Source of the DNA: Sphingomonas phyllosphaerae 5.2
GTDB taxonomy: Bacteria > Pseudomonadota > Alphaproteobacteria > Sphingomonadales > Sphingomonadaceae
Assembly: GCF_000419605.1 (NCBI RefSeq)
Contig: NZ_ATTI01000001.1
Span: forward strand, 3,320,501-3,384,500
DNA length: 64,000 nt
Reading direction: 5' to 3'
The position numbers were made by a program, and so were the translations under genes. The notes beneath the pieces were generated by a model, which had not been told where the DNA came from, ran no database searches, and saw only the letters and a list, made by a program, of their open reading frames with translations. This document shows positions 1 through 64,000 of the stretch, one piece after another. Numbering within the stretch: the first letter of the stretch is position 1; each line of letters starts with the position of its first letter.

Positions 1-394
1 GTCCCTCGCGTGCCTTGAAGTAGAACTGGCTCGCCACCAGCCACCCCTTGATCGGGCGTAGCGGCAGTACCGTGCTGACCAGCAGCACCGGCAGGCTGAC
101 GACGACATGCACCCACCACGCCGGACTGGCGAGGATTTGCAGCATCAGCGTGAACACCACCCCCGGGATACACGCGAACAACTGCACGAACACCGCCGGC
201 CCGTCGGCAGGATCGGCGTAGGAATAATCCAGCCCGCACACCGGACACTCGTCGCGGATCGTCAGGAAGCCTCGGAACAACGCACCCTTGCCGCACCGTG
301 GGCAGCGCCCGCGCGCACCGGTGACGAGCGGCGACAGCCGCGGCCACGCATGGCCATTGGCGTCGGTCAGCCGCGGATCGGGAACGTCGGTCAT
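1..394 (-). CDS. DUF983 family membrane protein (3' end outside window)
   Basis: The reading frame runs off the left edge of the window, so the C-terminus is missing. The visible 131 residues start with a short polar region and a zinc-ribbon-like pair of CPxCG motifs (CPRCG and CPVCG) flanking the typical GALFRGFL segment. A D-Y-x-Y-A-D-P-A-D-G-P stretch follows, then two hydrophobic helices, which is the DUF983 layout. A strong AGGAGG lies just upstream of two consecutive ATGs; the second (392-394) has the more workable spacing. Function is unknown; the family is a small inner-membrane protein common in alphaproteobacteria. Confidence 0.8.
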   Translation of the reverse strand, partial: MTDVPDPRLTDANGHAWPRLSPLVTGARGRCPRCGKGALFRGFLTIRDECPVCGLDYSYADPADGPAVFVQLFACIPGVVFTLMLQILASPAWWVHVVVSLPVLLVSTVLPLRPIKGWLVASQFYFKAREG

Positions 395-438
395 CATCCT
401 CCTGTGCGCTTCGGCTTGACGCGCCGCCACAACCCGCG

Positions 439-735
439 TCAGTCGGCCACGTTGGCCGCTTCCATGGCGTTGCCGACGCCCATGACGTCGAGTGTCTGCA
501 CGGTCACCCAGCCGAATTCGTAATTGCCGACGAACAGGGCGAACAATGTCGTCGCGACGATCGTGGTGCGGATCAGCACACGCTTCAGCGAGAATTCGTG
601 CGGCGCGCTCTCGGCGCTGCCGGGCAGGTGCGCCGCGCCCGCTTCCGCGGACGTGCGCACACCGAACGGCAGCACCAGGAATACCGAGAACGCCCAGAAC
701 AGGATGTAGATCGCCAGCAGCGAGGTCCAGCGCAT
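439..735 (-). CDS. DUF1467 family protein
   Basis: A 98-residue protein with two hydrophobic helices (about residues 4-25 and 53-72). The first carries the SLLAIYILFWAFSVFLVLPFGVRT-like segment typical of DUF1467, followed by a short charged loop. The family is a small predicted inner-membrane protein of alphaproteobacteria usually found just downstream of ribonuclease J, as here (45 bp after rnj). It probably sits at the 3' end of the nuo-birA-coaX-rnj unit. Molecular role is not known. Confidence 0.8.
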   Translation of the reverse strand: MRWTSLLAIYILFWAFSVFLVLPFGVRTSAEAGAAHLPGSAESAPHEFSLKRVLIRTTIVATTLFALFVGNYEFGWVTVQTLDVMGVGNAMEAANVAD

Positions 736-780
736 GTCAGCGCCTTCCGCGCGCTACGGCGATCGACATCATGGTCGCGC

Positions 781-2421
781 TCAGACCTGCACGATCACGA
801 CGTCGATGATCGGCTTCTTGCCCGTCCAACGCGTCGCCACCTTGCGCACCGCCAGCCGCACGTCCTCGCGCAACCGCTCACGATCGCGCGGGCGACCGGC
901 CATCGCCTCGGCGGCGGCTTCCGCTGCCTCGAGCAGGAACGGCTCGCGCTCCTCCTCCACCGGCACGCCCTGCACGCGCACTTCGGGCGTGCCGCCCGCG
1001 CGCCCGTTGCGGTCGACGGCGATCCCGACCGACACCTGTCCGTTCACCGCGATACGACGGCGCTCGTTGATCGTGCTGCCGTCGGCAGGGAGGATCACGT
1101 CGCCGTCCAGCACCAGCCGGCCGACCGCGACATTGCCGATCTTCTTCGGCGCGCCCGGCATCAGCCGCACCATGTCGCCGTCGGTCTGCACCAGCGCATT
1201 CTGGATACCCTGCGACAGGCCGTAGCGCGCATGCTCCATCAAATGGCGCATCTCACCGTGCACCGGCACAAGCGACGTCGGGCGGATCCAACCGTACATT
1301 TTTGCGAGTTCCGGGCGTCCCGGGTGTCCCGAAACGTGCACATGAGCCTGCTTTTCGGTCACCATCTCGACGCCTTTGGCCGCCAGCTGGTTCTGGATGC
1401 GACCGATCGCCACCTCGTTGCCCGGAATCTGCTTGGACGAGAAGATCACCATGTCGCCCATCTCGACCGCGATCGGGTGGCTGCCGGCTGCGATCCGCGC
1501 CAGCGCGGCGCGCTCCTCGCCCTGTCCACCGGTCGCGACGATCAGGACGCGGTTCTTCGGCAGCCGCATCGCCGCATCGACGTCGACGGTCTGCGGGAAG
1601 TTCTTGAGATAGCCCGTCGCTTGGGCAACCCGGATGATCCGGTCGAGCGAACGCCCGGTCACGCACAGCTTGCGCCCGGTCTCCTCGGCGACCTGCGCCA
1701 GCGTCTGGAGCCGGGCCGCGTTCGAGGCGAAGGTGGTCACGACCACGCGCCCACGTGCGCGCGCGACGCTCTTGGCCAGCCCTTCGCGGACGGTCGCCTC
1801 GCTACCCGATGCCTCGGCGTTGAAAACGTTGGTCGAATCACACACCAGCACATCGATGCCCTCGGCACCGATTTCCGCCAGTTCCTCCGGCGAGGACGGC
1901 TGGCCGATCACTGGCGTGGGGTCCAGCTTCCAGTCACCGGTATGGAACACCTTGCCCGCCGGGGTTGCGATCACCAGCGCGTTGGCCTCCGGAATCGAGT
2001 GCGACAGCGGCACGACCTCGACTTCGAACGGGCCGACCTTGAAGGACTTGCGCGCCTCGACCAGCCGGATCTTGACCCGATCCTCGATCCGCTCCTCCTC
2101 CAGCTTGCCGCGTACCAGCCCGGCCGTGAACGGCGTGGCGTAGATCGGCACACCCAGATCCTCGGCCAGGTAAGGCAACGCGCCGATGTGATCCTCGTGG
2201 CCGTGCGTCAGTACGATGCCGACCAGATCGTCGATCCGCTCCTCGATGAAGCGCAGATCCGGCAGGATCACGTCGATGCCGGGATAATGGGCGTCGGCGA
2301 ATGTCACGCCACAATCGACCATCAGCCATTTGCCGGCGTGGCCGTACAGCGTCACGTTCATGCCGATCTCGCCCGACCCGCCTAGCGCGCAGAAGAGAAG
2401 CTCGTTGTTCTTCGGTGTCAT
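781..2421 (-). CDS. rnj: Ribonuclease J
   Basis: A 546-residue metallo-beta-lactamase/beta-CASP ribonuclease that processes and degrades RNA in the cytoplasm with both endo- and 5'-exonucleolytic activity. The metal-binding THGHEDH motif is at residues 72-78, preceded by the GGSGEIGMN start typical of the family. The HTGDWK and CDSTN motifs follow, then the beta-CASP region and a C-terminal RNase J domain. Length is normal. It lies downstream of coaX with an 85-bp gap, in the arrangement nuoN-birA-coaX-rnj common in alphaproteobacteria. Confidence 0.95.
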   Translation of the reverse strand: MTPKNNELLFCALGGSGEIGMNVTLYGHAGKWLMVDCGVTFADAHYPGIDVILPDLRFIEERIDDLVGIVLTHGHEDHIGALPYLAEDLGVPIYATPFTAGLVRGKLEEERIEDRVKIRLVEARKSFKVGPFEVEVVPLSHSIPEANALVIATPAGKVFHTGDWKLDPTPVIGQPSSPEELAEIGAEGIDVLVCDSTNVFNAEASGSEATVREGLAKSVARARGRVVVTTFASNAARLQTLAQVAEETGRKLCVTGRSLDRIIRVAQATGYLKNFPQTVDVDAAMRLPKNRVLIVATGGQGEERAALARIAAGSHPIAVEMGDMVIFSSKQIPGNEVAIGRIQNQLAAKGVEMVTEKQAHVHVSGHPGRPELAKMYGWIRPTSLVPVHGEMRHLMEHARYGLSQGIQNALVQTDGDMVRLMPGAPKKIGNVAVGRLVLDGDVILPADGSTINERRRIAVNGQVSVGIAVDRNGRAGGTPEVRVQGVPVEEEREPFLLEAAEAAAEAMAGRPRDRERLREDVRLAVRKVATRWTGKKPIIDVVIVQV

Positions 2422-2506
2422 TCGATTCCTTTGTGCGCCGGCACCGCGGCCCGTGCGCGATATGGCGACGGGCGTGGAGAAACGGACGTGCGCGCCGGCG
2501 GGGCGT

Positions 2507-3295
2507 TCATCCGTCGATATGGGCGCGTTCGTACATGATCGCCAGTCCCTGGATGGTCAGGTCCGGTTCGATCGCGTCGAAGGCGTTGGTATGTCGTTCG
2601 AAAAGCGTGGCGAGGCCACCTGTGGCGATCACCTTCACCGGGCGCGCGATCTCGCGCTTCATCCGCGTGACCAGCCCCTCGATCATCGCGATATAGCCCC
2701 AGTAGATACCGATGTTCATCTGATCGACGGTGTTGCGGCCGATCACGCTATCGGTCGCCGGCGCCTCGATCGCGATCCGCGGCAGTTTGGCGGCGGCCAT
2801 CACCAGTGCGTCCAGCGACAGGTTGATCCCCGGCGCGATGATCCCGCCCTTATAGGCGCCATCGAAGTCCGAATGGTCGAACGTGGTGGCGGTGCCGAAG
2901 TCGATGACGATCAGGTCGCCGGCGTGTAACATGTGCGCCGCAATCGTATTGACCGCGCGGTCCGCCCCCAGGCTGCGCGGCTCGTCTACGTCGACCGACA
3001 ATTGCCACTCGACCGGTGCGCGCCCGGCGATCAGCGCGTCGGTACGAAAATACTTGCTGGCGAGCACCTCGAGATTGTGGAGCGCGCGTGGAACCACCGT
3101 CGACACGATAACCGCGGTGACGTCGTCACGGGTATAGCCCTCGAGCGTCAGCAGCTGGCTGAGCCACACCGCATATTCGTCGGCGGTGCGACGCGGGTCG
3201 GTGGCGATCCGCCACCGCGCCCGGATGTTGCGCGTGCCCGGCTCCACCAGCGCGAAGACGATGTTGGTGTTGCCGGCATCGACCGCGAGCAGCAT
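2507..3295 (-). CDS. coaX: Type III pantothenate kinase
   Basis: A 262-residue ATP-dependent kinase of the ASKHA fold that makes 4'-phosphopantothenate, the first step of coenzyme A synthesis. The N-terminal phosphate loop [10 protein letters not shown] is at residues 2-11. The GADR segment and the later [10 protein letters not shown] nucleotide-binding segment are present. The frame is open further upstream, but that extension is an Arg/Ala-rich shadow of birA; ATG 3295 gives the canonical N-terminus. It starts 14 bp after the birA stop, so the two are probably co-transcribed. Pairing of birA and coaX is common across bacteria. Confidence 0.93.
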
Positions 3296-3309
3296 CGCCC
3301 CCTCCCCCC

Positions 3310-4098
3310 TCAAACCAGAAACACGTCGCCGGCATGGATGACATGCCGTGTGCCCTCCGCCAAGCCCAGCAGCAGCGCGCCGCCCGTGTCGAGCCCAAGA
3401 AAGCGGCCGTCGAGTTCGTCGCCGTCGGGCAGCCGGACGCGGAGCATCGTGCCAACCGGATGGGCGCGCTCCGCCCAGCGCGCCGCAACCGGGGCCATTC
3501 CGCGCGCGCGCCACTCGCCCAGCCACATGGCGAAGCGCGTCGCGACATCCTCGAACAGCGTCGCGGCATCGATCGTCGCGCCCGCCGCGTGCAGGCTGGT
3601 CGTCGCGCGATCGGCCAGCGCCGGATGATGCGCGACGTTGACCCCGATCCCCACGACGACATGTGTGCCGCCTCGCTCTAGCAGGATGCCGGAGAGCTTC
3701 GCGTCATCCAGCAACAAGTCGTTGGGCCATTTCAGCCGCAAGCCGCTGGGGCTGGCCAGGGCGGCGCGCACCGCCTCCTCCAGCGCGACGCCGGCCAGCA
3801 GCGCCAATCCGGCGGCCGGCGGATCCTCGGGGCCGATGCGGACGATCGTGCTCGCATACAGATTGCCGGGCGGCGATTGCCAAGGCCTCCCCTGTCGCCC
3901 ACGCCCGGCGGTTTGCTGTTCGGCGCGCAGCCAGACGCCTTCGTCCACGGTCCCGGCACTCGCCAGTGCCAGAAGGTCGGCGTTGGTCGATCCCGTCGCG
4001 GGGACCGTCAGGAGGCGGGCCAGCGCCGCCGCCTCAGAAGAGGCTGGCGGCGGCGGCGAGCGTCCAGGCCGACAGCGCCGGGATCGCGAGATACCCAA
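3310..4098 (-). CDS. birA: Biotin--[acetyl-CoA-carboxylase] ligase
   Basis: Biotin protein ligase that activates biotin as biotinyl-AMP and attaches it to the carrier subunit of acetyl-CoA carboxylase. The GRGRQGRPW biotin/ATP loop and the KWPNDLLL and KLSGILLE segments are all present. There is no N-terminal winged helix, so this is a mono-functional ligase, not a repressor. The start is uncertain: the catalytic domain begins almost at the nuoN stop, and no ATG or GTG is in frame there. The TTG at 4098 lies 65 bp inside nuoN; CTG codons closer to the domain are alternatives. Translational coupling to nuoN is likely. Confidence 0.88.
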
Positions 4099-5494
4099 GC
4101 GGCGACACGAACACGGCCGCGACGGCGATCAGCCCGCCTTCGAGCTTGTCACCGGGGCCAAACTCGGCGGCCGGCTCGTCGAAGTACATCGTCTTGATAA
4201 GGCGGAGATAATAATATGCGCCGATCACGCTGAACACGACACCGACCACCGCCAGAGGGAACAGTCCCGCCTGCACCGCGGCATAGAAGACCGCGAACTT
4301 CGCATAGAAGCCGAACAGCGGCGGGATGCCGGCCAGCGAGAACATGAAGATAGCGAGCGCCGCCGCCAGCCCCGGCCGGGTCCGCGACAGTCCAGCGAGG
4401 CTGGCAATCGTCTCGATCGGCTGCCCGTCTGCGGCGCGCATCTGCAGCACGACCAGAAAGCTGCCCAGCGTCATCGCCAGATAGATCGTCATATAGGTCA
4501 TGACCGCAGCCACGCCCTCCGGCGTTCCCGCCGCCAGCCCGATCAGCGCGAAGCCGACGTTGTTGATCGACGAATAGGCGAGCAGCCGCTTGATGTTCTG
4601 TTGTCCGATCGCGGCGACCGCGCCGAGCAGGATCGAGGCGAGCGATGCGAAGATCACGATCTGCCGCCACTGCACCTCGGCCGGCCCCATCGCCTCGATC
4701 GCGACGCGAACGCTCAGCGCGATCGCAGCAACCTTCGGGGCGGACGCGAAGAACGCCGTCACCGGGGTCGGCGCGCCTTCGTAAACGTCCGGGGTCCACA
4801 TATGGAACGGTACTGCCGAGATCTTGAAGGCGAGTCCGGCGAACACGAACACCAGCCCGAACAGCAGCCCCAGCGAGCGCGCGTCACCGGTCAGCGGCGT
4901 GGAGGCGAACGCGCCGGCAATCTCGTTGAACAGCGTCGAGCCGGTAAACCCGTAGACCAGACTGATCCCGTAGAGGAGAATGCCGCTGGCCAGCGCCCCG
5001 AGTACGAAATACTTGAGGCCTGCCTCAGCCGAACGCGCATCCTGCCGCATGAAGCTCGCCAGCACATAGGCGGCAAGGCTTTGCAGCTCCAACCCGACAT
5101 AGAGCGTGAGCAGGTCGCCCGCCGACACCATCATGCCCATGCCGCATGCCGACAGCAGGATCAGCACGGGATATTCCGGACGCAGATCGGCGCCGGCGGT
5201 CCGACGGAAGAAGTCCGGCGCCATCACGATCGCAACGGCGGCGGCGATGTAGATCAGCACCTTGGCAAAGGCTGCGAACGCGTCGGCACGATACAGCCCG
5301 TAGAAAGCGTCCCCGCCTGACGACGCCGGACCGGTCAACGCGATCAGTGCGCCCCCCAGCACCGCAACCGCGGTCCACGACACGGCCTTGGTAGACGTTG
5401 GGCCGCCCCAGGCAGCGACCAGCATCAGCACGATCGCGCCGACCGCAAGCACCAGCTCGGGCAGCGTCATCGCGAGGTTGGCGGCGTAGTCCAT
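4034..5494 (-). CDS. nuoN: NADH-quinone oxidoreductase subunit N
   Basis: A 486-residue antiporter-like membrane subunit of complex I, one of three proton-pumping modules (L, M, N) in the inner membrane. About 14 transmembrane helices are visible. Conserved pieces include FKISAVPFHMWTPDVYEGAP and the lysine-bearing helix around NIKRLLAYSSINNVGF. Its ATG overlaps the nuoM stop (ATGA), so the two are translationally coupled. It is the last nuo gene, and its 3' end overlaps the start of birA. Confidence 0.95.
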   Translation of the reverse strand: MDYAANLAMTLPELVLAVGAIVLMLVAAWGGPTSTKAVSWTAVAVLGGALIALTGPASSGGDAFYGLYRADAFAAFAKVLIYIAAAVAIVMAPDFFRRTAGADLRPEYPVLILLSACGMGMMVSAGDLLTLYVGLELQSLAAYVLASFMRQDARSAEAGLKYFVLGALASGILLYGISLVYGFTGSTLFNEIAGAFASTPLTGDARSLGLLFGLVFVFAGLAFKISAVPFHMWTPDVYEGAPTPVTAFFASAPKVAAIALSVRVAIEAMGPAEVQWRQIVIFASLASILLGAVAAIGQQNIKRLLAYSSINNVGFALIGLAAGTPEGVAAVMTYMTIYLAMTLGSFLVVLQMRAADGQPIETIASLAGLSRTRPGLAAALAIFMFSLAGIPPLFGFYAKFAVFYAAVQAGLFPLAVVGVVFSVIGAYYYLRLIKTMYFDEPAAEFGPGDKLEGGLIAVAAVFVSPLGYLAIPALSAWTLAAAASLF

Positions 5495-7032
5495 CAGTGT
5501 GCGCTCCCGTGCGCGGAAGTTTCGGCATGCGCCGCCGGTACGATCCCCCGGCCCTTGGTGGGCCGCGAGTCACCGGCCGGCCGCGCGCGATCGATGCGAG
5601 CGAGCAGGATCTGGGTGTCCTTGCGCATCGGCGCCAGGAAGCTCTCCGGATAGATGCCCATCCACAGCACCGCCGCGGCGATCGGCACCAGCAGCCACAA
5701 CTCGCGCGGGGTCAGGTCCGACATGGCGCGCACTTCGTCCGACTTGATCTCGCCGAACACGACGCGGCGATAGAGGTACAGCATGTACGCTGCACCAAGG
5801 ATGATGCCCGTCGTGCACAGCAACGCGATCGTCGTCGAGACCTGGTACGTGCCCATGAGGCTCAGAAGCTCGCCGACGAAGTTGCTGGTCCCCGGCAGGC
5901 CGACCGAGGCCATCGTAAACAGCAGGAACAGGATCGCGTAGCGCGGCATGTTGATCGCAAGGCCGCCATACCGGCTGATCTCACGGGTGTGCAGGCGGTC
6001 GTAGATGACGCCGACGCACAGGAACAGCGCGCCCGATACCAGCCCGTGCCCCAGCATGACCATCATCGCGCCCTCGATCCCCTGCGCGTTGAACGCGAAC
6101 AGGCCGATCGTGACGATCGCCATGTGCGCGACCGACGAATAGGCGATGAGCTTCTTCATGTCGGACTGCACCAGCGCGACGAGGCTGGTGTAGATCACCG
6201 CTACCGCACTGAGCCCGAAGACCAGCCACACGAGCTGGGCCGACGCCTCCGGAAACATCGGCAGGCTGAAGCGCAGGAAGCCGTAACCGCCCAGCTTCAG
6301 CAGCACGCCCGCCAGGATCACCGATCCCGCGGTCGGCGCCTGCACGTGCGCGTCCGGCAACCAGGTGTGGACTGGCCACATCGGCATCTTGACCGCGAAC
6401 GATGCGAAGAACGCGAGCCACAGCCATGTCTGGACCTGCGCCGGGAAGTCGTAGTTCAGCAGCACCGGGATGCTCGTCGTATTTGCGGTGATGCTCATGT
6501 AAAGCATCGCGACGAACATCAGCAGCGAACCCAGCAACGTGTACAGGAAGAACTTGTACGACGCATAGATGCGGTTTGCTCCGCCCCATATCCCGATGAT
6601 CAGGAACATCGGGATCAGGCCGGCTTCGAAGAAGATGTAGAATAGGAACAGGTCCTGCGCCGCGAAGGTGCCGATCATCAGCACTTCGGTGAACAGGAAC
6701 GCCGACATATATTCCGGCACGCGCTTCTGCACCGCCTGCCAGCTGGCGCCGATGCAGATCGGCATCAGGAACACACTGAGCACGATCAGCAGCAACGCAT
6801 AACCGTCGATGCCCAAGGCCCAGGCGAAGCGCCCGAACAACGGTGCACTCTCGACGAACTGCCACTGCGCGCCGCCGACGTCGAACGACGTCCAAAGCAC
6901 GACACCCAGCGCCAGGTCAATCAAAGTAGCGGCCAGCGCCGTGACGCGCGCGGCGGGCGCGGAAAGGAAAAGACACGCGACGGCGGCGACCGCAGGCACC
7001 GCGAGCATCAGCGAAAGGATCGGGAACGACAT
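5494..7032 (-). CDS. nuoM: NADH-quinone oxidoreductase subunit M
   Basis: A 512-residue antiporter-like proton-pumping subunit of complex I with about 14 transmembrane helices. The [17 protein letters not shown] segment and [15 protein letters not shown], carrying the channel lysines, are seen in mid-protein. The [16 protein letters not shown] helix near residue 135 carries the conserved Glu. The C-terminal about 40 residues are hydrophilic and slightly longer than in many homologues. It follows nuoL after 16 bp and overlaps nuoN by 1 bp of its stop. Confidence 0.95.
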
Positions 7033-7048
7033 CTTCCTTCTCCCCCGC

Positions 7049-9184
7049 TCAGCCCGCGATCGCCCAGGTGATCGCGGCGGTGAGCCCGATCAGCATGACG
7101 AAAGCATAGGTATAGACATATCCGGTCTGAAGACGAACCGCGACGCGGCTGCCGACCTGCACGAGCCACGCCGAACCGTTTGGTCCGAAGCGGTCGATCG
7201 TCCCTTCATCGCCACGGTGCCACAGCAGGCGACCGATCGCGAACGCGGGGCGCACGAACAGGAAATTGTAAAGCTCGTCGAAATACCACTTCCGCAGCAG
7301 GAAACGATACAGCGGCTGGAAGGTGTCGGCGAACTTGGCCGGTGCTTCTGGCGAGCGGATGTACGTCAGGTAGGCGATCAGCAGGCCCGTCAGCATCACG
7401 ATCGTCGCCGACAGCTTAACGAGCAGCGGCACTTCGTGCATTTCGTGCATCAAATGTTCGTTGAAGAACAGCGCACCCTTCCAGAAGCCGCCCGCACGCT
7501 CCGGGTCGATGAACCACGGGTGGAACACGAAACCGGCCGCAACTGCACCGATCGACAGCACGATCAGCGGGATCAGCATCGGCACCGGGCTCTCGTGCGG
7601 ATGGTAGCCGCCGGTACCTTTCGGAATCTCGTTGAAGCCGCGCGACTCGACATGCGGCGCATGGCCGGCGTCTTCGCCCGCCGGATCCGGATGATGCGCG
7701 TCGTCATGCCCATGCGCATGCACGTCGCCGTGATCGCGCGCGTGCGCGGCACCATGATCGTGTGCGTGGTCGTCATGTCCATGCGCATCGTGGAGCGCGT
7801 GCTGGATATGCTCCGATGCCGCCCAGCGCGGTTCGCCCCAGAACGTCAGGAACATCAACCGCCACGAATAGAAGCTCGTCAGCAGCGCAGCGAACACGCC
7901 GACCATCGACGCGACCGGCGAGCCGGCAGCCCATGCGACCTCGATGATCGCGTCCTTCGAATGGTATCCGGCGAACCCGCCGATCCCGTAGATCCCGACA
8001 CCGGTAATCGCCAGCGTCCCCAACAGCATCGCCCAGAAGGTGACCGGAATCGCCTTCCGCAGCCCGCCATAGAAACGCATGTCCTGCTCGTGGTGCATCG
8101 CGTGGATGACCGAGCCGGCGCCCAGGAACAGCAGCGCCTTGAAGAAAGCGTGCGTGAACAGGTGGAACATTGCCGCGCCGTACGCGCCGACGCCTGCGGC
8201 GAAGAACATGTAGCCGAGCTGCGAACAGGTCGAATAGGCGATCACGCGCTTGATGTCGGTCTGCGTCGTGCCGATCGTCGCAGCAAACAGACACGTCGCC
8301 GCGCCGATGAAGGTGACGAAGCCCATCGCCGTCGGCGACGTCTCGAACATCGGTGACAGGCGGCACACCATGAACACCCCCGCGGTGACCATCGTCGCCG
8401 CGTGGATCAGCGCCGACACCGGCGTCGGCCCCTCCATCGCGTCCGGCAACCACGTGTGCAGGCCAAGCTGCGCGGACTTGCCCATCGCGCCGACGAACAG
8501 CAGCAGGCACAGCACCGTCATCGTGTCGGCACGGAACCACAGGAAGCCGATCGTCGAGCCCGCCATCGAGGGCGCCGCGGCGAGGATGGCAGGGATCGAG
8601 ACGGTGTCGAAGACCAAGTAGGTGCCGAAGATGCCGAGCATGAAGCCAAGATCGCCGACGCGGTTGACGACGAATGCCTTGATCGCGGCTGCATTGGCGG
8701 ACGGCTTGCGGAACCAGAAGCCGATCAGCAGATAGCTGGCGAGACCCACCCCTTCCCAGCCGAAGAACATTTGGATCAGATTGTCTGCGGTGACCAGCAT
8801 CAGCATCGCGAAGGTGAACAGCGACAGATAGGCGAAGAAGCGCGGCTGATCCGGGTCCTCGCTCATATAGCCCCAGCTATAGAGGTGGACGAGCGCCGAC
8901 ACGCTGGTGATGACGACCAGCATGACCGCGGTCAGTGCATCGACGCGCAGCGCCCAGGACACGTCGAACGTGCCCGACGTCATGAAGTGGAGCACCGGCG
9001 TAACGGTCGCCTCGCTGGTGCCCGCAAGGAAGCCGATGAACACCGGCCACGACAGCGCGCACGACACGAACAATGCACCGGTCGTCAGTGCCTTGGGCAG
9101 CGTGGCGCCGAACGACTTGTTGGCGAAGCCGGCGACGATCGCCGCGACGAGCGGCAGGAACACGATGAAGAGGATAGGATGCAC
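7049..9184 (-). CDS. nuoL: NADH-quinone oxidoreductase subunit L
   Basis: A 711-residue membrane subunit of complex I. It has the antiporter-like proton channel ([20 protein letters not shown] around residues 243-262, then [18 protein letters not shown]) and the long C-terminal lateral helix region. Residues 459-511, between transmembrane segments, form a very His/Asp-rich loop with 17 histidines in 53 residues (bases about 7652-7810). That loop is much richer than in textbook NuoL. ATG 9184 lies 6 bp after the nuoK stop. The rest of the protein is canonical. Confidence 0.95.
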
Positions 9185-9190
9185 CGGTAT

Positions 9191-9505
9191 TTATCCCTTC
9201 ATCCGGCTGGGATCATCGACCGAGATCGAGCCGCGACCGCGGAAGAAGATGACGAGGATCGCCAGCCCGATCGCCGCCTCGCCGGCAGCGACCGTCAGCA
9301 CGAACATCGCGAAGATCTGGCCGACAAGGTCCTGCAACGCCGCGGAGAAGGCGACGAGGTTGATGTTCACTGCCAGCAGGATCAGTTCGATCGCCATCAG
9401 GATGACGATGATGTTCTTGCGGTTGAGGAAGATCCCCAGCACGCCCATCGTGAACAGGATCGCCGCGACGACAAGATAGTGAATGAGGCCGACGCCTCCC
9501 GACAT
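9191..9505 (-). CDS. nuoK: NADH-quinone oxidoreductase subunit K
   Basis: A 104-residue subunit with three transmembrane helices. The conserved [22 protein letters not shown] helix 2 carries the membrane glutamate used in proton coupling. ATG 9505 gives the usual N-terminus ([13 protein letters not shown]). An alternative GTG at 9517 overlaps the nuoJ stop in a GTGA and has a G-rich Shine-Dalgarno-like stretch before it; it would add four residues (MNAA). Homologues fit either start. The frame continues open upstream across nuoJ, but that part is a shadow. Confidence 0.93.
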
Positions 9506-9513
9506 GGCCGCGT

Positions 9514-10125
9514 TCACAGCTGCACCCCCTGCCCGATCTCCGGCCGCACATTGCGCGTCGCATCCTGCGGACGGCGCGCATTCTGCCGCGCGATATTCTG
9601 GTAGCGCGCACCCGACCGCTCGCGATGCGTCAGCACGATCGCGCCGATCATCGCGACGAGCAGAACCAGCCCGGCGCCTTCGAAGATGAACAGGTACCGC
9701 GTGTAGAGCAGGTTGCCGATCTGCACGATGTTGGGGACGACATGGTCGGTCGGCGCCGCGCGTCGTGCCAGGTCGATACCGCCCGCGCTCCACGCTCCGA
9801 CACCGATGAGGATCTCGGCGACCAACGCGACCGCGAGCACGAGCCCGATGCCGAAATAGCGAACGAACCCGGCGCGCAGCTCCGCGAAGTCGATGTCGAG
9901 CATCATGACCACGAACAGGAACAGCACCGCGACGGCGCCGACATAGACGATCACCAGCAGCATCGCGATGAACTCGGCGCCGACGAGTACCATCAGCCCG
10001 GCGGCGTTGAAGAACGCCAGGATCAGCCACAGCACCGAATGCACCGGATTGCGCGACGAGATCGTCATCGCGCCGGACACCAGCACGACGGCAGCGAACA
10101 GATAGAAGGCGATGGCCTGGATCAT
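9514..10125 (-). CDS. nuoJ: NADH-quinone oxidoreductase subunit J
   Basis: A 203-residue complex I subunit with five predicted transmembrane helices. The conserved pi-bulge helix region [22 protein letters not shown] is near residues 55-75. ATG 10125, preceded by GGGGAAGG, gives the canonical [10 protein letters not shown] start; the upstream in-frame extension overlaps the 85-bp nuoI-nuoJ spacer and is rejected. The C-terminal about 35 residues are a polar, Arg-rich tail. It ends in an overlap with a possible GTG start of nuoK. Confidence 0.93.
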
Positions 10126-10210
10126 AGCGCCTTCCCCGCGTTCGCACGCCCGCCAGGCGCGCAGATAGAAACCGTCAAAATCATCTCGACCCCTGATGTC
10201 ACGCGAGCGC

Positions 10211-10696
10211 CTACCGGTACGGCGCGTCGGCGGCAAGGTTCGCGGCGATCGCGCGTTCCCACCGGTCGCCGTTGTCGAGCAGCTTGGCCTTGTCGTAGAT
10301 CAGTTCCTCGCGCGTCTCGGTCGCGAAATCCAGGTTCGGACCTTCGACGACCGCGTCGACGGGGCACGCTTCCTGGCACAGGCCGCAATAGATGCACTTG
10401 GTCATGTCGATGTCGTAACGCGTCGTGCGGCGGCTGCCGTCGTCGCGCGGCTCGGCCTCGATCGTGATCGCCTGCGCCGGGCACACCGCCTCGCACAGCT
10501 TGCACGCGATGCAGCGCTCTTCCCCGTTCGGGTAGCGACGCAGCGCATGTTCGCCGCGGAAGCGCGGGCTCAGCGGATTCTTCTCGTACGGATAGTTGAT
10601 CGTCGCCTTCGCCTTGAAGAAATACTTCAGCGTCAGCGCATGCGCCTTCACGAACTCGTAGAGCGTGAAGGCCTTGATCGTCTGTGCGATATTCAT
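10211..10696 (-). CDS. nuoI: NADH-quinone oxidoreductase subunit I
   Basis: A 161-residue peripheral-arm subunit holding two [4Fe-4S] clusters (N6a and N6b) that pass electrons towards quinone. Two ferredoxin motifs are complete: Cys62, 65, 68, 72 and Cys101, 104, 107, 111, each ending in CP. The N-terminal amphipathic part and the [16 protein letters not shown] lead-in are typical of the family. It starts directly after nuoH; an 85-bp spacer separates it from nuoJ, the longest gap inside the nuo cluster. Confidence 0.95.
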
Positions 10697-10697
10697 C

Positions 10698-11744
10698 TCA
10701 AATCCCCACGCGCACGATCATCAGCACGCCCGATACCAGGAACACCCAGAACAGCGACAGCGGCAGAAAAATCTTCCAGCCCAGGCGCATCAGCTGGTCA
10801 TAGCGGTACCGCGGCACCGTCGCCTTGATCCACGAGAAGACGAAGAAGAAGAACAGGATCTTGGCGAACAGCCAGATGATGCCTGGCACCGCATACAGCG
10901 GTGCCCAGTCGAACGGCGGCAGATACCCGCCCCAGAACAACGTCGCGTTGAGCGTGCACATCAGCAGCACGTTCGCATATTCACCGAGCCAGTAGAGCGC
11001 GAACGCCATCGACGAATATTCGGTCTGATACCCCGCGACCAGCTCGCTCTCCGCCTCGGTCAGGTCGAACGGCGCCCGCTGCGTTTCGGCAAGCGAGGAG
11101 ATCAGGAACACCACGCTCATCGGGAAAAGCAAGGGATTGAACCCGAAGCCGTTGATGAAGCCGTACAATCCCCGCTGCGCCTCGACGATCGCCGTCAGAT
11201 TGAACGACCCTGCCCACAGCACGACCGAGATCAGTACGAAGCCGATCGCGACCTCGTAGCTGACCATCTGCGCCGCCGCGCGGATCGCGGAGAAAAACGG
11301 GTATTTGGAGTTCGACGACCAGCCCGCCAGGATGATCCCGTAGACGCCCAGCGACGACGCCGCGAGCACGTACAGAAGACCGACGTTGATGTTCGCGAGC
11401 ACCACGCCCGGCTGGAACGGCACCACAGCCCACACGATCAGCGCGACCGTGAAGGTGATGATCGGTGCGAGCAGGAACAGCCCGCGATTGGCTGCCGACG
11501 GAACGATCGTCTCCTGAAGGAAGACCTTCAGGCCGTCCGCGAACGACTGCAGCAAGCCGAACGGGCCGACGACGTTCGGCCCGCGCCGCAATGCCATCGC
11601 TGCCCAGATCTTGCGGTCGGCATAGATGATCATCGCAACCGACAGCATCAGCGGCAATGCGATCAACAGGATGCCTGCGATCGTCGCCACGAACCACGCC
11701 CAGCCATAAGGAAGGCCGACGGTATTCTGGAAGAAGTCGGTCAC
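10698..11744 (-). CDS. nuoH: NADH-quinone oxidoreductase subunit H
   Basis: A 348-residue membrane subunit at the junction of the two arms of complex I, forming much of the quinone chamber. The [14 protein letters not shown] loop (about residues 53-66), the [26 protein letters not shown] loop and the [18 protein letters not shown] region are all present. About eight transmembrane helices are visible. It starts at GTG 11744, which overlaps the nuoG TGA in a GTGA, so translation is coupled. Its stop lies one base before nuoI begins. Confidence 0.95.
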
Positions 11745-13735
11745 TCCGCCGCCTCCGCGAACGTTTCACCATGCACGAGTTCCGCCGAGCAGCGCTGCAT
11801 CGTCGGCGATGCGCGGCAGATGGCGTTGGTGAGATAGAAATCCTTGATCGGATAACCTTCAAGCACGCCTTCGGCGGTCGTGCCGAGCGACGGCGGGTTC
11901 CACGCGAAGGTCTTGAGGCCAGGCGTTGCGAGATCAGCGCAATCCAGCGCCATCGCCGACCGCAACTCTCCGAGCGTGTCGAACGGCAGCGTCCGGCCAA
12001 GCCGCTCGCTCAGCGCGCGGAAGATCGTCCAGTCCTCGCGCGCGTCGCCGGGTGGGAACACCGCACGCTCGCCGCGCTGCACGCGCCCTTCGAGATTCAC
12101 CCAGGTCCCCGACTTCTCGGCATAGCTGGCGCCCGGCAGGATCACGTCGGCATGATGCGCGCCGCGATCGCCGTGATGGCCCACATAGACCTTGAACCCG
12201 GTGAAGCGCGCATGATCGCACTCGTCCGCGCCGAGGAAGAACGTCAGCTTCGCATCGTACAGCGCGGAGATACCGGCCTTCTGCGCGTAACCGAGCATCA
12301 ATCCGCCCATCCGCGACGCCGCCATGTGGATGACGTTGAAGCCGTTCCAGTCCTGCTTGACGAGCCCCAACGTGTCGGCGAGCCCGAGTGCGGCGCCGTG
12401 CGCGCCCTTCAGCGCGCCACCGCCCACGATCACCATTGGCTTGCCGGCCTTGCCGAACGCCTCGGTCACTCGTTCCGGCAGGTCGCCGAGTACCGACAGG
12501 TCGGCACCCAGCCACTCGACCTTGTAGGTCAACTCGGTCTCCGGCCCGATCGCGAAGACCCTTGCGCCCTTCTTGATCGCCTTGCGGATGCGCGTGTTCA
12601 CCAGCGGCGCTTCCCAGCGCAGATTGGTGCCGACCAGCAGGATCGCGTCGGCCTCTTCCGTGCGCGCGATCGTGGTATTGAAGTTCACCGCGGCAAGACT
12701 GGACGTGTCATAGTCCATGCCTGTCTGCCGCCCCTCGAGCAGCGACGAACCGAGCGACGCCAGCAGCGCCTTGGCCGCGAACATCGTCTCGCAATCGACC
12801 AGATCGCCCGCGACCGCCGCGACCGCACCATTGTGCTCAACGGCTGCGATCGCCGCGAACGCCTCGTCCCACGTCACCGCGTGCAGCTTGCCGTCGCGGC
12901 GCACGTACGGGCGGTCGAGCCGCTTGCGGACCAGTCCGTCGACGGCATGGCGGGTCTTGTCGCTCGCCCACTCCTCGTTCACGTCGTCGTTGACGCGCGG
13001 CACGCAGCGCAGCACCTGCCGCCCGCGGCTGTCGAGGCGGATGTTCGTGCCGACCGCGTCCATGACGTCGATCGTCAGCGTCTTGCGCAACTCCCACGGA
13101 CGGGCTTCGAACGCATAGGGCTTGCTGGTCAGCGCGCCGACCGGGCACAGGTCGACGACGTTGCCGCTCAGCTCGCTGGTGACAGCCTCCTCCAGATAGG
13201 AGGTGATCTGCATGTTTTCGCCGCGGTAGATCGCGCCGATCTCCTCGACGCCCGCGACCTCCTCCGCGAACCGGATGCAGCGCGTGCACTGGATACAGCG
13301 GGTCATGATCGTCTTCACGATCGGCCCCATGTACTTCTCGGTGACCGCGCGCTTGTTCTCGTCAAAGCGCGAGTGGCCGCGCCCGTACGCCACCGACTGG
13401 TCCTGCAGGTCGCACTCGCCGCCCTGATCGCAGATCGGGCAGTCCAGCGGATGGTTGATGAGCAGGAATTCCATGATGCCCTCGCGGGCATGCTTCACCA
13501 TCGGCGTATTGGTGAAGATCTCCTGGTTTTCCGCGGCCGGCAGCGCGCAACTCGCCTGCGGCTTCGGCGGCCCGGGCTTCACCTCGACGAGGCACATCCG
13601 GCAATTACCGGCGATGCTCAGTCGTTCATGATAGCAGAAGCGCGGGATCTCCTTGCCGGCAAGCTCGCACGCCTGCAGCACGGTGGCGCCCTGCGGCACC
13701 TCGATCTCGACTCCGTCGACTTTGACCTTGGGCAT
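11741..13735 (-). CDS. nuoG: NADH-quinone oxidoreductase subunit G
   Basis: A 664-residue iron-sulfur subunit of the matrix arm. The [2Fe-2S] site (Cys34, 45, 48, 63), the His95/Cys99/Cys102/Cys108 [4Fe-4S] site and the Cys147/150/153 plus later DLCPVGAL site are all visible. A molybdopterin-oxidoreductase-like C-terminal domain without cofactor follows. ATG 13735 shares its A with the TAA of nuoF. The 74-residue upstream extension in the same frame is Arg/Gly-rich and lies within nuoF, so it is rejected. Length is normal for the alphaproteobacterial/mitochondrial type. Confidence 0.95.
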
Positions 13736-15039
13736 TATTCGGCAGCTTCCTGCATGGGGGCCGTGTCGCCCCCGCGTTCCCTGATGCGGCGTTCCAGCTC
13801 CGGGCGGAAATGGCGGATCAGCCCCTGCACGGGCCACGCCGCCGCATCGCCCAGCGCACAGATCGAATGTCCCTCGACCTGCTTCGTCACCTGCTGGAGC
13901 ATGTCGATCTCGCCGATCTCGGCATCGCCGGTCCGCAAGCGCTCCATCACGCGCCACATCCAGCCGGTGCCTTCACGGCAGGGCGTGCACTGCCCGCAGC
14001 TCTCGTGCTTGTAGAAGTAGCTCAGCCGGCTGATCGCGCGGACGACGTCGGTCGACTTGTCCATGACGATCACCGCCGCGGTGCCGAGCCCGGATCCGAC
14101 CGCCTTGAGACCGTCGAAATCCATCGGCGCGTCCATGATTTCCTTGGCTGGAACCAGCGGCACGGACGATCCACCAGGGATCACTGCGAGCAGATTGTCC
14201 CAACCGCCGCGAATACCGCCGCAATGCTTCTCGATCAGTTCGCGGAACGGGATGCTCATCGCCTCCTCGACCACGCATGGCGTGTTCACATGCCCGGAGA
14301 TCTGGAAGAGCTTGGTGCCCTTGTTGTTCTCCGCGCCAAAGCTGGAGAACCACGCCGCACCGCGCCGCAGGATCGTCGGGGCCACCGCGATCGACTCGAC
14401 GTTGTTGACGGTCGTCGGGCAGCCATACAACCCGGCGCCGGCCGGGAACGGTGGCTTCAGCCGCGGCTGGCCCTTCTTGCCCTCGAGGCTTTCGAGCATC
14501 GCGGTCTCTTCGCCGCAGATGTAAGCGCCCGCACCGCGGTGAACGAACACGTCGAAGTCATAGCCGGAGCCGCAGGCATTCTTGCCGACCAGACCCTTGT
14601 CGTACGCCTCGGCGACCGCCGCGAACAGCACTTCGGCCTCGCGGATATATTCGCCGCGAATGTAGATGTACGCCGCACGCGCCCGCATCGCGAAGCCCGC
14701 GACCAGCGCACCCTCGATCAGCTTGTGCGGATCGTGGCGGATGATCTCGCGGTCCTTGCACGAACCCGGCTCGGACTCGTCGGCATTGATGACGAGGAAG
14801 TTCGGCCGGTCCGGCTTCGGCTCCTTCGGCATGAACGACCATTTGGTGCCGGTGGGAAAGCCCGCACCGCCGCGCCCGCGCAAACCCGACGCCTTGATGG
14901 TGTCGATGATCTTGTCCTGGCCAAGCTCGAGCAACGCCTTGGTGTTGTCCCAGTCGCCACGCGCCATTGCCGCGTCCAGCCGCCACGACTGATAGCCGTA
15001 GAGGTTGGTGAAGGTGCGATCCTTATCGAGCAGGCTCAT
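13735..15039 (-). CDS. nuoF: NADH-quinone oxidoreductase subunit F
   Basis: A 434-residue subunit that oxidises NADH through FMN. The FMN-binding glycine loop [13 protein letters not shown] is at residues 52-64. The NADH-site segment [14 protein letters not shown] is at 169-182. The N3 [4Fe-4S] cysteines are 348, 351 and 354 (SCGQCTPC) plus Cys394. ATG 15039 overlaps the nuoE stop (ATGA). Length and all motifs are canonical. Confidence 0.96.
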
Positions 15040-15731
15040 GCGTCGGCCCCCTGCGTGGCGCTATTCCACTCGTCGCGATAATCGTGATTCTCGGTCACCA
15101 TCGCGGTAAGCGACGTCGGGCCACCCTTGGGCTCGACGGTGTGTCGCCCCGGCTCCTGCGTACCCGGCTTGGGCGCGCCACCACCAGCCAGCGCTTCCAG
15201 GATCGCGACGGTGCGGTCGTAATCGAGATCCTCGAAATTGTCGTCGTTGATCTGCACCATCGGTGCTGACGCGCAATTTCCCATGCACTCGACCTCGGTC
15301 AGCGTGAACAGGCCGTCTGGCGTGGTCTTGCCCTTGATGAGGCCCTTGTTCTTGCATGCCGCCAACACATCGTCCGACCCGCGCAGCATGCACGGCGTCG
15401 TCCCGCAGACCTGCACGTGAAAACGGCCGACCGGCGCGAGGTTGAACATCGTGTAGAAGGTCGCGACCTCGTACACGCGCATGTATGCCACGCCGATCTC
15501 GCGCGCGACGAATTCGATCACCGGCACCGGCAGCCAGCCTTGCGTCTGCGTCTCCGCGCCGACCTGCCGTTGGGCGAGATCGAGCAGCGGGATCGATGCG
15601 GACTGCTCGCGTCCGGCCGGATAGCGCGCGAGGATCGCGTCACGCTTCGCCTTGCTGTCGTCGTTCCACTGGAACGCGCCCCAGCGCGCACGGACCTCGG
15701 CCTCGTCGGGAATGATAGGTGCGTCAGCCAT
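15036..15731 (-). CDS. nuoE: NADH-quinone oxidoreductase subunit E
   Basis: A 231-residue thioredoxin-fold subunit carrying the N1a [2Fe-2S] cluster that works beside NuoF. The four ligands are Cys109, Cys114, Cys149 and Cys153. [10 protein letters not shown] and GTTPCMLRG are typical family segments. The last about 50 residues are a polar extension rich in Gly, Pro and Thr. ATG 15731 overlaps the nuoD stop (ATGA). Confidence 0.95.
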
Positions 15732-17011
15732 CAGCGGTCACATTCGCCAAAAACGATATCCATCGCGCCAAGGATGGCGGTGGTGTCCGCCAGCATGTGG
15801 CCGCGGCTCATGAAGTCCATCGCCTGCAGGTGCGAGAACGCGGTCGGGCGGATCTTGCAGCGATACGGCTTGTTGGTGCCGTCGCTCACCAGATAAACGC
15901 CGAACTCCCCCTTGGGGCTCTCGGTCGCGACATATACTTCGCCCGCCGGCACGTGATAGCCTTCGGTGTAAAGCTTGAAGTGGTGGATCAACGCCTCCAT
16001 CGAGCGCTTCATCTCCGCGCGCTTCGGCGGAACGACCTTCCGGTCGAGCGACGCGATCGGCCCGTCCGGCATTTCGGCAAGGCACTGCTTCATGATCCGC
16101 GCCGACTGGCGGACCTCCTCGACGCGCACCATGAAGCGGTCATAGCAGTCGCCGCGCGTGCCCACGGGCACGTCGAAATCCATCCTGGCGTAGACATCAT
16201 AGGGCTGCGACTTGCGCAGGTCCCATGGAATGCCCGCCGCGCGGATCATCGGCCCGGAGAAGCCCCAGCGGATCGCATCCTCGCGGCTGACCGTCGCGAT
16301 ATCGACGTTGCGCTGCTTGAAGATACGATTGTCGGCAACTAGGCTGATCGCGTCCTCGAAAAGCCGGGGCAACCGCGTGTCGAGCCAGTCGGCGATGTCG
16401 GTCAGCAGCTTGAGCGGCACGTCCTGATGGACACCGCCCGGGCGGAAGTAATTATGGTGCATCCGCGCGCCGGTCGCGCGCTCGAGGAAGCCGTAGCAAT
16501 CCTCACGAATCTCGAACAGCCACAGGTTCGGCGTCATCGCGCCGACGTCCATGACGTGCGAGCCGAGATTGAGCATGTGATTCGAGATGCGCGTCAGCTC
16601 GGCGAAGAAAACGCGCAGATATTGCGCACGGATCGGCACCTCGAGGTCGAGCAACTTTTCGATCGCCAGCACGAAGGTGTGTTCCATGCACGCCGGCGAG
16701 CAATAATCGAGCCGATCGAAATACGGGATCGCCTGCGCGTACGTCTTGTATTCGATCAGTTTCTCGGTCCCGCGGTGCAGCAGCCCCACGTGTGGATCGA
16801 TCCGCTCGATGATCTCGCCGTCCAGCTCCATGACCAGGCGCAGCACGCCGTGCGCAGCCGGATGCTGCGGGCCGAAGTTGATCGTATAGTTCTGGATCGC
16901 GACGTCGCCCTCGGATGGGTGCGACGCGTCGGTGGCATGGATCAGCTTTTCGATCGCCGGATCGACGGCGTGATCGAGCGCCTGATCCTTCTCGACATAG
17001 GTATCGGTCAT
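15731..17011 (-). CDS. nuoD: NADH-quinone oxidoreductase subunit D
   Basis: A 426-residue 49-kDa-type subunit that forms the quinone-binding site with Nuo[16 protein letters not shown] near residue 46, [10 protein letters not shown] and the [15 protein letters not shown] segment are characteristic. The protein ends in the conserved [12 protein letters not shown] 17011 overlaps the nuoC stop (ATGA). The open frame upstream is a shadow of nuoC. nuoC and nuoD are separate genes here, unlike the fused nuoCD of enterobacteria. Confidence 0.96.
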
Positions 17012-17856
17012 TGGTTCTGCCCTTCGCCCTTCGACGGCACGACATCGGGGTCGACCGGCTTCGGCTTGGCATCGGCTTCGGCACGCCCGGCGCCGGTCTC
17101 GGCGGTGCTGGTCGCATCCTTCTTGGCATAAGGCTGGCTCGGCGCCGGCGCGTCGCGCTTCGGCGTCTCGACGGTCCCCGCCTTCTGCACCTCGGTGGCG
17201 GTGGCAGGACTGGGAGCACCCTTCGCCTCGGGCAGCTTCGCCTTCTCGTCGCCCGGCAGCACGTATTCGGCGCCCTCCCACGGGCTTTCGAAGTCGAACG
17301 TGCGGAAATCCTGCGCCAGCTTCACGGGCTCATAGACGACGCGCTTCTGCTCTTCGGAATAGCGCAGCTCGACGAATCCGGTCAGCGGAAAATCCTTGCG
17401 GAACGGATGCCCGCGAAAGCCATAGTCGGTCAGGATGCGGCGCAGATCGCGGTTGCCGGCGAACAGCACGCCGTACATGTCATAGACCTCGCGCTCCAGC
17501 CAGCCAGCGACCGGCCACAGATCGGTCACCGATGCTACCGGCGTGTCCTCGGTCGCCCCGACATGAACGTGCAGGCGGTGGTTGCGCGTCAGCGACAGCA
17601 GGCAATAGACGATTTCGAACCGTTCGGCGCGATCCGGATAATCGACGCCCGCGATTTCCATCAGCTGCTGATATTCCAGCCCCGGCGTGTCGCGCAACGC
17701 CGTCAGCGCCGCGACCAGGCCGTCGCGCGTGACGTGCAGCTGCACCTCACCCGCGATTTCAACTGCATGGATCAGCGCGCCGCCGATCGCCGCCTGCGCG
17801 GCCGCGATCGTCGCATCATTCAGGTTCGCCGCATAGGCGGGCGCCGGCGCCTTCAC
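17008..17856 (-). CDS. nuoC: NADH-quinone oxidoreductase subunit C, with a long low-complexity tail
   Basis: A 282-residue 30-kDa-type subunit of the peripheral arm. The core (about residues 15-205) includes [22 protein letters not shown] and [15 protein letters not shown], the family signature. It starts at GTG 17856, overlapping the nuoB TGA (GTGA). After the DFESPWEG segment the protein carries about 75 residues of Ala/Pro/Lys/Thr-rich, probably disordered sequence that is not part of the known fold. The gene ends with an ATGA overlap with nuoD. Confidence 0.94.
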
Positions 17857-18422
17857 CGTTCGATGCTCCCCGAACGGCGGATCTTCCGCTGTAACTGCAT
17901 GACGCCGTACAGCAGCGCCTCCGCGGTCGGCGGGCAGCCCGGAACGTAGATGTCGACGGGCACGACACGGTCGCAACCGCGCACGACACTGTAGCTATAA
18001 TGATAATAGCCACCGCCGTTGGCACACGACCCCATCGAGATGACGTACTTCGGCTCCGACATCTGGTCGTAGACCTTGCGGAGCGCGGGAGCCATCTTGT
18101 TGCACAACGTGCCGGCAACGATCATCACGTCCGACTGGCGCGGACTCGCACGCGGCGCGGCACCGAACCGTTCCATGTCGTAGCGCGGCATGTTGACGTG
18201 GATCATCTCGACCGCACAACACGCGAGCCCGAACGTCATCCACCAGAGCGAGCCGGTACGCGCCCACTGGAACAGGTCTTCGGTCGACGTGACGAGGAAG
18301 CCCTTATCGGACAATTCACCGTTCAGCCCATCGAAGAAGCCCTGATCCGGCGCAACCAGCGCACTGGCGGGTTCCGGATTGTTGACGAGCCCGATCGGGC
18401 CCGAATGCGCTTCTACTCCCAC
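17853..18422 (-). CDS. nuoB: NADH-quinone oxidoreductase subunit B
   Basis: A 189-residue subunit holding the terminal N2 [4Fe-4S] cluster next to the quinone site. Ligands Cys68, Cys69, Cys133 and Cys163 are in [15 protein letters not shown] and PGCPPTAE. I chose GTG 18422: it has GGGAG about 8 bases upstream and gives MGVEAHSG, a usual sphingomonad N-terminus. ATG 18443 would add seven residues but has no ribosome-binding site. Either start overlaps the 3' end of nuoA. Confidence 0.94.
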
Positions 18423-18787
18423 TCCAGCGCTCCCTTCTTCCATGCATAGACAAGGCCGAGCGCGAGTTCGGCAATAAAGATCATCATCGAGATCCACGCG
18501 GTCCAGCCGAGCGAAAAAACGCTGACTGCCCAAGGATATAGGAACGCCGCCTCGAGATCGAAGATGATGAACAGGATGGCGACGAGATAAAAACGCACGT
18601 CGAATTGCGAGCGGCTGTCCTCGAACGCGGGGAAACCGCATTCATATTCGGAAAGCTTCTCGGGCGACGGCTTGGCCGTGCCGGTGAGCTTGGCCACCGC
18701 CATCGGCAGGAACACGAATGCGCTCGACAAGGCGAGCGCCACCCCCAGGAACAGGAGGATCGGAAGGTATTGCGACAGATCGACCAC
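18413..18787 (-). CDS. nuoA: NADH-quinone oxidoreductase subunit A
   Basis: A 124-residue, three-helix membrane subunit and the first gene of the nuo operon. The YECGFPAF loop with its conserved Glu and Cys, and the [22 protein letters not shown] helix with acidic residues, are diagnostic. It starts at GTG 18787 after GAGAGAG. The 105-bp space to the divergent-side NUDIX gene should contain the operon promoter; no clear -35/-10 pair was identified. Confidence 0.94.
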
Positions 18788-18892
18788 TATGTCTCTCTCG
18801 CCTCTCTCGCAGGTGCGAACGGAACGGGCACGCTCTAGACCCGCACTCCCGGAGGGGCAAGGCCGCGAGGCGTGAGAATGAATCGCAGCTGA

Positions 18893-19357
18893 CTACCATG
18901 TGGTTCCGCGTGGGCCCCGGCCCTTCCACTCCGCGATCCGGCGTCTGGTTGCGGGAGACGTGTTGCCGGGCAAGGCATCGGGATCGAAGAACCGCGCCTC
19001 CAGCAGTTCGCGGCCATCTGCGACCGGAGAGCCGTCGGTATGCGCAGTGAAGAGGAATATGGTGTCGCGCCGGCCCTCGATGCGCGATTCGTACGTGGCG
19101 AACGGGACGATGTCGCGCGCGGCGCAGCCGGTCTCCTCGCGCAGCTCGCGCGACGCGGCGACGGCCGGTGCCTCGCCCCGCGCGATCCCTCCGCCCGGCA
19201 GCATGTACAGGTCGCTCTGCCCGTAGGAATGCCGCACCAGCAGCACGCGCCCATCGCCGTCGCAGACGATCAGCTTGACCCCGCGCGTGCGCCAACCGAG
19301 CAGCGCCAGCACGCGTCGGCGCAGACGATAGGCGAGCGGCATCATCGACGACAGCAT
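18893..19357 (-). CDS. NUDIX hydrolase
   Basis: A 154-residue cytoplasmic hydrolase for a nucleoside diphosphate linked to another moiety. The Nudix box spans residues 56-78 (GGIARGE ... REL-REETG), with all the catalytic glutamates. The N-terminus has a basic stretch before the first strand. Substrate cannot be assigned. It lies upstream of nuoA on the same strand and could be read by its own promoter in the 107 bp before dcd. Confidence 0.85.
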   Translation of the reverse strand: MLSSMMPLAYRLRRRVLALLGWRTRGVKLIVCDGDGRVLLVRHSYGQSDLYMLPGGGIARGEAPAVAASRELREETGCAARDIVPFATYESRIEGRRDTIFLFTAHTDGSPVADGRELLEARFFDPDALPGNTSPATRRRIAEWKGRGPRGTTW

Positions 19358-19464
19358 GTCGGTACGCCTAGCCGAACCGGCCTGCGACGCCCACCGCGCC
19401 GGTGCGGGGTTGCGTCAGGCCGGCTGAGCCGCGAAAGCGCGCGATCACCTGGGGGAGCCACATC

Positions 19465-20019
19465 ATGTCCGTCATGTCCGACCGCTGGATTCGCGACCGC
19501 GCACTGAACGACGGCATGATCGAGCCGTTCGTCGAGTCGCAGCGACGCGACGGGTGCATCAGCTACGGGCTGTCGAGCTACGGCTACGATGCGCGCGTCG
19601 CCGACGAATTCAAGATTTTCACCAACGTCGACAATGCGCTGGTCGACCCGAAGGATTTCGCGGCCAACAGCTTCGTCGATCGTAAGCGCGACGTTTGCAT
19701 CATCCCGCCCAACAGCTTCGCACTGGCAAGGACGGTTGAATATTTCCGGGTGCCGCGTGACGTGCTGGTGATCTGCCTGGGCAAGTCCACCTACGCACGT
19801 TGCGGGATCATCGTGAACGTCACCCCGCTGGAACCGGGGTGGGAGGGGCACGTCACGCTCGAATTTTCGAACACCACTCCGCTGCCTGCCAAGATCTACG
19901 CCAACGAGGGTGCATGCCAGTTCCTGTTCATGCAAGGTAACGAGCCGTGTGAAACGAGTTATGCCGACCGCGCCGGCAAATACATGGGCCAGCGCGGGGT
20001 GACGCTGCCACGCTTGTGA
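19465..20019 (+). CDS. dcd: dCTP deaminase
   Basis: A 184-residue trimeric enzyme that deaminates dCTP to dUTP, feeding thymidylate synthesis. The conserved [37 protein letters not shown] and EGACQFLF segments are all present. ATG 19465 is placed by a strong GGGGGAG seven bases upstream. The reading frame is open further back, but that extension is not family sequence. It stands alone, with an IS relic downstream. Confidence 0.95.
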
Positions 20020-20154
20020 GGGGATGAGGGTCAAAACGCCCGCATTGTGGCTTGAGAGCACGTGCGACTCGTTCATGGTCGCGACGGATCTTTAAGGTCG
20101 GGACCGTTTGATGTGACCGCCGCGATATGGTTCGGACTCCATGAGAAGGCCTGG

Positions 20155-20745
20155 ATGAGCGACCTTCTTCCGCTTTCGGACGATCAGGCTATGCGGCAGC
20201 CGCTCTGCCCCAAGAGCCACGGCAAGCCTCGAAAGGATGATCGGCGGGTGCTGAGCCAGGCGAGTAATGATCGACGCGACCTGTCTGAAGGCCCCCTGCA
20301 CGACATCGAGCCTGCGCGTAAAAGCAGAATCTCGGCGGCCTGATCGGCGGTACGCAGGGCGGCATGAGCGACGAAGCTCCATGCCGCTGCTGACGCGAAC
20401 GGCCGCCTTTCGGGCTTCTTCATGACCGCCAGCCAGGTCAGCGACGACATCACCACGCCAGCGTTGCTCGATGAGTTGGCCAAGCCCGATGGCTGTTCTG
20501 CGGCCGCGAAGACGACGGCGACTGGTTCAGAGGGGCCCTGCCGGCCAAGGGCATCCAGCCCTGTCTTCCGGGGCGGCGATTGCGGCACGAGGTGATCAGA
20601 TACGACAAGAGGCGTTATGGGGCCACGTAGCCCATCGACGGCATCATGTTCGACCGTCTCGAAGACTGGCACCGCGTGGCGACACGCTGTGATCGCCGTC
20701 CAACTGCCTTCTTCTCTGCCATAGCCCTCGTTTCCACCGTCACCT
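20155..20745 (+). pseudogene. Decayed IS5-family transposase relic
   Basis: Pieces of an IS5-type DDE transposase can be read in three frames. The N-terminus MSDLLPLSDDQ ... KSHGKPRKDDRRVLS (from 20155) is followed directly by VMIDATCLKAPCTTSSLRVK, so the middle of the N-terminal half (roughly 80 residues) is deleted. Frame changes then give LIGGTQGGM, next SGFFMTASQVSD, and then DGDWFRGALPAKGIQP, YDKRRYG, an in-frame stop, and IMFDRLEDWHRVATRCDR to the end. Several stops and shifts make it inactive. No intact inverted repeats or target duplication were identified. Confidence 0.8.
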
Positions 20746-21115
20746 TGTGCCGGGGAGCAACGAGTGCCGACTCGGGCGACGGCGCTGCTTTCCTATGCGT
20801 GCAAATCGTTATGCCGTGACACGACCGGCAGAACTCTCGCGCTTACAGCCTTGCGACGCTCGAACTCATGAATCCTCCAGCAAGTGCGCGACTGTCCGAG
20901 GCCTTGAGCAGGCTTCAACGCTTCCTTTCGCCGGGAAGCGTCGCGATCAGCGGAGCCGAGATGAGCGGCCTGCAACGTCTCAATGGGCCTGGCCACGGCG
21001 CGAGCCACAGCCTTATGCCGACAAGTCGGAGCCGAAAGTCCCAATCTGAAAAGGCACGAACTACAAGGATGTGTGTGCCCGGCGCCACAAGAGTGGCGCA
21101 CGGGTCACACAGGCG
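20746..21115. other. Intergenic stretch, no gene recognised
   Basis: About 370 bp between the transposase relic and the 3' end of the TPR gene. Several frames are open for 70-120 codons, but none has family-like sequence, a convincing start or a hydrophobic core. Base composition is lower in GC than the flanking genes. It may be the remainder of the inserted element or other decayed sequence. Confidence 0.5.
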
Positions 21116-21466
21116 TCAGCGCGTCGCCATCGTCGTTGCAAGGCGCGAGAGACCCTTCTGCGCCAACGCGTGCGAGGACTGGACGCTGCCATCTGCCATG
21201 TCCATCGCCACCGGTTCGCTGCCGAGCACCTCCCCATAGAGCGCCCGTGCCTGTGCATCGCGCCCGGTGCGGGCATATACCGCGGCCAGGTTGAGCATCA
21301 ATTCAGGACGTTCCGGGAAGATCGCCCGCTCCGCCTGCAGCGTACGCTCGGCATCGACCATACTGCCGGCAGCGATCGCCTGATATCCAACCCGGTCCTT
21401 GGCGAAGGCCGGCACGGCTACCATCGTTGCGATCGCGAGTGCCGGGATCATCAGCTTGTTTCGCAT
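21116..21466 (-). CDS. Small exported tetratricopeptide-repeat protein
   Basis: A 116-residue protein with a Sec signal peptide (about residues 1-22, ending in VPAFAK). A short pair of TPR-like helices follows (AERTLQAERAIFPERPELMLNLAAVYARTGRDAQARALYGEVL). AGGAGGG lies seven bases before ATG 21466, a strong site. Upstream is an AT-richer region with an imperfect TGACA-n6-TGTCA palindrome (about 21514-21529). It probably acts in the periplasm; partner and role are unknown. Proteins of this kind are common in sphingomonads. Confidence 0.7.
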   Translation of the reverse strand: MRNKLMIPALAIATMVAVPAFAKDRVGYQAIAAGSMVDAERTLQAERAIFPERPELMLNLAAVYARTGRDAQARALYGEVLGSEPVAMDMADGSVQSSHALAQKGLSRLATTMATR

Positions 21467-21597
21467 TTCACCCTCCTGTCCATAACGCGATCAACGCTCG
21501 CGTTACGCTTTTGTGACATGAAGGTGTCATTTATTTGACAACCACGCAAGAGCGATCTGCGGCCGCCTGACCCACCGAAACACGCCTCGGACAAACG

Positions 21598-21624
21598 AAA
21601 AAGGGCGGCCCCACAGGACCGCCC
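21598..21624 (-). terminator. Rho-independent terminator of the tonB-exbBD operon
   Basis: Read on the minus strand, a 9-bp GC stem (GGGCGGTCC / GGGCCGCCC, one G-U pair) with a TGTG loop is followed directly by five T. It lies 33 bp after the stop of the last exbD gene. This is the clearest intrinsic terminator in the window. Confidence 0.85.
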
Positions 21625-21656
21625 GTTCACTCGCCGGATCACGACCGCAGATGCGA

Positions 21657-22085
21657 TCAGAAATCCTTGTAATATTGCTCGTTACCGACGAATCCAAGCT
21701 TGGTCACGTTCGACCGCTTGATGTCGGCCAGCGTCTGGTCGACCACGTCGTAACGTGTCGCCGGATCGGGCTGGAACTGCAGTTCCGGCTCCGGGCTCAT
21801 CGCCGCCGAAGTGTCGAGATACTGGCGCAGCACGGCCGAGTTGACTGGCGTACCGTTCCAGGTGATCCCGCCCGCAGCGTCGATCGCGATCTTGTTCTTG
21901 ATCGGATCGACCGGCGGCTTCTGTGCCTTCGGGTCGTTGACCGGAAGATCGACCTTCACGGCATGCGTCGGGACCGGAAGGGTGATGATGAACATGATGA
22001 GGAGAACGAGCATGACGTCGATCAACGGCGTCGTGTTCATCTCCATCATCGGCTCGCCGTCATCGCGGCCTGCACTCATTGCCAT
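21657..22085 (-). CDS. exbD2: ExbD-type biopolymer transport protein (second copy)
   Basis: A 142-residue ExbD/TolR family protein with one N-terminal transmembrane helix (about residues 21-40) and a periplasmic domain. Asp23 in NTTPLIDVMLVLLI is the protonatable residue of the ExbBD motor. It is the last gene of tonB-exbB-exbD-exbD, 22 bp after its paralogue, and its C-terminal domain differs clearly from the first copy. Two ExbD copies are known in xanthomonads and sphingomonads, where the second may serve only particular receptors. Confidence 0.9.
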   Translation of the reverse strand: MAMSAGRDDGEPMMEMNTTPLIDVMLVLLIMFIITLPVPTHAVKVDLPVNDPKAQKPPVDPIKNKIAIDAAGGITWNGTPVNSAVLRQYLDTSAAMSPEPELQFQPDPATRYDVVDQTLADIKRSNVTKLGFVGNEQYYKDF

Positions 22086-22107
22086 GTCAGCTACTCCTTA
22101 CCTGCCG

Positions 22108-22575
22108 TCAGCCGGCGACGGTCGGCTGCGAGATGAACCCGACCTTGGCAAAGCCGGCCATCTGCATGTTGTAGATCGTACCCGCCACGCAGCGCCACGG
22201 CGTGTTGACGTCCGCGCGCACGTGCGCTTCCGGCAATTCGAGATCGGGGTTGCCGGGTCCACCCTGGCGATCGATCTCGGTCTTCAGCTTGGCGACCGCA
22301 CGGTCCAGCAGTTCCTGATGGGTCACGGGGGTCACGCCCCAATAGACCTGGCAGGTGCCGTTGTTGCCGGCCACCGACAGCGACACGTTCTCGGGCTTGG
22401 TCACGGTCGGGTCGAACCGAACGCTGGGCAACTTGATGCCCTTGACCGTCTGGATCGCGACCGGAACCGCGATCAGGAAGATGATGAGGAGAACCAGCAT
22501 GACGTCCACGAGTGGCGTCGTGTTGATGTCCGACATCGGTTTTTCAGCGGTATCCCCGCCAACGCTCATCGCCAT
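22108..22575 (-). CDS. exbD1: ExbD-type biopolymer transport protein (first copy)
   Basis: A 155-residue ExbD family protein that couples the proton motive force to TonB. The single membrane helix (residues 21-42) holds Asp24 in NTTPLVDVMLVLLI. The periplasmic part has an unusual pair of cysteines (in NNGTCQVYWG and TPWRCVAG) that could form a disulfide. It lies between exbB and the second exbD in the same operon. Confidence 0.9.
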   Translation of the reverse strand: MAMSVGGDTAEKPMSDINTTPLVDVMLVLLIIFLIAVPVAIQTVKGIKLPSVRFDPTVTKPENVSLSVAGNNGTCQVYWGVTPVTHQELLDRAVAKLKTEIDRQGGPGNPDLELPEAHVRADVNTPWRCVAGTIYNMQMAGFAKVGFISQPTVAG

Positions 22576-22692
22576 GGATCAGGCTTTCCTATTCCTTCGT
22601 TCCGCCGCACCGCCGTCACCCGATCGTGGCAGCTGCGCGGCGGGAGGTGATCGACGGGGCCACCACACCGGCGGCCCCGCATACACCATCGC

Positions 22693-23484
22693 TTACGGGC
22701 GAGTCTGCACGCCGCCGGCCTGGCCGGCCGTCGTGGTCGCCACCGCCGGCTTCACCGGCGCCTTGGCGACGGTGCTGCCGATGGCCGGACGAACCGCGCC
22801 GTTCGAGGCCAGGAAGCCCAGCACGTCGTTCGAGAAGGCCGACAAGTCCTCTGCGATCGACTTGTTGCGGCGCTGCAGCCAGTTGTAGGCGAGCACCGCC
22901 GGGACGGCGACGACCAGGCCGAGCGCGGTCATGATGAGCGCCTCACCGACCGGACCGGCGACCTTGTCGATCGACGGATCGCCCGACGCACCGATCTTGA
23001 TCAGCGCGCGGTAGATGCCGACCACGGTACCGAACAGGCCGATGAACGGCGAGGTCGCGCCCACGGTCGCCAGGAACGCCAGGCCACCGCCGAGCTTCGA
23101 GTTGATCGCTGCCTCCGAACGCGCGAGCGAGCCGTGCAGCCAGTCATGCGCCTCGACCGGATCGGTCAGCTTCGAGTGCTGCTCCTGAGCGGACAGGCCG
23201 TCGTCGACCAGCTGCTTGTAGGCGGAATTCTTCTCGAGCTTGGCCGAACCCTCGCGCAGCGAGTTGCTGTTCCAGAACTGCGACCGGACGCGCTTGGCCT
23301 GGTTGATGATCTTCTGCTGCTCGAAGAGCTTCGAGAAGAGGATGTAGAAGGACACAACCGACATCACCACGAGGATGGTGAAAACCGACTGCGAGATGAT
23401 ACCGCCTTCCTTCAGCGCCTGCTGCAGGCCGAACTGGTTCTCGGCTGCCGCGGTCCCACCCGCGGCGAGGATGTTGATGATCAT
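22693..23484 (-). CDS. exbB: MotA/TolQ/ExbB proton channel protein
   Basis: A 263-residue inner-membrane protein with three predicted helices (about 31-51, 133-157 and 180-205). The GLFGTVVGIYRALIKIG segment and the TALGLVVAVPAVLAYNW helix are the ExbB signatures. With ExbD it forms the proton-driven motor for TonB. A C-terminal Ala/Pro/Thr-rich tail of about 30 residues follows the conserved core. It lies 70 bp after tonB. Confidence 0.92.
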   Translation of the reverse strand: MIINILAAGGTAAAENQFGLQQALKEGGIISQSVFTILVVMSVVSFYILFSKLFEQQKIINQAKRVRSQFWNSNSLREGSAKLEKNSAYKQLVDDGLSAQEQHSKLTDPVEAHDWLHGSLARSEAAINSKLGGGLAFLATVGATSPFIGLFGTVVGIYRALIKIGASGDPSIDKVAGPVGEALIMTALGLVVAVPAVLAYNWLQRRNKSIAEDLSAFSNDVLGFLASNGAVRPAIGSTVAKAPVKPAVATTTAGQAGGVQTRP

Positions 23485-23554
23485 TCGGTTTCTTCCTTAA
23501 GCCAGATAAGTTGTCGGCCGGCGATGCTGGTCCGCGCGGCCATGGTCACGCGGA

Positions 23555-24226
23555 TCAGTTGGTTGGCAGCACCCATCGCACCGGCAGCGTATAGCTGGAG
23601 GCGATCGGATTACCGCTGGCGTCCTGCGCGGGCGAGAAACGCACGCGGCTCTTGGCGATGCGACAGGTCGCCTGATCGAGCGCCGAGGAATTACTCGACG
23701 TCGTCACGACGCAATCCGTCACGCGGCCATCGGTGCCCACGGTCAGCTTGGCGACGACACGTCCCTGTTCCTCGGCGCGGATCGCCGACGGGGGATAGTT
23801 GTCGGCACCGAAGAACTGGCCCGGGTTACCCTTGAGACCGGCAGCCTTGCTGACCGCAGGTGCGGGCGGCGCGGGCGGCGCGGGCGGAGCAGGCGGAGCG
23901 ACCGTCGGCGTGGCCACATAGACCGGCGGCGGAGTCGGCACCGTCGCGACCGTCACGGGCGGCGGATTCGGATTGCGCACGATCGGCGGCGGCGACACCA
24001 CCGGCGGCGGCGTCATCGGCGTATCGGGCGGCGGGGGCGGCGGCTCCTCCGGCGGCGGGGGCGGTGGCTCCTCGACGTCGAACGTGTTCAACTTCTCGAC
24101 CTGCTTCTTGACGAAATTCGTCGCGAGGCCGGTTATGAAGGCATAGCCAAGAGCAACGTGGATCAGCGCGACGATTACCAGCGCGCCTACCTTGCCCCCG
24201 CTCATCTTCTGGTCAGAATAGGCCAT
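23555..24226 (-). CDS. tonB: Energy transducer TonB
   Basis: A 223-residue TonB: a short cytoplasmic N-terminus, one membrane helix (about 13-34) and a long periplasmic Pro-rich spacer (residues 53-124, with EEPPPPPPEEPPPPPP-type runs). The C-terminal TonB domain (about 140-220) has YPPSAIRAEEQGRV and the closing LPVRWVLP. It energises TonB-dependent receptors, which in this window include the btuB-like gene at 53-55 kb. It is the first gene of the operon; about 220 bp upstream separate it from a divergent gene. Confidence 0.93.
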   Translation of the reverse strand: MAYSDQKMSGGKVGALVIVALIHVALGYAFITGLATNFVKKQVEKLNTFDVEEPPPPPPEEPPPPPPDTPMTPPPVVSPPPIVRNPNPPPVTVATVPTPPPVYVATPTVAPPAPPAPPAPPAPAVSKAAGLKGNPGQFFGADNYPPSAIRAEEQGRVVAKLTVGTDGRVTDCVVTTSSNSSALDQATCRIAKSRVRFSPAQDASGNPIASSYTLPVRWVLPTN

Positions 24227-24450
24227 TCAGCAACGAAACTCCCTCATCCTGCGGCCCGTGGCGTGGCCGGATCGCGACCCGGCCGGGTTGTTTACCTTTC
24301 CGTAGCGCCCAATAGGCTACCACAGACACACAAGTCCTATCGCGCCCGTTTTGGGAGCGCAAACGCTTTGTCGGACGCAACAAACGTACAACCGGACTGC
24401 GACGTTTTTATTTCTGTATCGTTTGTGCGCGCGCGTCTATCCCGTACGTC

Positions 24451-25335
24451 ATGACAAAGCGTATTTTTTTCCTGTTTTACACCGCCAGTCTGATTGCGCT
24501 CCCGGCCGCGGCCCCTCCCGCCGCCGCCCAACAGGCGCCAGCCACGGTCGCGACAACGCTCGGCTACGCCGATCTCGCCGACCTTGTCATCGCCAGCCCC
24601 CTCGTGATCGACGCGACGATTCGCTCTGCCTCGCGGATCAAGGGAGCCGAGGCGGACGGGCTGGCCGCGGGCAGGACGCGTTTCTACGTTGAGGCGGACG
24701 TGGGAACGCTGGTGCGCGGGGCCAGCGCGATTCCGGCGCGGGTCGGCTGGATCGTCGATGTCGCGCCCGACTGGCGCGGACGCACGCCGTCGCTGAAAAA
24801 GCGTCGCGTCCTTGCCTTTGCGCGTCCCGTTGCGGGACGCCCCGGGCAAGTTCAGCTCGTCGAACCCGACGCGCAGCACGATTGGAGCACCGCGTTGGAG
24901 CAGCGCGTTCGTGCGCTCGCCTCTGAAATCGTCGCACCCGATGCGCCCCCGGTGGTGACGGAGGTCGGCAATGCCTTCCACGTGCCCGGTGCGCTGCCCG
25001 GCGAGGGAGAGACGCAGATATTCCTGCGCACGCGCGACAATCGTCCCGCGGCGCTGTCGGTCCTGCGGCGGCCGGGCGAGCAGCCGCGCTTCTCGGTCGC
25101 GCTCAGCGAGATCATCGATGACGCGGCCGCGGCGCCGCGGCGCGACACCTTGCTATGGTATCGCCTCGCCTGCGCGCTGCCGGCGACGCTGCCGGAACGC
25201 AGCACCGCCTCGCTCGCGCCGGAAGATGCGACGCAAGCGCAGGCCGACTATGCGTTCGTGATCGAACAACTCGGGCCGTGTCGCGCGGCCCCCGCCCAGG
25301 CCACCCCGGTCAGCGGCGGTGACGGACCAGCGTGA
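24451..25335 (+). CDS. Exported protein of unknown function
   Basis: A 294-residue protein with a Sec signal peptide (residues 1-27, cut near PPAAAQQ). The mature part is mixed alpha/beta, rich in Ala and Arg, with no motif I recognise. Segments such as GYADLADLVIASPLVIDATIRSA and WIVDVAPDWRGR look like a conserved sphingomonad family. It is divergent from tonB. Its 3' end overlaps the 3' end of folB by 26 bp in a convergent arrangement, so both ends look real but transcription must collide there. Confidence 0.65.
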   Translation: MTKRIFFLFYTASLIALPAAAPPAAAQQAPATVATTLGYADLADLVIASPLVIDATIRSASRIKGAEADGLAAGRTRFYVEADVGTLVRGASAIPARVGWIVDVAPDWRGRTPSLKKRRVLAFARPVAGRPGQVQLVEPDAQHDWSTALEQRVRALASEIVAPDAPPVVTEVGNAFHVPGALPGEGETQIFLRTRDNRPAALSVLRRPGEQPRFSVALSEIIDDAAAAPRRDTLLWYRLACALPATLPERSTASLAPEDATQAQADYAFVIEQLGPCRAAPAQATPVSGGDGPA

Positions 25336-25690
25336 TCCCGATCGATTCGCCAGCCTCGGCGATCGCCAGCTTGACGATCTTCACCTTCACGCGCCGCACG
25401 CGCGCGTCCTGGAGGAACAGCGTCTCGGCGATATGATCGGCGACCGCTTCGATCAGCGTGAAATGCCCGGCGGTCGACAAGGCGTCCGTCGCGGCATGTT
25501 TCAGGTCGAGGTAATTCTTCGACGCCGACAGCGGCGTGTCGGGCGCATAATGCGACGGCGCGTCCAGCAGCACCGTCAACGCAATCCGCAGCGGCTGCGG
25601 CAGGTGCGTTTCCTCGGAGTAGATGCCGGTCAGCACCTGCACCTCCAGGTCGTGAACCTCGAGTTCGAGCGTGTCGCGGGCGTCGCTCAT
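25310..25690 (-). CDS. folB: Dihydroneopterin aldolase family protein
   Basis: A 126-residue member of the FolB fold, which converts dihydroneopterin to the hydroxymethyl-pterin precursor of folate. The N-terminal LEVHDLEVQVLTGIYSEE strand-turn and the TLIEAVADHIAETLF helix with its conserved Glu are seen. ATG 25690 overlaps the upstream GST stop (ATGA), so the two genes are coupled. The longer open frame upstream is a shadow of the GST gene. Confidence 0.85.
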   Translation of the reverse strand: MSDARDTLELEVHDLEVQVLTGIYSEETHLPQPLRIALTVLLDAPSHYAPDTPLSASKNYLDLKHAATDALSTAGHFTLIEAVADHIAETLFLQDARVRRVKVKIVKLAIAEAGESIGITLVRHRR

Positions 25691-26319
25691 GCCGTCGCAC
25701 TCGGGCGCGACGAAGCCGATTCGTGCCAGCGGATCAGGTTCGTCGCCTCTTCGGACACGACCAGCTTCGCGGCGCGCGCGAAATCCACCGTGACCAGCGC
25801 GGTGATATCGGCGAAGCTGTAGCGGTCGCCCGCAATCCACTCGCTGTCGGCCAGCCGCGCGTCGAGCGTGGCGACGAACGTGCCCCACATCGTCCGGCCC
25901 CGGCCCGCGAGCGCCGGAATCTGCTCCAGCCGGGGCCAGTTTCCCGCCTCGGCACGTCCGGCGAACGACGTCGCGGTGTTGCGCAGCACGTAGGCCGCCG
26001 CCGCATAACCCTCGGTCTCGATCCGCCGCGTCCACGCCGCGACGCGCGCGATCTCCACCGGGCGCGCGCCGAACAGCGGCGGATCGGCGTGCATCGCCTC
26101 GAAGAAGCGGCAGATCGCGGTCGAATCGCCGATCACCTCGCCGTCGTCGAGCTGCAACGCCGGCACGGTGCCGCGCGGATTGATCGCGAGATAGGCGGGT
26201 TGCAGATGCTCACCGGCGCGCAGGTCGACCGCGACGCGCTCGACCGAGATCGCCTTTTCAGCGAGGTAGATCCGCACCCGGCGCGGGCTGGGCGCGTGAT
26301 CGGCGTCGTAGAGCTTCAT
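25687..26319 (-). CDS. Glutathione S-transferase family protein
   Basis: A 210-residue GST. The N-terminal thioredoxin-like half has the MKLYDADHAPSPRRVRIYL start, the cis-Pro turn in RGTVPALQLDDG and the GSH-contacting DSTAICRFFEA helix. The all-helical C-terminal domain includes GDRYSFADITALVTVDFA with the N-capping Asp. Substrate is not predictable. ATG 26319 matches the domain start; the upstream extension has no homology features. It is translationally coupled to folB. Confidence 0.87.
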   Translation of the reverse strand: MKLYDADHAPSPRRVRIYLAEKAISVERVAVDLRAGEHLQPAYLAINPRGTVPALQLDDGEVIGDSTAICRFFEAMHADPPLFGARPVEIARVAAWTRRIETEGYAAAAYVLRNTATSFAGRAEAGNWPRLEQIPALAGRGRTMWGTFVATLDARLADSEWIAGDRYSFADITALVTVDFARAAKLVVSEEATNLIRWHESASSRPSATA

Positions 26320-26464
26320 TCGGTCAACCCGGTTGCATTCCCCGACCGCCCGCCACGAGGGGGCCCCTGACGACCGGCAATGTCCGTTGCCGATCGCAAG
26401 GCTCCGCCCTAAAGCCCGCGCGCCCGGGCGTCCACCTCGATCGCGGGCAGGAGGAAGCACGGGC

Positions 26465-26974
26465 GTGATCCAGACGGTGCCGATCGGATCGGTGGCGAAT
26501 GCCGCGGTGGAGCGATTGCTCGATCGCGCCTTCGGTCGCGACCGTCACCTGCGCACCGCTTATCGCCTGCGCGCCGGGACGCATGCGATCCCCGCGCTCA
26601 GCTTCGCGCTGGTGGAGGACGGCAACGTGCTCGGCTCCATCCAATGCTGGCCGGTGCGGCTCGACGGCGACGACGGCGTCGTGCATCCGCTGGTGCTCGT
26701 CGGCCCGGTCGCGATCGTCCCCGAACGGCAGCAGGAGGGGCTGGGGCGGCGCCTGATGGAGGCCGCGCTGGCCGCAGCCGCGGATGGGCCACCGCTGGTG
26801 CTGATCGGTGATCCCGAATATTACGGGCGCTTCTTCGGCTTCGACGCCGCAGCCACCGCCGCGTGGCGCCTCCCGGGCCCCGTCGAGCGCCACCGCCTGC
26901 TCGCCCGCGGCGCTGGCGTACCGGACGGTGCGGGCGTGCTCGGCCCACGTGCCACGGCGAGCGCGGCGGCCTGA
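26465..26974 (+). CDS. GNAT family N-acetyltransferase
   Basis: A 169-residue acetyltransferase of the YhbS-like GNAT group. The acetyl-CoA loop is PERQQEGLGRRLM (R/Q-x-x-G-x-G/A). LVLIGDPEYYGRFFGF is the usual closing strand-helix of this group. GTG 26465 is favoured by AGGAGG about ten bases before it. An in-frame ATG at 26333 would add 44 Arg/Pro-rich residues. Substrate is unknown. Confidence 0.8.
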   Translation: MIQTVPIGSVANAAVERLLDRAFGRDRHLRTAYRLRAGTHAIPALSFALVEDGNVLGSIQCWPVRLDGDDGVVHPLVLVGPVAIVPERQQEGLGRRLMEAALAAAADGPPLVLIGDPEYYGRFFGFDAAATAAWRLPGPVERHRLLARGAGVPDGAGVLGPRATASAAA

Positions 26975-27012
26975 CCTTTACCGCGGCGGACGCGCATCCT
27001 AGGTGAACGGTC

Positions 27013-27573
27013 ATGCCGATGGCCCCGCCCCCCGATTTCGACGCGCTGACGATCGCCGACATCGCGCGGCTGGCCGACAGCGATCGCCTGCCGCCGGTCG
27101 AGCGCTGGCACCCGTCGCATTGCGGCGACAGCGAGATGCGGATCGCGCGCGACGGGACATGGTTCCACCAGGGCGCGCCCCTCGTCCGCCCGGCGATGGT
27201 CCGCGCGTTCAGCCGCGTGCTGCGCCGCGAGCCGGACGGCAGCCATGTGCTGGTCACCCCGGTCGAGAAGCTCGACATTGCGGTCGAGGACGCACCCTTC
27301 GTCGCGCTGGAAATGAAGATCGAGGGCGACGGTCGCGATGCGAGCCTCGCGTTCCGGCTCAACACCGGTGAACTCGTCGTCGCCTCCGCCGACCACCCGT
27401 TGCGCTTCGAGGAGCGCGACGATGGCCCACACCCCTATCTGCACGTCCGCGGTGGCTTGGAAGCGTTGGTGGCACGATCGGTCTATTACGAACTGGCCGA
27501 ACGCGCGCTGGCCGGCGACGCCGATCCACCGGGAGTGTGGAGCGCGGGCGCGTTCTTCGCGCTGCAAGCGTGA
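27013..27573 (+). CDS. DUF1285 domain-containing protein
   Basis: A 186-residue cytoplasmic protein matching the DUF1285 layout. It has PPVERWHPSHCGDSEMRIARDGTW near the N-terminus, then LVRPAMVRAFSRVLRRE, TPVEKLDIAVEDAPFVA and a closing LVARSVYYELAERAL. Function is unknown. It is the first gene of a coupled set with the CoA-type NUDIX (GTGA overlap) and cca (ATGA overlap). Confidence 0.85.
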   Translation: MPMAPPPDFDALTIADIARLADSDRLPPVERWHPSHCGDSEMRIARDGTWFHQGAPLVRPAMVRAFSRVLRREPDGSHVLVTPVEKLDIAVEDAPFVALEMKIEGDGRDASLAFRLNTGELVVASADHPLRFEERDDGPHPYLHVRGGLEALVARSVYYELAERALAGDADPPGVWSAGAFFALQA

Positions 27574-28157
27574 CGCTCGCAGAACGGCTGGCCGCAGCGC
27601 TCGCCACGCCGACGGGCGCGGCGGCGCTGGACGGCGACGATCACGAGCTGCCGGGCGACGACACGCTCACCCCGGCGGCGGTGCTGGTGGCGATCACTGA
27701 TCGCGCAACGCCGGGGGTGCTGCTGACCCAGCGCACCGAGACGCTGCGCCGCCATGCCGGGCAAGTCGCATTTCCCGGCGGGCGGGTCGATCCGGGGGAG
27801 GACGTGGTGACCGCGGCGCTGCGCGAAGCCGAGGAGGAGATCGCCTTGCCACGTTCGGCGGTGACCCTGATCGGCACCTCCGACGCCTATCGCACCGGCA
27901 CCGGGTTCCGCATCACGCCCGTGATCGGTGTCGTCCCGCCCGACCTGCCGCTGGTGCCCAGCGAGGCGGAAGTGGCGAGCGTGTTCGAGGTGCCGCTTGC
28001 CTTTCTGCTCGACGCGGCGAACCATCGCCCGGCATCGGCGATGTTCGAGGGGCGCGAGCGTCGTTACGTGGAGATGCTGTGGGACGATCGGCGCATCTGG
28101 GGGGCGACCGCGGGGATGATCGTGAACCTTTCACGGCGATTGCGATGGCCGGCATGA
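27570..28157 (+). CDS. CoA pyrophosphatase-type NUDIX hydrolase
   Basis: A 195-residue NUDIX protein of the CoA pyrophosphatase group, which cleaves CoA to 4'-phosphopantetheine and 3',5'-ADP. The CoA-group motif (LLTQRTETLRRHAGQVAFPGG, residues 51-71) runs into the Nudix box (70-92, GRVDPGE ... REAEEE). GTG 27570 overlaps the DUF1285 stop (GTGA). The ATG-like extension upstream overlaps the previous gene and is not needed. Confidence 0.88.
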   Translation: MTLAERLAAALATPTGAAALDGDDHELPGDDTLTPAAVLVAITDRATPGVLLTQRTETLRRHAGQVAFPGGRVDPGEDVVTAALREAEEEIALPRSAVTLIGTSDAYRTGTGFRITPVIGVVPPDLPLVPSEAEVASVFEVPLAFLLDAANHRPASAMFEGRERRYVEMLWDDRRIWGATAGMIVNLSRRLRWPA

Positions 28158-29341
28158 CGCTGCCCGACGCCGCATGGCGCCGCCGGCCGGGGCTGGACCG
28201 GCTGACTGCGGCGCTCGACGCCGCGCACGGCCACGCGCGCTGGGTGGGCGGCGCGGTGCGCGATTCGCTGCTCGGCCTGCCGGTCGCCGACCTCGATCTC
28301 GCGACCAGCTTCGCGCCCGAGGACGTGGTGCGGCGACTCGCCGCTGCCGGGATCAGGTCGGTACCGACCGGGATCGCGCACGGCACCGTCACCGCGATCG
28401 CCGACGGCACGGTGGTGGAGGTGACGACGCTGCGCCGCGATGTCAGCACGGACGGGCGTCACGCGGTGGTCGCCTTTTCCGACGACTGGCGCGAGGATGC
28501 CGCGCGCCGCGATTTCACGATGAACGCGCTCTACGCCGATCCGCTGACGGGCGAGATATTCGACTGGTTCGGTGGGCTCCAGGATCTCGCGGCGCGACGC
28601 GTGCGCTTCATCGGCGATCCGTACCGCCGCATCGCCGAGGATCACCTGCGCATCCTCCGCTTCTTCCGCTTCCACGCGCGCTTCGGGGATGCGATCGACG
28701 ACGCCGGGCTGGCCGCATGTACCGCGCGCGCCAACGACCTGATGGCGCTCAGCCGCGAGCGGATCGCGGCCGAACTGCTGAAGCTGCTGGTCGCGCCCGG
28801 TGCGGTCGCGGTCGTGACGCTGATGGAAGCCCGCGGCATCTTCCGCCCCGTCGTGCCGGAGATCGACGCCGACGGCGTGGCACGTTTCAAGGATCTCGCG
28901 GTGAGCGAGGCGGCGGCACACGTCGCGGCTGACTCGATCCGCCGACTCGCCGCGCTGGTCGCTCCCGAGGCCGCGGAGGCCGTCGGTGCGCGCTTGAAGC
29001 TGTCGAACGCCGATCGCAAGCGGCTGATACAGGCCACCGGCGGCATCGGCGACGAAGGCCCGCTGGCGCTGGGCTATCGCGCCGGGATCGAGGGGGCAGT
29101 AGACCGGCTGCTGCTCGCCGGCGGCGATCCGCGCCCGCTGCTTGGGTGGGAACGGCCGACGCTTCCGATCGGCGGCGGTGCGCTCGTCGCGCGCGGGCTG
29201 GGCAAGGGTCCGGACGTCGCGCGCACGCTGCGCGCGATCGAGGATCGCTGGATCGCGGAAGGCTTCCCTGCCGCCGGGCGCGTCGCAGCGATCGCCGACG
29301 ATGAAGTGGCTCAGGCGTTGCTGGCGCGCAGGAACTCGTAG
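28154..29341 (+). CDS. cca: CCA-adding enzyme / poly(A) polymerase family nucleotidyltransferase
   Basis: A 395-residue class II nucleotidyltransferase that repairs or adds the 3' CCA of tRNA. The GGAVRD (residues 32-37) and catalytic DLDLAT (46-51) motifs are present. RRDFTMNALY and RRIAEDHLRILRFFRFHARFG follow, and then the helical body. The tRNA in this window already encodes CCA, so a repair role is plausible. ATG 28154 overlaps the NUDIX stop (ATGA); ATG 28145 is a close alternative. Its last 31 bp overlap the convergent GGDEF-EAL gene. Confidence 0.9.
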   Translation: MTLPDAAWRRRPGLDRLTAALDAAHGHARWVGGAVRDSLLGLPVADLDLATSFAPEDVVRRLAAAGIRSVPTGIAHGTVTAIADGTVVEVTTLRRDVSTDGRHAVVAFSDDWREDAARRDFTMNALYADPLTGEIFDWFGGLQDLAARRVRFIGDPYRRIAEDHLRILRFFRFHARFGDAIDDAGLAACTARANDLMALSRERIAAELLKLLVAPGAVAVVTLMEARGIFRPVVPEIDADGVARFKDLAVSEAAAHVAADSIRRLAALVAPEAAEAVGARLKLSNADRKRLIQATGGIGDEGPLALGYRAGIEGAVDRLLLAGGDPRPLLGWERPTLPIGGGALVARGLGKGPDVARTLRAIEDRWIAEGFPAAGRVAAIADDEVAQALLARRNS

Positions 29342-30978
29342 GCGTCCTCGGGTTCGAGCGGGCGGGCATAGGCATAACCCTGCCCGAACGTGCACCCCAT
29401 CGCCGCAAGCGTGCGCCCGACCTCGTGCGCCTCGATCCCTTCCGCGACCGTGGCCATGCCCAGCGCCTGCGCCAGGCCCAGGATCGCGCGGACGATCGCC
29501 ACCTTGTCGCGATCGGTCAGCAGCCCGGTGACGAAGCTGCGGTCGATCTTCAGCAAGTCGATCGGCAGCTTCTGAAGCGAGGCCAGGTTCGAGAAGCCGG
29601 TCCCGAAATCGTCCATCGCGATCGCGACGCCCAGCCCCTTCAACCCGGTCAGCACGCGCGCGATCCGGTCCGGGTCGGCGATCAGCGCGCTCTCGGTGAT
29701 CTCCAGCTTCAGCCGCTCGCCCGCCAGCCCGGTATCGCAGAGCGCGCGCTCCACGAGCGCCGGGATCGAATCGCGCTGCAACTGGATCGGCGACAGGTTG
29801 ACGGCCACCGAAACGCCGCAGCACCCGCCGGCGCGCGCATCCCACTCCGCCAGCCGTCGCAGCGCGCTGTCGAGCGCCCAGCGTCCCAGCGGTACGATAA
29901 GCCCGGATTCCTCCGCGACCGGAATGAACCGCCCCGGCTCGTGGCGCACGCCCTGATCGTCGGTCCAGCGCGCCAGCGCCTCGAACCCACTGACCCGGCC
30001 GGTCGCCAGGTCGCGGATCGGTTGGTAGACGAGATGCAGCTGCTCGCTCTCGATCGCGCGGCGCAACGCGGTCTCCATCGCGAATTCCTCGCGCGCCGAA
30101 TCGAGTGCGCGGGTCTGGTACGCTTCGGCGGCCTTGGTCGATTTCGACTTCTTCATCGCCACTTGCGCGTGGCGGATCACGTCCTCGGCATCGCCTACCC
30201 CGGCATCGCCGAACGCGATCCCGATCGCGCACGACACCCGCAACTCATATTCGCTGAGTCGAAACGGCGTCGCCAGCGCTTCCCGGATCCGCCGCGCGAC
30301 CTGATCCGCCTCCTCGCGTCCGGCATCGATCGTCAGCAATATCCCGAATTCGTCGCCGCCGGTTCGCGCCAGCGTATCGGAGCCGCGCAGCGCACCCTTG
30401 ATGCGGCGCGCCACCGTGATGAGCAGTTCGTCCCCGGTCAGCGACCCCAGGCAGGCGTTGAAACGGCTGAACCGTTCGAGGTCGATCATCAGCACCGCCC
30501 AATGTGCGGTCCCCTGCGCGATGCTCGTCTCCAGTGCATCGGTGAAGCCGCTACGGTTCGGCAGCCCGGTCAGGCTGTCGGTCGCCATCTCGCGACGCAG
30601 CGTCTCTTCGGTGCGCACCTCGGCGGTCTGGTCGACGAAGGAGACGATGCACGCTTGATCGCTGCGGTGCGGCAATCGCGACAGGTTGACCCGGTAATGC
30701 CGCCGCTCGACGGTGCCGCCGGTCTGCCAGTCGCGCTCCTCGCTCTGCCCGGACGACGCCAGGAATGCCGCGACCATCGACGCGATGTCCGGTTCGTCGA
30801 GCAATCCGGCGCGGGCGAACGCGCGATTGTGCACCTCGCGTTGCACGATTCCGTCGCGCGCCGCCAACAGCGCCAGCGGGATCGGCACCAGCTCCAATGC
30901 CCCGTCGCGCGCAGACAATGCCGACGACTTGGGCCGGGTCGCCAATTGCCTCGTCAGCCATGTCGCGCGCGTTGCCAT
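29311..30978 (-). CDS. GGDEF-EAL cyclic-di-GMP signalling protein
   Basis: A 555-residue cytoplasmic protein with a PAS-like N-terminal sensor (about 25-115), a GGDEF domain and an EAL domain. The catalytic GGDEF is at 207-211, with an RGSD inhibitory site five residues before it. The EAL motif is at 333-335. NLSP, EITES, DDFGTG, KIDRSF and AEGIE, which carry metal- and substrate-binding residues, are intact. Both synthesis and hydrolysis of c-di-GMP therefore look possible. GTG 30990 would add four residues; neither start has a good ribosome-binding site. Confidence 0.9.
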   Translation of the reverse strand: MATRATWLTRQLATRPKSSALSARDGALELVPIPLALLAARDGIVQREVHNRAFARAGLLDEPDIASMVAAFLASSGQSEERDWQTGGTVERRHYRVNLSRLPHRSDQACIVSFVDQTAEVRTEETLRREMATDSLTGLPNRSGFTDALETSIAQGTAHWAVLMIDLERFSRFNACLGSLTGDELLITVARRIKGALRGSDTLARTGGDEFGILLTIDAGREEADQVARRIREALATPFRLSEYELRVSCAIGIAFGDAGVGDAEDVIRHAQVAMKKSKSTKAAEAYQTRALDSAREEFAMETALRRAIESEQLHLVYQPIRDLATGRVSGFEALARWTDDQGVRHEPGRFIPVAEESGLIVPLGRWALDSALRRLAEWDARAGGCCGVSVAVNLSPIQLQRDSIPALVERALCDTGLAGERLKLEITESALIADPDRIARVLTGLKGLGVAIAMDDFGTGFSNLASLQKLPIDLLKIDRSFVTGLLTDRDKVAIVRAILGLAQALGMATVAEGIEAHEVGRTLAAMGCTFGQGYAYARPLEPEDAYEFLRASNA

Positions 30979-31110
30979 CACCGACGGCACTAGCGGCGAA
31001 GGGTTAAGGCGAGCTTTAACCCCCTGCCTGATCGTATACTGCGTCTTCTCAATACACTTGCGACACGATATCGAACGATGTCCGGCCGGCGATGATAACG
31101 GGCGCTACGT

Positions 31111-33360
31111 TCAGAAACGATTGTCGCGCGGGAAGCCGGTGGGCGGCATCCGCCCGGCCGCGCCCCGCGCGGTGCGCCATTGCGACAGGTCGGTTTCGGT
31201 CCGCGTCCGCCCGCTGCCGCCGCCCATCGCCCAGCTGAGTCCCTCCGCGAATACCAGGGTCCGCGCATCGGCCAGCCCGCCGTCGCGATAGCGTTGCAAT
31301 TGCACGCCTTGCCCACGCGTCATTTCCGGCAGCTCGGAGATCGGGAACAGCGCCAGCTTGCGATTGTCGCCGATCACCGCGACGAAATCGTCGCTCCCGC
31401 CGACCGGTCGAACCACGGTCAGCGCCGCGCCGGGGCGCGGGGTGACGACCGTCTTCCCCTTGCGCGTCTCGGCGATCACGTCGCCGACCGGCACCATGAA
31501 GCCCCGCCCGTCGCTGGCGGCGACCAGCAGCCGCGCAGCGCGCGCCGCGCTCAGCAGGGCGACGATCGGCACGCTCCCGTCGAGATCGATCGAGGCGCGC
31601 ACCGGCTCGCCGAAGCCGCGCCCGCCCGGCAATTTGTCCGCCGCCAGCGTGAAGAAGCGCCCGTTACCCGCCGCCAGCAGCAATTTGTCGGTCGTCTGCG
31701 CGTGAAAGGCGAAGGCCGGACCGTCGCCTTCCTTGAATTTCAGCGTCTCCGGCGCGGACAGGTCGCCATGCCCCTTCATCGCCCGGATCCAGCCACGTGC
31801 CGAGAGGATCACGGTGATCGGCTCGCGCTCGATCATCGCCTCCAGCGGGATGTCACGCGCCGCCGCCTGTTCCTCGATCGTCGTCCGCCGCGCGCCCAGC
31901 ACCGTCTCGGGGCCATAACGGTCGCGGACCTTGCGGAAATCGGCCTTCAGTCGCGTGCGCTGCTTCGCCTCGGAGCCGACCAGCGCCGTCAGCGTCGCCT
32001 GCTCCTTCTCCAGCGCCTCCCGCTCGCGCCGCAGTTCCATTTCCTCCAGCCTGCGCAACGAGCGCAGCCGCATGTTGAGGATCGCCTCGGCCTGCCGGTC
32101 GGTCAGTTCGAACTCGGCGATCATCACCGCCTTCGGCTCGTCCTCGGTGCGGATGATCTCGATGACGCGGTCGAGGTTGAGGAAGGCGACGATATAGCCG
32201 CCGACCAGCTCCAGCCGGTCGGCGATCTTGCGCAGCCGGTGCTCGGTCCGGCGCCGCAGCACGACGAACTGATGCTCGACCCATGCCGCCAGCGCCGCGC
32301 GCAGGCTCATGACCCGTGGCGTACGGTCCTTGTCGAGGACGTTCAGGTTGAGCGGGACGCGCACTTCCAGGTCGGAGAGCCGGAACAACCCGTCCATCAA
32401 TACCTGCGGATCGACCGTGCGGCTGCGCGGCTCCAGCACCATGCGGATTTCCGAATCGCTCTCGTCACGCACATCGGCGAGGATCGGGAACTTGCGGTCG
32501 TTGATCAGGCCGGCGATCTGCTCGATCAGCTTGCCCTTCTGGACGCCGTACGGGATCTCGCTGACCACGATCGTCCACGCCCCGCCCTTCTCGCGCTCGA
32601 TCGCCCAGCGCGCGCGGACCCGGAACGCGCCACGCCCGGTGGCATAGGCCTCGGCGATGATCGCGGGCGGATCGACCAGCAGCCCGCCGGTCGGGAAATC
32701 CGGCCCCTTCACATGTTCGAGGATCGCGGCATCGTCGGCATCCGGCCGGTCGACCAACAGGATCGCGGCCTCCATCAGCTCGGCGGCATTGTGCGGCGGC
32801 ACGCTCGTCGCCATGCCGACCGCGATGCCGGCCGCGCCGTTCGCCAGCAAATTGGGGAACGCGCCCGGGAACAGCTCTGGCTCCTGCTCCTCCCCGTTAT
32901 AGGTCGCGCGGAACTCGGTCGCGTCCTCGTCCAGCCCGTCCATCAGGTCGATCGCGACCTGCGTCAGCCGTGCCTCGGTATAGCGGTAGGCGGCGGCGTT
33001 ATCGCCGTCGATGTTGCCGAAATTGCCCTGCCCGTCGACCAGCGGGTAACGCAGCGCGAAATCCTGCGCGAGGCGCACCATCGCGTCATAGACCGACTGA
33101 TCGCCGTGCGGATGGTATTTACCGATCACGTCGCCGACGACCCGCGCGCACTTCTTGTAGCCGGACGCCGGATCGAGTCGCAGCAGCCGCATCGCCCACA
33201 ACAGCCGTCGATGCACGGGCTTCAACCCGTCGCGCACGTCGGGCAGCGACCGCGCGGTGATCGTCGACAGGGCATAGACGAGATACCGCTCGCTCAACGC
33301 ACTGTCGAACGGAGCGTCCAATATGCCGATCGGGGGGTTGTCGGAAAGGTCGCTGGCCAT
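31111..33360 (-). CDS. parC: DNA topoisomerase IV subunit A
   Basis: A 749-residue type IIA topoisomerase subunit that decatenates daughter chromosomes. The catalytic Arg126-Tyr127 pair is in AAYRYTEARL. The winged-helix region has GKYHPHGDQ, and the GyrA/ParC beta-pinwheel is C-terminal. Length and the PPIGILDAPFDSALSERYLVYALS start point to ParC rather than GyrA. The residue after HPHGD, equivalent to E. coli Ser80, is Gln88, and Asp92 sits at the position of Glu84. It is divergent from the OpgC-like gene with 82 bp between. Confidence 0.94.
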   Translation of the reverse strand: MASDLSDNPPIGILDAPFDSALSERYLVYALSTITARSLPDVRDGLKPVHRRLLWAMRLLRLDPASGYKKCARVVGDVIGKYHPHGDQSVYDAMVRLAQDFALRYPLVDGQGNFGNIDGDNAAAYRYTEARLTQVAIDLMDGLDEDATEFRATYNGEEQEPELFPGAFPNLLANGAAGIAVGMATSVPPHNAAELMEAAILLVDRPDADDAAILEHVKGPDFPTGGLLVDPPAIIAEAYATGRGAFRVRARWAIEREKGGAWTIVVSEIPYGVQKGKLIEQIAGLINDRKFPILADVRDESDSEIRMVLEPRSRTVDPQVLMDGLFRLSDLEVRVPLNLNVLDKDRTPRVMSLRAALAAWVEHQFVVLRRRTEHRLRKIADRLELVGGYIVAFLNLDRVIEIIRTEDEPKAVMIAEFELTDRQAEAILNMRLRSLRRLEEMELRREREALEKEQATLTALVGSEAKQRTRLKADFRKVRDRYGPETVLGARRTTIEEQAAARDIPLEAMIEREPITVILSARGWIRAMKGHGDLSAPETLKFKEGDGPAFAFHAQTTDKLLLAAGNGRFFTLAADKLPGGRGFGEPVRASIDLDGSVPIVALLSAARAARLLVAASDGRGFMVPVGDVIAETRKGKTVVTPRPGAALTVVRPVGGSDDFVAVIGDNRKLALFPISELPEMTRGQGVQLQRYRDGGLADARTLVFAEGLSWAMGGGSGRTRTETDLSQWRTARGAAGRMPPTGFPRDNRF

Positions 33361-33442
33361 GAAGGGGGGCAGTTAACAGGCGGGAGCCCCCGCGTTAAGA
33401 GGCTGGTGGTCGACAATCGCGATCACCACGGCGGGAGCGCGA

Positions 33443-34600
33443 ATGCCACGTTACGGACTGATCGACGGCCTGCGCGGCTTCTTCCTTGTCTTCATGCTCA
33501 TCAATCACCTGATCTTCCAGGGCGATTACTGGATGCAACAGGTCAACCACAACAAGCTGGCGTTCGTGGAGGATGCGCAGGGATTCGTCTTCCTTTCCGG
33601 GTTGATGATCGGGTTGGTCTACGGCCGCAAGATGCTCAGATCGGGTTATCACGAGGGGCGGCGGCAGGTGTGGCGGCGCGCGTTCCAGCTGTATCGCTGG
33701 GCGATCGGCATCGTCGTCGCGGTGCTGATCGCGCGCGCGCTGCTGCCGGGTGCGCCGCAGGCGTGGGGCAATTGGCTGGGGCATACCAGCCTCACCGGTG
33801 ATCCGCTGCGACTGGCGGCGATTGCGGCGTTCCTTTTCCAGCCGACCGTCATGGACATCCTGCCGCAATACGTCCTCTACATGCTGGTCGCGCCGCCGAT
33901 CCTGCGCTGGTGCCTCGACGGGCGCGTGGTGCCGGTCGCCACCGCATCGGCCCTGCTGTGGATCGCCGGCCAATTGTCGATGCAGCGCATCGTCACCGAT
34001 CCGGTGGGGCAGTGGGTGACCGCCGCGGACGGTCAGGGCCTGCGCGCCAGCTTCAACCTGCTCGGCTGGCAGGCGGTGTTCTTCTCGGGGATGATCGCCG
34101 GCGCGCTGACCGCCTCCGGACGCGTCGAATGGCACCGCCTGTTCCGCGCCGATGCCGCGACGCCGGCCAAGGTGGCGCTGGCCTTCTGCGTGTTCTTCGC
34201 GCCGCTGCGGCTGTTCAGCGCTTATGGCCGATTGCCGCAATGGCTGATCGACAAGATCGACCTGCTCGGGATCCGCGGCGATTTCGGACCGATCTACCTC
34301 GTCAACTTCGTCGCGGCGACGGTGGGGCTGACGTGGCTGCTGATCGCCGGCGCGGATCATCACCGTGCGGCGGTCCGGCGCGTGGCGGCGGCGACGCGCG
34401 GGCTGTTCTCGCTGCGCTTCCTGCGCCTGCTCGGGCGCCACTCGCTTCACGTCTATGTCTGGCATGTCGCGATCGTCTATGCGGCCTTCTATGTCGACCA
34501 ACGTCACGGACCCTTTTCGCAATGGCTGAAGACGCTGACCGCATTGGCCGGCGTCGCCTTGCTGGCGCTGCCGGCGTTGTGGCGCGAGCGCCGCGCCTGA
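33443..34600 (+). CDS. OpgC-like integral membrane protein
   Basis: A 385-residue protein with about ten transmembrane helices. The IDGLRGFFLVFMLINHL start and the AQGFVFLSGLMIGLVYGRK segment are the hallmarks of the OpgC group, which succinylates or otherwise acylates periplasmic glucans in other bacteria. RHSLHVYVWH near the end is also typical. No glucan synthase (opgG/opgH) lies nearby, so the substrate is open. GGGAG lies seven bases before ATG 33443. Confidence 0.82.
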   Translation: MPRYGLIDGLRGFFLVFMLINHLIFQGDYWMQQVNHNKLAFVEDAQGFVFLSGLMIGLVYGRKMLRSGYHEGRRQVWRRAFQLYRWAIGIVVAVLIARALLPGAPQAWGNWLGHTSLTGDPLRLAAIAAFLFQPTVMDILPQYVLYMLVAPPILRWCLDGRVVPVATASALLWIAGQLSMQRIVTDPVGQWVTAADGQGLRASFNLLGWQAVFFSGMIAGALTASGRVEWHRLFRADAATPAKVALAFCVFFAPLRLFSAYGRLPQWLIDKIDLLGIRGDFGPIYLVNFVAATVGLTWLLIAGADHHRAAVRRVAAATRGLFSLRFLRLLGRHSLHVYVWHVAIVYAAFYVDQRHGPFSQWLKTLTALAGVALLALPALWRERRA

Positions 34601-35481
34601 TCGCGCTTGCCGTCGCGCTGTCCGCCACGGCATGTACCCCGGCCATGCCGCATTCGCTGCTCACCTGGGACGATCTCGCCAGCCGCGCGCGCGCGGTGCC
34701 CGACGCCACGATCGCTTACGGCGCCGATGCGATGCAGAAGGTCGACGTGTGGCTGCCGAAGGGCAAGGCGCCGCATCGCACCGTGCTGATGGTGCACGGC
34801 GGCTGCTGGCAGACCACGATCGCCGACCGGCGGTTGATGGACTGGGTGGCCGACGACCTGCGCCGCGCCGGCTATGCGGTGTGGAACATCGACTATCGCG
34901 GCGTCGATCGCGCCGGCGGCGGCTATCCCGGCACCTTCGCAGACGCCGCCGCGGCCGCCGACGCGCTGCGCACCCATGCCGCACGCTTCGGGCTCGATAC
35001 GTCGCGTGTCGTCGCGGTCGGCCATTCGGCGGGCGGGCACCTCGCGCTGTGGCTCGCCGGACGACCGCGCCTTCCCGCCACCAGCCCGCTGGCCACGCGC
35101 GATCCGCTGCGCATCGCGCACGTCATCAGCCTCGGCGGCCTCCCCGATCTCGAAGCGACCGCCGCCAGCCCGGACAATGGTTGCGGCACCGGGGTCGTGG
35201 CGAAACTCGTCGGCACCGGCCGGCCCGACCCCTATGACGACACTTCGGTTCCGCGCCTGCTCCCGCTCGGCGTCCCGCAGGAGCTCGTCAACGGCCGGGC
35301 CGATCGCATCATCCCCTTCCGGATGGCCACCGACTATGTCGCCCGCGCCCATGCCGCGGGTGACCACGCGACGCTGCACGAAGTTCGCGACACCGGCCAC
35401 GTCGAGCTGGTCACGCCGGACACCGCAGCGTGGGCGGAGACGAAGCGGCTGATCGCAGCCGCCTTCGCGAGGAGGAAATGA
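34579..35481 (+). CDS. Alpha/beta hydrolase, probable lipoprotein or exported esterase
   Basis: A 300-residue BD-FAE/kynurenine-formamidase-like hydrolase. The HGG oxyanion motif is at 73-75, nucleophile Ser150 in GHSAGGH, Asp242 in NGRADRIIPF and His274 in DTGHVEL. The N-terminus from GTG 34579 is a signal peptide ending in ALSATAC, a weak lipobox, so it may be a lipoprotein. The start lies 22 bp inside the OpgC-like gene and has no strong ribosome-binding site. It is coupled to the following gene. Confidence 0.8.
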   Translation: MARAPRLIALAVALSATACTPAMPHSLLTWDDLASRARAVPDATIAYGADAMQKVDVWLPKGKAPHRTVLMVHGGCWQTTIADRRLMDWVADDLRRAGYAVWNIDYRGVDRAGGGYPGTFADAAAAADALRTHAARFGLDTSRVVAVGHSAGGHLALWLAGRPRLPATSPLATRDPLRIAHVISLGGLPDLEATAASPDNGCGTGVVAKLVGTGRPDPYDDTSVPRLLPLGVPQELVNGRADRIIPFRMATDYVARAHAAGDHATLHEVRDTGHVELVTPDTAAWAETKRLIAAAFARRK

Positions 35482-36299
35482 TGCGGCACCTGCTCTTCGT
35501 GCTCGCGCTGCTGCTCGCGGCCTGCAGCAGCCAGCCGGACGGCGGCAAGCTCGCCAGCTTCGACACGCAGGAAGCCGCCGCCAAGGACGGCGACGCACCG
35601 CAGATCGCCTACAGCTACGCACTCGCCTACCGCCTCGCCCCCGGCACGCTCGATGCGGTGCACCGCGCGCACCTCGCCTTGTGCCGCAGCCTCACGCCGC
35701 AGCGCTGCATCGTGATGGAGGATGCCGTCACGCACAATCCGCGCGGCGACGATGCCGGCAGCATGCGGCTGCTGGTCGACGCGCAGCTTGCCGGCACCTT
35801 CGGGCAGCGACTCGACGGTCGCGTGGCCGAGGCCGGCGGCGGGCTGCAATCGCGCCGTGTCACCGCCGAGGATGTGACCAGGCAGGTCGTCGACGTCGAG
35901 GCGCGGCTGCGCGCGAAGCAGGCGCTGTCCGACCGGCTGCTGAAACTGATCCGGAACGGCGGCGGCAGCGTCGGCGATCTCGTCGCCGCCGAGAAAGCCT
36001 ATGCCGAGGTCCAGCAGGAACTCGATGCCGCACGTTCGCTGCGCGCCGAACTGCAGCGTCGCGTCGCGATGTCGGCGCTGACCATCGCCTATGCGGTCAT
36101 CCCGGCCGGTGGCGTCTGGGCGCCGGTCCGCACCGCTTTCGGCCAGGGCGGCGATTCGTTCGCGGTCAGCGCGGCGGCGGCGATCACCTTCGTCATCGCC
36201 GCGACGCCGTGGCTGGTGATCGTCGGTCCGGCGATCTGGCTGCTGATCCTCGGCTGGCGGCGCTTCCGTCGCTGGCGCGCGAACCGGTCACGCGCGTGA
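35481..36299 (+). CDS. DUF4349 domain-containing lipoprotein
   Basis: A 272-residue protein with a lipoprotein signal (LLAAC, Cys at about residue 16). An extracytoplasmic domain follows, with a long coiled coil (roughly residues 130-205: [10 protein letters not shown] ... [10 protein letters not shown]). The C-terminus has two hydrophobic helices and a basic cytoplasmic tail. This is the DUF4349 layout; function unknown. GGAGG precedes ATG 35481 by five bases. ATG 35478, overlapping the previous stop in ATGA, is the alternative. Confidence 0.83.
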
Positions 36300-36399
36300 T
36301 TTGCAGCCCCCGCCCCCTTCCCCTATAGCCACGCCTGATTCCCCGCCCCGGCCGTCCGCAAACCTGCGCCGCCGGGGCGCTTCTTTTCGAGGGGCAAGC

Positions 36400-37179
36400 A
36401 TGGCACGCAGGCGGCAGATCTACGAAGGCAAGGCGAAGATCCTCTACGAGGGTCCGGAGCCCGGCACGCTGATCCAGTATTTCAAGGACGACGCCACCGC
36501 CTTCAATGCCCAGAAAAAGGGCACGATCAACGGCAAGGGCGTGCTCAACAACCGTATCAGCGAGCATATCTTCACGCTGCTCGACCATATCGGCGTGCCG
36601 ACGCACTTCATCCGCCGCCTCAACATGCGCGAACAGTTGATCCGGCAGGTCGAGATCGTACCGATCGAGGTCGTGGTCCGCAACGTCGCCGCCGGCTCGC
36701 TGTCGAAGCGGCTGGGGATCGAGGAGGGCGTGAAGCTGCCGCGCACGATCCTTGAATATTATTACAAGGACGACGCGCTCGGCGATCCGATGATCTCCGA
36801 CGAACATATCGCCGCGTTCGGCTGGGCCAGCCAGGAGGAGATGCACGACATCGCCGATCTGGCGATTCGCGTGAACGACTTCCTCAGCGGGCTGTTCGCC
36901 GGCGTCGGAATCCGGCTGGTCGACTTCAAGCTGGAATTCGGCCGCATCTGGGACAACGACTACGGCCGCATCATCCTGGCGGACGAGATCAGCCCGGACG
37001 GTTGCCGCCTGTGGGACATGGTCTCCAACGAGAAGCTCGACAAGGATCGCTTCCGTCGCGATCTCGGTGGCGAGGTCGAGGCCTATCAGGAGGTCGCCCG
37101 CCGGCTCGGGCTGTTGCCCGAAGGCGGCGACACCGCGGTGCTCGACCTCGAAGAACATCGCAAGAGCCGCGGAAAGTAA
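36400..37179 (+). CDS. purC: Phosphoribosylaminoimidazole-succinocarboxamide synthase
   Basis: A 259-residue SAICAR synthetase that joins aspartate to CAIR in purine synthesis. [11 protein letters not shown], the NNRISEHIF segment, [15 protein letters not shown] and [14 protein letters not shown] are the family motifs. GAGGGG before ATG 36400 fixes the start; the upstream 33-residue extension is Pro-rich and rejected. It is followed by a GC palindrome and then purS-purQ. Confidence 0.95.
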
Positions 37180-37189
37180 CCACCGGCTT

Positions 37190-37211
37190 GCCCCGGCGCG
37201 CGCGCCGGGGC
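37190..37211. repeat. Perfect 22-bp GC palindrome between purC and purS
   Basis: The two 11-base halves GCCCCGGCGCG and CGCGCCGGGGC are exact reverse complements. It is 10 bases after the purC stop and 13 before purS. In RNA it would form a very stable hairpin with no T run after it. Possible roles are an mRNA stability or partial read-through element. Confidence 0.8.
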
Positions 37212-37224
37212 ATAGCGCGCGGCC

Positions 37225-37455
37225 ATGAAACTGCGCATCTACGTGACGCTGAAACCCGGCGTCCTCGACCCCCAGGGCAAGGCGATCGAACACGCGCTGG
37301 CCGGCCTCGGCTTCGGCGGCGTACACGGCGCGCGCGTCGGCAAGCTGATCGAGCTCGATGTCGCCGACGAGACCGCGGACGCGGACGTCGACGCGATGTG
37401 CCGGCAGTTGCTCGCCAACACCGTCATCGAGAATTACCGGATCGAGCGCGCGTGA
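37225..37455 (+). CDS. purS: Phosphoribosylformylglycinamidine synthase subunit PurS
   Basis: A 76-residue small subunit that bridges PurL and PurQ in the three-part FGAM synthase. The [24 protein letters not shown] start and the closing [11 protein letters not shown] segment are typical. Its stop overlaps the GTG of purQ (GTGA), so the two are coupled. purL is not in the window. Confidence 0.94.
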
Positions 37456-38120
37456 AGACCGCCGTCATCGTCTTCCCCGGCTCCAACTGCGACCGCGACA
37501 TCGCGGTGGCGCTGGAGCGGGCGACCGGCACCGCGCCGCAGATGGTGTGGCACCGCGATACCGAATTGCCCGCCGGAATCGGCGTTATCGCGGTACCAGG
37601 CGGCTTTTCCTACGGCGATTACCTGCGTTCCGGGGCACTGGCGGCGCGTTCGCCGATCATGACGGCGGTGCGCGAACAGGCCGCACGCGGGCTGAAGGTG
37701 CTCGGCGTCTGCAATGGTTTCCAGGTGTTGACCGAGGCCGGGCTGCTGCCGGGTGCGCTGATGCGCAACGCCGGGCTGAACTTCGTCTGCCGCGACGTCG
37801 CACTGACGATCGAGAACGCCGCCACCGCCTTCACGCGCGGCTATCGCGCTGGCGAGCGGGTCAGCTTTCCCGTCGCGCACCATGACGGAAATTACGTCGC
37901 CGATCCCGAGACCCTCGACCGACTCGAAGGCGAAGGCCAGGTCGCGTTCCGCTACGCCGAGCCGCTCAACGGAAGCGCGCGCGACATCGCCGGGATCGTC
38001 AGCGCCGATGGCAACGTGCTTGGCATGATGCCCCACCCCGAACGCCGTATCGAGCCGGCACACGGCGGCGACGACGGCCAGCGGATGTTCGCCGGCTTGC
38101 TGGAGACGGTCGGGGCGTAA
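37452..38120 (+). CDS. purQ: Phosphoribosylformylglycinamidine synthase subunit PurQ
   Basis: A 222-residue class I glutamine amidotransferase subunit that supplies ammonia for FGAM synthesis. The nucleophile Cys87 is in GVCNGFQVL, and the His/Glu pair in [11 protein letters not shown] completes the triad. FPGSNCDRD at the N-terminus is diagnostic. GTG 37452 overlaps the purS stop. The longer open frame back to 37002 is a shadow across purC and purS. Confidence 0.95.
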
Positions 38121-38182
38121 GGTTTGGCGGCTCGACCCGTCTTCGACCGCCGTCGCTCCGTTCGTTACGACGGTATTGCCCG

Positions 38183-38926
38183 TCAGACCCGCGTCCGGAA
38201 CGGCGTGAAATCGGTCTCGCGGTCGTATACGTCCAGCCCCTCCGCCTTCTTCAGCGCCCCCACCACCAGATAGGTGAGCGGCGTCAGCAGCACTTCCCAC
38301 CCCACCTTCAGCGCCCATTGCGTGAACAGCACGACGACCACCAGATGCGGAGTCCACCCTTCGGCGCCCCAGAACGCCAGCGGATAGAAGATCAGGCTGT
38401 CCACCGCCTGCCCCGCAATGGTCGAGCCGATCGTCCGCATCCACAGGTGCCGCCCTTCGCTCAGCACCTTCATGCGTGCCAGCACATAGGAATTGACGAA
38501 TTCCCCGGCCCAGAACGCGCACATGCTGGCGAACACGATCCGCGGCACCTGCCCGAACACCGTCTCGTACGCCGCCTGGTTGCGCCAATCCGGGGCGGGC
38601 GGCAGCGCAACGACCACCCAGGCCATCACCGCCATGAACAGAGTCGCCGCGAACCCGACCCAGATCACGCGCCGCGCGCGGGCATAGCCATAGACCTCGG
38701 TCAGCACGTCGCCGATGATATAGCTGACGGGAAAGAACAGGATACCGGCGCCGAACGGCCAGTCACCGATGCCGGGCAACCGCACCTGCGCCACCTTGCC
38801 CGCGCCCAGCACGTTCGACAGCAACAGGATCGCGACGAACGCCGCCATCACCAGGTCGTAGTGGCGAAGCCGTCCGCCATCTACCCGGTCCGCCGCGACC
38901 GGCGTTACGCGTGGAACCTCCGCCAT
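38183..38926 (-). CDS. yhhQ: Queuosine precursor (VUT family) transporter
   Basis: A 247-residue inner-membrane protein with about six helices. SNVLGAGKV, FPVSYIIGDVLTEVYGYARARRVIW, WAGEFVNSYVLARMK and QAVDSLIFYPLAFWG mark the YhhQ/VUT family, which imports the queuosine precursors preQ0/preQ1. ATG 38926 is chosen; the extension beyond it runs towards the tRNA gene and is not homologous. It is convergent with purQ. Confidence 0.88.
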   Translation of the reverse strand: MAEVPRVTPVAADRVDGGRLRHYDLVMAAFVAILLLSNVLGAGKVAQVRLPGIGDWPFGAGILFFPVSYIIGDVLTEVYGYARARRVIWVGFAATLFMAVMAWVVVALPPAPDWRNQAAYETVFGQVPRIVFASMCAFWAGEFVNSYVLARMKVLSEGRHLWMRTIGSTIAGQAVDSLIFYPLAFWGAEGWTPHLVVVVLFTQWALKVGWEVLLTPLTYLVVGALKKAEGLDVYDRETDFTPFRTRV

Positions 38927-38983
38927 GCCCCGATCATGCCCCCCATTCCTTCGGCCGGCAATCCGCGCTAGGCGGATCGGCGG

Positions 38984-39060
38984 GCGCCCGTAGCTCAGTT
39001 GGATAGAGCAAGGAGCTTCTACCTCCTTGGTCGGGGGTTCGAATCCCTCCGGGCGCGCCA
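38984..39060 (+). tRNA. tRNA-Arg (anticodon UCU)
   Basis: A full 77-base cloverleaf. The acceptor stem GCGCCCG pairs with CGGGCGC, the D arm is GCTC/GAGC and the anticodon loop CTTCTAC gives TCT. The T arm GGGGG/CCTCC holds TTCGAATC, with one mismatch or wobble in the stem. The discriminator is G and CCA is encoded. It reads AGA codons (and AGG by wobble), rare in this GC-rich genome. It lies between the divergent starts of yhhQ and the convergent gntP. Confidence 0.95.
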
Positions 39061-39081
39061 CACCCTCGCGTATTGCCGGCC

Positions 39082-40401
39082 CTAGACAGCGCGCAGGACA
39101 GCGTCGAGCGACAGAACGAAGACCAGTCCGAACACGCCGACCAGCGTTTCCATCATCGACCACGACCGGAACGTGTCGCGTAGCGACAGCCCGAAATATT
39201 CCTTGAACATCCAGAAGCCCGAGTCATTCACATGGCTGCACATCAGGCTGCCCGCCCCGATCGCCAGCACCATCAGATTGGCGTCGGCGCCGGTGGCGAC
39301 GATCACTGGCTGGATCAATCCGCCCGCGGAAAGCCCCGCCACCGTCGCCGAACCGACGGCGATGCGGATCACGCACGCCAGCAACCAGCCCAGCGCGAGC
39401 GGCGGCAGTGGCAGCTGCGCGAGTTGCGCGGCCAGCGTCTTGTCGGCACCGCTTTCCACCAGCACCTGCTTGAGCGCACCCGCACCTGCGATGATGAGCA
39501 GGATCGGCGCGATGTCGCGGATCGCGACCCCGAAGCCGTCCATGATCTCGGCGCGCGAGAGTCCGGCGCTCCGCCCCAGGGCAACCATGCCGACCGCGAT
39601 CGACAGCAGCAGGACGATGGTGGGGTTTCCGATGAAGCCGATCGCCGCTGCGGTGGCGGGTGCGAGCGGGGCGTAATGCAACGCGGTCGCCCCCGCGATC
39701 AACACCACCGGCAACAGCGCGCAGGCGAAGCTCGCAAAGGCGCCGGGCAGCGCCCGCTCACGCGCGGCCGTGGCCGCATCGAACAGCGGCGACGCCGTGG
39801 TTGCGATGCCCTTCAGGGTCATTGCGAACAGCGGACCCGCGATCGCGAGCGTCGGGATGCCGACCATCAATCCATAGATCAGCGTGACGCCGAGGTCGGC
39901 GTTCAGCTGCGCCACGACTGCGGTGGGGGACGGATGCGGCGGCAGGAAACCGTGCGCGATCGACAGGCCCGCCAGCAACGGGATGCCGACATGCACCGCC
40001 GGCAACCCCGCGCGGCGCACGATCGAGAAGATCAGCGGCACCATGAGGACGAAACCGACATTGTAGAACAGCGGGATGCCGACGAGGAAACCGGTCGCGG
40101 CCATCGCGATCGGCAGGCGCGACGGACCGCACAGACCGATCAGCGTATCGGCGATCCGCTGCGCGGCACCGCTGTCGGCGATCAGCTTGCCGAGGAACGC
40201 GCCCAGCACGATCGTGATCACGACCGGCCCGATCGTGTCGCCGATGCCCTTCTCGATCGCGCCCGGGATACGCGCGAGCGGAACGCCGAGCAGCAATGCG
40301 GCGAACAGCGCGGCGATGACGAAGGCCAGGAAAGGCGGCGCGCGCAACGTGACCAGCACGATCAATACCAGCAGCGCCGCGACGATCGAGAACAGGATCA
40401 T
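39082..40401 (-). CDS. GntP family permease (gluconate-type H+ symporter)
   Basis: A 439-residue protein with about 12 membrane helices. The GKLIADSGAAQRIADTLI segment, GIPLFYNVGFVLMVPLIFS, and the closing SHVNDSGFWMFKEYFGLS are diagnostic of GntP. Members import gluconate or other sugar acids. No gluconate kinase or regulator lies beside it, so the substrate is open. ATG 40401 is coupled to a 6-codon leader frame that has the only strong Shine-Dalgarno site. Confidence 0.88.
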   Translation of the reverse strand: MILFSIVAALLVLIVLVTLRAPPFLAFVIAALFAALLLGVPLARIPGAIEKGIGDTIGPVVITIVLGAFLGKLIADSGAAQRIADTLIGLCGPSRLPIAMAATGFLVGIPLFYNVGFVLMVPLIFSIVRRAGLPAVHVGIPLLAGLSIAHGFLPPHPSPTAVVAQLNADLGVTLIYGLMVGIPTLAIAGPLFAMTLKGIATTASPLFDAATAARERALPGAFASFACALLPVVLIAGATALHYAPLAPATAAAIGFIGNPTIVLLLSIAVGMVALGRSAGLSRAEIMDGFGVAIRDIAPILLIIAGAGALKQVLVESGADKTLAAQLAQLPLPPLALGWLLACVIRIAVGSATVAGLSAGGLIQPVIVATGADANLMVLAIGAGSLMCSHVNDSGFWMFKEYFGLSLRDTFRSWSMMETLVGVFGLVFVLSLDAVLRAV

Positions 40402-40418
40402 ATCGCGCGTTCGGTCAT
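40398..40418 (-). CDS. Possible 6-codon leader frame upstream of gntP
   Basis: ATG 40418 is preceded by a strong GGGGAGGG and reads MTERAI before a TGA that overlaps the gntP ATG (ATGA). gntP itself has no good ribosome-binding site. A leader that carries ribosomes onto gntP would explain both facts. Alternatively the G-rich site serves gntP at a long distance. Confidence 0.3.
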   Translation of the reverse strand: MTERAI

Positions 40419-40541
40419 CCGGACCCTCCCCTTTTCGTCGGCGCAGCATGGCCGCACGGGCGCAGCGGGGCAAGCGCGCGCGGTTAACCGGCTATTGGGT
40501 CCAGCAGCCCGCCGCGACGACCACCTTCGGGAGGAATCCGA

Positions 40542-41882
40542 TCAATAAGCGTTGAAGGTGAACGGGATTCGCAACGTCGTCCGGACGTCCGCGGCATCGT
40601 CGGTCGCGCCAACCTCGACGTTCCAGTTGATCGTCGTGCTGGGGGACGTACGATAGCTGACGCCGAAGAGCAGCCGACCGATCTGAAGGTCGCGGCTCAC
40701 CGCGGTCATCGCCTCGCCGAGTTCCTGCGTTGTCTGGTTCAGCGACCGCACCCGCGTCTTCGTCCCCAGCGCCCAGGTCTGCGCATAACCGAAGCTGATC
40801 GAGGTGCGCGGGTTCAGCGCGATGGCGATGCCCGCGCTGGCGGATGGCTGGCTGCCCGGTGCGACGCGCTCGATGTACGCTGCGCCGATCTGCCGGTTGA
40901 TGTCGCGCGCGAAATTGTAGGTATAGCCAAGCGTCGCGAACAGCACCGCCGGGTCGGTCGGAAGAATGGCGGTCAGGTTCGGCGTAAGGCCCCAGAAGCC
41001 GGCGCCGGTCGCGCCCTTCAACGCATTGCCCAGCGGGTCGCGGCGGACGCGGAACGGGTCGGTGCCGGTCGGCGCCACCGCCTGCACGCCGGCGATCAGG
41101 TAGGGCGCACCGTTCTTGCCGTCGGTGAACTGGTAACGCAGCCCGAAATCCACGTCGCCGATGTTCGCGCCGCTGACCGGGCGGTCTAGTTGCCCGGCAT
41201 TGGGTTCGGTCGGATTGGCGACCGGCGCCAGCACCGACTTGTCGGAGCGGTACACGAACGGCAGCCGGCCGTTGACCTCCAGCCTGCTGGTCAGCCCCAG
41301 CCGCCCGACCGTGCCGACCGTCAACACGTCCTGCCGGCTTTCGTTGATGTCGAACACGCCGATCAGCACCGCTTCCGGGATCTGCACGCCACGGAACACC
41401 ACCTGGTTGCGGTCGGCGCGCGCATATTCGAAGTTGACCTCGACCGTCGCCCGTCCCGCCTTGGTGATGATCCCGCCCTGTTCGGAGAGCACCGCGACTT
41501 GCACCTGCCGCTGGTCGGACGGCGCCTCGCCGACGGTCTGCACCTGCCCCGCGGCGGAGGCGGATGGCGGCGGCGCCGGCGGCGGGGACGCCGGCAACGG
41601 CACGCCGCCGGGCGGCAGCGCGGTCTGCGCGACCTGGCTCCCCGCAGTGCCGCGTCCCGACAGGCGCGCTTCCAGCCGATCGATCCGCGCACGCTGTTCG
41701 TCCAGCGCGCGCTGCTGGCGGTCAAGCTCCTGCCGCTCGGTGGCCAGCGTTCGGCGCAGGTCCTCCCCGTCGTCCACCGCGGCGGGTATGGCCGCGGTGG
41801 CCGGCGACACCGGCTGCTGTGCCCACGCCGGGGCGGCGATCAGGCCGAGGGAAAGAAATGCACTGGAGGCCGCGGTTCGCAT
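40542..41882 (-). CDS. FapF-like outer-membrane protein: coiled coil plus beta-barrel
   Basis: A 446-residue exported protein. It has a signal peptide (1-21), a charged coiled coil (about 38-76, LRRTLATERQELDRQQ... heptads) and a Pro-rich linker (88-110). The rest is alternating beta-strands typical of an outer-membrane barrel, closing with aromatic FNAY. Pseudomonas FapF, the pore that exports amyloid subunits, has the same order: signal, trimerising coiled coil, linker, barrel. It is the last gene of the five-gene operon, 28 bp after the preceding stop. Assignment rests on architecture and neighbours. A generic phenol-pathway-type transporter barrel is the alternative. Confidence 0.65.
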   Translation of the reverse strand: MRTAASSAFLSLGLIAAPAWAQQPVSPATAAIPAAVDDGEDLRRTLATERQELDRQQRALDEQRARIDRLEARLSGRGTAGSQVAQTALPPGGVPLPASPPPAPPPSASAAGQVQTVGEAPSDQRQVQVAVLSEQGGIITKAGRATVEVNFEYARADRNQVVFRGVQIPEAVLIGVFDINESRQDVLTVGTVGRLGLTSRLEVNGRLPFVYRSDKSVLAPVANPTEPNAGQLDRPVSGANIGDVDFGLRYQFTDGKNGAPYLIAGVQAVAPTGTDPFRVRRDPLGNALKGATGAGFWGLTPNLTAILPTDPAVLFATLGYTYNFARDINRQIGAAYIERVAPGSQPSASAGIAIALNPRTSISFGYAQTWALGTKTRVRSLNQTTQELGEAMTAVSRDLQIGRLLFGVSYRTSPSTTINWNVEVGATDDAADVRTTLRIPFTFNAY

Positions 41883-41910
41883 CGATTCAGTATCCCCTTT
41901 TCCTGTCTGC

Positions 41911-42627
41911 TCAGCGCGGTCCAGCGGCCTCGGTCGCGATCCGGTTGATCATCAGCACGCCGTTCATCAGCCCGGCCGGCAGCCCGACCAGATTGACGTT
42001 GACGGTGCTGACGGTGTCGATGACGCGGTCGTTGGCGGTGTTCGAGATGACCGCCCCCGTCGCCTGACCCACCAGATGGCGGATCTCGGTCGTCGGCGTC
42101 ACCAATTGCACCTGGCTCCCGCGATCGTCGCTGGTCAGCCGGATAGCGCCCGGCCCCGCGGCGACCGCCGGACCGTTCGCGGTGACCCGCACCGGGGTCT
42201 CGCCCGCGGCGTCCAGCCAGCCGGCGGTCGGTCCCGACACGATGTTCACCGCCGCGGGTGCGCCGGCGGCGGGCGCGGTCACGACGGTGCCGGTGGGCGT
42301 GCGCGAGACCGAGACCGTCGGCCAGTTCGGATCGCCGGTGGCGACCGTGACGGTGCCCGGCGCTTCGCTGGGGCTGGTCGTGCCGTCGGTGAACACACGC
42401 AGCCCGGCGGCCTCGCTGGAAAAGATCGTGTGCAGTGCCAGCACACCGTCGATGCGGGTCTGGATATCGATGCCGATCGCGACGTTCAGCCCGTTGGGCA
42501 ACATCAATCCGCCGCGCATCGTCGCCAGTTCGCGATCCGGCACGCGCACCGGCGCGCCGGGAGGATCATCGCTCGTCGGCGGCGCCGCGGCGGCCAGCGC
42601 GACCGCGATCAGGGACGCGATCGACAT
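41911..42627 (-). CDS. Secreted protein of unknown function in the Fap-like operon
   Basis: A 238-residue protein with a short signal peptide (about 1-15). A conserved-looking segment RELATMRGGLMLPNGLNVAIG (residues about 33-52) is followed by a beta-rich, Thr/Val/Pro-rich body. There is no cysteine. The RGG-x-GL-x-IG pattern suggests a small dedicated domain; the rest is low in charge. It starts two bases before the C39 peptidase stop, so it is certainly part of the same operon. A chaperone, minor fibre subunit or FapE-like accessory role is possible, but I cannot name it. Confidence 0.6.
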   Translation of the reverse strand: MSIASLIAVALAAAAPPTSDDPPGAPVRVPDRELATMRGGLMLPNGLNVAIGIDIQTRIDGVLALHTIFSSEAAGLRVFTDGTTSPSEAPGTVTVATGDPNWPTVSVSRTPTGTVVTAPAAGAPAAVNIVSGPTAGWLDAAGETPVRVTANGPAVAAGPGAIRLTSDDRGSQVQLVTPTTEIRHLVGQATGAVISNTANDRVIDTVSTVNVNLVGLPAGLMNGVLMINRIATEAAGPR

Positions 42628-42628
42628 C

Positions 42629-43339
42629 TCAGAACTCTCCCAGGCGTGGGCGGGTCAGCGCCAGTTGCGCGCTCTCCAGCGGGTCGGCGCTCAGGAACGG
42701 GCGACCGCGCGGCGCGCGCTCCAGGTCGGCGGCCATGTTGAAATGCGACTGCCCCACCGCGTCGCGCCCGCTGACGACGAAGAAGACGCCGTTCCATTGC
42801 TTCGCGAAACGCCCGATCGTCTCGCGGCGCAGCCCCAGCGACGGGTCGCCGAGCAGCAGCGTCTGGTCGTCGATCCCCTTGACGACGACGAAGTGCCGAT
42901 AGCCGTCGAAATCGATCAGCGCGATGCCGGGCACCCGCGCCCTGGCGATCTGCTCGATGCTCACCTTGAAGCCGTCCGCCGCGATGCCACGCGCTGCCAG
43001 GTAGCGCTTCATGTCGAGGAGCGAGAAGCCCAGCCGGCGGATCTGCGCCTGGTCGCCGTCGTGGAACATGCCGAGGAAGACGCTCTGTTCGTTCTGCGGA
43101 TCGGCATAGTGGAAGCGCAGCAGCGTCGCGAGCGCCGCCGATCCGCAGCTGAAATCATATTGCTGTCGCACCACCGTCTCGAACCGCCGCCCGATCAGGC
43201 TGGTCACCGGCATGGCGAAGTTGAGCGTCGGCGAGAAATTCACGATGTTGCCGCCCTCGGGCAGCGGCATCGCGGTGCAGCCGGCGGTCGCCAGCAGCGC
43301 CGCCGCCGCCCAGGAGTGCGATCGGAGCGAGCAGCGCAT
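42629..43339 (-). CDS. C39-type cysteine peptidase lipoprotein, FapD-like
   Basis: A 236-residue protein with a lipoprotein signal (LLATAGC, Cys21). The peptidase C39 catalytic set is Gln59 and Cys65 in QQYDFSCGSAALATLL, His149 in YRHFVVVKG and Asp165 in LGDPSLG. Stand-alone C39 proteases of this kind (FapD) accompany functional-amyloid operons in Pseudomonas and are needed there for fibre assembly. It would sit in the periplasm, anchored to a membrane. It follows the small subunit gene after two bases. C39 domains of bacteriocin exporters are fused to ABC transporters; there is none here. Confidence 0.8.
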   Translation of the reverse strand: MRCSLRSHSWAAAALLATAGCTAMPLPEGGNIVNFSPTLNFAMPVTSLIGRRFETVVRQQYDFSCGSAALATLLRFHYADPQNEQSVFLGMFHDGDQAQIRRLGFSLLDMKRYLAARGIAADGFKVSIEQIARARVPGIALIDFDGYRHFVVVKGIDDQTLLLGDPSLGLRRETIGRFAKQWNGVFFVVSGRDAVGQSHFNMAADLERAPRGRPFLSADPLESAQLALTRPRLGEF

Positions 43340-43341
43340 CG

Positions 43342-43716
43342 TTACTGGTTGATCGCCACGTTCACGTTCAGCGACGAATTGATGGAAACGTTGTTTCCGG
43401 TGTTCGCACTGAGCAACGACAGGCCATTGAGGTTCTGGAAGGAATTGGGGTCGAAGCTGATCGTGCCGGTCTCCGAATGGCCGTTCACGCTATTGCCGCT
43501 GACGGTGCTGGTGTTCTGCGCACGGATCACCTGCGACAGGTCCGACTGCCCGGTGACCGTCCCGAGCACCGCATTGTCGACGGGCACCGCGCCACCGAAC
43601 GGAGCCGCCTGTGCCGCGCCCGCCTGCACCGAGAGCGTCGCTGGCGCCGCTTGCGCGATCGCGGTCGCAGGAAAGGCGGTGAGAAGCGACGCCGCGACGA
43701 TGAAAAGGATACGCAT
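43342..43716 (-). CDS. Small secreted protein, candidate minor amyloid subunit
   Basis: A 124-residue protein with a clean signal peptide (1-22, TAIAQA). The mature part has no cysteine or lysine and is rich in Asn, Ser, Thr, Val and Gly. Its last 40 residues share the spaced signature FQNL-x-GL, NTG, NS, NV with the C-terminus of the large repeat protein encoded just upstream. By position and composition it resembles a FapB/FapA-type minor subunit or nucleator. It precedes the C39 peptidase by two bases. Confidence 0.65.
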   Translation of the reverse strand: MRILFIVAASLLTAFPATAIAQAAPATLSVQAGAAQAAPFGGAVPVDNAVLGTVTGQSDLSQVIRAQNTSTVSGNSVNGHSETGTISFDPNSFQNLNGLSLLSANTGNNVSINSSLNVNVAINQ

Positions 43717-43788
43717 GTCCCGATCTCCCGATCGATCGAGGAAAAAGGAGGAGGGGCGGCATCGCCACCCCTCCCCGTCCCTCGCGTG

Positions 43789-45453
43789 TTACTGACCACC
43801 GCCGAGGTTGATCGCCCCGGCCGCGACGCTGACGTTCACCGCGGAATTCTGCGATGCACCGGCGCCGGTGTTCATGTTCAGCGACTGCAACCCGGCGAGG
43901 TTCTGGAACGCGCCGTCGCCCGTGGTCAGGCTGTTGTTGACCGAGGCGCTCGCACCGCCCGGGGTCTGGCTATAGTCCACCCGTACGCCGGTGACGTAGC
44001 TGGCGAGCGTCGCCGAGGAGACGACCGCACTGGCGCCGAAGACGTTCGACGTCGATGCCGCACCCGTGCCCGCCGTGGCCCAGCCATTGCTGCGCGACGA
44101 ACTGTCGGCATAGCTGGCGTCGCCGTTGGTGGCGACGGAGCCGCTGCCCTCGTTGCTGGCGGTGTTGCGACGATCCGAATTGTCATTGGTCGACATGTCG
44201 CGGCTGTCCGTCGCGTCGCCGTTGTTCGCCGCGACCTGCGCGCCGCTCGCGGAGCTGGTCTGCGAGCGGTTCGAGCGGTCGGAATTGTCATTGCTCGACA
44301 TGTCGCGGCTGTCCGTCGCGTCGCCATTGTTCGCCGCGACCTGCGCGCCGCTGGCCGAGCTGGTGCGCGAACGGTTGGAGTTGTCCGAATTGTCGGTGCT
44401 CGACATATCGCGGCTGTCGGTGGCGGAACCGCTGCCGTTGTTCGCCACCTGCGCGCCCGAAGCGGTGCTGGTCGACGTGTTCGTCGTGCTCGACTGGTTG
44501 CGATTGTCGCTGGCCGTGCTGCCGCCACTCGCCGCCACCTGCGCGCCGCTGGCCGAATTGTCGGTGCTGGTGTTGGTCGTCCGCGAATTGTCCGATTGGT
44601 CGCGGCTGTCGGTCGCCGATCCGCTGCCGTTCGAGGCGACCTGCGCACCCGAAGCGGACGAGGTGCTTGTGGTGTTGGTGGTCGAGCGATCCGAATTGTC
44701 GGTGTTCATCGTCGAACGATCGGCGTTGTCGTTATAGGTGTACGAACGGTCGGCATTGTCGGTGTTGGTCACCGACTGGTCGCGGTTGTCGGTGGCGCTG
44801 CTGCCGTTGTTGGCCGCCACTTGCGCGCCGCTCGCCGACGAGTTCGTCGTGTTCGTGGTGGTGGAGCGATTCGAATTGTCGGTCGTCGAACGATCGGCGC
44901 TGTCGTTGTAGGTGTACGAACGGTCGGCATTGTCGGTGTTGGTCACCGACTGGTTGCGGCTGTCGGTGGCGTTGCTGCCATTGTTGGCGGCGACCTGCGC
45001 GCCCGATGCGCTGCTGCTGTCGGTGCGGGTCTGCGAGTTATTGGAATTGTCCGTGGTCGAACGATCCGACGCGTCTGTCCACGTCGACGAAGCGGTGTTG
45101 TTGCTGTCGTTCACGGAGTTGTTCGTACGCGAATTGTTCGAATTGTCGGTCGTCGACCGGTTCGACGCGTCGGTCTGCGTGTTGGTGCTGGTCGCAGTGT
45201 TGTTGCTGTCGTTCACCGAGCTGTTCGTGCGATATTGCGCATTGTTGGAATTGTCGGTGTTGACGGCGGTGTTGGTGGAGCTGTTGCTCGAATCGGTGTT
45301 GTAGGCACCGCTCGCCACGTCGTTGCCCGCGGCGTTGCCGGTGTTGGTGTTGGTCGTCGTGTAGCTCGAGCCCGGCTCCGTGGTCTGTGCGCTCACGGGC
45401 GCGGTCCAGGCCAGGGCGGGTATCGAAGCGGCGATCAGAAGACGCGATTTCAT
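43789..45453 (-). CDS. Large Asn/Ser/Thr/Asp-rich repeat protein, candidate major amyloid subunit
   Basis: A 554-residue exported protein with a signal peptide to about residue 22. The mature chain has no Cys, Lys or His, only two Glu, and is dominated by N, S, T and D. Seven imperfect repeats of SASGAQVA followed by an NG/ATDSRD-type turn begin near residues 149, 207, 267, 300, 330, 367 and 402. They are spaced by NTDN and DRST blocks. A different C-terminal domain (about 465-554) ends with the FQNL ... NTG ... NS ... NV signature. This is the layout expected of a FapC-like fibre protein. ATG 45453 has AAGGG nine bases before it; ATG 45462 is the alternative. Confidence 0.7.
   Translation of the reverse strand: MKSRLLIAASIPALAWTAPVSAQTTEPGSSYTTTNTNTGNAAGNDVASGAYNTDSSNSSTNTAVNTDNSNNAQYRTNSSVNDSNNTATSTNTQTDASNRSTTDNSNNSRTNNSVNDSNNTASSTWTDASDRSTTDNSNNSQTRTDSSSASGAQVAANNGSNATDSRNQSVTNTDNADRSYTYNDSADRSTTDNSNRSTTTNTTNSSASGAQVAANNGSSATDNRDQSVTNTDNADRSYTYNDNADRSTMNTDNSDRSTTNTTSTSSASGAQVASNGSGSATDSRDQSDNSRTTNTSTDNSASGAQVAASGGSTASDNRNQSSTTNTSTSTASGAQVANNGSGSATDSRDMSSTDNSDNSNRSRTSSASGAQVAANNGDATDSRDMSSNDNSDRSNRSQTSSASGAQVAANNGDATDSRDMSTNDNSDRRNTASNEGSGSVATNGDASYADSSSRSNGWATAGTGAASTSNVFGASAVVSSATLASYVTGVRVDYSQTPGGASASVNNSLTTGDGAFQNLAGLQSLNMNTGAGASQNSAVNVSVAAGAINLGGGQ
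44176..45009 (-). repeat. Seven imperfect coding repeats in the fibre-like protein
   Basis: Each unit of roughly 30-60 residues holds ASGAQVA followed by Asn/Gly and then ATDSRD or ASDNRN, with the DNA repeated at lower fidelity. The last two units are nearly identical at both levels, pointing to recent duplication. The repeats are in frame and protein-level, not CRISPR or satellite DNA. Confidence 0.85.
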
Positions 45454-45602
45454 GTCTGGCATCCCTTGTTGGCCGGTTCAGCCGGCGATTTTTCGAGCCC
45501 GGCGTTCCTGCGGACCGGACCGAATCGGAGATACCGTTAATCTTTCGTTAACTATTCCTCCCCTTCGCGGGCGACCGTTCATCCCGTTCGACAACGCCTT
45601 CC

Positions 45603-45620
45603 ACCCCCAAACGAGGGGGT
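45603..45620. promoter_or_regulatory. Inverted repeat in the divergent Fap-like/LuxR intergenic region
   Basis: ACCCCC-AAACGA-GGGGGT is a perfect 6-bp palindrome followed by AAAAA. It lies in the 295-bp AT-richer space between the fibre gene (start 45453) and the LuxR gene (start about 45749). As no T run follows on either strand, an operator is more likely than a terminator. Promoter elements for both directions should be here; none was placed with confidence. Confidence 0.4.
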
Positions 45621-45748
45621 AAAAATCACTGCTATTCCGCTTGTTTCAAAATGGGATACACTGGATCGAATAGGTAAACGGCAAGTTGGCGTACAAAGAG
45701 GGGACCCGACACAGGGAATCGGGCCTCATCGTTGGGAGAGGTAGTGCA

Positions 45749-46942
45749 TTGCTGGCAGAGAAAGATCTGCCCATGCTCTTTCGCGGAGCCGTTGCGCGCG
45801 GCGATATGTTGCCGGCGCGCGATGGAGAGAGCGTGCGGTATTCACCATTGGAGCCACAACCGTCGGCACGACGGATTGCACGGGTCACTCTCAACGACGA
45901 CGGGAAGACGGTGTCTCCGCTCCCCGACGACGTCGCGCTGGTCGCCGGGCACTTCGCTCGCACCTTGGGCGCGGACGGCTGGGCACTGACCGGCACGCAC
46001 GAACACGGCGCAACGCGGTGCTTCGCCGCCGATGGTCTCGACGACGCGATGTGCGCGGCGCTGCTGCAGGTCGCCGACCGGATCGAGCCCGGCTTCGGGC
46101 ATCACGAGCCGGCGCCGTTGTGGTGCGATCGATTGCACGCTTCGCAGGCAGCGGCACTGGTGATCCCGGTACAGCGGATGCCCGGCCACCCCTGCACCTT
46201 CGTCAACCTCGTCCTTCACAAGCCGGATGAGGAGGCGCGCCGCGGCATCGAAAGCGCGTGCCTGCGCGAATGGCCCAGTGTCGCGGCATATTTCCGGCTC
46301 TGGCAGTCCGCGCGGGTTGCGCAGCGGCGGATCGACGGTGTCGAGGCGGGGCTGAACCTCGTCGCGATCGGCATCGTGCTGCTGTCCGGTGACGGTCACA
46401 TCGTCTTCGCCAACGATACGGCGCGTCTGCTGATGGATCGGCACGACGGCATTCGCGAACATCGCGGACAGGTGCAGGCGACCGATCGCGCCGACGCCGC
46501 GGCCCTGTCGACCGCCATCGGCTACGTCCTGTCGCAGAGCGCGGCGGAAAAGACCGATCGGATGCCGCTGCTGACCCTGCGTCGCGAACAGGGCCCGCCA
46601 CTCGTAACGTCGTTCGTGTGCGCGCCGCGCTCCGAGATGGCGGACGAGGACGGCGCACTGCTCTTCTTCGTCGATCCGGGGCTCGACATCCACCAGCTCG
46701 CCGAGCCGGTGTGCAAGTTGTTCCGGCTGTCACGGGTCGAAACCGAACTCGCATGCCTGCTGGCGTCCGGGCAGACGCTCGCTGCGGCCGCGGAATCCCT
46801 GCACGTCAAGTTGGGGACGGCGCGCGGCTATCTGAAGCAAGTGTTCGTGAAGACCGGCAGCAATCGCCAGGTCGATCTGGTCCGCCTGATCTTCAGCAAT
46901 CTTGTCCGCACATCTGTGCACGATAATTTGCGGCATCGCTGA
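45749..46942 (+). CDS. LuxR-family transcriptional regulator
   Basis: A 397-residue regulator with a PAS/GAF-like N-terminal region and a C-terminal LuxR-type helix-turn-helix (about 325-385: FRLSRVETELACLLASGQTLAAAAESLHV then GTARGYLKQVFVKTG). Its gene is divergent from the fibre operon and shares the intergenic region, so it is the natural candidate regulator. TTG 45749 is chosen because GGGAGAGG lies about nine bases before it. ATG 45773 and TTG 45686 are alternatives. The signal it senses is unknown. Confidence 0.8.
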   Translation: MLAEKDLPMLFRGAVARGDMLPARDGESVRYSPLEPQPSARRIARVTLNDDGKTVSPLPDDVALVAGHFARTLGADGWALTGTHEHGATRCFAADGLDDAMCAALLQVADRIEPGFGHHEPAPLWCDRLHASQAAALVIPVQRMPGHPCTFVNLVLHKPDEEARRGIESACLREWPSVAAYFRLWQSARVAQRRIDGVEAGLNLVAIGIVLLSGDGHIVFANDTARLLMDRHDGIREHRGQVQATDRADAAALSTAIGYVLSQSAAEKTDRMPLLTLRREQGPPLVTSFVCAPRSEMADEDGALLFFVDPGLDIHQLAEPVCKLFRLSRVETELACLLASGQTLAAAAESLHVKLGTARGYLKQVFVKTGSNRQVDLVRLIFSNLVRTSVHDNLRHR

Positions 46943-46953
46943 CCTGGATCAAC

Positions 46954-47808
46954 ATGCCAGCGCATCTGCTTCGCAATCACCAACGTAACTCCGGCACAAA
47001 ACAGCCTGGAGCAGGTTTATTGGAGAGACTGTCGATCACCCCGCGGCCGGAGCGGCATCCGCTCGCGTCGGGCGATGTCGTCGCCGAGCATTTCGGCGGC
47101 GTTCCGTTGCGCGCGGACGGTCGGACGATATTGCTGCCCGGCGGGCCACGCATCTACGTCCTGCACGGTGATGCCCCAGGCAGCCGGCTGGTGATCCGGC
47201 GCCGGATCTTCGCACCGCTGCCCGCCATCGGCTTCATCGGCCCCACCACCAGCGTCGCGCGTCTCGATCACGGCGGCGTGCTCCTGTCCGGCGTCCGGCT
47301 CCGCTCGACGGCGTGGGGGATGTTGTTCGATGGCGACGTGTCGCGCTACACCGACCGGGTCGTGCCGCTCGCGGCGATCGACCGCTCGTCGCCTACGGCT
47401 GTTCGCGGCCCACGGGGCGACGAAGCTGCCACCTTCGCTCCGTGGCTGGACGCGCGACTCGAAGCGGGTAACGGTCGCGACCTTCAGGCGCAGCGCATCA
47501 TCGAGCTGATCGACGCCAGCCCACGTTCCACGGTGGCGGAGATCGCGGCGTCGCTGCGCCTCACGCCGCAGCGGATGTCCGCCACCTGCCTGGAGAACTT
47601 CGGCCTGCCGCCCAAGCGTCTGCTGATGCTGCGGCGCTTCGTGCGCGTGCTTCGACGTTTGCTGGCGGATCCGACCGCCACCGGGCGCGCCTTGTGGGAG
47701 GCGGGTTATGTCGACCACTCGCACTTCGCGCGGGATTGTCGCCAGTTTCTGGGATCCAGCCTCCAGGCGTTCCGCGAGCTGATCGAGCACCGCGACGATC
47801 CGGCGTGA
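46954..47808 (+). CDS. AraC-family transcriptional regulator
   Basis: A 284-residue protein with a mostly beta N-terminal half (about 40-170). The C-terminal two-part AraC DNA-binding domain runs from about 178 to 278: [21 protein letters not shown] and [30 protein letters not shown]. It begins 11 bp after the LuxR gene, so the two are probably one transcript. TTG 47020, with GGAG eight bases before it, is a possible later start. Target genes are not shown; the adjacent Fap-like operon is the likeliest. Confidence 0.82.
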
Positions 47809-47824
47809 TCGCGCACGCCGCCGA

Positions 47825-49060
47825 TCATCCCTCGGCGGCGATCTCCTTCAGCGGCCGCGACGCATCCTCCAGCGCCGCGACGGACAGCCGCGCGCCGCCC
47901 GCCACCAATGCACGGCCCTGCACATAGTCCTTCGTCGCGTTGACCGCGTCGATCGCCACCACCCGGCCGCCCCTGAGATAGACGACCGAGAAGCGACGCT
48001 CGGCGGGTATGCCGCGCACTACTGCGTGCTCGAACCCGGCCGACAGCCCGACGGTCTGCAACTTCAGGTCGTACTGGTTGGACCAGAACCACGGCACCGC
48101 GTCGTAATCCGCGCCGCGTCCGACGATGTCGCGCGCGGCGGTCGTCGCCTGGTCGTTGGCGTTCTGCACCGATTCCAGCCGGATCGTGGCGCCATCGGCG
48201 TAGCGGTTGGCATGCGCGGCACAGTCGCCGATCGCATGGACGTGCGGCAGGCTGGTGCGACAGCGCGCGTCGACGCGGACGCCGTTCCCGACTGCCGCCC
48301 CCGCCGCCTCCAGCGGCGCCACCGCCGGCACGATCCCGATCCCGACGATCACGACGTCGGCAGGCAACAACGTCCCGTTCGCCAACCGCACCCCGCCGAC
48401 GCGCTCGTCGCCCTCGATGCAGGCGACCGTCGCACCCAGCATGATCCGTACGCCGCGCGCGCGATGCTCCGCCTCGTAGAAGCGCGACAGCGGTTCGCCC
48501 GCCACGCGCGCCAGCACGCGGTCGAGCGCCTCGACCAGCGTCACCGCCTTGCCGAACTTGGTCAGCGCCGCCGCTGCCTCCAGCCCGATATAGCCACCGC
48601 CGACCACCACGACGCGCTGCGCCTGCGCCAGTTCGTCGAGCAGCCGGTCGACGTCGGCGCGCGTCCGCACCGCATGTACGCCGTGCAGGTGGTGGCCGTC
48701 GCAGGTCAGCCGCCGCGGCGCACCGCCGGTCGCCCAGATCAGCTCGCCATAGCCGACCGTGCGGCCCGCATCGGTGCGCACCGCTTGCGCCGCTGCGTCC
48801 ACTGCCACCACGCCCTCGCCCAGGTGCAGGTCGATGCCGCGCTCGGCCCAGAACGACGCCGGCCGGATCAGGAGGCGCTCGAACGACTTTTCACCGGCCA
48901 GATATTCCTTCGACAACGGCGGGCGCTCGTACGGCAGCTCCGGCTCGGCCGAGACGATCGCGATCGTTCCCGCGAACTTCTCCTGCCGCAGCGCGATCGC
49001 CGCCGCCGCGCCGGCATGCCCTCCTCCGACGATGAGGACGTCATAGCGTTCTGCCGTCAC
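47825..49060 (-). CDS. FAD-dependent NAD(P)H:ferredoxin-type reductase
   Basis: A 411-residue pyridine nucleotide-disulfide-type flavoprotein of the ferredoxin/rubredoxin reductase group. The FAD loop GGGHAG is at 12-17. The [14 protein letters not shown] segment, the second Rossmann loop [13 protein letters not shown] (about 152-164) and HAIGDCAAH are present, with a reductase C-terminal domain around [10 protein letters not shown]. It would reduce a ferredoxin partner of an oxygenase or P450; no such partner is adjacent. It starts at GTG 49060 and is convergent with the AraC gene. Confidence 0.88.
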
Positions 49061-49273
49061 GGGTTACGCACCACCTTCATTCTATCGTCTGGTCGATGCC
49101 GGCGGATGCGAATGTCGCGGCCGGCCGGGCGACGCTACCGCCGCGCCGGCGCGCGATCAATTCGCGAATGGCGTGCGTGCGCCACGGTGGTCCAGCACCA
49201 GCGCCCTTGCGCGGCGAGGGGGGCCGTCACCAGATATTCCGATATTTCCGCGCCGAAGCGAAGGACCACGACC

Positions 49274-49723
49274 ATGACCGACTATCGCAAGACCGACGAT
49301 GCGCTCGCCAGGCTGACGCCGGAGCAATTCTACGTGACGCAGCAGAGCGGCACCGAGCGTCCCGGCACCGGTGCATATCTCGATAACAAGCGCGCCGGCA
49401 TCTATGTCGACATCGTTTCGGGCGAGCCGCTGTTCGCCTCCGCCGACAAGTTCGAATCGCATTGCGGCTGGCCCAGCTTCACCAAGCCGATCGACGCCGC
49501 CCGGGTCGAGGAACTCCACGACGACACCCACGGCATGGTCCGCACCGAAGTGCGCTCGGCCGGTGCCGACAGCCATCTCGGCCATGTGTTCAACGACGGC
49601 CCGCGTGATCGCGGCGGGCTGCGCTATTGCATCAACTCCGCCGCGCTGCGCTTCGTGCCCCGCGAGGAGATGGAGGCGCAGGGATACGGCGCCTATCTCG
49701 ACCAGGTCGAGGACGTCGCCTGA
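49274..49723 (+). CDS. msrB: Peptide-methionine (R)-S-oxide reductase
   Basis: A 149-residue repair enzyme reducing methionine-R-sulfoxide. Catalytic Cys119 is in RYCINSAAL and resolving Cys64 in [17 protein letters not shown] and [17 protein letters not shown] are family motifs. The two CxxC pairs that bind structural zinc in many MsrB are absent, so this is the zinc-free form. ATG 49274 fits the family length; the longer open frame upstream is a shadow of the reductase gene. Confidence 0.92.
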
Positions 49724-50049
49724 CTGCACGGACCGAGGCCGATCGGACGCGTCGTAGAAGCGCCGAGGTGCAGGCAGATCACCAGCATGCCGGATCAGCG
49801 CGCCGCCCGCGACCGAGCATAGCATCGCCTCGCGCGCCCCGACGCCGCATCGCTCCGCGGTACGCGAAAGTGGGTCGCCGCCGTAGATTGCGTCCGGGAG
49901 AAGCCGGCGACGCAATGGCACCTCGTCCGACACTCCGTGGATTGCGTCGAACTGAACCCGGATGCCTGACCGATCATCGTCGATCAGGCACCCGGGCACC
50001 ACCGCCGAAACGCTGGTCCGGTGGCTAGAGAGCGGGGGTGAACGCCGGA
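49724..50049. other. Intergenic, no gene; contains an inverted repeat
   Basis: 326 bp between msrB and the 3' end of the lipoprotein gene. TGCCTGA (49963-49969) and TCAGGCA (49984-49990) can form a 7-bp stem, and ATTGCGTC occurs twice (near 49887 and 49941). No T run follows, so a terminator is unproven. No open frame here looks coding. Confidence 0.5.
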
Positions 50050-51051
50050 TCAGCGCTTGCCGGAACCGTATCCGGTCAGGTGCGCGTTGCCGTCGTCGAT
50101 CGCGAACACGAATCCGTATTCGGTGCCACCCGGACCGAAGAACCCGCCGGTCAGCTTGCCCGTCGCGCCATTGCCGGTCGTGGCCGTGCCTTGGAAGCGC
50201 GTCGTGCCGGGCGTCAGCGTGGCGGTGAAACTGATGGCATAGTTCTTGCCGGCAAAGCTGCTCGTGGTGACATTCATTTTACCGGCGAGAACGCCAGCAG
50301 CGGCGTCGAACGTGCCAGTCGAACCAGTTTCGAGCGTCGTCAGAAACTGATCACTGGTCTTGTTGATGTACAGCATCCTGACGGTCGCCCACGACTTGTA
50401 ATCTCCCGACGAAAGCTCGGCAGACGAACCCGTGGGCGCACCACCGATCGCGATCAATTGCGAGGTCTCCGCTACTCCCGGCTTCTGATTGAAGTCGTAC
50501 CGGGTCAGGAACGTGTACTGAGCATCCAGACGCGACGGAATGCAACCGAAGGTCAATTCCTTCGCGCCAGAGGTATACGAGATACCATCCTTGAACACGC
50601 TCGGCTCCTCACGTTCCGTTCCAGTGAACGATGCGAGCGTTGCACCGGCGCGGAGGAGGGTCACATTGCCCGACACCGCATCAAGCCGGAACGCGGAATT
50701 TGCCCCGAGATCGACGAGCGCAGTCGATGCCGACGAATGTTGATACGCACCTGTCGAATCGGCTGTTCCCTTCGCCAGCACTTCCGCCCCGAACAGGAGA
50801 TTGATCGCCTGATCGCGCTTCATGTCGCAGGGTGAAACATACGACGTCGGGATCGGCGCCGGCGCCGGCGCAGGTGTCGGAGTTGGAGTTGGAGTGGGCG
50901 TAGGGGCGGGCGTCGGACTTGGCGCAGGAGCAGGCGGAGGCGTCGTCACCACCGAAACCGGCTTGCGGCCTTTCCCGCCGTCGTCGCCGCCGCAGGCCGT
51001 CGTGAGTGTGGCCAGACCGCACAAGGCGACACCCGATAACAACTTTTTCAT
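50050..51051 (-). CDS. Transferrin-binding-protein-like lipoprotein
   Basis: A 333-residue lipoprotein: signal peptide with lipobox LTTAC (Cys20), a Pro/Thr/Ala spacer (about 38-69) and a beta-rich body. The closing segment GNGATGKLTGGFFGPGGTEYGF is the TbpB/Slam-dependent barrel signature. Such proteins sit on the outer membrane surface and bind host or environmental ligands, or serve in haem/iron uptake. AGGGG lies eight bases before ATG 51051. No Slam exporter or TonB receptor is adjacent. The Pro/Thr spacer DNA is a degenerate GGAGTT-type tandem repeat. Confidence 0.75.
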   Translation of the reverse strand: MKKLLSGVALCGLATLTTACGGDDGGKGRKPVSVVTTPPPAPAPSPTPAPTPTPTPTPTPAPAPAPIPTSYVSPCDMKRDQAINLLFGAEVLAKGTADSTGAYQHSSASTALVDLGANSAFRLDAVSGNVTLLRAGATLASFTGTEREEPSVFKDGISYTSGAKELTFGCIPSRLDAQYTFLTRYDFNQKPGVAETSQLIAIGGAPTGSSAELSSGDYKSWATVRMLYINKTSDQFLTTLETGSTGTFDAAAGVLAGKMNVTTSSFAGKNYAISFTATLTPGTTRFQGTATTGNGATGKLTGGFFGPGGTEYGFVFAIDDGNAHLTGYGSGKR

Positions 51052-51561
51052 CCTGAATTCCCCTGTTCGCAAACCGGCGCAAGCCGCCGACCTCACATCC
51101 GGATCAACCGACGATCCGCCATCCCGCAGACTTTATAGATAACAACCGCGCGTTAACCGCCCTATGCGCCGCCATATCTGACAACATCTTGCGTTCCGGC
51201 GCTTTTCCAAGCAGAGTTCCGCGACACTACACGCACTCGTTTACGCGCTATTCGGAGCCGCTGCTTTTAGAATGACCCGACGCGACATGCGAAGGCCGAG
51301 ACAAAGAACACGCAGCCATACTGACTTAAAACCCTTCGCATCTTCGAGATTACTGGATCTTCCCTTCGAAGACTTGGAGTTGCTGCAAATGGCTGCCACA
51401 TGCTGCGGTGGCAGCGAAATATTGCCCACCACCCGACCCGCGGAAGGACGGGTGCGAACGCGCCTTCCCGCCGCGCTTGCGCCTGCGTTGGTCCCGAGCT
51501 TGTCGAACGGCGTGTCGCCGGCCAGAAGCCGCCGACCGACATACCCCTCGAAGGATTCGAC
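51052..51561. other. Intergenic, no gene recognised; one hairpin
   Basis: 510 bp, AT-richer than its surroundings near 51130-51360. GCTGCCAC (51392-51399) and GTGGCAGC (51408-51415) form a perfect 8-bp stem with an 8-base loop, not followed by a T run. Near 51497 a GAGCTTGTCGAACGG segment resembles a sequence often dispersed in sphingomonad genomes. The promoter for the lipoprotein gene should lie near 51060-51150. Confidence 0.45.
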
Positions 51562-51966
51562 GTGACCGACCAGGACGACCGCGCCGCACGGCGTGCAGAG
51601 GATCGCGAGCGGCGCGCGCAGGAACGCGTCGCTGCCGCCGTCGCCCGCACCGAACATCGCGCCGTCGAACGGGACGCCGCCGGCCGCCGCCGCGAGGAAG
51701 CGCGCGAGGCGCGCCGGCACGAGGAGGAGCAGCGTCGCACCGCGCTTGCCACCGAACGCGACGCGCGCCCGCGCCGCCGCGCCAGCACCGGCGCGCTCTC
51801 CCGCACCGGCGAGAAACCTGTCGAGCGCGACACCCGCAACTATGCGACCGACAAGGATCCCGCGCGCATCCGCACGCTGGCGGCCCGTGGCGCGAAACCG
51901 GCGGCGCTGGCGGCGGTGTTCGGGATCAGCGTCGCCGAAGTCGAGGCGGTGCTGGCCGCGGACTGA
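51562..51966 (+). CDS. Small charged protein of unknown function upstream of cobO
   Basis: A 134-residue protein. The first about 75 residues are an Arg/Glu/Ala-rich probable coiled coil (RRREEAREARRHEEEQRRT). The last about 35 (ARIRTLAARGAKPAALAAVFGISVAEVEAVL) look like a small helix-turn-helix. AAGGA precedes GTG 51562 by six bases. It ends 22 bp before cobO and may be co-transcribed. I do not recognise the family. Confidence 0.55.
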   Translation: MTDQDDRAARRAEDRERRAQERVAAAVARTEHRAVERDAAGRRREEAREARRHEEEQRRTALATERDARPRRRASTGALSRTGEKPVERDTRNYATDKDPARIRTLAARGAKPAALAAVFGISVAEVEAVLAAD

Positions 51967-51988
51967 ACGCGCCGCTATCGCCGCGCGC

Positions 51989-52594
51989 ATGACCGACGAT
52001 ATCGACAGCCGCCACAACGAGAAGATGCGCCGCGTACAGGCCGCGCGCCGCACGATGATGGAGAGCAAGACCGTCGAGAAGGGCTTGCTGATCGTCCACA
52101 CCGGCGCGGGCAAGGGCAAGTCGACCGCCGCGTTCGGCATGGCGGTCCGCGCGATGGGGCACGGCATGAAGGTGGGCATCGTGCAATTCGTGAAGGGCGC
52201 GATGACGACCGGCGAGAAGGCGATCTTCGACGCGTTCCCGGATCTGGTCGAATTCCGCGCCATGGGGGAGGGCTTCACCTGGGACACGCAGGACCGCGCC
52301 CGCGACATCGCCGCCGCCCGCACGGCGTGGGAGGAGGTCCAGCGGATGCTCGCCGATCCCGGCATCGCGATGGTGATCGCCGACGAGCTCAACATCGTCC
52401 TGCGCTACGATTACCTGCCCACCGACGAAGTGGTCGCCGCCGCCACCGCGCGCGCGCCGATGAAGCATTTCGTCGTCACCGGCCGCAACGCCCCCGACGC
52501 GCTGATCGCCGCTGCCGACCTCGTGACCGAGATGACGCAGGTGAAGCATCCGTTTCGCAGCGGCGTGAAGGCGCAGGCCGGCGTGGAGTTCTGA
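51989..52594 (+). CDS. cobO: Cob(I)yrinic acid a,c-diamide adenosyltransferase
   Basis: A 201-residue CobA/CobO-type enzyme that adds the 5'-deoxyadenosyl group to reduced corrinoids. The P-loop TGAGKGKST is at 38-46. RAMGHGMKVGIVQFVKG and ADELNIVLRYDYL are family segments. ATG 51989 gives the normal N-terminus; the earlier open frame is a shadow of the preceding gene. It opens the B12 locus, which continues after the riboswitch. Confidence 0.94.
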   Translation: MTDDIDSRHNEKMRRVQAARRTMMESKTVEKGLLIVHTGAGKGKSTAAFGMAVRAMGHGMKVGIVQFVKGAMTTGEKAIFDAFPDLVEFRAMGEGFTWDTQDRARDIAAARTAWEEVQRMLADPGIAMVIADELNIVLRYDYLPTDEVVAAATARAPMKHFVVTGRNAPDALIAAADLVTEMTQVKHPFRSGVKAQAGVEF

Positions 52595-52702
52595 GCGACC
52601 CGATCCCGGGGGTTGATCCCTTGCCGTCGCCCCACGGCTTGATCCGGGGTCCCGCTCCATCGGCGTCGGTACATCGCGGAACTCCGACCACCCGGCACCC
52701 GA

Positions 52703-52737
52703 CACCAGGCACCAGGCACCAGGCACCAGGCACCCGG
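52703..52737. repeat. CACCAGG tandem repeat
   Basis: Four perfect copies of the 7-mer CACCAGG plus a fifth with one change (CACCCGG), back to back, in the space between cobO and the riboswitch. A 7-base unit is out of frame for coding and prone to slippage. Confidence 0.85.
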
Positions 52738-52767
52738 CGGAAGCGCCAACGAACGGTAGCGCCCCTC

Positions 52768-52842
52768 GTCATTGCGAGCGCCGCGAAGCAATCCAGAGCC
52801 GGGCCAGGACGCACTGGATCGCTTCGCCGCGCCCGCAATGAC
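52768..52842. repeat. Long inverted repeat of the dispersed REP/ERIC-like kind
   Basis: GTCATTGCGAGCG ... GCAATCCAG (52768-52796) pairs with CTGGATCGC ... CGCAATGAC (52813-52842), with few mismatches and a 16-base loop. Elements with GTCATTGCGAGC ends and an AATCCAG core are scattered in many alphaproteobacterial genomes. No gene is seen in it; a structured RNA or nuclease barrier is possible. Confidence 0.7.
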
Positions 52843-52912
52843 GGCCTCGGCCACCCGCCGAACCTTACCCGCGATTGACCGCCACGCCACGCGCCGCTAC
52901 GGCGCGCGCCGC

Positions 52913-53075
52913 GACAGGTTCCCCTTCACCGGGGATCAAAAGGGAACGGGTGAACCCCGGCTGCCCCTGCAACTGTAAGCGGCGAGCCAGCGTGCCCGAT
53001 GCCATTGGTCCTCCCGGGGGCTGAGAAGGCGGCACGACCCGGCGATGACCCGTGAGCCAGGAGACCTGCCTGTCG
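52913..53075 (+). promoter_or_regulatory. Cobalamin riboswitch
   Basis: The conserved pieces come in order. AAAGGGAAC and GGGTGAA are followed by CTGCCCCTGCAACTGTAA, then GAGAAGGC, GATGACCCG and the B12 box AGCCAGGAGACCTGCC near 53055-53070. It lies about 180 bp before the btuB-like gene, leaving room for an expression platform. Bound adenosylcobalamin would be expected to lower expression of btuB and the genes behind it. Confidence 0.92.
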
Positions 53076-53252
53076 CAGTCGTCCTTCGTTCGGCCAGGGT
53101 GCGCCGATCGGACGGGAAGACCGCACGGGGCAAACCCGGCGGGCGGACCAGCGTGACGATGCCTGCCGCCGCGCGCGGTCGACGACGCGGAAGCACGCCT
53201 TTCCGCGCCGGCGATCGGCGACGGCTTCGTTGTCGTCACAAGGGTTTTCGCC

Positions 53253-55196
53253 ATGTCGTTCCGCCTCGCCATCCTCCCGTTCCTGCTGTCGTCCACCGCT
53301 GCGCTCGCGCAGGAGGCGCCGCGCCCCGATGTCACCGCCCCCGCCCCCACCGACGACATCGTCGTCTCCGCCAACCGCGCGCCCGTCGCCGCCGATCGCG
53401 TGATCGCGTCGGTCGCCGTGCTCGACAAGGCCGATATCGATCGTACGCAGGATCTTTCGGTCGCCGACCTGCTGCTGCGCACGCCCGGCGTCTCGCTGTC
53501 GCGCAACGGCGGCTACGGCACCAGCACCTCGCTGCGCATCCGCGGCGCCGAAGCCGACCAGACCGTCGTCGTCATCGACGGGGTGAAGATCAACGATCCG
53601 TCCTCGCCCGGCGGCGGCTACAATTTCGCCAACCTGCTGATCGGCGACGCCGCGCGGATCGAGGTGCTGCGCGGGCCGCAGTCGATCCTGTGGGGCAGCC
53701 AGGCGATCGGCGGTGTGGTCAACATCGTCACCCCGCTTCCCGCCACCGCCCTCGAAGGCAGCCTCGACCTCGAAGGCGGTTCGCGTGAGACGGTCAGCGC
53801 GCGTGCCGCACTGGGCGGCAACACCGGCCCGCTCGCATGGCGGATCGGGGCGCAGACCTTCGCCACCGACGGTATCTCGGCGCTGGCGGCGGGCACCGAG
53901 CGTGACGGCTATACCAACCAGAACGTACAGGGCCGTGCGGTCCTGACGCTCGCGCCGGGTATCAGCGCCGATGTCCGCGGCTCCTATGCCGATGGCCGCA
54001 ACGATTTCGACGGGTTCGGCGGCGACACCCCCGAATACGGCCTGACGCGCGAGTTCGTCGGCTATGCCGGCCTCAACATCGACCTGTTCGACGCGCGGCT
54101 GCGCAACCGCATCGGCTATGGCTATACCGACACCGACCGCGACAATTACGACCCCTCGCGCCCGTCGCAGCCGCAGACCTTCGCCGCGATCGGCCGCAAC
54201 CACCGCCTCGAATATCAGGGCGCGCTCGCGATCGTGAAGGGCGTCGACGCGGTGTTCGGCGTCGAGAACGAGGTCAGCCGCTTCACCACCGCCTCGTCGG
54301 ACTTCTCGCCGCCCTACACGCTCGCCGATCCCGGCACCGGCCGCGCCGAGCTGACCAGCGTCTATGGCCAGCTCAACCTGTCGCCGGTCGACGGGCTGAC
54401 GCTCAACGGCGGGGTGCGGCACGACGACCACAGCCGCTTCGGTCGTCAGACGCTGTTCGCAGGCGGCGCAAGCTGGACGCTGCCGACCGGCACCGTGCTG
54501 CGCGCCAGCTATAGCGAGGGCTTCAAGGCGCCGACGCTTTACCAGCTCTTCTCCGAATACGGGAACCAGGCGCTCGCCCCCGAACAGGCGAAGGGTTGGG
54601 AGGCCGGCGCCGAGCAACGCTTCATGGACGGCCGCTTCGCGATCGGCGGTACTTATTTCGAGCGGCGGACCCGCGACCAGATCATCTTCAGCAGCTGCGA
54701 TGTCGGCGCCACCGACCCGCTCTGCTTCGTCCCCGGCTCCACCACCGCGCAGCGCTTCGGCTATTACCAGAACGTCGCTCGCGCCTTCGCGCGCGGGGTC
54801 GAAGCGGTCGGCCGTGCACAGCTCGGGCGTCACCTCGGCATCGACGGCAATTACAGCTGGACGCTGTCGGAGGACCGCTCGCCGGGCAGCACGCTCGGCA
54901 ACTGGCTGCCACGCCGCCCACGCGATACCGCCAACCTGTCGGCGACCTACACGTTCGCCGAGGCCGGCTCGCTCGGCGTCGCGGCGCGCTGGGCCGGCTC
55001 GTCGTTCGACGATGCCGCCAACCGCACACGCCTCGACGGCTATACGCTGGTCGATCTGCGCGGCGAATTGCCGCTGTCGGCCACTGTCCGGCTGTTCGCG
55101 CGCGTCGAGAACCTGTTCGACGAACGCTACGAGACGATCGCGCGCTACGGCACGCTCGGCCGCAGCGTATACGCCGGCCTGCGCGGACGCTTCTGA
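53253..55196 (+). CDS. btuB: TonB-dependent vitamin B12 receptor (BtuB-like)
   Basis: A 647-residue outer-membrane receptor. It has a signal peptide (1-20, ending ALAQ), a TonB box region DDIVVSANR and a plug domain with DLLLRTPGVSLSRNGGYGTSTSLRIRGAEADQTVVVIDGVKIND. A 22-stranded-type barrel follows, closing in GLRGRF with a terminal Phe. The riboswitch just upstream supports cobalamin or another corrinoid as substrate. Length is normal for BtuB. Energy would come from the TonB-ExbBD system at 21.6-24.2 kb. Confidence 0.9.
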   Translation: MSFRLAILPFLLSSTAALAQEAPRPDVTAPAPTDDIVVSANRAPVAADRVIASVAVLDKADIDRTQDLSVADLLLRTPGVSLSRNGGYGTSTSLRIRGAEADQTVVVIDGVKINDPSSPGGGYNFANLLIGDAARIEVLRGPQSILWGSQAIGGVVNIVTPLPATALEGSLDLEGGSRETVSARAALGGNTGPLAWRIGAQTFATDGISALAAGTERDGYTNQNVQGRAVLTLAPGISADVRGSYADGRNDFDGFGGDTPEYGLTREFVGYAGLNIDLFDARLRNRIGYGYTDTDRDNYDPSRPSQPQTFAAIGRNHRLEYQGALAIVKGVDAVFGVENEVSRFTTASSDFSPPYTLADPGTGRAELTSVYGQLNLSPVDGLTLNGGVRHDDHSRFGRQTLFAGGASWTLPTGTVLRASYSEGFKAPTLYQLFSEYGNQALAPEQAKGWEAGAEQRFMDGRFAIGGTYFERRTRDQIIFSSCDVGATDPLCFVPGSTTAQRFGYYQNVARAFARGVEAVGRAQLGRHLGIDGNYSWTLSEDRSPGSTLGNWLPRRPRDTANLSATYTFAEAGSLGVAARWAGSSFDDAANRTRLDGYTLVDLRGELPLSATVRLFARVENLFDERYETIARYGTLGRSVYAGLRGRF

Positions 55197-55197
55197 G

Positions 55198-55608
55198 GTG
55201 GCGCTGGTTCCCGTCGCCGATGGCCCCGCAGTGGTCGCCTGCAGCAGCTGCCGCCTCTCCGCCGCCGCGCGCGAGGGCGCGGACGGGCGACGCGGCGGCG
55301 CGCTGCTCGCCGAGGCACTGCGCAATGTGCAGGCCAACGATCCGGCGTTCGCGGGCATTTCGGTCCAGGAAATGCCGTGCCTGTTCGCGTGCGACCGCCA
55401 TTGCACGGTCCACCTGCGCGCACCCGGCAAGATCGGCTATGTGCTGGGCGACTTCACCCCCGACCAGGACGCCGCGACCGGGATCATGACCTTCATGCGC
55501 CATTATGCCGCCAGCGAGACCGGGCAGGTCGCCTACTCCCTGTGGCCTGCCGCGGTGAAGGGCCATTTCATCGTCCGCGTGCCGCCGCCCGGGCAGGTCG
55601 TCGGGTGA
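55198..55608 (+). CDS. DUF1636 cysteine-rich protein
   Basis: A 136-residue protein whose cysteines Cys15, Cys18, Cys61, Cys65 and Cys69 (CSSC and CLFACDRHC) look like a metal or iron-sulfur site, as in thioredoxin-like ferredoxins. DUF1636 genes are often found in cobalamin loci. Its place between btuB and cobT, with a GTGA overlap onto cobT, supports a role in B12 metabolism. GTG 55198 begins one base after the btuB stop. A redox or cobalt-handling role is inference. Confidence 0.82.
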   Translation: MALVPVADGPAVVACSSCRLSAAAREGADGRRGGALLAEALRNVQANDPAFAGISVQEMPCLFACDRHCTVHLRAPGKIGYVLGDFTPDQDAATGIMTFMRHYAASETGQVAYSLWPAAVKGHFIVRVPPPGQVVG

Positions 55609-56615
55609 CGCGCTTCACCACCGTCGCCGATTTCGACGCCGCGCTCGCCGACCTGCCTGCCGCCGACGCCGAAGCGCGCGCGGCGGCGGCGGCCCGCCAG
55701 GCGCGCCTCACCAAGCCGGCGGGTTCGCTCGGCCGACTCGAGGAGATCGCGTTGTTCATGGCCGAATGGCAGCGGAGCGATCGTCCGCGTATCGAGGACG
55801 GTCGCGTGCTGATCTTCGCGGGCAACCACGGCGTCGCGGCGCGCGGCACCAGTGCGTTTCCGCCGTCCGTCACCGCGCAGATGGTCGCCAACTTCCGCGC
55901 CGGCGGCGCAGCGATCAACGCGCTCGCCGCCGTCGCCGGCCTGTCGCTGACCGTCGTTCCGCTCGCGCTCGACCTCCCCACTGCCGACATCACGCACGCG
56001 CCGGCGATGACGCAGGCCGAATGCCTCGATGCGCTCGACGCCGGTGCGGCCGCGGTCACCGCCGGGCTCGACCTGCTCGTCCCCGGCGACATGGGGATCG
56101 GCAACACCACCCCCGCCGCGGCGCTGTGCGCGGCCAGCTTCGGCGGCACCGCGCGCGACTGGGTCGGCCCCGGCACCGGCGTCACGGGCGCCGCGCTCGC
56201 CGCCAAGGTCGCTGCGGTCGATGCCGCGCTGGCGCATCACGCCGCGGCGACCACGCCGTTCGAGCGTCTGCGCCGGCTCGGCGGTCGTGAGATCGCCGCC
56301 ATCGCCGGCGCGATCCTCGCCGCCCGTCACGCGCGCGTGCCCGTGCTGCTCGACGGCTTCATCGTCGGCGCCGCGCTCGCCCCGCTCGCCGTCGCGCAGC
56401 CCGCGATCGTTGCGCATTGCCTCGCCGGCCACGTCTCCGCCGAGCCGGGCCATGCGCGCCTGCTCGCCCGGCTCGGCCTCGCCCCACTGCTCGCGCTCGA
56501 CATGCGGCTTGGCGAAGCAAGCGGCGCTGCCGTGGCCGCGACCGTGGTCCGCGCCGCGCTCGCCGCGCACGACGGGATGGCGACCTTCGACCAGGCCGGG
56601 GTCTCGGAGGCGTGA
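55605..56615 (+). CDS. cobT: Nicotinate-nucleotide--dimethylbenzimidazole phosphoribosyltransferase
   Basis: A 336-residue enzyme that makes alpha-ribazole-5'-phosphate from DMB and nicotinate mononucleotide for the lower B12 ligand. GDMGIGNTTPAAAL (161-174) and DMRLGEASGA with catalytic Glu304 are present. LIFAGNHGVAARG is the usual N-terminal motif. GTG 55605 overlaps the DUF1636 stop (GTGA). No bluB is in the window, so DMB may be made elsewhere or taken up. Confidence 0.95.
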   Translation: MTRFTTVADFDAALADLPAADAEARAAAAARQARLTKPAGSLGRLEEIALFMAEWQRSDRPRIEDGRVLIFAGNHGVAARGTSAFPPSVTAQMVANFRAGGAAINALAAVAGLSLTVVPLALDLPTADITHAPAMTQAECLDALDAGAAAVTAGLDLLVPGDMGIGNTTPAAALCAASFGGTARDWVGPGTGVTGAALAAKVAAVDAALAHHAAATTPFERLRRLGGREIAAIAGAILAARHARVPVLLDGFIVGAALAPLAVAQPAIVAHCLAGHVSAEPGHARLLARLGLAPLLALDMRLGEASGAAVAATVVRAALAAHDGMATFDQAGVSEA

Positions 56616-57226
56616 TCACCTCGCGTATCGTCCACCTGCTGCGGCATGGCACGACGGTACGCCCCGGCCGCTGGCTCGGCCACGCCGACATAGCCGTGAG
56701 CCCGCACGGCATCGAAGAGTGCGTGCGCGCCACCGCCACGGTCGCTTTCACGCACATCGTCAGCTCGGACCTTTCCCGCGCCCGGCATTGCGCCGAGGCG
56801 ATCGCCCGGTCGCGCGCCGCCGCACCGGTCGTCGGACACGCCCCACCCGCCAGCGCCGCCGCTCCGCAAGCGCTGACGAACCACCCCGATCCGCGCTGGC
56901 GCGAGCTCGACTTCGGTGACTGGGACGACACCGATCCCGCCACGCTCGACGCTGCAACGCTCGCGGCGTTCTGGCGCGATCCCGATGCGAACCCGCCTCC
57001 GAACGGTGAACGCTGGTCGGCGCTGGTCGCCCGCGTCGCCGCCGCCCTCGCCGACGCCGAGGGTGATACCTTGATCGTCACCCATGGCGGCGCGATCCGT
57101 GCCGCACTGGCGGCGGCGTGTGGCTTCGACGCGCGGCAGGTCTGGGCGTTCGACCTCCCGTGCGCCGCGCTGCTGACGCTCCGCCTGTGGCCGGACGCCG
57201 CGCAGATCGCGCGGCTGCGCGCATGA
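56612..57226 (+). CDS. Histidine phosphatase family protein, probable alpha-ribazole phosphatase
   Basis: A 204-residue phosphoglycerate-mutase-like phosphatase with the phospho-histidine motif LLRHGTT (RHG at 11-13) and the second His in VTHGGAIRAAL. RWRELDFGDWDD resembles CobC/CobZ-type alpha-ribazole-5'-phosphatases. Its place between cobT and cobS supports that role: removing the phosphate left by the nucleotide-loop step. GTG 56612 overlaps the cobT stop (GTGA). Confidence 0.85.
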   Translation: MITSRIVHLLRHGTTVRPGRWLGHADIAVSPHGIEECVRATATVAFTHIVSSDLSRARHCAEAIARSRAAAPVVGHAPPASAAAPQALTNHPDPRWRELDFGDWDDTDPATLDAATLAAFWRDPDANPPPNGERWSALVARVAAALADAEGDTLIVTHGGAIRAALAAACGFDARQVWAFDLPCAALLTLRLWPDAAQIARLRA

Positions 57227-57357
57227 CGCGTCGACGCCCCGTCGTGAGAGCGCGCGCGGCCGACACGACCGGGCGCCACGCTCCGCCGGCCGCCCCGGCC
57301 CGGTCGCACCTCATGCGCGCACCGGCACCGCTCGCCCGCACAGGCCGGTCCGCATGA
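57223..57357 (+). CDS. Possible 44-codon bridging frame, doubtful
   Basis: This frame starts in an ATGA with the phosphatase stop and ends in an ATGA with the cobS start, filling the 127-bp gap exactly. The product is Arg/Ala/Pro-rich with no structure, and the frame could be chance at this GC content. It may serve only to carry ribosomes to cobS. Confidence 0.2.
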   Translation: MTRRRPVVRARAADTTGRHAPPAAPARSHLMRAPAPLARTGRSA

Positions 57358-58052
57358 CGCGGCTGTGGCTCGCCTTCGCGTTCCTCACGCGTCTGCCGGT
57401 CCCGCGCACCACCGGCACGCCGGAGGATTTCGCCGCCGCGATCCGTTGCTACCCCGTCGTCGGCCTCGCGATCGGCGCGCTCGTCACCGCCGCCGCCACG
57501 CTCGGCACGCGCCACGATCCGTGGGTGTCCGCCCTCGCCACGCTCGTCGCGTGGGTGGCCGTCACCGGCGCGCTCCACCTCGACGGGCTCGGCGATGTCG
57601 CGGACGGCGTCGGCGCGGCGCACGGCGACCGTACGCGCCTGCTGGCCGTGATGCGCGACCCGCACGTCGGCAGCTTCGCGACCGTTGCGATCACGCTGCA
57701 ATTGCTTGCCAAGCTGGTGCTGCTCCACGCCCTCACCGGCGACCTCCGCATCGCGTTCGTCCCGTTCGCCGCGCGCATCGCGCCGCTGTGCTGGGCGCGC
57801 TGGATCGCCCCGCTCGGCCACGGACTCGGCGCGCAGGTCGCCGCGGCCGCCCGCCCGCGCGATATCGCCGGCTGGGCCGCGCTGCTCGCCGCCGCGTGCG
57901 TCGTCGCACCCGCACTGCTCGCAACGCCGCTGCTGGTCCTCGGCTACGCCGTCTGGTGCCGCTATCGCCTGGGCGGCATCAACGGCGACGCGCACGGCGC
58001 CGGGATCGAGCTGGTCGAGACCGGCCTGCTCGTCGCGTTCCTCTGCGCCTGA
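57354..58052 (+). CDS. cobS: Adenosylcobinamide-GDP ribazoletransferase (cobalamin synthase)
   Basis: A 232-residue integral membrane enzyme that joins adenosylcobinamide-GDP to alpha-ribazole. The first catalytic motif LHLDGLGDVADGVGA (about residues 75-89) carries the conserved acidic residues. The closing GGINGDAHGAGIELVE is diagnostic. About six hydrophobic helices are visible. It is the last gene on the plus strand before the convergent cobQ. Confidence 0.94.
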   Translation: MTRLWLAFAFLTRLPVPRTTGTPEDFAAAIRCYPVVGLAIGALVTAAATLGTRHDPWVSALATLVAWVAVTGALHLDGLGDVADGVGAAHGDRTRLLAVMRDPHVGSFATVAITLQLLAKLVLLHALTGDLRIAFVPFAARIAPLCWARWIAPLGHGLGAQVAAAARPRDIAGWAALLAAACVVAPALLATPLLVLGYAVWCRYRLGGINGDAHGAGIELVETGLLVAFLCA

Positions 58053-58055
58053 CGC

Positions 58056-59501
58056 TTACCCGCGCGCCACCGCCAGCAAGCCGTCCAGATCGAGGTGCCG
58101 CTCCAGCGCCGCGGCGATCTCGTCCAGCGCGGCCTCGACAGACGCGGCATGATCCGGCCCGTCGCCCGCACCCGCCAGCCACGCCGCGCGCTGCTCCGCC
58201 AGCCCGAACAGCCCGTGGACATAGGTCCCCGCCACCAGCCCGTCGGCGCTCGTCGCCCCGTCGCGCCGTCCGTCGTCGAACACCGCCACCGCACGCGCCG
58301 TGTCCGCGCCGGTCGTCTCGCCGAGGTGCATCTCATACCCCGCGAAGCGCGCGCCCCGCGCCGCGCCGCGCACCTGCCGCAGCGCCTTGTCGCCGCCCAG
58401 CACGGTATCGACCGCCAGCAGCCCGAGCCCCGCGACGCTTCCCGCCGGCCCCTCCAGCCCCAGCGGATCGGCCACCGTGTGCCCCAGCATCTGATAGCCC
58501 CCGCACAGCCCCAGCACCGCACCGCCGCGCCGCCGGTGCGCTAACAGGTCGATGTCCCAGCCCTGCGCACGAAAGAACGCCAGGTCGGCGATCGTCGCCT
58601 TCGATCCCGGCAGCACGACCAGCGCCGCCGCCGCCGGCAACGGCGCGCCCGGGGGGATCATCGCCACTTCCACGCGCGGGTCGAGCCGCAGCGGATCGAG
58701 GTCGTCGAAATTGGCGATGTGCCGCGTCACCGGGCACGCGACCAGCAGGCGTCCGCCCGCGGTGACGGCGCGCGTCCGTTCCAGCACCACTGCATCCTCG
58801 CTCGGCAGGCGAGCCGCGGCGGGCAGCCACGGCACCACGCCGAAGCCGCGCCAGCCGGTCCGCCCGGCGATGGCGCGGTAACCGTCCTCGAACAGCGCCG
58901 GATCGCCGCGAAAGCGGTTCACGACGAACCCGTGGATCATCGCCGCATCCTCGGCGTCCAGCACCGCGCGCGTGCCGACCAGCGACGCGATCACCCCGCC
59001 GCGATCGATATCGCCGACCAGCACCACCGGCACCCCCGCCGCGCGTGCGAAGCCCATGTTGGCGATGTCGCCCGCGCGCAGGTTGATCTCGGCCGGCGAC
59101 CCCGCACCTTCGACCAGCACCAGATCGGCCTGCGCCTGCAAGCTCCGAAAGCTGTCCAGCACTTCGCCCAGCAGGCCCTCGCGCCCCTCACGCCACCGGT
59201 TCGCCGGCAACTTGCCGCGCATCCGGCCGCGCACGATCAGCTGCGAGGTGCGGTCGCCTTCCGGCTTCAGCAGCACCGGGTTCATGTCGACATGCGGCGC
59301 AACCCGCGCGGCGATCGCCTGCGTCGCCTGCGCACGCCCGATCTCGCCGCCCTCGGCGGTGACCGCGGCGTTGGTCGACATGTTCTGCGGCTTGAACGGC
59401 CGGACGGCCATCCCGCGATTGGCGTAGGCGCGGCACAGCCCCGCGACCAATACCGACTTGCCGACATCCGAGCCGGTCCCCTGCAACATCAGCGCAGCCA
59501 T
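58056..59501 (-). CDS. cobQ: Cobyric acid synthase
   Basis: A 481-residue glutamine-dependent amidotransferase that amidates four carboxylates of adenosylcobyrinic acid a,c-diamide. The N-terminal synthetase domain has [12 protein letters not shown] (5-16). The C-terminal glutaminase domain has nucleophile Cys in [12 protein letters not shown] and the His in [18 protein letters not shown] precedes ATG 59501. It overlaps the cbiB stop by 13 bp and is convergent with cobS, three bases apart. Confidence 0.95.
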
Positions 59502-60418
59502 GCGACCCCTCCCGCCACGATCCACAGCAATACGCATGCGCGGACGAACACGCCCAGCGCCCGGCGAAGGTCACGCGCCGTCACTGCCGCGCGCCCGTCG
59601 CCGATCCACTCCTTGGCGGACGCGACGCCGTCATAGACGACCGGCCCGGCCAGCTTCAGCCCCAGCGCACCCGCCATCGCCGCCTCGGTCCAGCCGGCGT
59701 TCGGGGAGGCATGCCGCCGCGCATCGCGCCACATTACCCGCCAGCCGCCGCCGCCCGCCAGGCAGATCAGCACCGCGCCGATCCGCGCGGGTATCCAGTT
59801 CGCGACATCGTCGATCCGCGCCGCCGCCCAGCCGAACAGCCGCCATCGCTCCTCGCGATGCCCGATCAGGCTGTCGGCGGTGTTGATCGCCTTATACGCC
59901 CACACGCCCGGCAACCCTCCGACCAGCAACCAGAAAAGCGGCGCGACCACGCCGTCGCAAAAGCTTTCCGCCAGGCTTTCGACCGCCGCACGACCGACCG
60001 CCGCCTCGTCCAGCACGGCGGTATCGCGCCCGACGATCATCCCCACGGCAACCCGCGCCGCCGCCAGCTCGTCACGCTCCAGCGCGTCCGCCACCGGGCG
60101 GACGTGATCGTACAGGCTGCGCTGCGCCAGCGCCGGCCACGCCAGCACCGCCACCCCCGCCCAGCCGAGCCCCAGCGCGCGCACCACCGATTCCGCAAGC
60201 GCCGCCAGCCCGCCGGCGATCCCCACCACCAGCAGGACCGTCATCGCCCCCAGCAGCCGCCGCGCCCGCCCCGCCCGGTTCCAGCGCCCCTCGCACCACC
60301 CGATCGCCCGTGCGATGCCGCCGACCGGATGCCCGACGCGCGCATAAAGCCAAGCGGGCCACCCGACAGCCGCCTCGATCGCCAGCGCCGCCAGCGCAAC
60401 CGGCTCAGCCACCCGCAT
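59489..60418 (-). CDS. cbiB: Adenosylcobinamide-phosphate synthase
   Basis: A 309-residue membrane enzyme (CbiB/CobD) that joins aminopropanol phosphate to cobyric acid. [32 protein letters not shown] and the [12 protein letters not shown] segment are its signatures. It has four to five membrane helices. ATG 60418 lies 14 bp inside the preceding PLP-enzyme gene; the earlier frame extension is a shadow. Confidence 0.93.
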
Positions 60419-61445
60419 GCTCCGGGAAGCATGCCAGCGCCGCCGCCAGCCGTGCCGCATCCGCTCCCGGCAGCCCCAACCGCAAGCGCCGCGGGTCGTC
60501 GTCGAACGGCCGCGTCAGGATCCCCGCGGCCGCCAGATGCGCGAACAGCGCCGGGGCACGATCGTCCTCGACCGTCCGGAACAACGGGCAGCTCCCGGTC
60601 GCGATCACCCCATGTGCCGCCAGCAACGCGTCCAGCGCGGCCCCCTCCGCCGCCAATTGCACGCGCATCGCTCCGGCCCATCCGGCATCGCGATACGCCG
60701 CCGCGCCATAGCCCAGCGCGGTCGCCGACACCGGCCAGCTTCCCAGCCAGCCGGCGATCCCGGCGACGACCTCCGGCATGCCGCCGACGAACCCCAGCCG
60801 CACCCCGGCCAGTCCGTAGAACTTTCCGAACGACCGCAGCACCACCACCCGGTCACTCGCCTGGATCAACGGCAACACGCTCGCGCCCGCCACTGCATCG
60901 GCGAACGCCTCATCGACCACCAGCATGCCGTTTTGCGCCCCCAGCCGTCGCGCGATGCGCAACAGCTCGGCCGGCGCGAACAGCCGTCCGTCCGGATTGT
61001 TGGGGTTGGCCAGCAACATCGTCCCGCCGCGTCCCGCGGCTTCCTCGACCATCCCGGCGAGGATCGGCTCCGCACCCGGCAGCGCGTCGCGATGCGTGCG
61101 ATAACAGGGCGTCACGACCTGCCACGGCCGCGGCAGGTCCAGCGTGGCGAGCAACCGCAATCCCGGCTCGCTTCCCGGCACCGCCGCCAGCGCGCCCGCA
61201 AACCCGAACGCCGCGCCCGCCGCCGCGCACAATTCCGCCGCCGCGTCCGCGGCGGGAAGCCGCCGCTGGTCGATCTCCAGCGGCGCGGCCGGTTGCCAGG
61301 CGTGCGGATTGATCCCGGTCGACAGGTCCAGCCACGGCCGCGGTGCGGCGGGGAACAGGCGCGCCGCCTCCTCCAGGCGACCCCCATGGAAGGTCAGGTC
61401 GCGCAACGTGTGACGGGCCTCGACTTGGCGGACGGCGCCCTCCAT
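60405..61445 (-). CDS. cobC: Threonine-phosphate decarboxylase (PLP-dependent)
   Basis: A 346-residue aminotransferase-fold enzyme that makes (R)-1-amino-2-propanol phosphate, the linker of B12. Named cobC in Pseudomonas and Rhodobacter and cobD in Salmonella. The PLP lysine Lys208 is in RSFGKFYGLAGVRLGF. NPNNPDG (147-153) and VVDEAF hold the cofactor ring. FHGG near residue 20 and LSTGINPHAW are family-specific. It is the first gene of cobC-cbiB-cobQ and divergent from cobU with 54 bp between. Confidence 0.93.
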   Translation of the reverse strand: MEGAVRQVEARHTLRDLTFHGGRLEEAARLFPAAPRPWLDLSTGINPHAWQPAAPLEIDQRRLPAADAAAELCAAAGAAFGFAGALAAVPGSEPGLRLLATLDLPRPWQVVTPCYRTHRDALPGAEPILAGMVEEAAGRGGTMLLANPNNPDGRLFAPAELLRIARRLGAQNGMLVVDEAFADAVAGASVLPLIQASDRVVVLRSFGKFYGLAGVRLGFVGGMPEVVAGIAGWLGSWPVSATALGYGAAAYRDAGWAGAMRVQLAAEGAALDALLAAHGVIATGSCPLFRTVEDDRAPALFAHLAAAGILTRPFDDDPRRLRLGLPGADAARLAAALACFPEHAGG

Positions 61446-61499
61446 CAGCGTTCACGGGACCGCAGGCAAGGGGCAAAAGCGGCCGGGGGGCAAAAGCGC

Positions 61500-62015
61500 A
61501 TGGACGACCACGCATGGCGCACGCGGCTGGTGTTGGGCGGGGCGCGCTCGGGCAAGAGCCGCCATGCGCAGGCGCTGGCGGAGGCATGCTCCGGCCCCCG
61601 CGCCTTCATCGCCACGGCGCAGGCGTTCGACGCCGAGATGGTCGAGCGAATCGCGCGGCATCGCGCGGACCGCGATGCGGATTGGCGCACGATCGAAGCA
61701 CCGCTCGCCCTGCCGGAAGCGATCGCCATGGCCGACACCGCAGTGATCCTGGTCGACTGCCTGACCTTATGGGCCTCCAACCTGTTGCTCGGCGACGCCG
61801 ATGCGGATGAGGCGACCGCCGCGCTGCTCGCCGCGCTGGTTGCCACGCCGGCGCGCGTGATGCTGGTGTCGAACGAGGTCGGCTGGGGGATCGTCCCGGA
61901 CAATGCGCTCGCCCGGCGCTTCCGCGACGTGGCGGGACGCATCAACCAACGCGTCGCCGCGGCGGTCGATCGCGTCGATCTGGTCGTCGCTGGTCTGGCT
62001 ATGCGATTGAAATAA
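61500..62015 (+). CDS. cobU: Adenosylcobinamide kinase / guanylyltransferase
   Basis: A 171-residue bifunctional enzyme that phosphorylates adenosylcobinamide and transfers GMP to it (CobP/CobU). The P-loop GGARSGKS is at 13-20. DCLTLWASNLLL and VSNEVGWGIVPDNALARRFRDVAGRINQ-type closing segments are diagnostic. ATG 61500 is preceded by a G-rich stretch. The long open frame back to 60417 is antisense to cobC and is rejected. Confidence 0.95.
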   Translation: MDDHAWRTRLVLGGARSGKSRHAQALAEACSGPRAFIATAQAFDAEMVERIARHRADRDADWRTIEAPLALPEAIAMADTAVILVDCLTLWASNLLLGDADADEATAALLAALVATPARVMLVSNEVGWGIVPDNALARRFRDVAGRINQRVAAAVDRVDLVVAGLAMRLK

Positions 62016-62076
62016 CCGGCATTGACTTCACTGCGCCGCACCCGCAGCCTCGTGGACACATATAAGGGAGGTGAGG

Positions 62077-63168
62077 ATGGAGATCGGACGCCGCACGCTT
62101 ATCGCGGCCGCGCCGCTGCTTGCGGCCGGCAGTGCCTGCGCACAAGGGCCGCAGCGCAAGCTCGGTTACGCGATCGTCGGGCTCGGCGGCTACGGCCTCG
62201 GGCGAATCATTCCCGAGTTCAGGAATTGCACGCACAGCCGGCTGGCGGCAGTCGTCAGCGGCGACCCGGCCAAGGCGAAGAAGGTCGCGGCCGAACATGG
62301 CCTGTCCGAGAAAGCGATCTATTCCTACGCCAGTTTCGACAGCATCCGCGACAATCCCGATATCGACATCGTCTATGTCTGCCTGCCCAATTCCATGCAT
62401 GCCGAATATACGATCCGTGCTGCGAAGGCCGGCAAGCACGTGATGTGCGAGAAGCCGATGGCGATCTCGGTCGCCGAATGCGAGGCGATGATCGCTGCGT
62501 GCAAGGCGGCAAATCGCAAGCTGATGATCGGCTATCGCTGCCATTTCGAGGCTACCAACATCGCCGCGATGCGGCTGGCGAAACAGCCCGACACCGGCAA
62601 GATCCGTTACGTCCGCTCCGAACACGGCTTCACGGCCGGCGATCCCAATGCGTGGCGGCTGAAGTGCGCGATGGCCGGCGGTGGCTCGTTGATGGACATG
62701 GGCGTCTACAGCCTGCAGGCGGCGCGCTACATGACCGGCGAGGAACCGATCGCGGTCACCGCGCGCGAGTCGACCGACCGCAACGATCCGCGGTTTCGCG
62801 AGGTCGAGGACATGATCGAGTGGACGCTGGAATTTCCCTCCGGCGCGCTCGCCGGATGCCAGTCGATGTACTCGGCCAACCAGAACCGCATCCTGCTGAT
62901 GGGCAGCAAGGGGCGCGTCGAGCTGGAACCGGCGACGCGTTACGACGGTAACCGGCTGTGGACCGGCCGCGACGGGCGCGAGCAGGAAGTGACCCCGCCG
63001 CCCGGCCCGGGCAAGACGCAGTTCGCGGGACAACTCGACCACCTCTCGCAATGCGTGATCGACGGGCGCACTCCGATCGTGTCGGGGGAGGAAGGATTGC
63101 GCGATCTGCGGATCGTCGAGGCGATCTATCGCTCGGCGCGCGAGGGGAAGACCATCCGGCTGGCGTAG
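62077..63168 (+). CDS. Tat-exported Gfo/Idh/MocA oxidoreductase, glucose-fructose oxidoreductase-like
   Basis: A 363-residue protein with a twin-arginine signal (GRRTLIAAAPLLAAGSACA, residues 4-22), so it is probably periplasmic and folded with its cofactor before export. The Rossmann loop GLGGYGLG is at 35-42, the catalytic EKP at 125-127 and DMGVY at 207-211. The Tyr in place of the usual His matches glucose-fructose oxidoreductase. GGAGG five bases before ATG 62077 fixes the start. Substrate is a sugar; which one is open. Confidence 0.88.
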   Translation: MEIGRRTLIAAAPLLAAGSACAQGPQRKLGYAIVGLGGYGLGRIIPEFRNCTHSRLAAVVSGDPAKAKKVAAEHGLSEKAIYSYASFDSIRDNPDIDIVYVCLPNSMHAEYTIRAAKAGKHVMCEKPMAISVAECEAMIAACKAANRKLMIGYRCHFEATNIAAMRLAKQPDTGKIRYVRSEHGFTAGDPNAWRLKCAMAGGGSLMDMGVYSLQAARYMTGEEPIAVTARESTDRNDPRFREVEDMIEWTLEFPSGALAGCQSMYSANQNRILLMGSKGRVELEPATRYDGNRLWTGRDGREQEVTPPPGPGKTQFAGQLDHLSQCVIDGRTPIVSGEEGLRDLRIVEAIYRSAREGKTIRLA

Positions 63169-63243
63169 TCCCCGCCCGCATTTGCCCGCCCGTCCCCACG
63201 CTGCTACCCGCGCGGCAACTCCCTATTGCCAAGGACCGCGCGC

Positions 63244-64000
63244 ATGATCCCCCGCTATTCCCGCCCCGACATGGCCGCGATCTGGGAGCCGGAGGCGCGC
63301 TATCGCATCTGGTTCGAGATCGAGGCGCATGCAACCGACGCGCTCGCCGAGTTGGGCGTGGTGCCCGCGAGCGCGGCCGAGGCGCTGTGGCGCTGGTGGG
63401 CGACCAACCCGCGCATCGACGTCGCCGCGATCGACGCCATCGAGGCGGTCACCAAGCATGACGTCATCGCCTTCCTGACGTGGGTGGCCGAACAGGTCGG
63501 CGACGAGGCGCGCTTCATGCACCAGGGGATGACGTCGTCGGACGTGCTCGACACCACCTTGTCGGTGCAGCTCGCGCGTGCGTCGGACATCCTGCTCGCC
63601 GATCTCGATCGCCTGCTGGAGGTGCTGGAGCGGCGCGCGAAGGAACACAGGCTGACCCCGACGATCGGCCGCAGCCACGGCATCCATGCCGAGCCGGTCA
63701 CCTTCGGCCTCAAGCTGGCGCAGGCGCATGCCGAGTTCCGCCGCAACCGCGCGCGCCTCGCGATGGCGCGCGAGGACATCGCCACCTGCGCGATCTCCGG
63801 GGCGGTCGGCACGTTCGCCAATATCGATCCGCGCGTCGAGGCGCATGTCGCGGCCAGGCTCGGCCTCGCGATCGAGCCGGTGTCGACGCAGGTGATCCCG
63901 CGCGACCGCCACGCGATGTTCTTCGCGACGCTGGGCGTCATCGCGAGCTCGGTCGAGCGGCTCGCCACCGAGGTGCGCCACCTGCAACGCACCGAAGTGC
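63244..64000 (+). CDS. purB: Adenylosuccinate lyase (3' end outside window)
   Basis: The first 252 residues of a fumarase/aspartase-superfamily enzyme acting twice in purine synthesis. IPRYSRPDMAAIWEPEARYRIW is the canonical start. VTKHDVIAFL, MTSSDVLDT with substrate-binding Ser and Asp, and GRSHGIHAEP with the catalytic His are all present. AAGGA lies about ten bases before ATG 63244. The frame is open to the right edge. Confidence 0.95.
   Translation, partial: MIPRYSRPDMAAIWEPEARYRIWFEIEAHATDALAELGVVPASAAEALWRWWATNPRIDVAAIDAIEAVTKHDVIAFLTWVAEQVGDEARFMHQGMTSSDVLDTTLSVQLARASDILLADLDRLLEVLERRAKEHRLTPTIGRSHGIHAEPVTFGLKLAQAHAEFRRNRARLAMAREDIATCAISGAVGTFANIDPRVEAHVAARLGLAIEPVSTQVIPRDRHAMFFATLGVIASSVERLATEVRHLQRTEV

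What the first reader, a model, noticed from the sequence alone, without database searches (positions are those of the whole stretch)
40542..46942. A Fap-like functional amyloid/secretion operon in a sphingomonad
Seen: five minus-strand genes with gaps of 1-72 bp encode a coiled-coil plus beta-barrel outer-membrane protein, an orphan secreted protein, a C39 peptidase lipoprotein, a small secreted protein and a large low-complexity repeat protein. Two regulators are divergent. Known: Pseudomonas fapABCDEF combines fibre subunits, the C39 protease FapD and the FapF export barrel with an N-terminal coiled coil. My recollection is that fap operons were reported mainly from beta-, gamma- and deltaproteobacteria. 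Inference: this is a diverged alphaproteobacterial system with the same parts, able to build a surface fibre.
Basis: partly seen in the sequence, partly recalled or inferred. Interest (0 to 1): 0.88.

Follow-up and report, generated by a model that had tools for sequence, protein, structure and literature searches.

The report
Fap-like secretion operon, double-glycine leaders
This five-gene cluster in a sphingomonad is a diverged relative of the Pseudomonas machine that exports amyloid fibres, and its sequences mark a likely cutting site for the machine's protease, whose target has so far only been suspected.

Summary
In detail: five adjacent minus-strand genes encode a low-complexity repeat protein, a small secreted protein, a C39 protease, a FapE-related (E-like) protein and an outer-membrane barrel. 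The barrel is a FapF homologue by sequence and fold; the C39 protein is nearest FapD. It is not canonical Fap: NCBIfam cut-offs are not reached, canonical FapB/C repeats are not found, and its FapD lies in a separate clade (89 rows, 100/98) beside canonical FapD (14 rows). In 80 named loci, chosen for FapD similarity, all keep small–FapD–E-like and 76 show a barrel, 66 of them within 1 kb. The new point is the site: E-like carries a double-glycine-type leader (DRELATMRGG), RGG in 37 of 37 aligned sequences and 80 of 88 Fap-like loci read, where canonical FapE has RGR, RGK or HGK (13 of 14 loci read). FapE as FapD's substrate was already proposed (PMC5557850) but reported undetermined (PMC6173800). 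I infer that FapD removes this leader in the periplasm before export through FapF. Fibre or amyloid formation is untested.

The parts
43789..45462 (-). Large secreted low-complexity repeat protein (557 aa; 83% N,T,S,Q,G,A,D; 7 copies of ASGAQVA): candidate fibre or matrix subunit
   Evidence: no Pfam or NCBIfam match; low-complexity ORF in the same place in 70 of 80 named loci
43825..43920 (-). Single C-terminal Fap-like motif of the large protein (residues 515-546)
   Evidence: E 1.7e-4; 4e-8 after three rounds
43748..43776 (-). Hairpin of 13 pairs followed by a T run between large and small genes: possible attenuator
   Evidence: (8 terminator-like sites found, mean 3.9 in shuffles): a pattern only
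43342..43716 (-). Small secreted protein (124 aa): candidate minor subunit or nucleator
   Evidence: a relative lies just upstream of FapD in 80 of 80 named loci
43546..43581 (-). Leader-like motif VDNAVLGTVTGQ in the small protein (second Gly replaced by Gln)
   Evidence: L at -7 in 81 of 87 rows, G at -2 in 77 of 87, -1 varied (R 30, G 23, K 13, Q 11, M 9, A 1)
43345..43455 (-). C-terminal Fap-like motif of the small protein (residues 88-124)
42629..43339 (-). FapD-like C39 cysteine protease, probable lipoprotein; Q59, C65, H149, D165
   Evidence: FapD NF058616 E 2.7e-44; four residues kept in 101 of 101
41911..42627 (-). E-like (FapE-related) secreted protein, 238 aa
42508..42531 (-). Double-glycine-type site ELATMRGG (residues 33-40); predicted FapD cleavage after G40
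40542..41882 (-). FapF-like outer-membrane export barrel
   Evidence: NF058560 E 2.4e-44; 18 FapF chains, TM by target 0.79-0.86
41655..41768 (-). Predicted N-terminal helix (residues 39-76), read as coiled coil
45686..46942 (+). Divergent LuxR-type regulator; relatives in 31 of 35 named Sphingomonadales loci
46954..47808 (+). AraC-type regulator; relatives in 4 named loci (L077-L080)

Best explanation
A Fap-like two-step secretion system. Shown: a FapF-type barrel, a FapD-type C39 protease with its catalytic residues, an E-like protein with a double-glycine-type leader, and two further low-complexity or repeat-bearing proteins encoded together, with small-FapD-E-like order kept across a distinct clade. 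Inferred: all five cross the inner membrane by Sec; FapD, perhaps lipid-tethered, removes the N-terminal leader of E-like after Gly40 and possibly that of the small protein at its degenerate site; this licenses export of E-like, small and large proteins through FapF; on the surface the large protein is the bulk fibre or matrix subunit, the small one a nucleator or minor subunit, E-like the anchor or initiator. A neighbouring LuxR regulator probably controls it in sphingomonads. That FapD acts on FapE is a published proposal; the site and its conservation are what is added here.
For: FapF identity by sequence and fold. FapD catalytic residues in 101 of 101. RGG invariant in 37 of 37 aligned sequences, the window's plus 36 chosen from 84 homologues, 36-88% identical to it, and in 80 of 88 Fap-like loci read. 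An L..xRGG-type pattern in 82 of 105 E-like and FapE proteins against 53 of 6603 other ORFs and a mean of 1.19 of 105 after shuffling. The only stretch that E-like shares with canonical FapE at profile level is this leader and its flank. The model puts a short helix at 31-38 just before the GG, at low confidence. The C-terminal motif model, seeded on small proteins and iterated three times, reached 152 of 6799 ORFs: 87 small, 45 of 72 large (all at the C-terminus) and 20 others, all fap or Fap-like substrate genes by locus position, five of them canonical FapB (L027, L070, L073, L075, L076). Published: FapD C38A abolishes FapC secretion, and no FapE peptides are seen in the first ~70 residues (PMC5557850, passages). 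In 4 of 5 newly drawn genomes a leader of this type was found beside the C39 gene.
Against: No protein was shown to be cut, exported or fibrous. Conservation alone does not prove cleavage: canonical FapE has R or K at P1, and FapD residues did not covary with P1 (the TGK clade keeps Fap-like FapD residues). The small protein's last position is Gly in only 23 of 87 rows; the window's is Gln. Direct profile comparison of the C-terminal motif with the canonical repeat is weak (score 14.8; 1 of 40 column-shuffled controls as high), and the SGAQVA repeats match neither. 27 of 72 large proteins show no C-terminal motif. The barrel gene is more than 1 kb from E-like in 10 of 76 named loci. The named loci were chosen by FapD similarity and the E-like model was iterated on them.
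Confidence: 0.68

Rival explanations
1. The operon is simply a canonical fap operon whose FapB and FapC have drifted beyond recognition; cleavage target and mechanism are those of Pseudomonas Fap.
For: Same D-E order and FapF fold; the C-terminal motif model reaches five canonical FapB proteins after three rounds.
Against: Separate FapD clades with 100/98 and 97/91 support; the canonical repeat model gives nothing below E 1 in Fap-like loci while hitting 30 proteins, all in the 14 canonical loci; canonical operons coexist in the same bacterial family; different P1 residue.
Confidence: 0.15
2. The large and small proteins form a non-amyloid matrix, stalk or adhesin; the C-terminal motif is an export signal recognised by FapF, not an amyloid repeat.
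For: The motif is usually single and at the very C-terminus (45 of 45 large hits end within 25 residues of it); the SGAQVA array is hydrophilic and unlike Fap repeats.
Against: Four relatives have 4 to 33 copies (L122, L124, L135, L142), as fibre repeats would; canonical FapB shares the motif.
Confidence: 0.4
3. The RGG motif is a structural or docking element (for instance for FapF), not a protease site; FapD acts as chaperone or cuts FapF.
For: P1 is R/K in canonical FapE and does not track FapD residues; PMC5557850 names GG/GA motifs in FapF as another candidate.
Against: Register matches the double-glycine leader consensus (recalled: LSxxELxxIxGG); FapE N-terminal peptides are missing in Pseudomonas (PMC5557850); in 4 of 6 more distant C39-barrel pairs the gene just upstream of the C39 gene carries a GG or AGG leader, a fifth an A-R version, none seen in the sixth.
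Confidence: 0.25
4. The barrel is a solute porin and the cluster a chance neighbourhood.
For: Pfam gives only a sub-threshold Phenol_MetA_deg match; COG4313 channels share the fold (4rl8, TM by target 0.70).
Against: FapF is the top hit by sequence and structure; a FapF-type barrel is in 76 of 80 named FapD loci, within 1 kb of E-like in 66.
Confidence: 0.02

Closest known systems
Fap functional amyloid system of Pseudomonas (fapABCDEF)
   Same: FapF-type barrel, FapD-type C39 protease, FapE-related protein just after FapD, two secreted proteins upstream
   Different: No canonical FapB/C repeats, no FapA recognised, GG instead of GR/GK at the leader, separate FapD clade, barrel gene on the opposite strand in 25 of 76 named loci
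Acinetobacter Fil system (FilB C39, FilC barrel)
   Same: NCBIfam second-best for both proteins (FilB E 2.4e-31, FilC 3.2e-16); FilC and FilF raised 71- and 12-fold in a biofilm (PMC8792954, passages)
   Different: Lower scores than FapD/FapF; other Fil proteins not compared here
Double-glycine leader processing by C39 domains of bacteriocin ABC transporters
   Same: C39 family and catalytic residues; leader register (consensus recalled)
   Different: Here the protease is free-standing with its own export signal, and exit is through an outer-membrane barrel, not an ABC transporter

Membership tests
Fap system (sensu stricto) | FapF barrel with N-terminal coiled coil | tested here: met
   but 151.8 bits against an NCBIfam equivalog cut-off of 700; coiled coil and trimer inferred from one predicted helix
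Fap system (sensu stricto) | FapD C39 protease with catalytic residues | tested here: met
   (151.1 bits, below the cut-off of 330)
Fap system (sensu stricto) | FapE | tested here: inconclusive
   NF058559 E 0.0076, residues 3-53 only; 1 of 37 aligned sequences matches it; hhalign 93.8% over 39 columns
Fap system (sensu stricto) | FapB and FapC with (almost always three) imperfect repeats | tested here: not met
   model from 21 canonical repeats gives no match in window operon proteins at E up to 10; a distant link to FapB appears only through
Fap system (sensu stricto) | FapA (often absent) | tested here: inconclusive
   no NCBIfam match; presence of a FapA model in the library not verified
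Fap system (sensu stricto) | SDS-resistant amyloid fibres | not testable with these tools
   needs experiment
Double-glycine leader substrates of C39 peptidases | [E/D][L/M]xxxxGG leader encoded next to a C39 protease | tested here: met
   consensus recalled
Double-glycine leader substrates of C39 peptidases | Cleavage after GG | not testable with these tools
   needs N-terminal sequencing

The most novel reading that the evidence does not exclude
Free-standing C39 proteases paired with FapF-type barrels form a general secretion pathway, of which Pseudomonas Fap is one branch: Sec-exported substrates carry a second, double-glycine-type leader that the periplasmic protease removes to license outer-membrane export. 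The window's clade keeps the plain GG form, so E-like is the FapD substrate and canonical FapE is cut at the matching RG-R/K site.
Probability: 0.5. Interest if true: 0.8.

Novelty: new variant of a known kind. Interest (0 to 1): 0.66.

Why it matters
FapD activity is needed for secretion, and FapE has been proposed as its target (PMC5557850, PMC12822426), but the substrate is described as undetermined (PMC6173800) and no canonical C39 site was recognised (PMC5557850). The clade seen here gives a prediction to the residue that is easy to test. Surveys anchored on FapB/C repeats (PMC12822426) would miss this sister class, so the route may be used more widely than Fap counts suggest.

Tried and rejected
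Covariation of FapD residues with the P1 residue (G against R/K): rejected; differences follow clade, the TGK Sphingomonas clade keeps Fap-like FapD residues.

SGAQVA repeats as Fap imperfect repeats: no match. Direct profile link between the small C-terminal motif and Fap repeats: weak (1 of 40 controls as high).

Leader check in genomes drawn. My pattern was run on 7 loci; L167 failed it because its C39 motif differs, and was then read by eye. Five are from genomes not met before: a leader is seen in 4 (L167 AGG; L172 two AG leaders; L179 RGR in the small gene, by eye; L186 RGG downstream) and none in L168. L166 and L171 are from genomes met before; none seen in either.

Literature: the listings, and passages of PMC7716237, showed no description of this operon type or of a double-glycine-register leader in FapE. 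PMC5557850 does point to GG/GA motifs in FapE and proposes FapE as FapD's likely substrate (passages); PMC12822426 repeats that FapD is thought to process FapE's N-terminus (passages). PMC6173800 reports FapD-FapF pairs in five further phyla (section 6 read; its supplement was not available to me).

Change after rechecking: interest lowered from 0.70 to 0.66 and interest if true from 0.82 to 0.80, because FapE as the substrate is already proposed in print.
Full report
OBSERVATION. One search confirms five minus-strand genes with gaps of 72, 2, 1 and 28 bp, and two plus-strand regulators. NCBIfam ranks the barrel nearest FapF (E 2.4e-44, 151.8 bits against a cut-off of 700) and the C39 protein nearest FapD (E 2.7e-44, 151.1 bits against 330), with Acinetobacter FilC and FilB second; the 238-aa protein matches FapE only over residues 3-53 (E 0.0076); the repeat protein has no match and the small protein only an insignificant, unrelated one. 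The barrel's nearest solved structure by sequence is FapF 5o65 (E 4.9e-33). The barrel model (27 sequences, mean pLDDT 73.9) has a helix at 39-76, a low-confidence stretch and a beta-barrel. Its 18 best PDB matches are all FapF chains (TM by target 0.79-0.86), then the COG4313 channel 4rl8 (0.70). The own genome holds one match to the FapD model and none to the FapE model at E 0.001.

NEIGHBOURHOOD. A FapD model search found matches at E 1e-10 or better in 23 of 289 alphaproteobacterial genomes, the window's included. Of the 25 places outside the window I fetched wider DNA for 17, from 15 genomes; the 8 left out were weaker (85 bits or less). Three loci (L027, L028, L029; the last two from the window's own family) are canonical fap operons with FapB/C repeats; eight (L030-L037) resemble the window, L035 without a barrel in the DNA held; six (L038-L043) are more distant C39-barrel pairs. 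Canonical operons from the phylum were found through the FapE model (20 of 398 genomes matched); 11 of these genomes were fetched.

OPERON CONSERVATION. A model from the E-like family, run for four rounds over 6799 ORFs in 109 loci with no position given, returned 196 hits. By my distance filter 78 lay just upstream of FapD, 101 just downstream and 17 neither; 12 of the 17 are true neighbours lost because the FapD start was called too early. With these added back, and L123's small gene assigned through the C-terminal motif, all 80 named loci have the small gene and the E-like gene. 76 of 80 have a barrel in the DNA held (51 same strand, 25 opposite); it lies within 1 kb of E-like in 66 and 1.3-7.2 kb away in 10. 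70 of 80 have a low-complexity ORF just upstream of the small gene (288 of all 3398 ORFs of that length are so composed, these included). A LuxR-type relative lies in 31 of 35 named Sphingomonadales loci, mostly just upstream of the large gene; the AraC in four.

PHYLOGENY. In a tree of 109 C39 domains the Fap-like rows (89), canonical rows (14) and distant rows (6) each form one side of a branch, support 100/98, 97/91 and 100/98. The Fap-like side holds Sphingomonadales, other alphas, Burkholderiales, Methylococcaceae, Ectothiorhodospira, Acidithiobacillus and Geobacteraceae. An Anaerolineae record (L142) is near-identical to an alphaproteobacterial one, and an Ignavibacteria record (L108) is a 4.4-kb contig; both may be binning errors. 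In the window's family 33 of 199 genomes have a match to the FapD alignment at E 1e-15; both classes are likely among them.

LEADER. In the alignment of the window's E-like protein with 36 of its 84 homologues, L34, R38, G39 and G40 are invariant. The three residues were read in 101 of 103 Fap-like and canonical loci: RGG 80, RGR 9, TGK 5, RGK 3, RGA 2, FGR 1, HGK 1 (not aligned were L120 and L075). The 13 canonical loci read have RGR, RGK or HGK; the fourteenth (L075) reads TGK by eye. Of 88 Fap-like loci read, 80 are RGG, 5 TGK (one Sphingomonas clade), 2 RGA and 1 FGR. The L..xRGG-type pattern occurs in 82 of 105 E-like and FapE proteins, 53 of 6603 other ORFs, and on average 1.19 of 105 after shuffling. 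E-like and canonical FapE align only here (39 columns, probability 93.8, E 1.8e-7). The small protein has a similar but looser motif. In the distant C39-barrel pairs the gene just upstream of the C39 gene has a GG (L039, L040), AGG (L041, L042) or AR (L038) version; none was seen in L043. In five newly drawn genomes four show a leader, one does not. This supports a general link but rests on few distant loci.

SUBSTRATES. A canonical repeat model from 21 repeats hits 30 proteins, all in the 14 canonical loci; the 14 other matches listed have E of 1.1 or worse. A model of the small proteins' C-terminus, iterated three times, hits 152 proteins: 87 small, 45 of 72 large (all at the C-terminus), and 20 others that on inspection are all fap or Fap-like substrate genes by position, five of them canonical FapB. 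Direct profile comparison is weak. I read this as a distant FapB-type motif, usually single and C-terminal.

LITERATURE. PMC3792158 (parts 1 and 2 of 5 of the text read) limits Fap to beta, gamma and delta classes as of 2013. PMC12822426 (section 10 read; other passages by find) screens GTDB by requiring FapB/C repeats near other fap genes, finds Fap across many Pseudomonadota families and some other phyla, and says FapD is thought to process FapE and FapF. PMC6173800 (section 6 read, passages) states that FapD's substrate is yet to be determined and reports FapD-FapF pairs elsewhere. PMC5557850 (passages) shows that FapD C38 is needed for FapC secretion, sees no FapE peptides in its first ~70 residues, proposes FapE as the most likely substrate, and says that Fap proteins have no canonical C39 sequence. 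The double-glycine consensus itself is recalled, not from a call.

VERDICT. A new variant of a known kind: Fap-like export machinery with its own subunits and a clearer protease site than Fap itself. My odds: machinery kinship about 0.95, E-like as FapD substrate about 0.7, surface fibre about 0.5, true amyloid about 0.35.

Noticed in passing
L028 (G244), L029 (G145): Canonical fap operons with FapB/C repeats in the window's own bacterial family, outside the three classes given in the 2013 survey.
   Followed up: partly
genome G763: Two matches to the FapD alignment (287 and 182 bits), suggesting a Fap-like and a canonical system in one genome; judged by score only.
   Followed up: no
L039, L040, L041, L042, L167, L172: Distant C39-barrel pairs with small proteins upstream that bear GG, AGG or AG leaders; they were not picked up by the E-like model.
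   Followed up: partly
L135, L142, L033: Giant repeat proteins (2273-2427 aa) upstream of the small gene; L135 and L142 show 33 copies of the C-terminal motif.
   Followed up: no
window 43748-43776: Hairpin of 13 pairs with a T run between large and small genes, a possible attenuator setting subunit ratio.
   Followed up: no
window 39082-40473 and 47825-49060: A GntP-type permease and a ferredoxin-reductase-like flavoprotein flank the operon and its regulators; no link seen.
   Followed up: no
L142, L108: Anaerolineae and Ignavibacteria records that look like binning errors.
   Followed up: no
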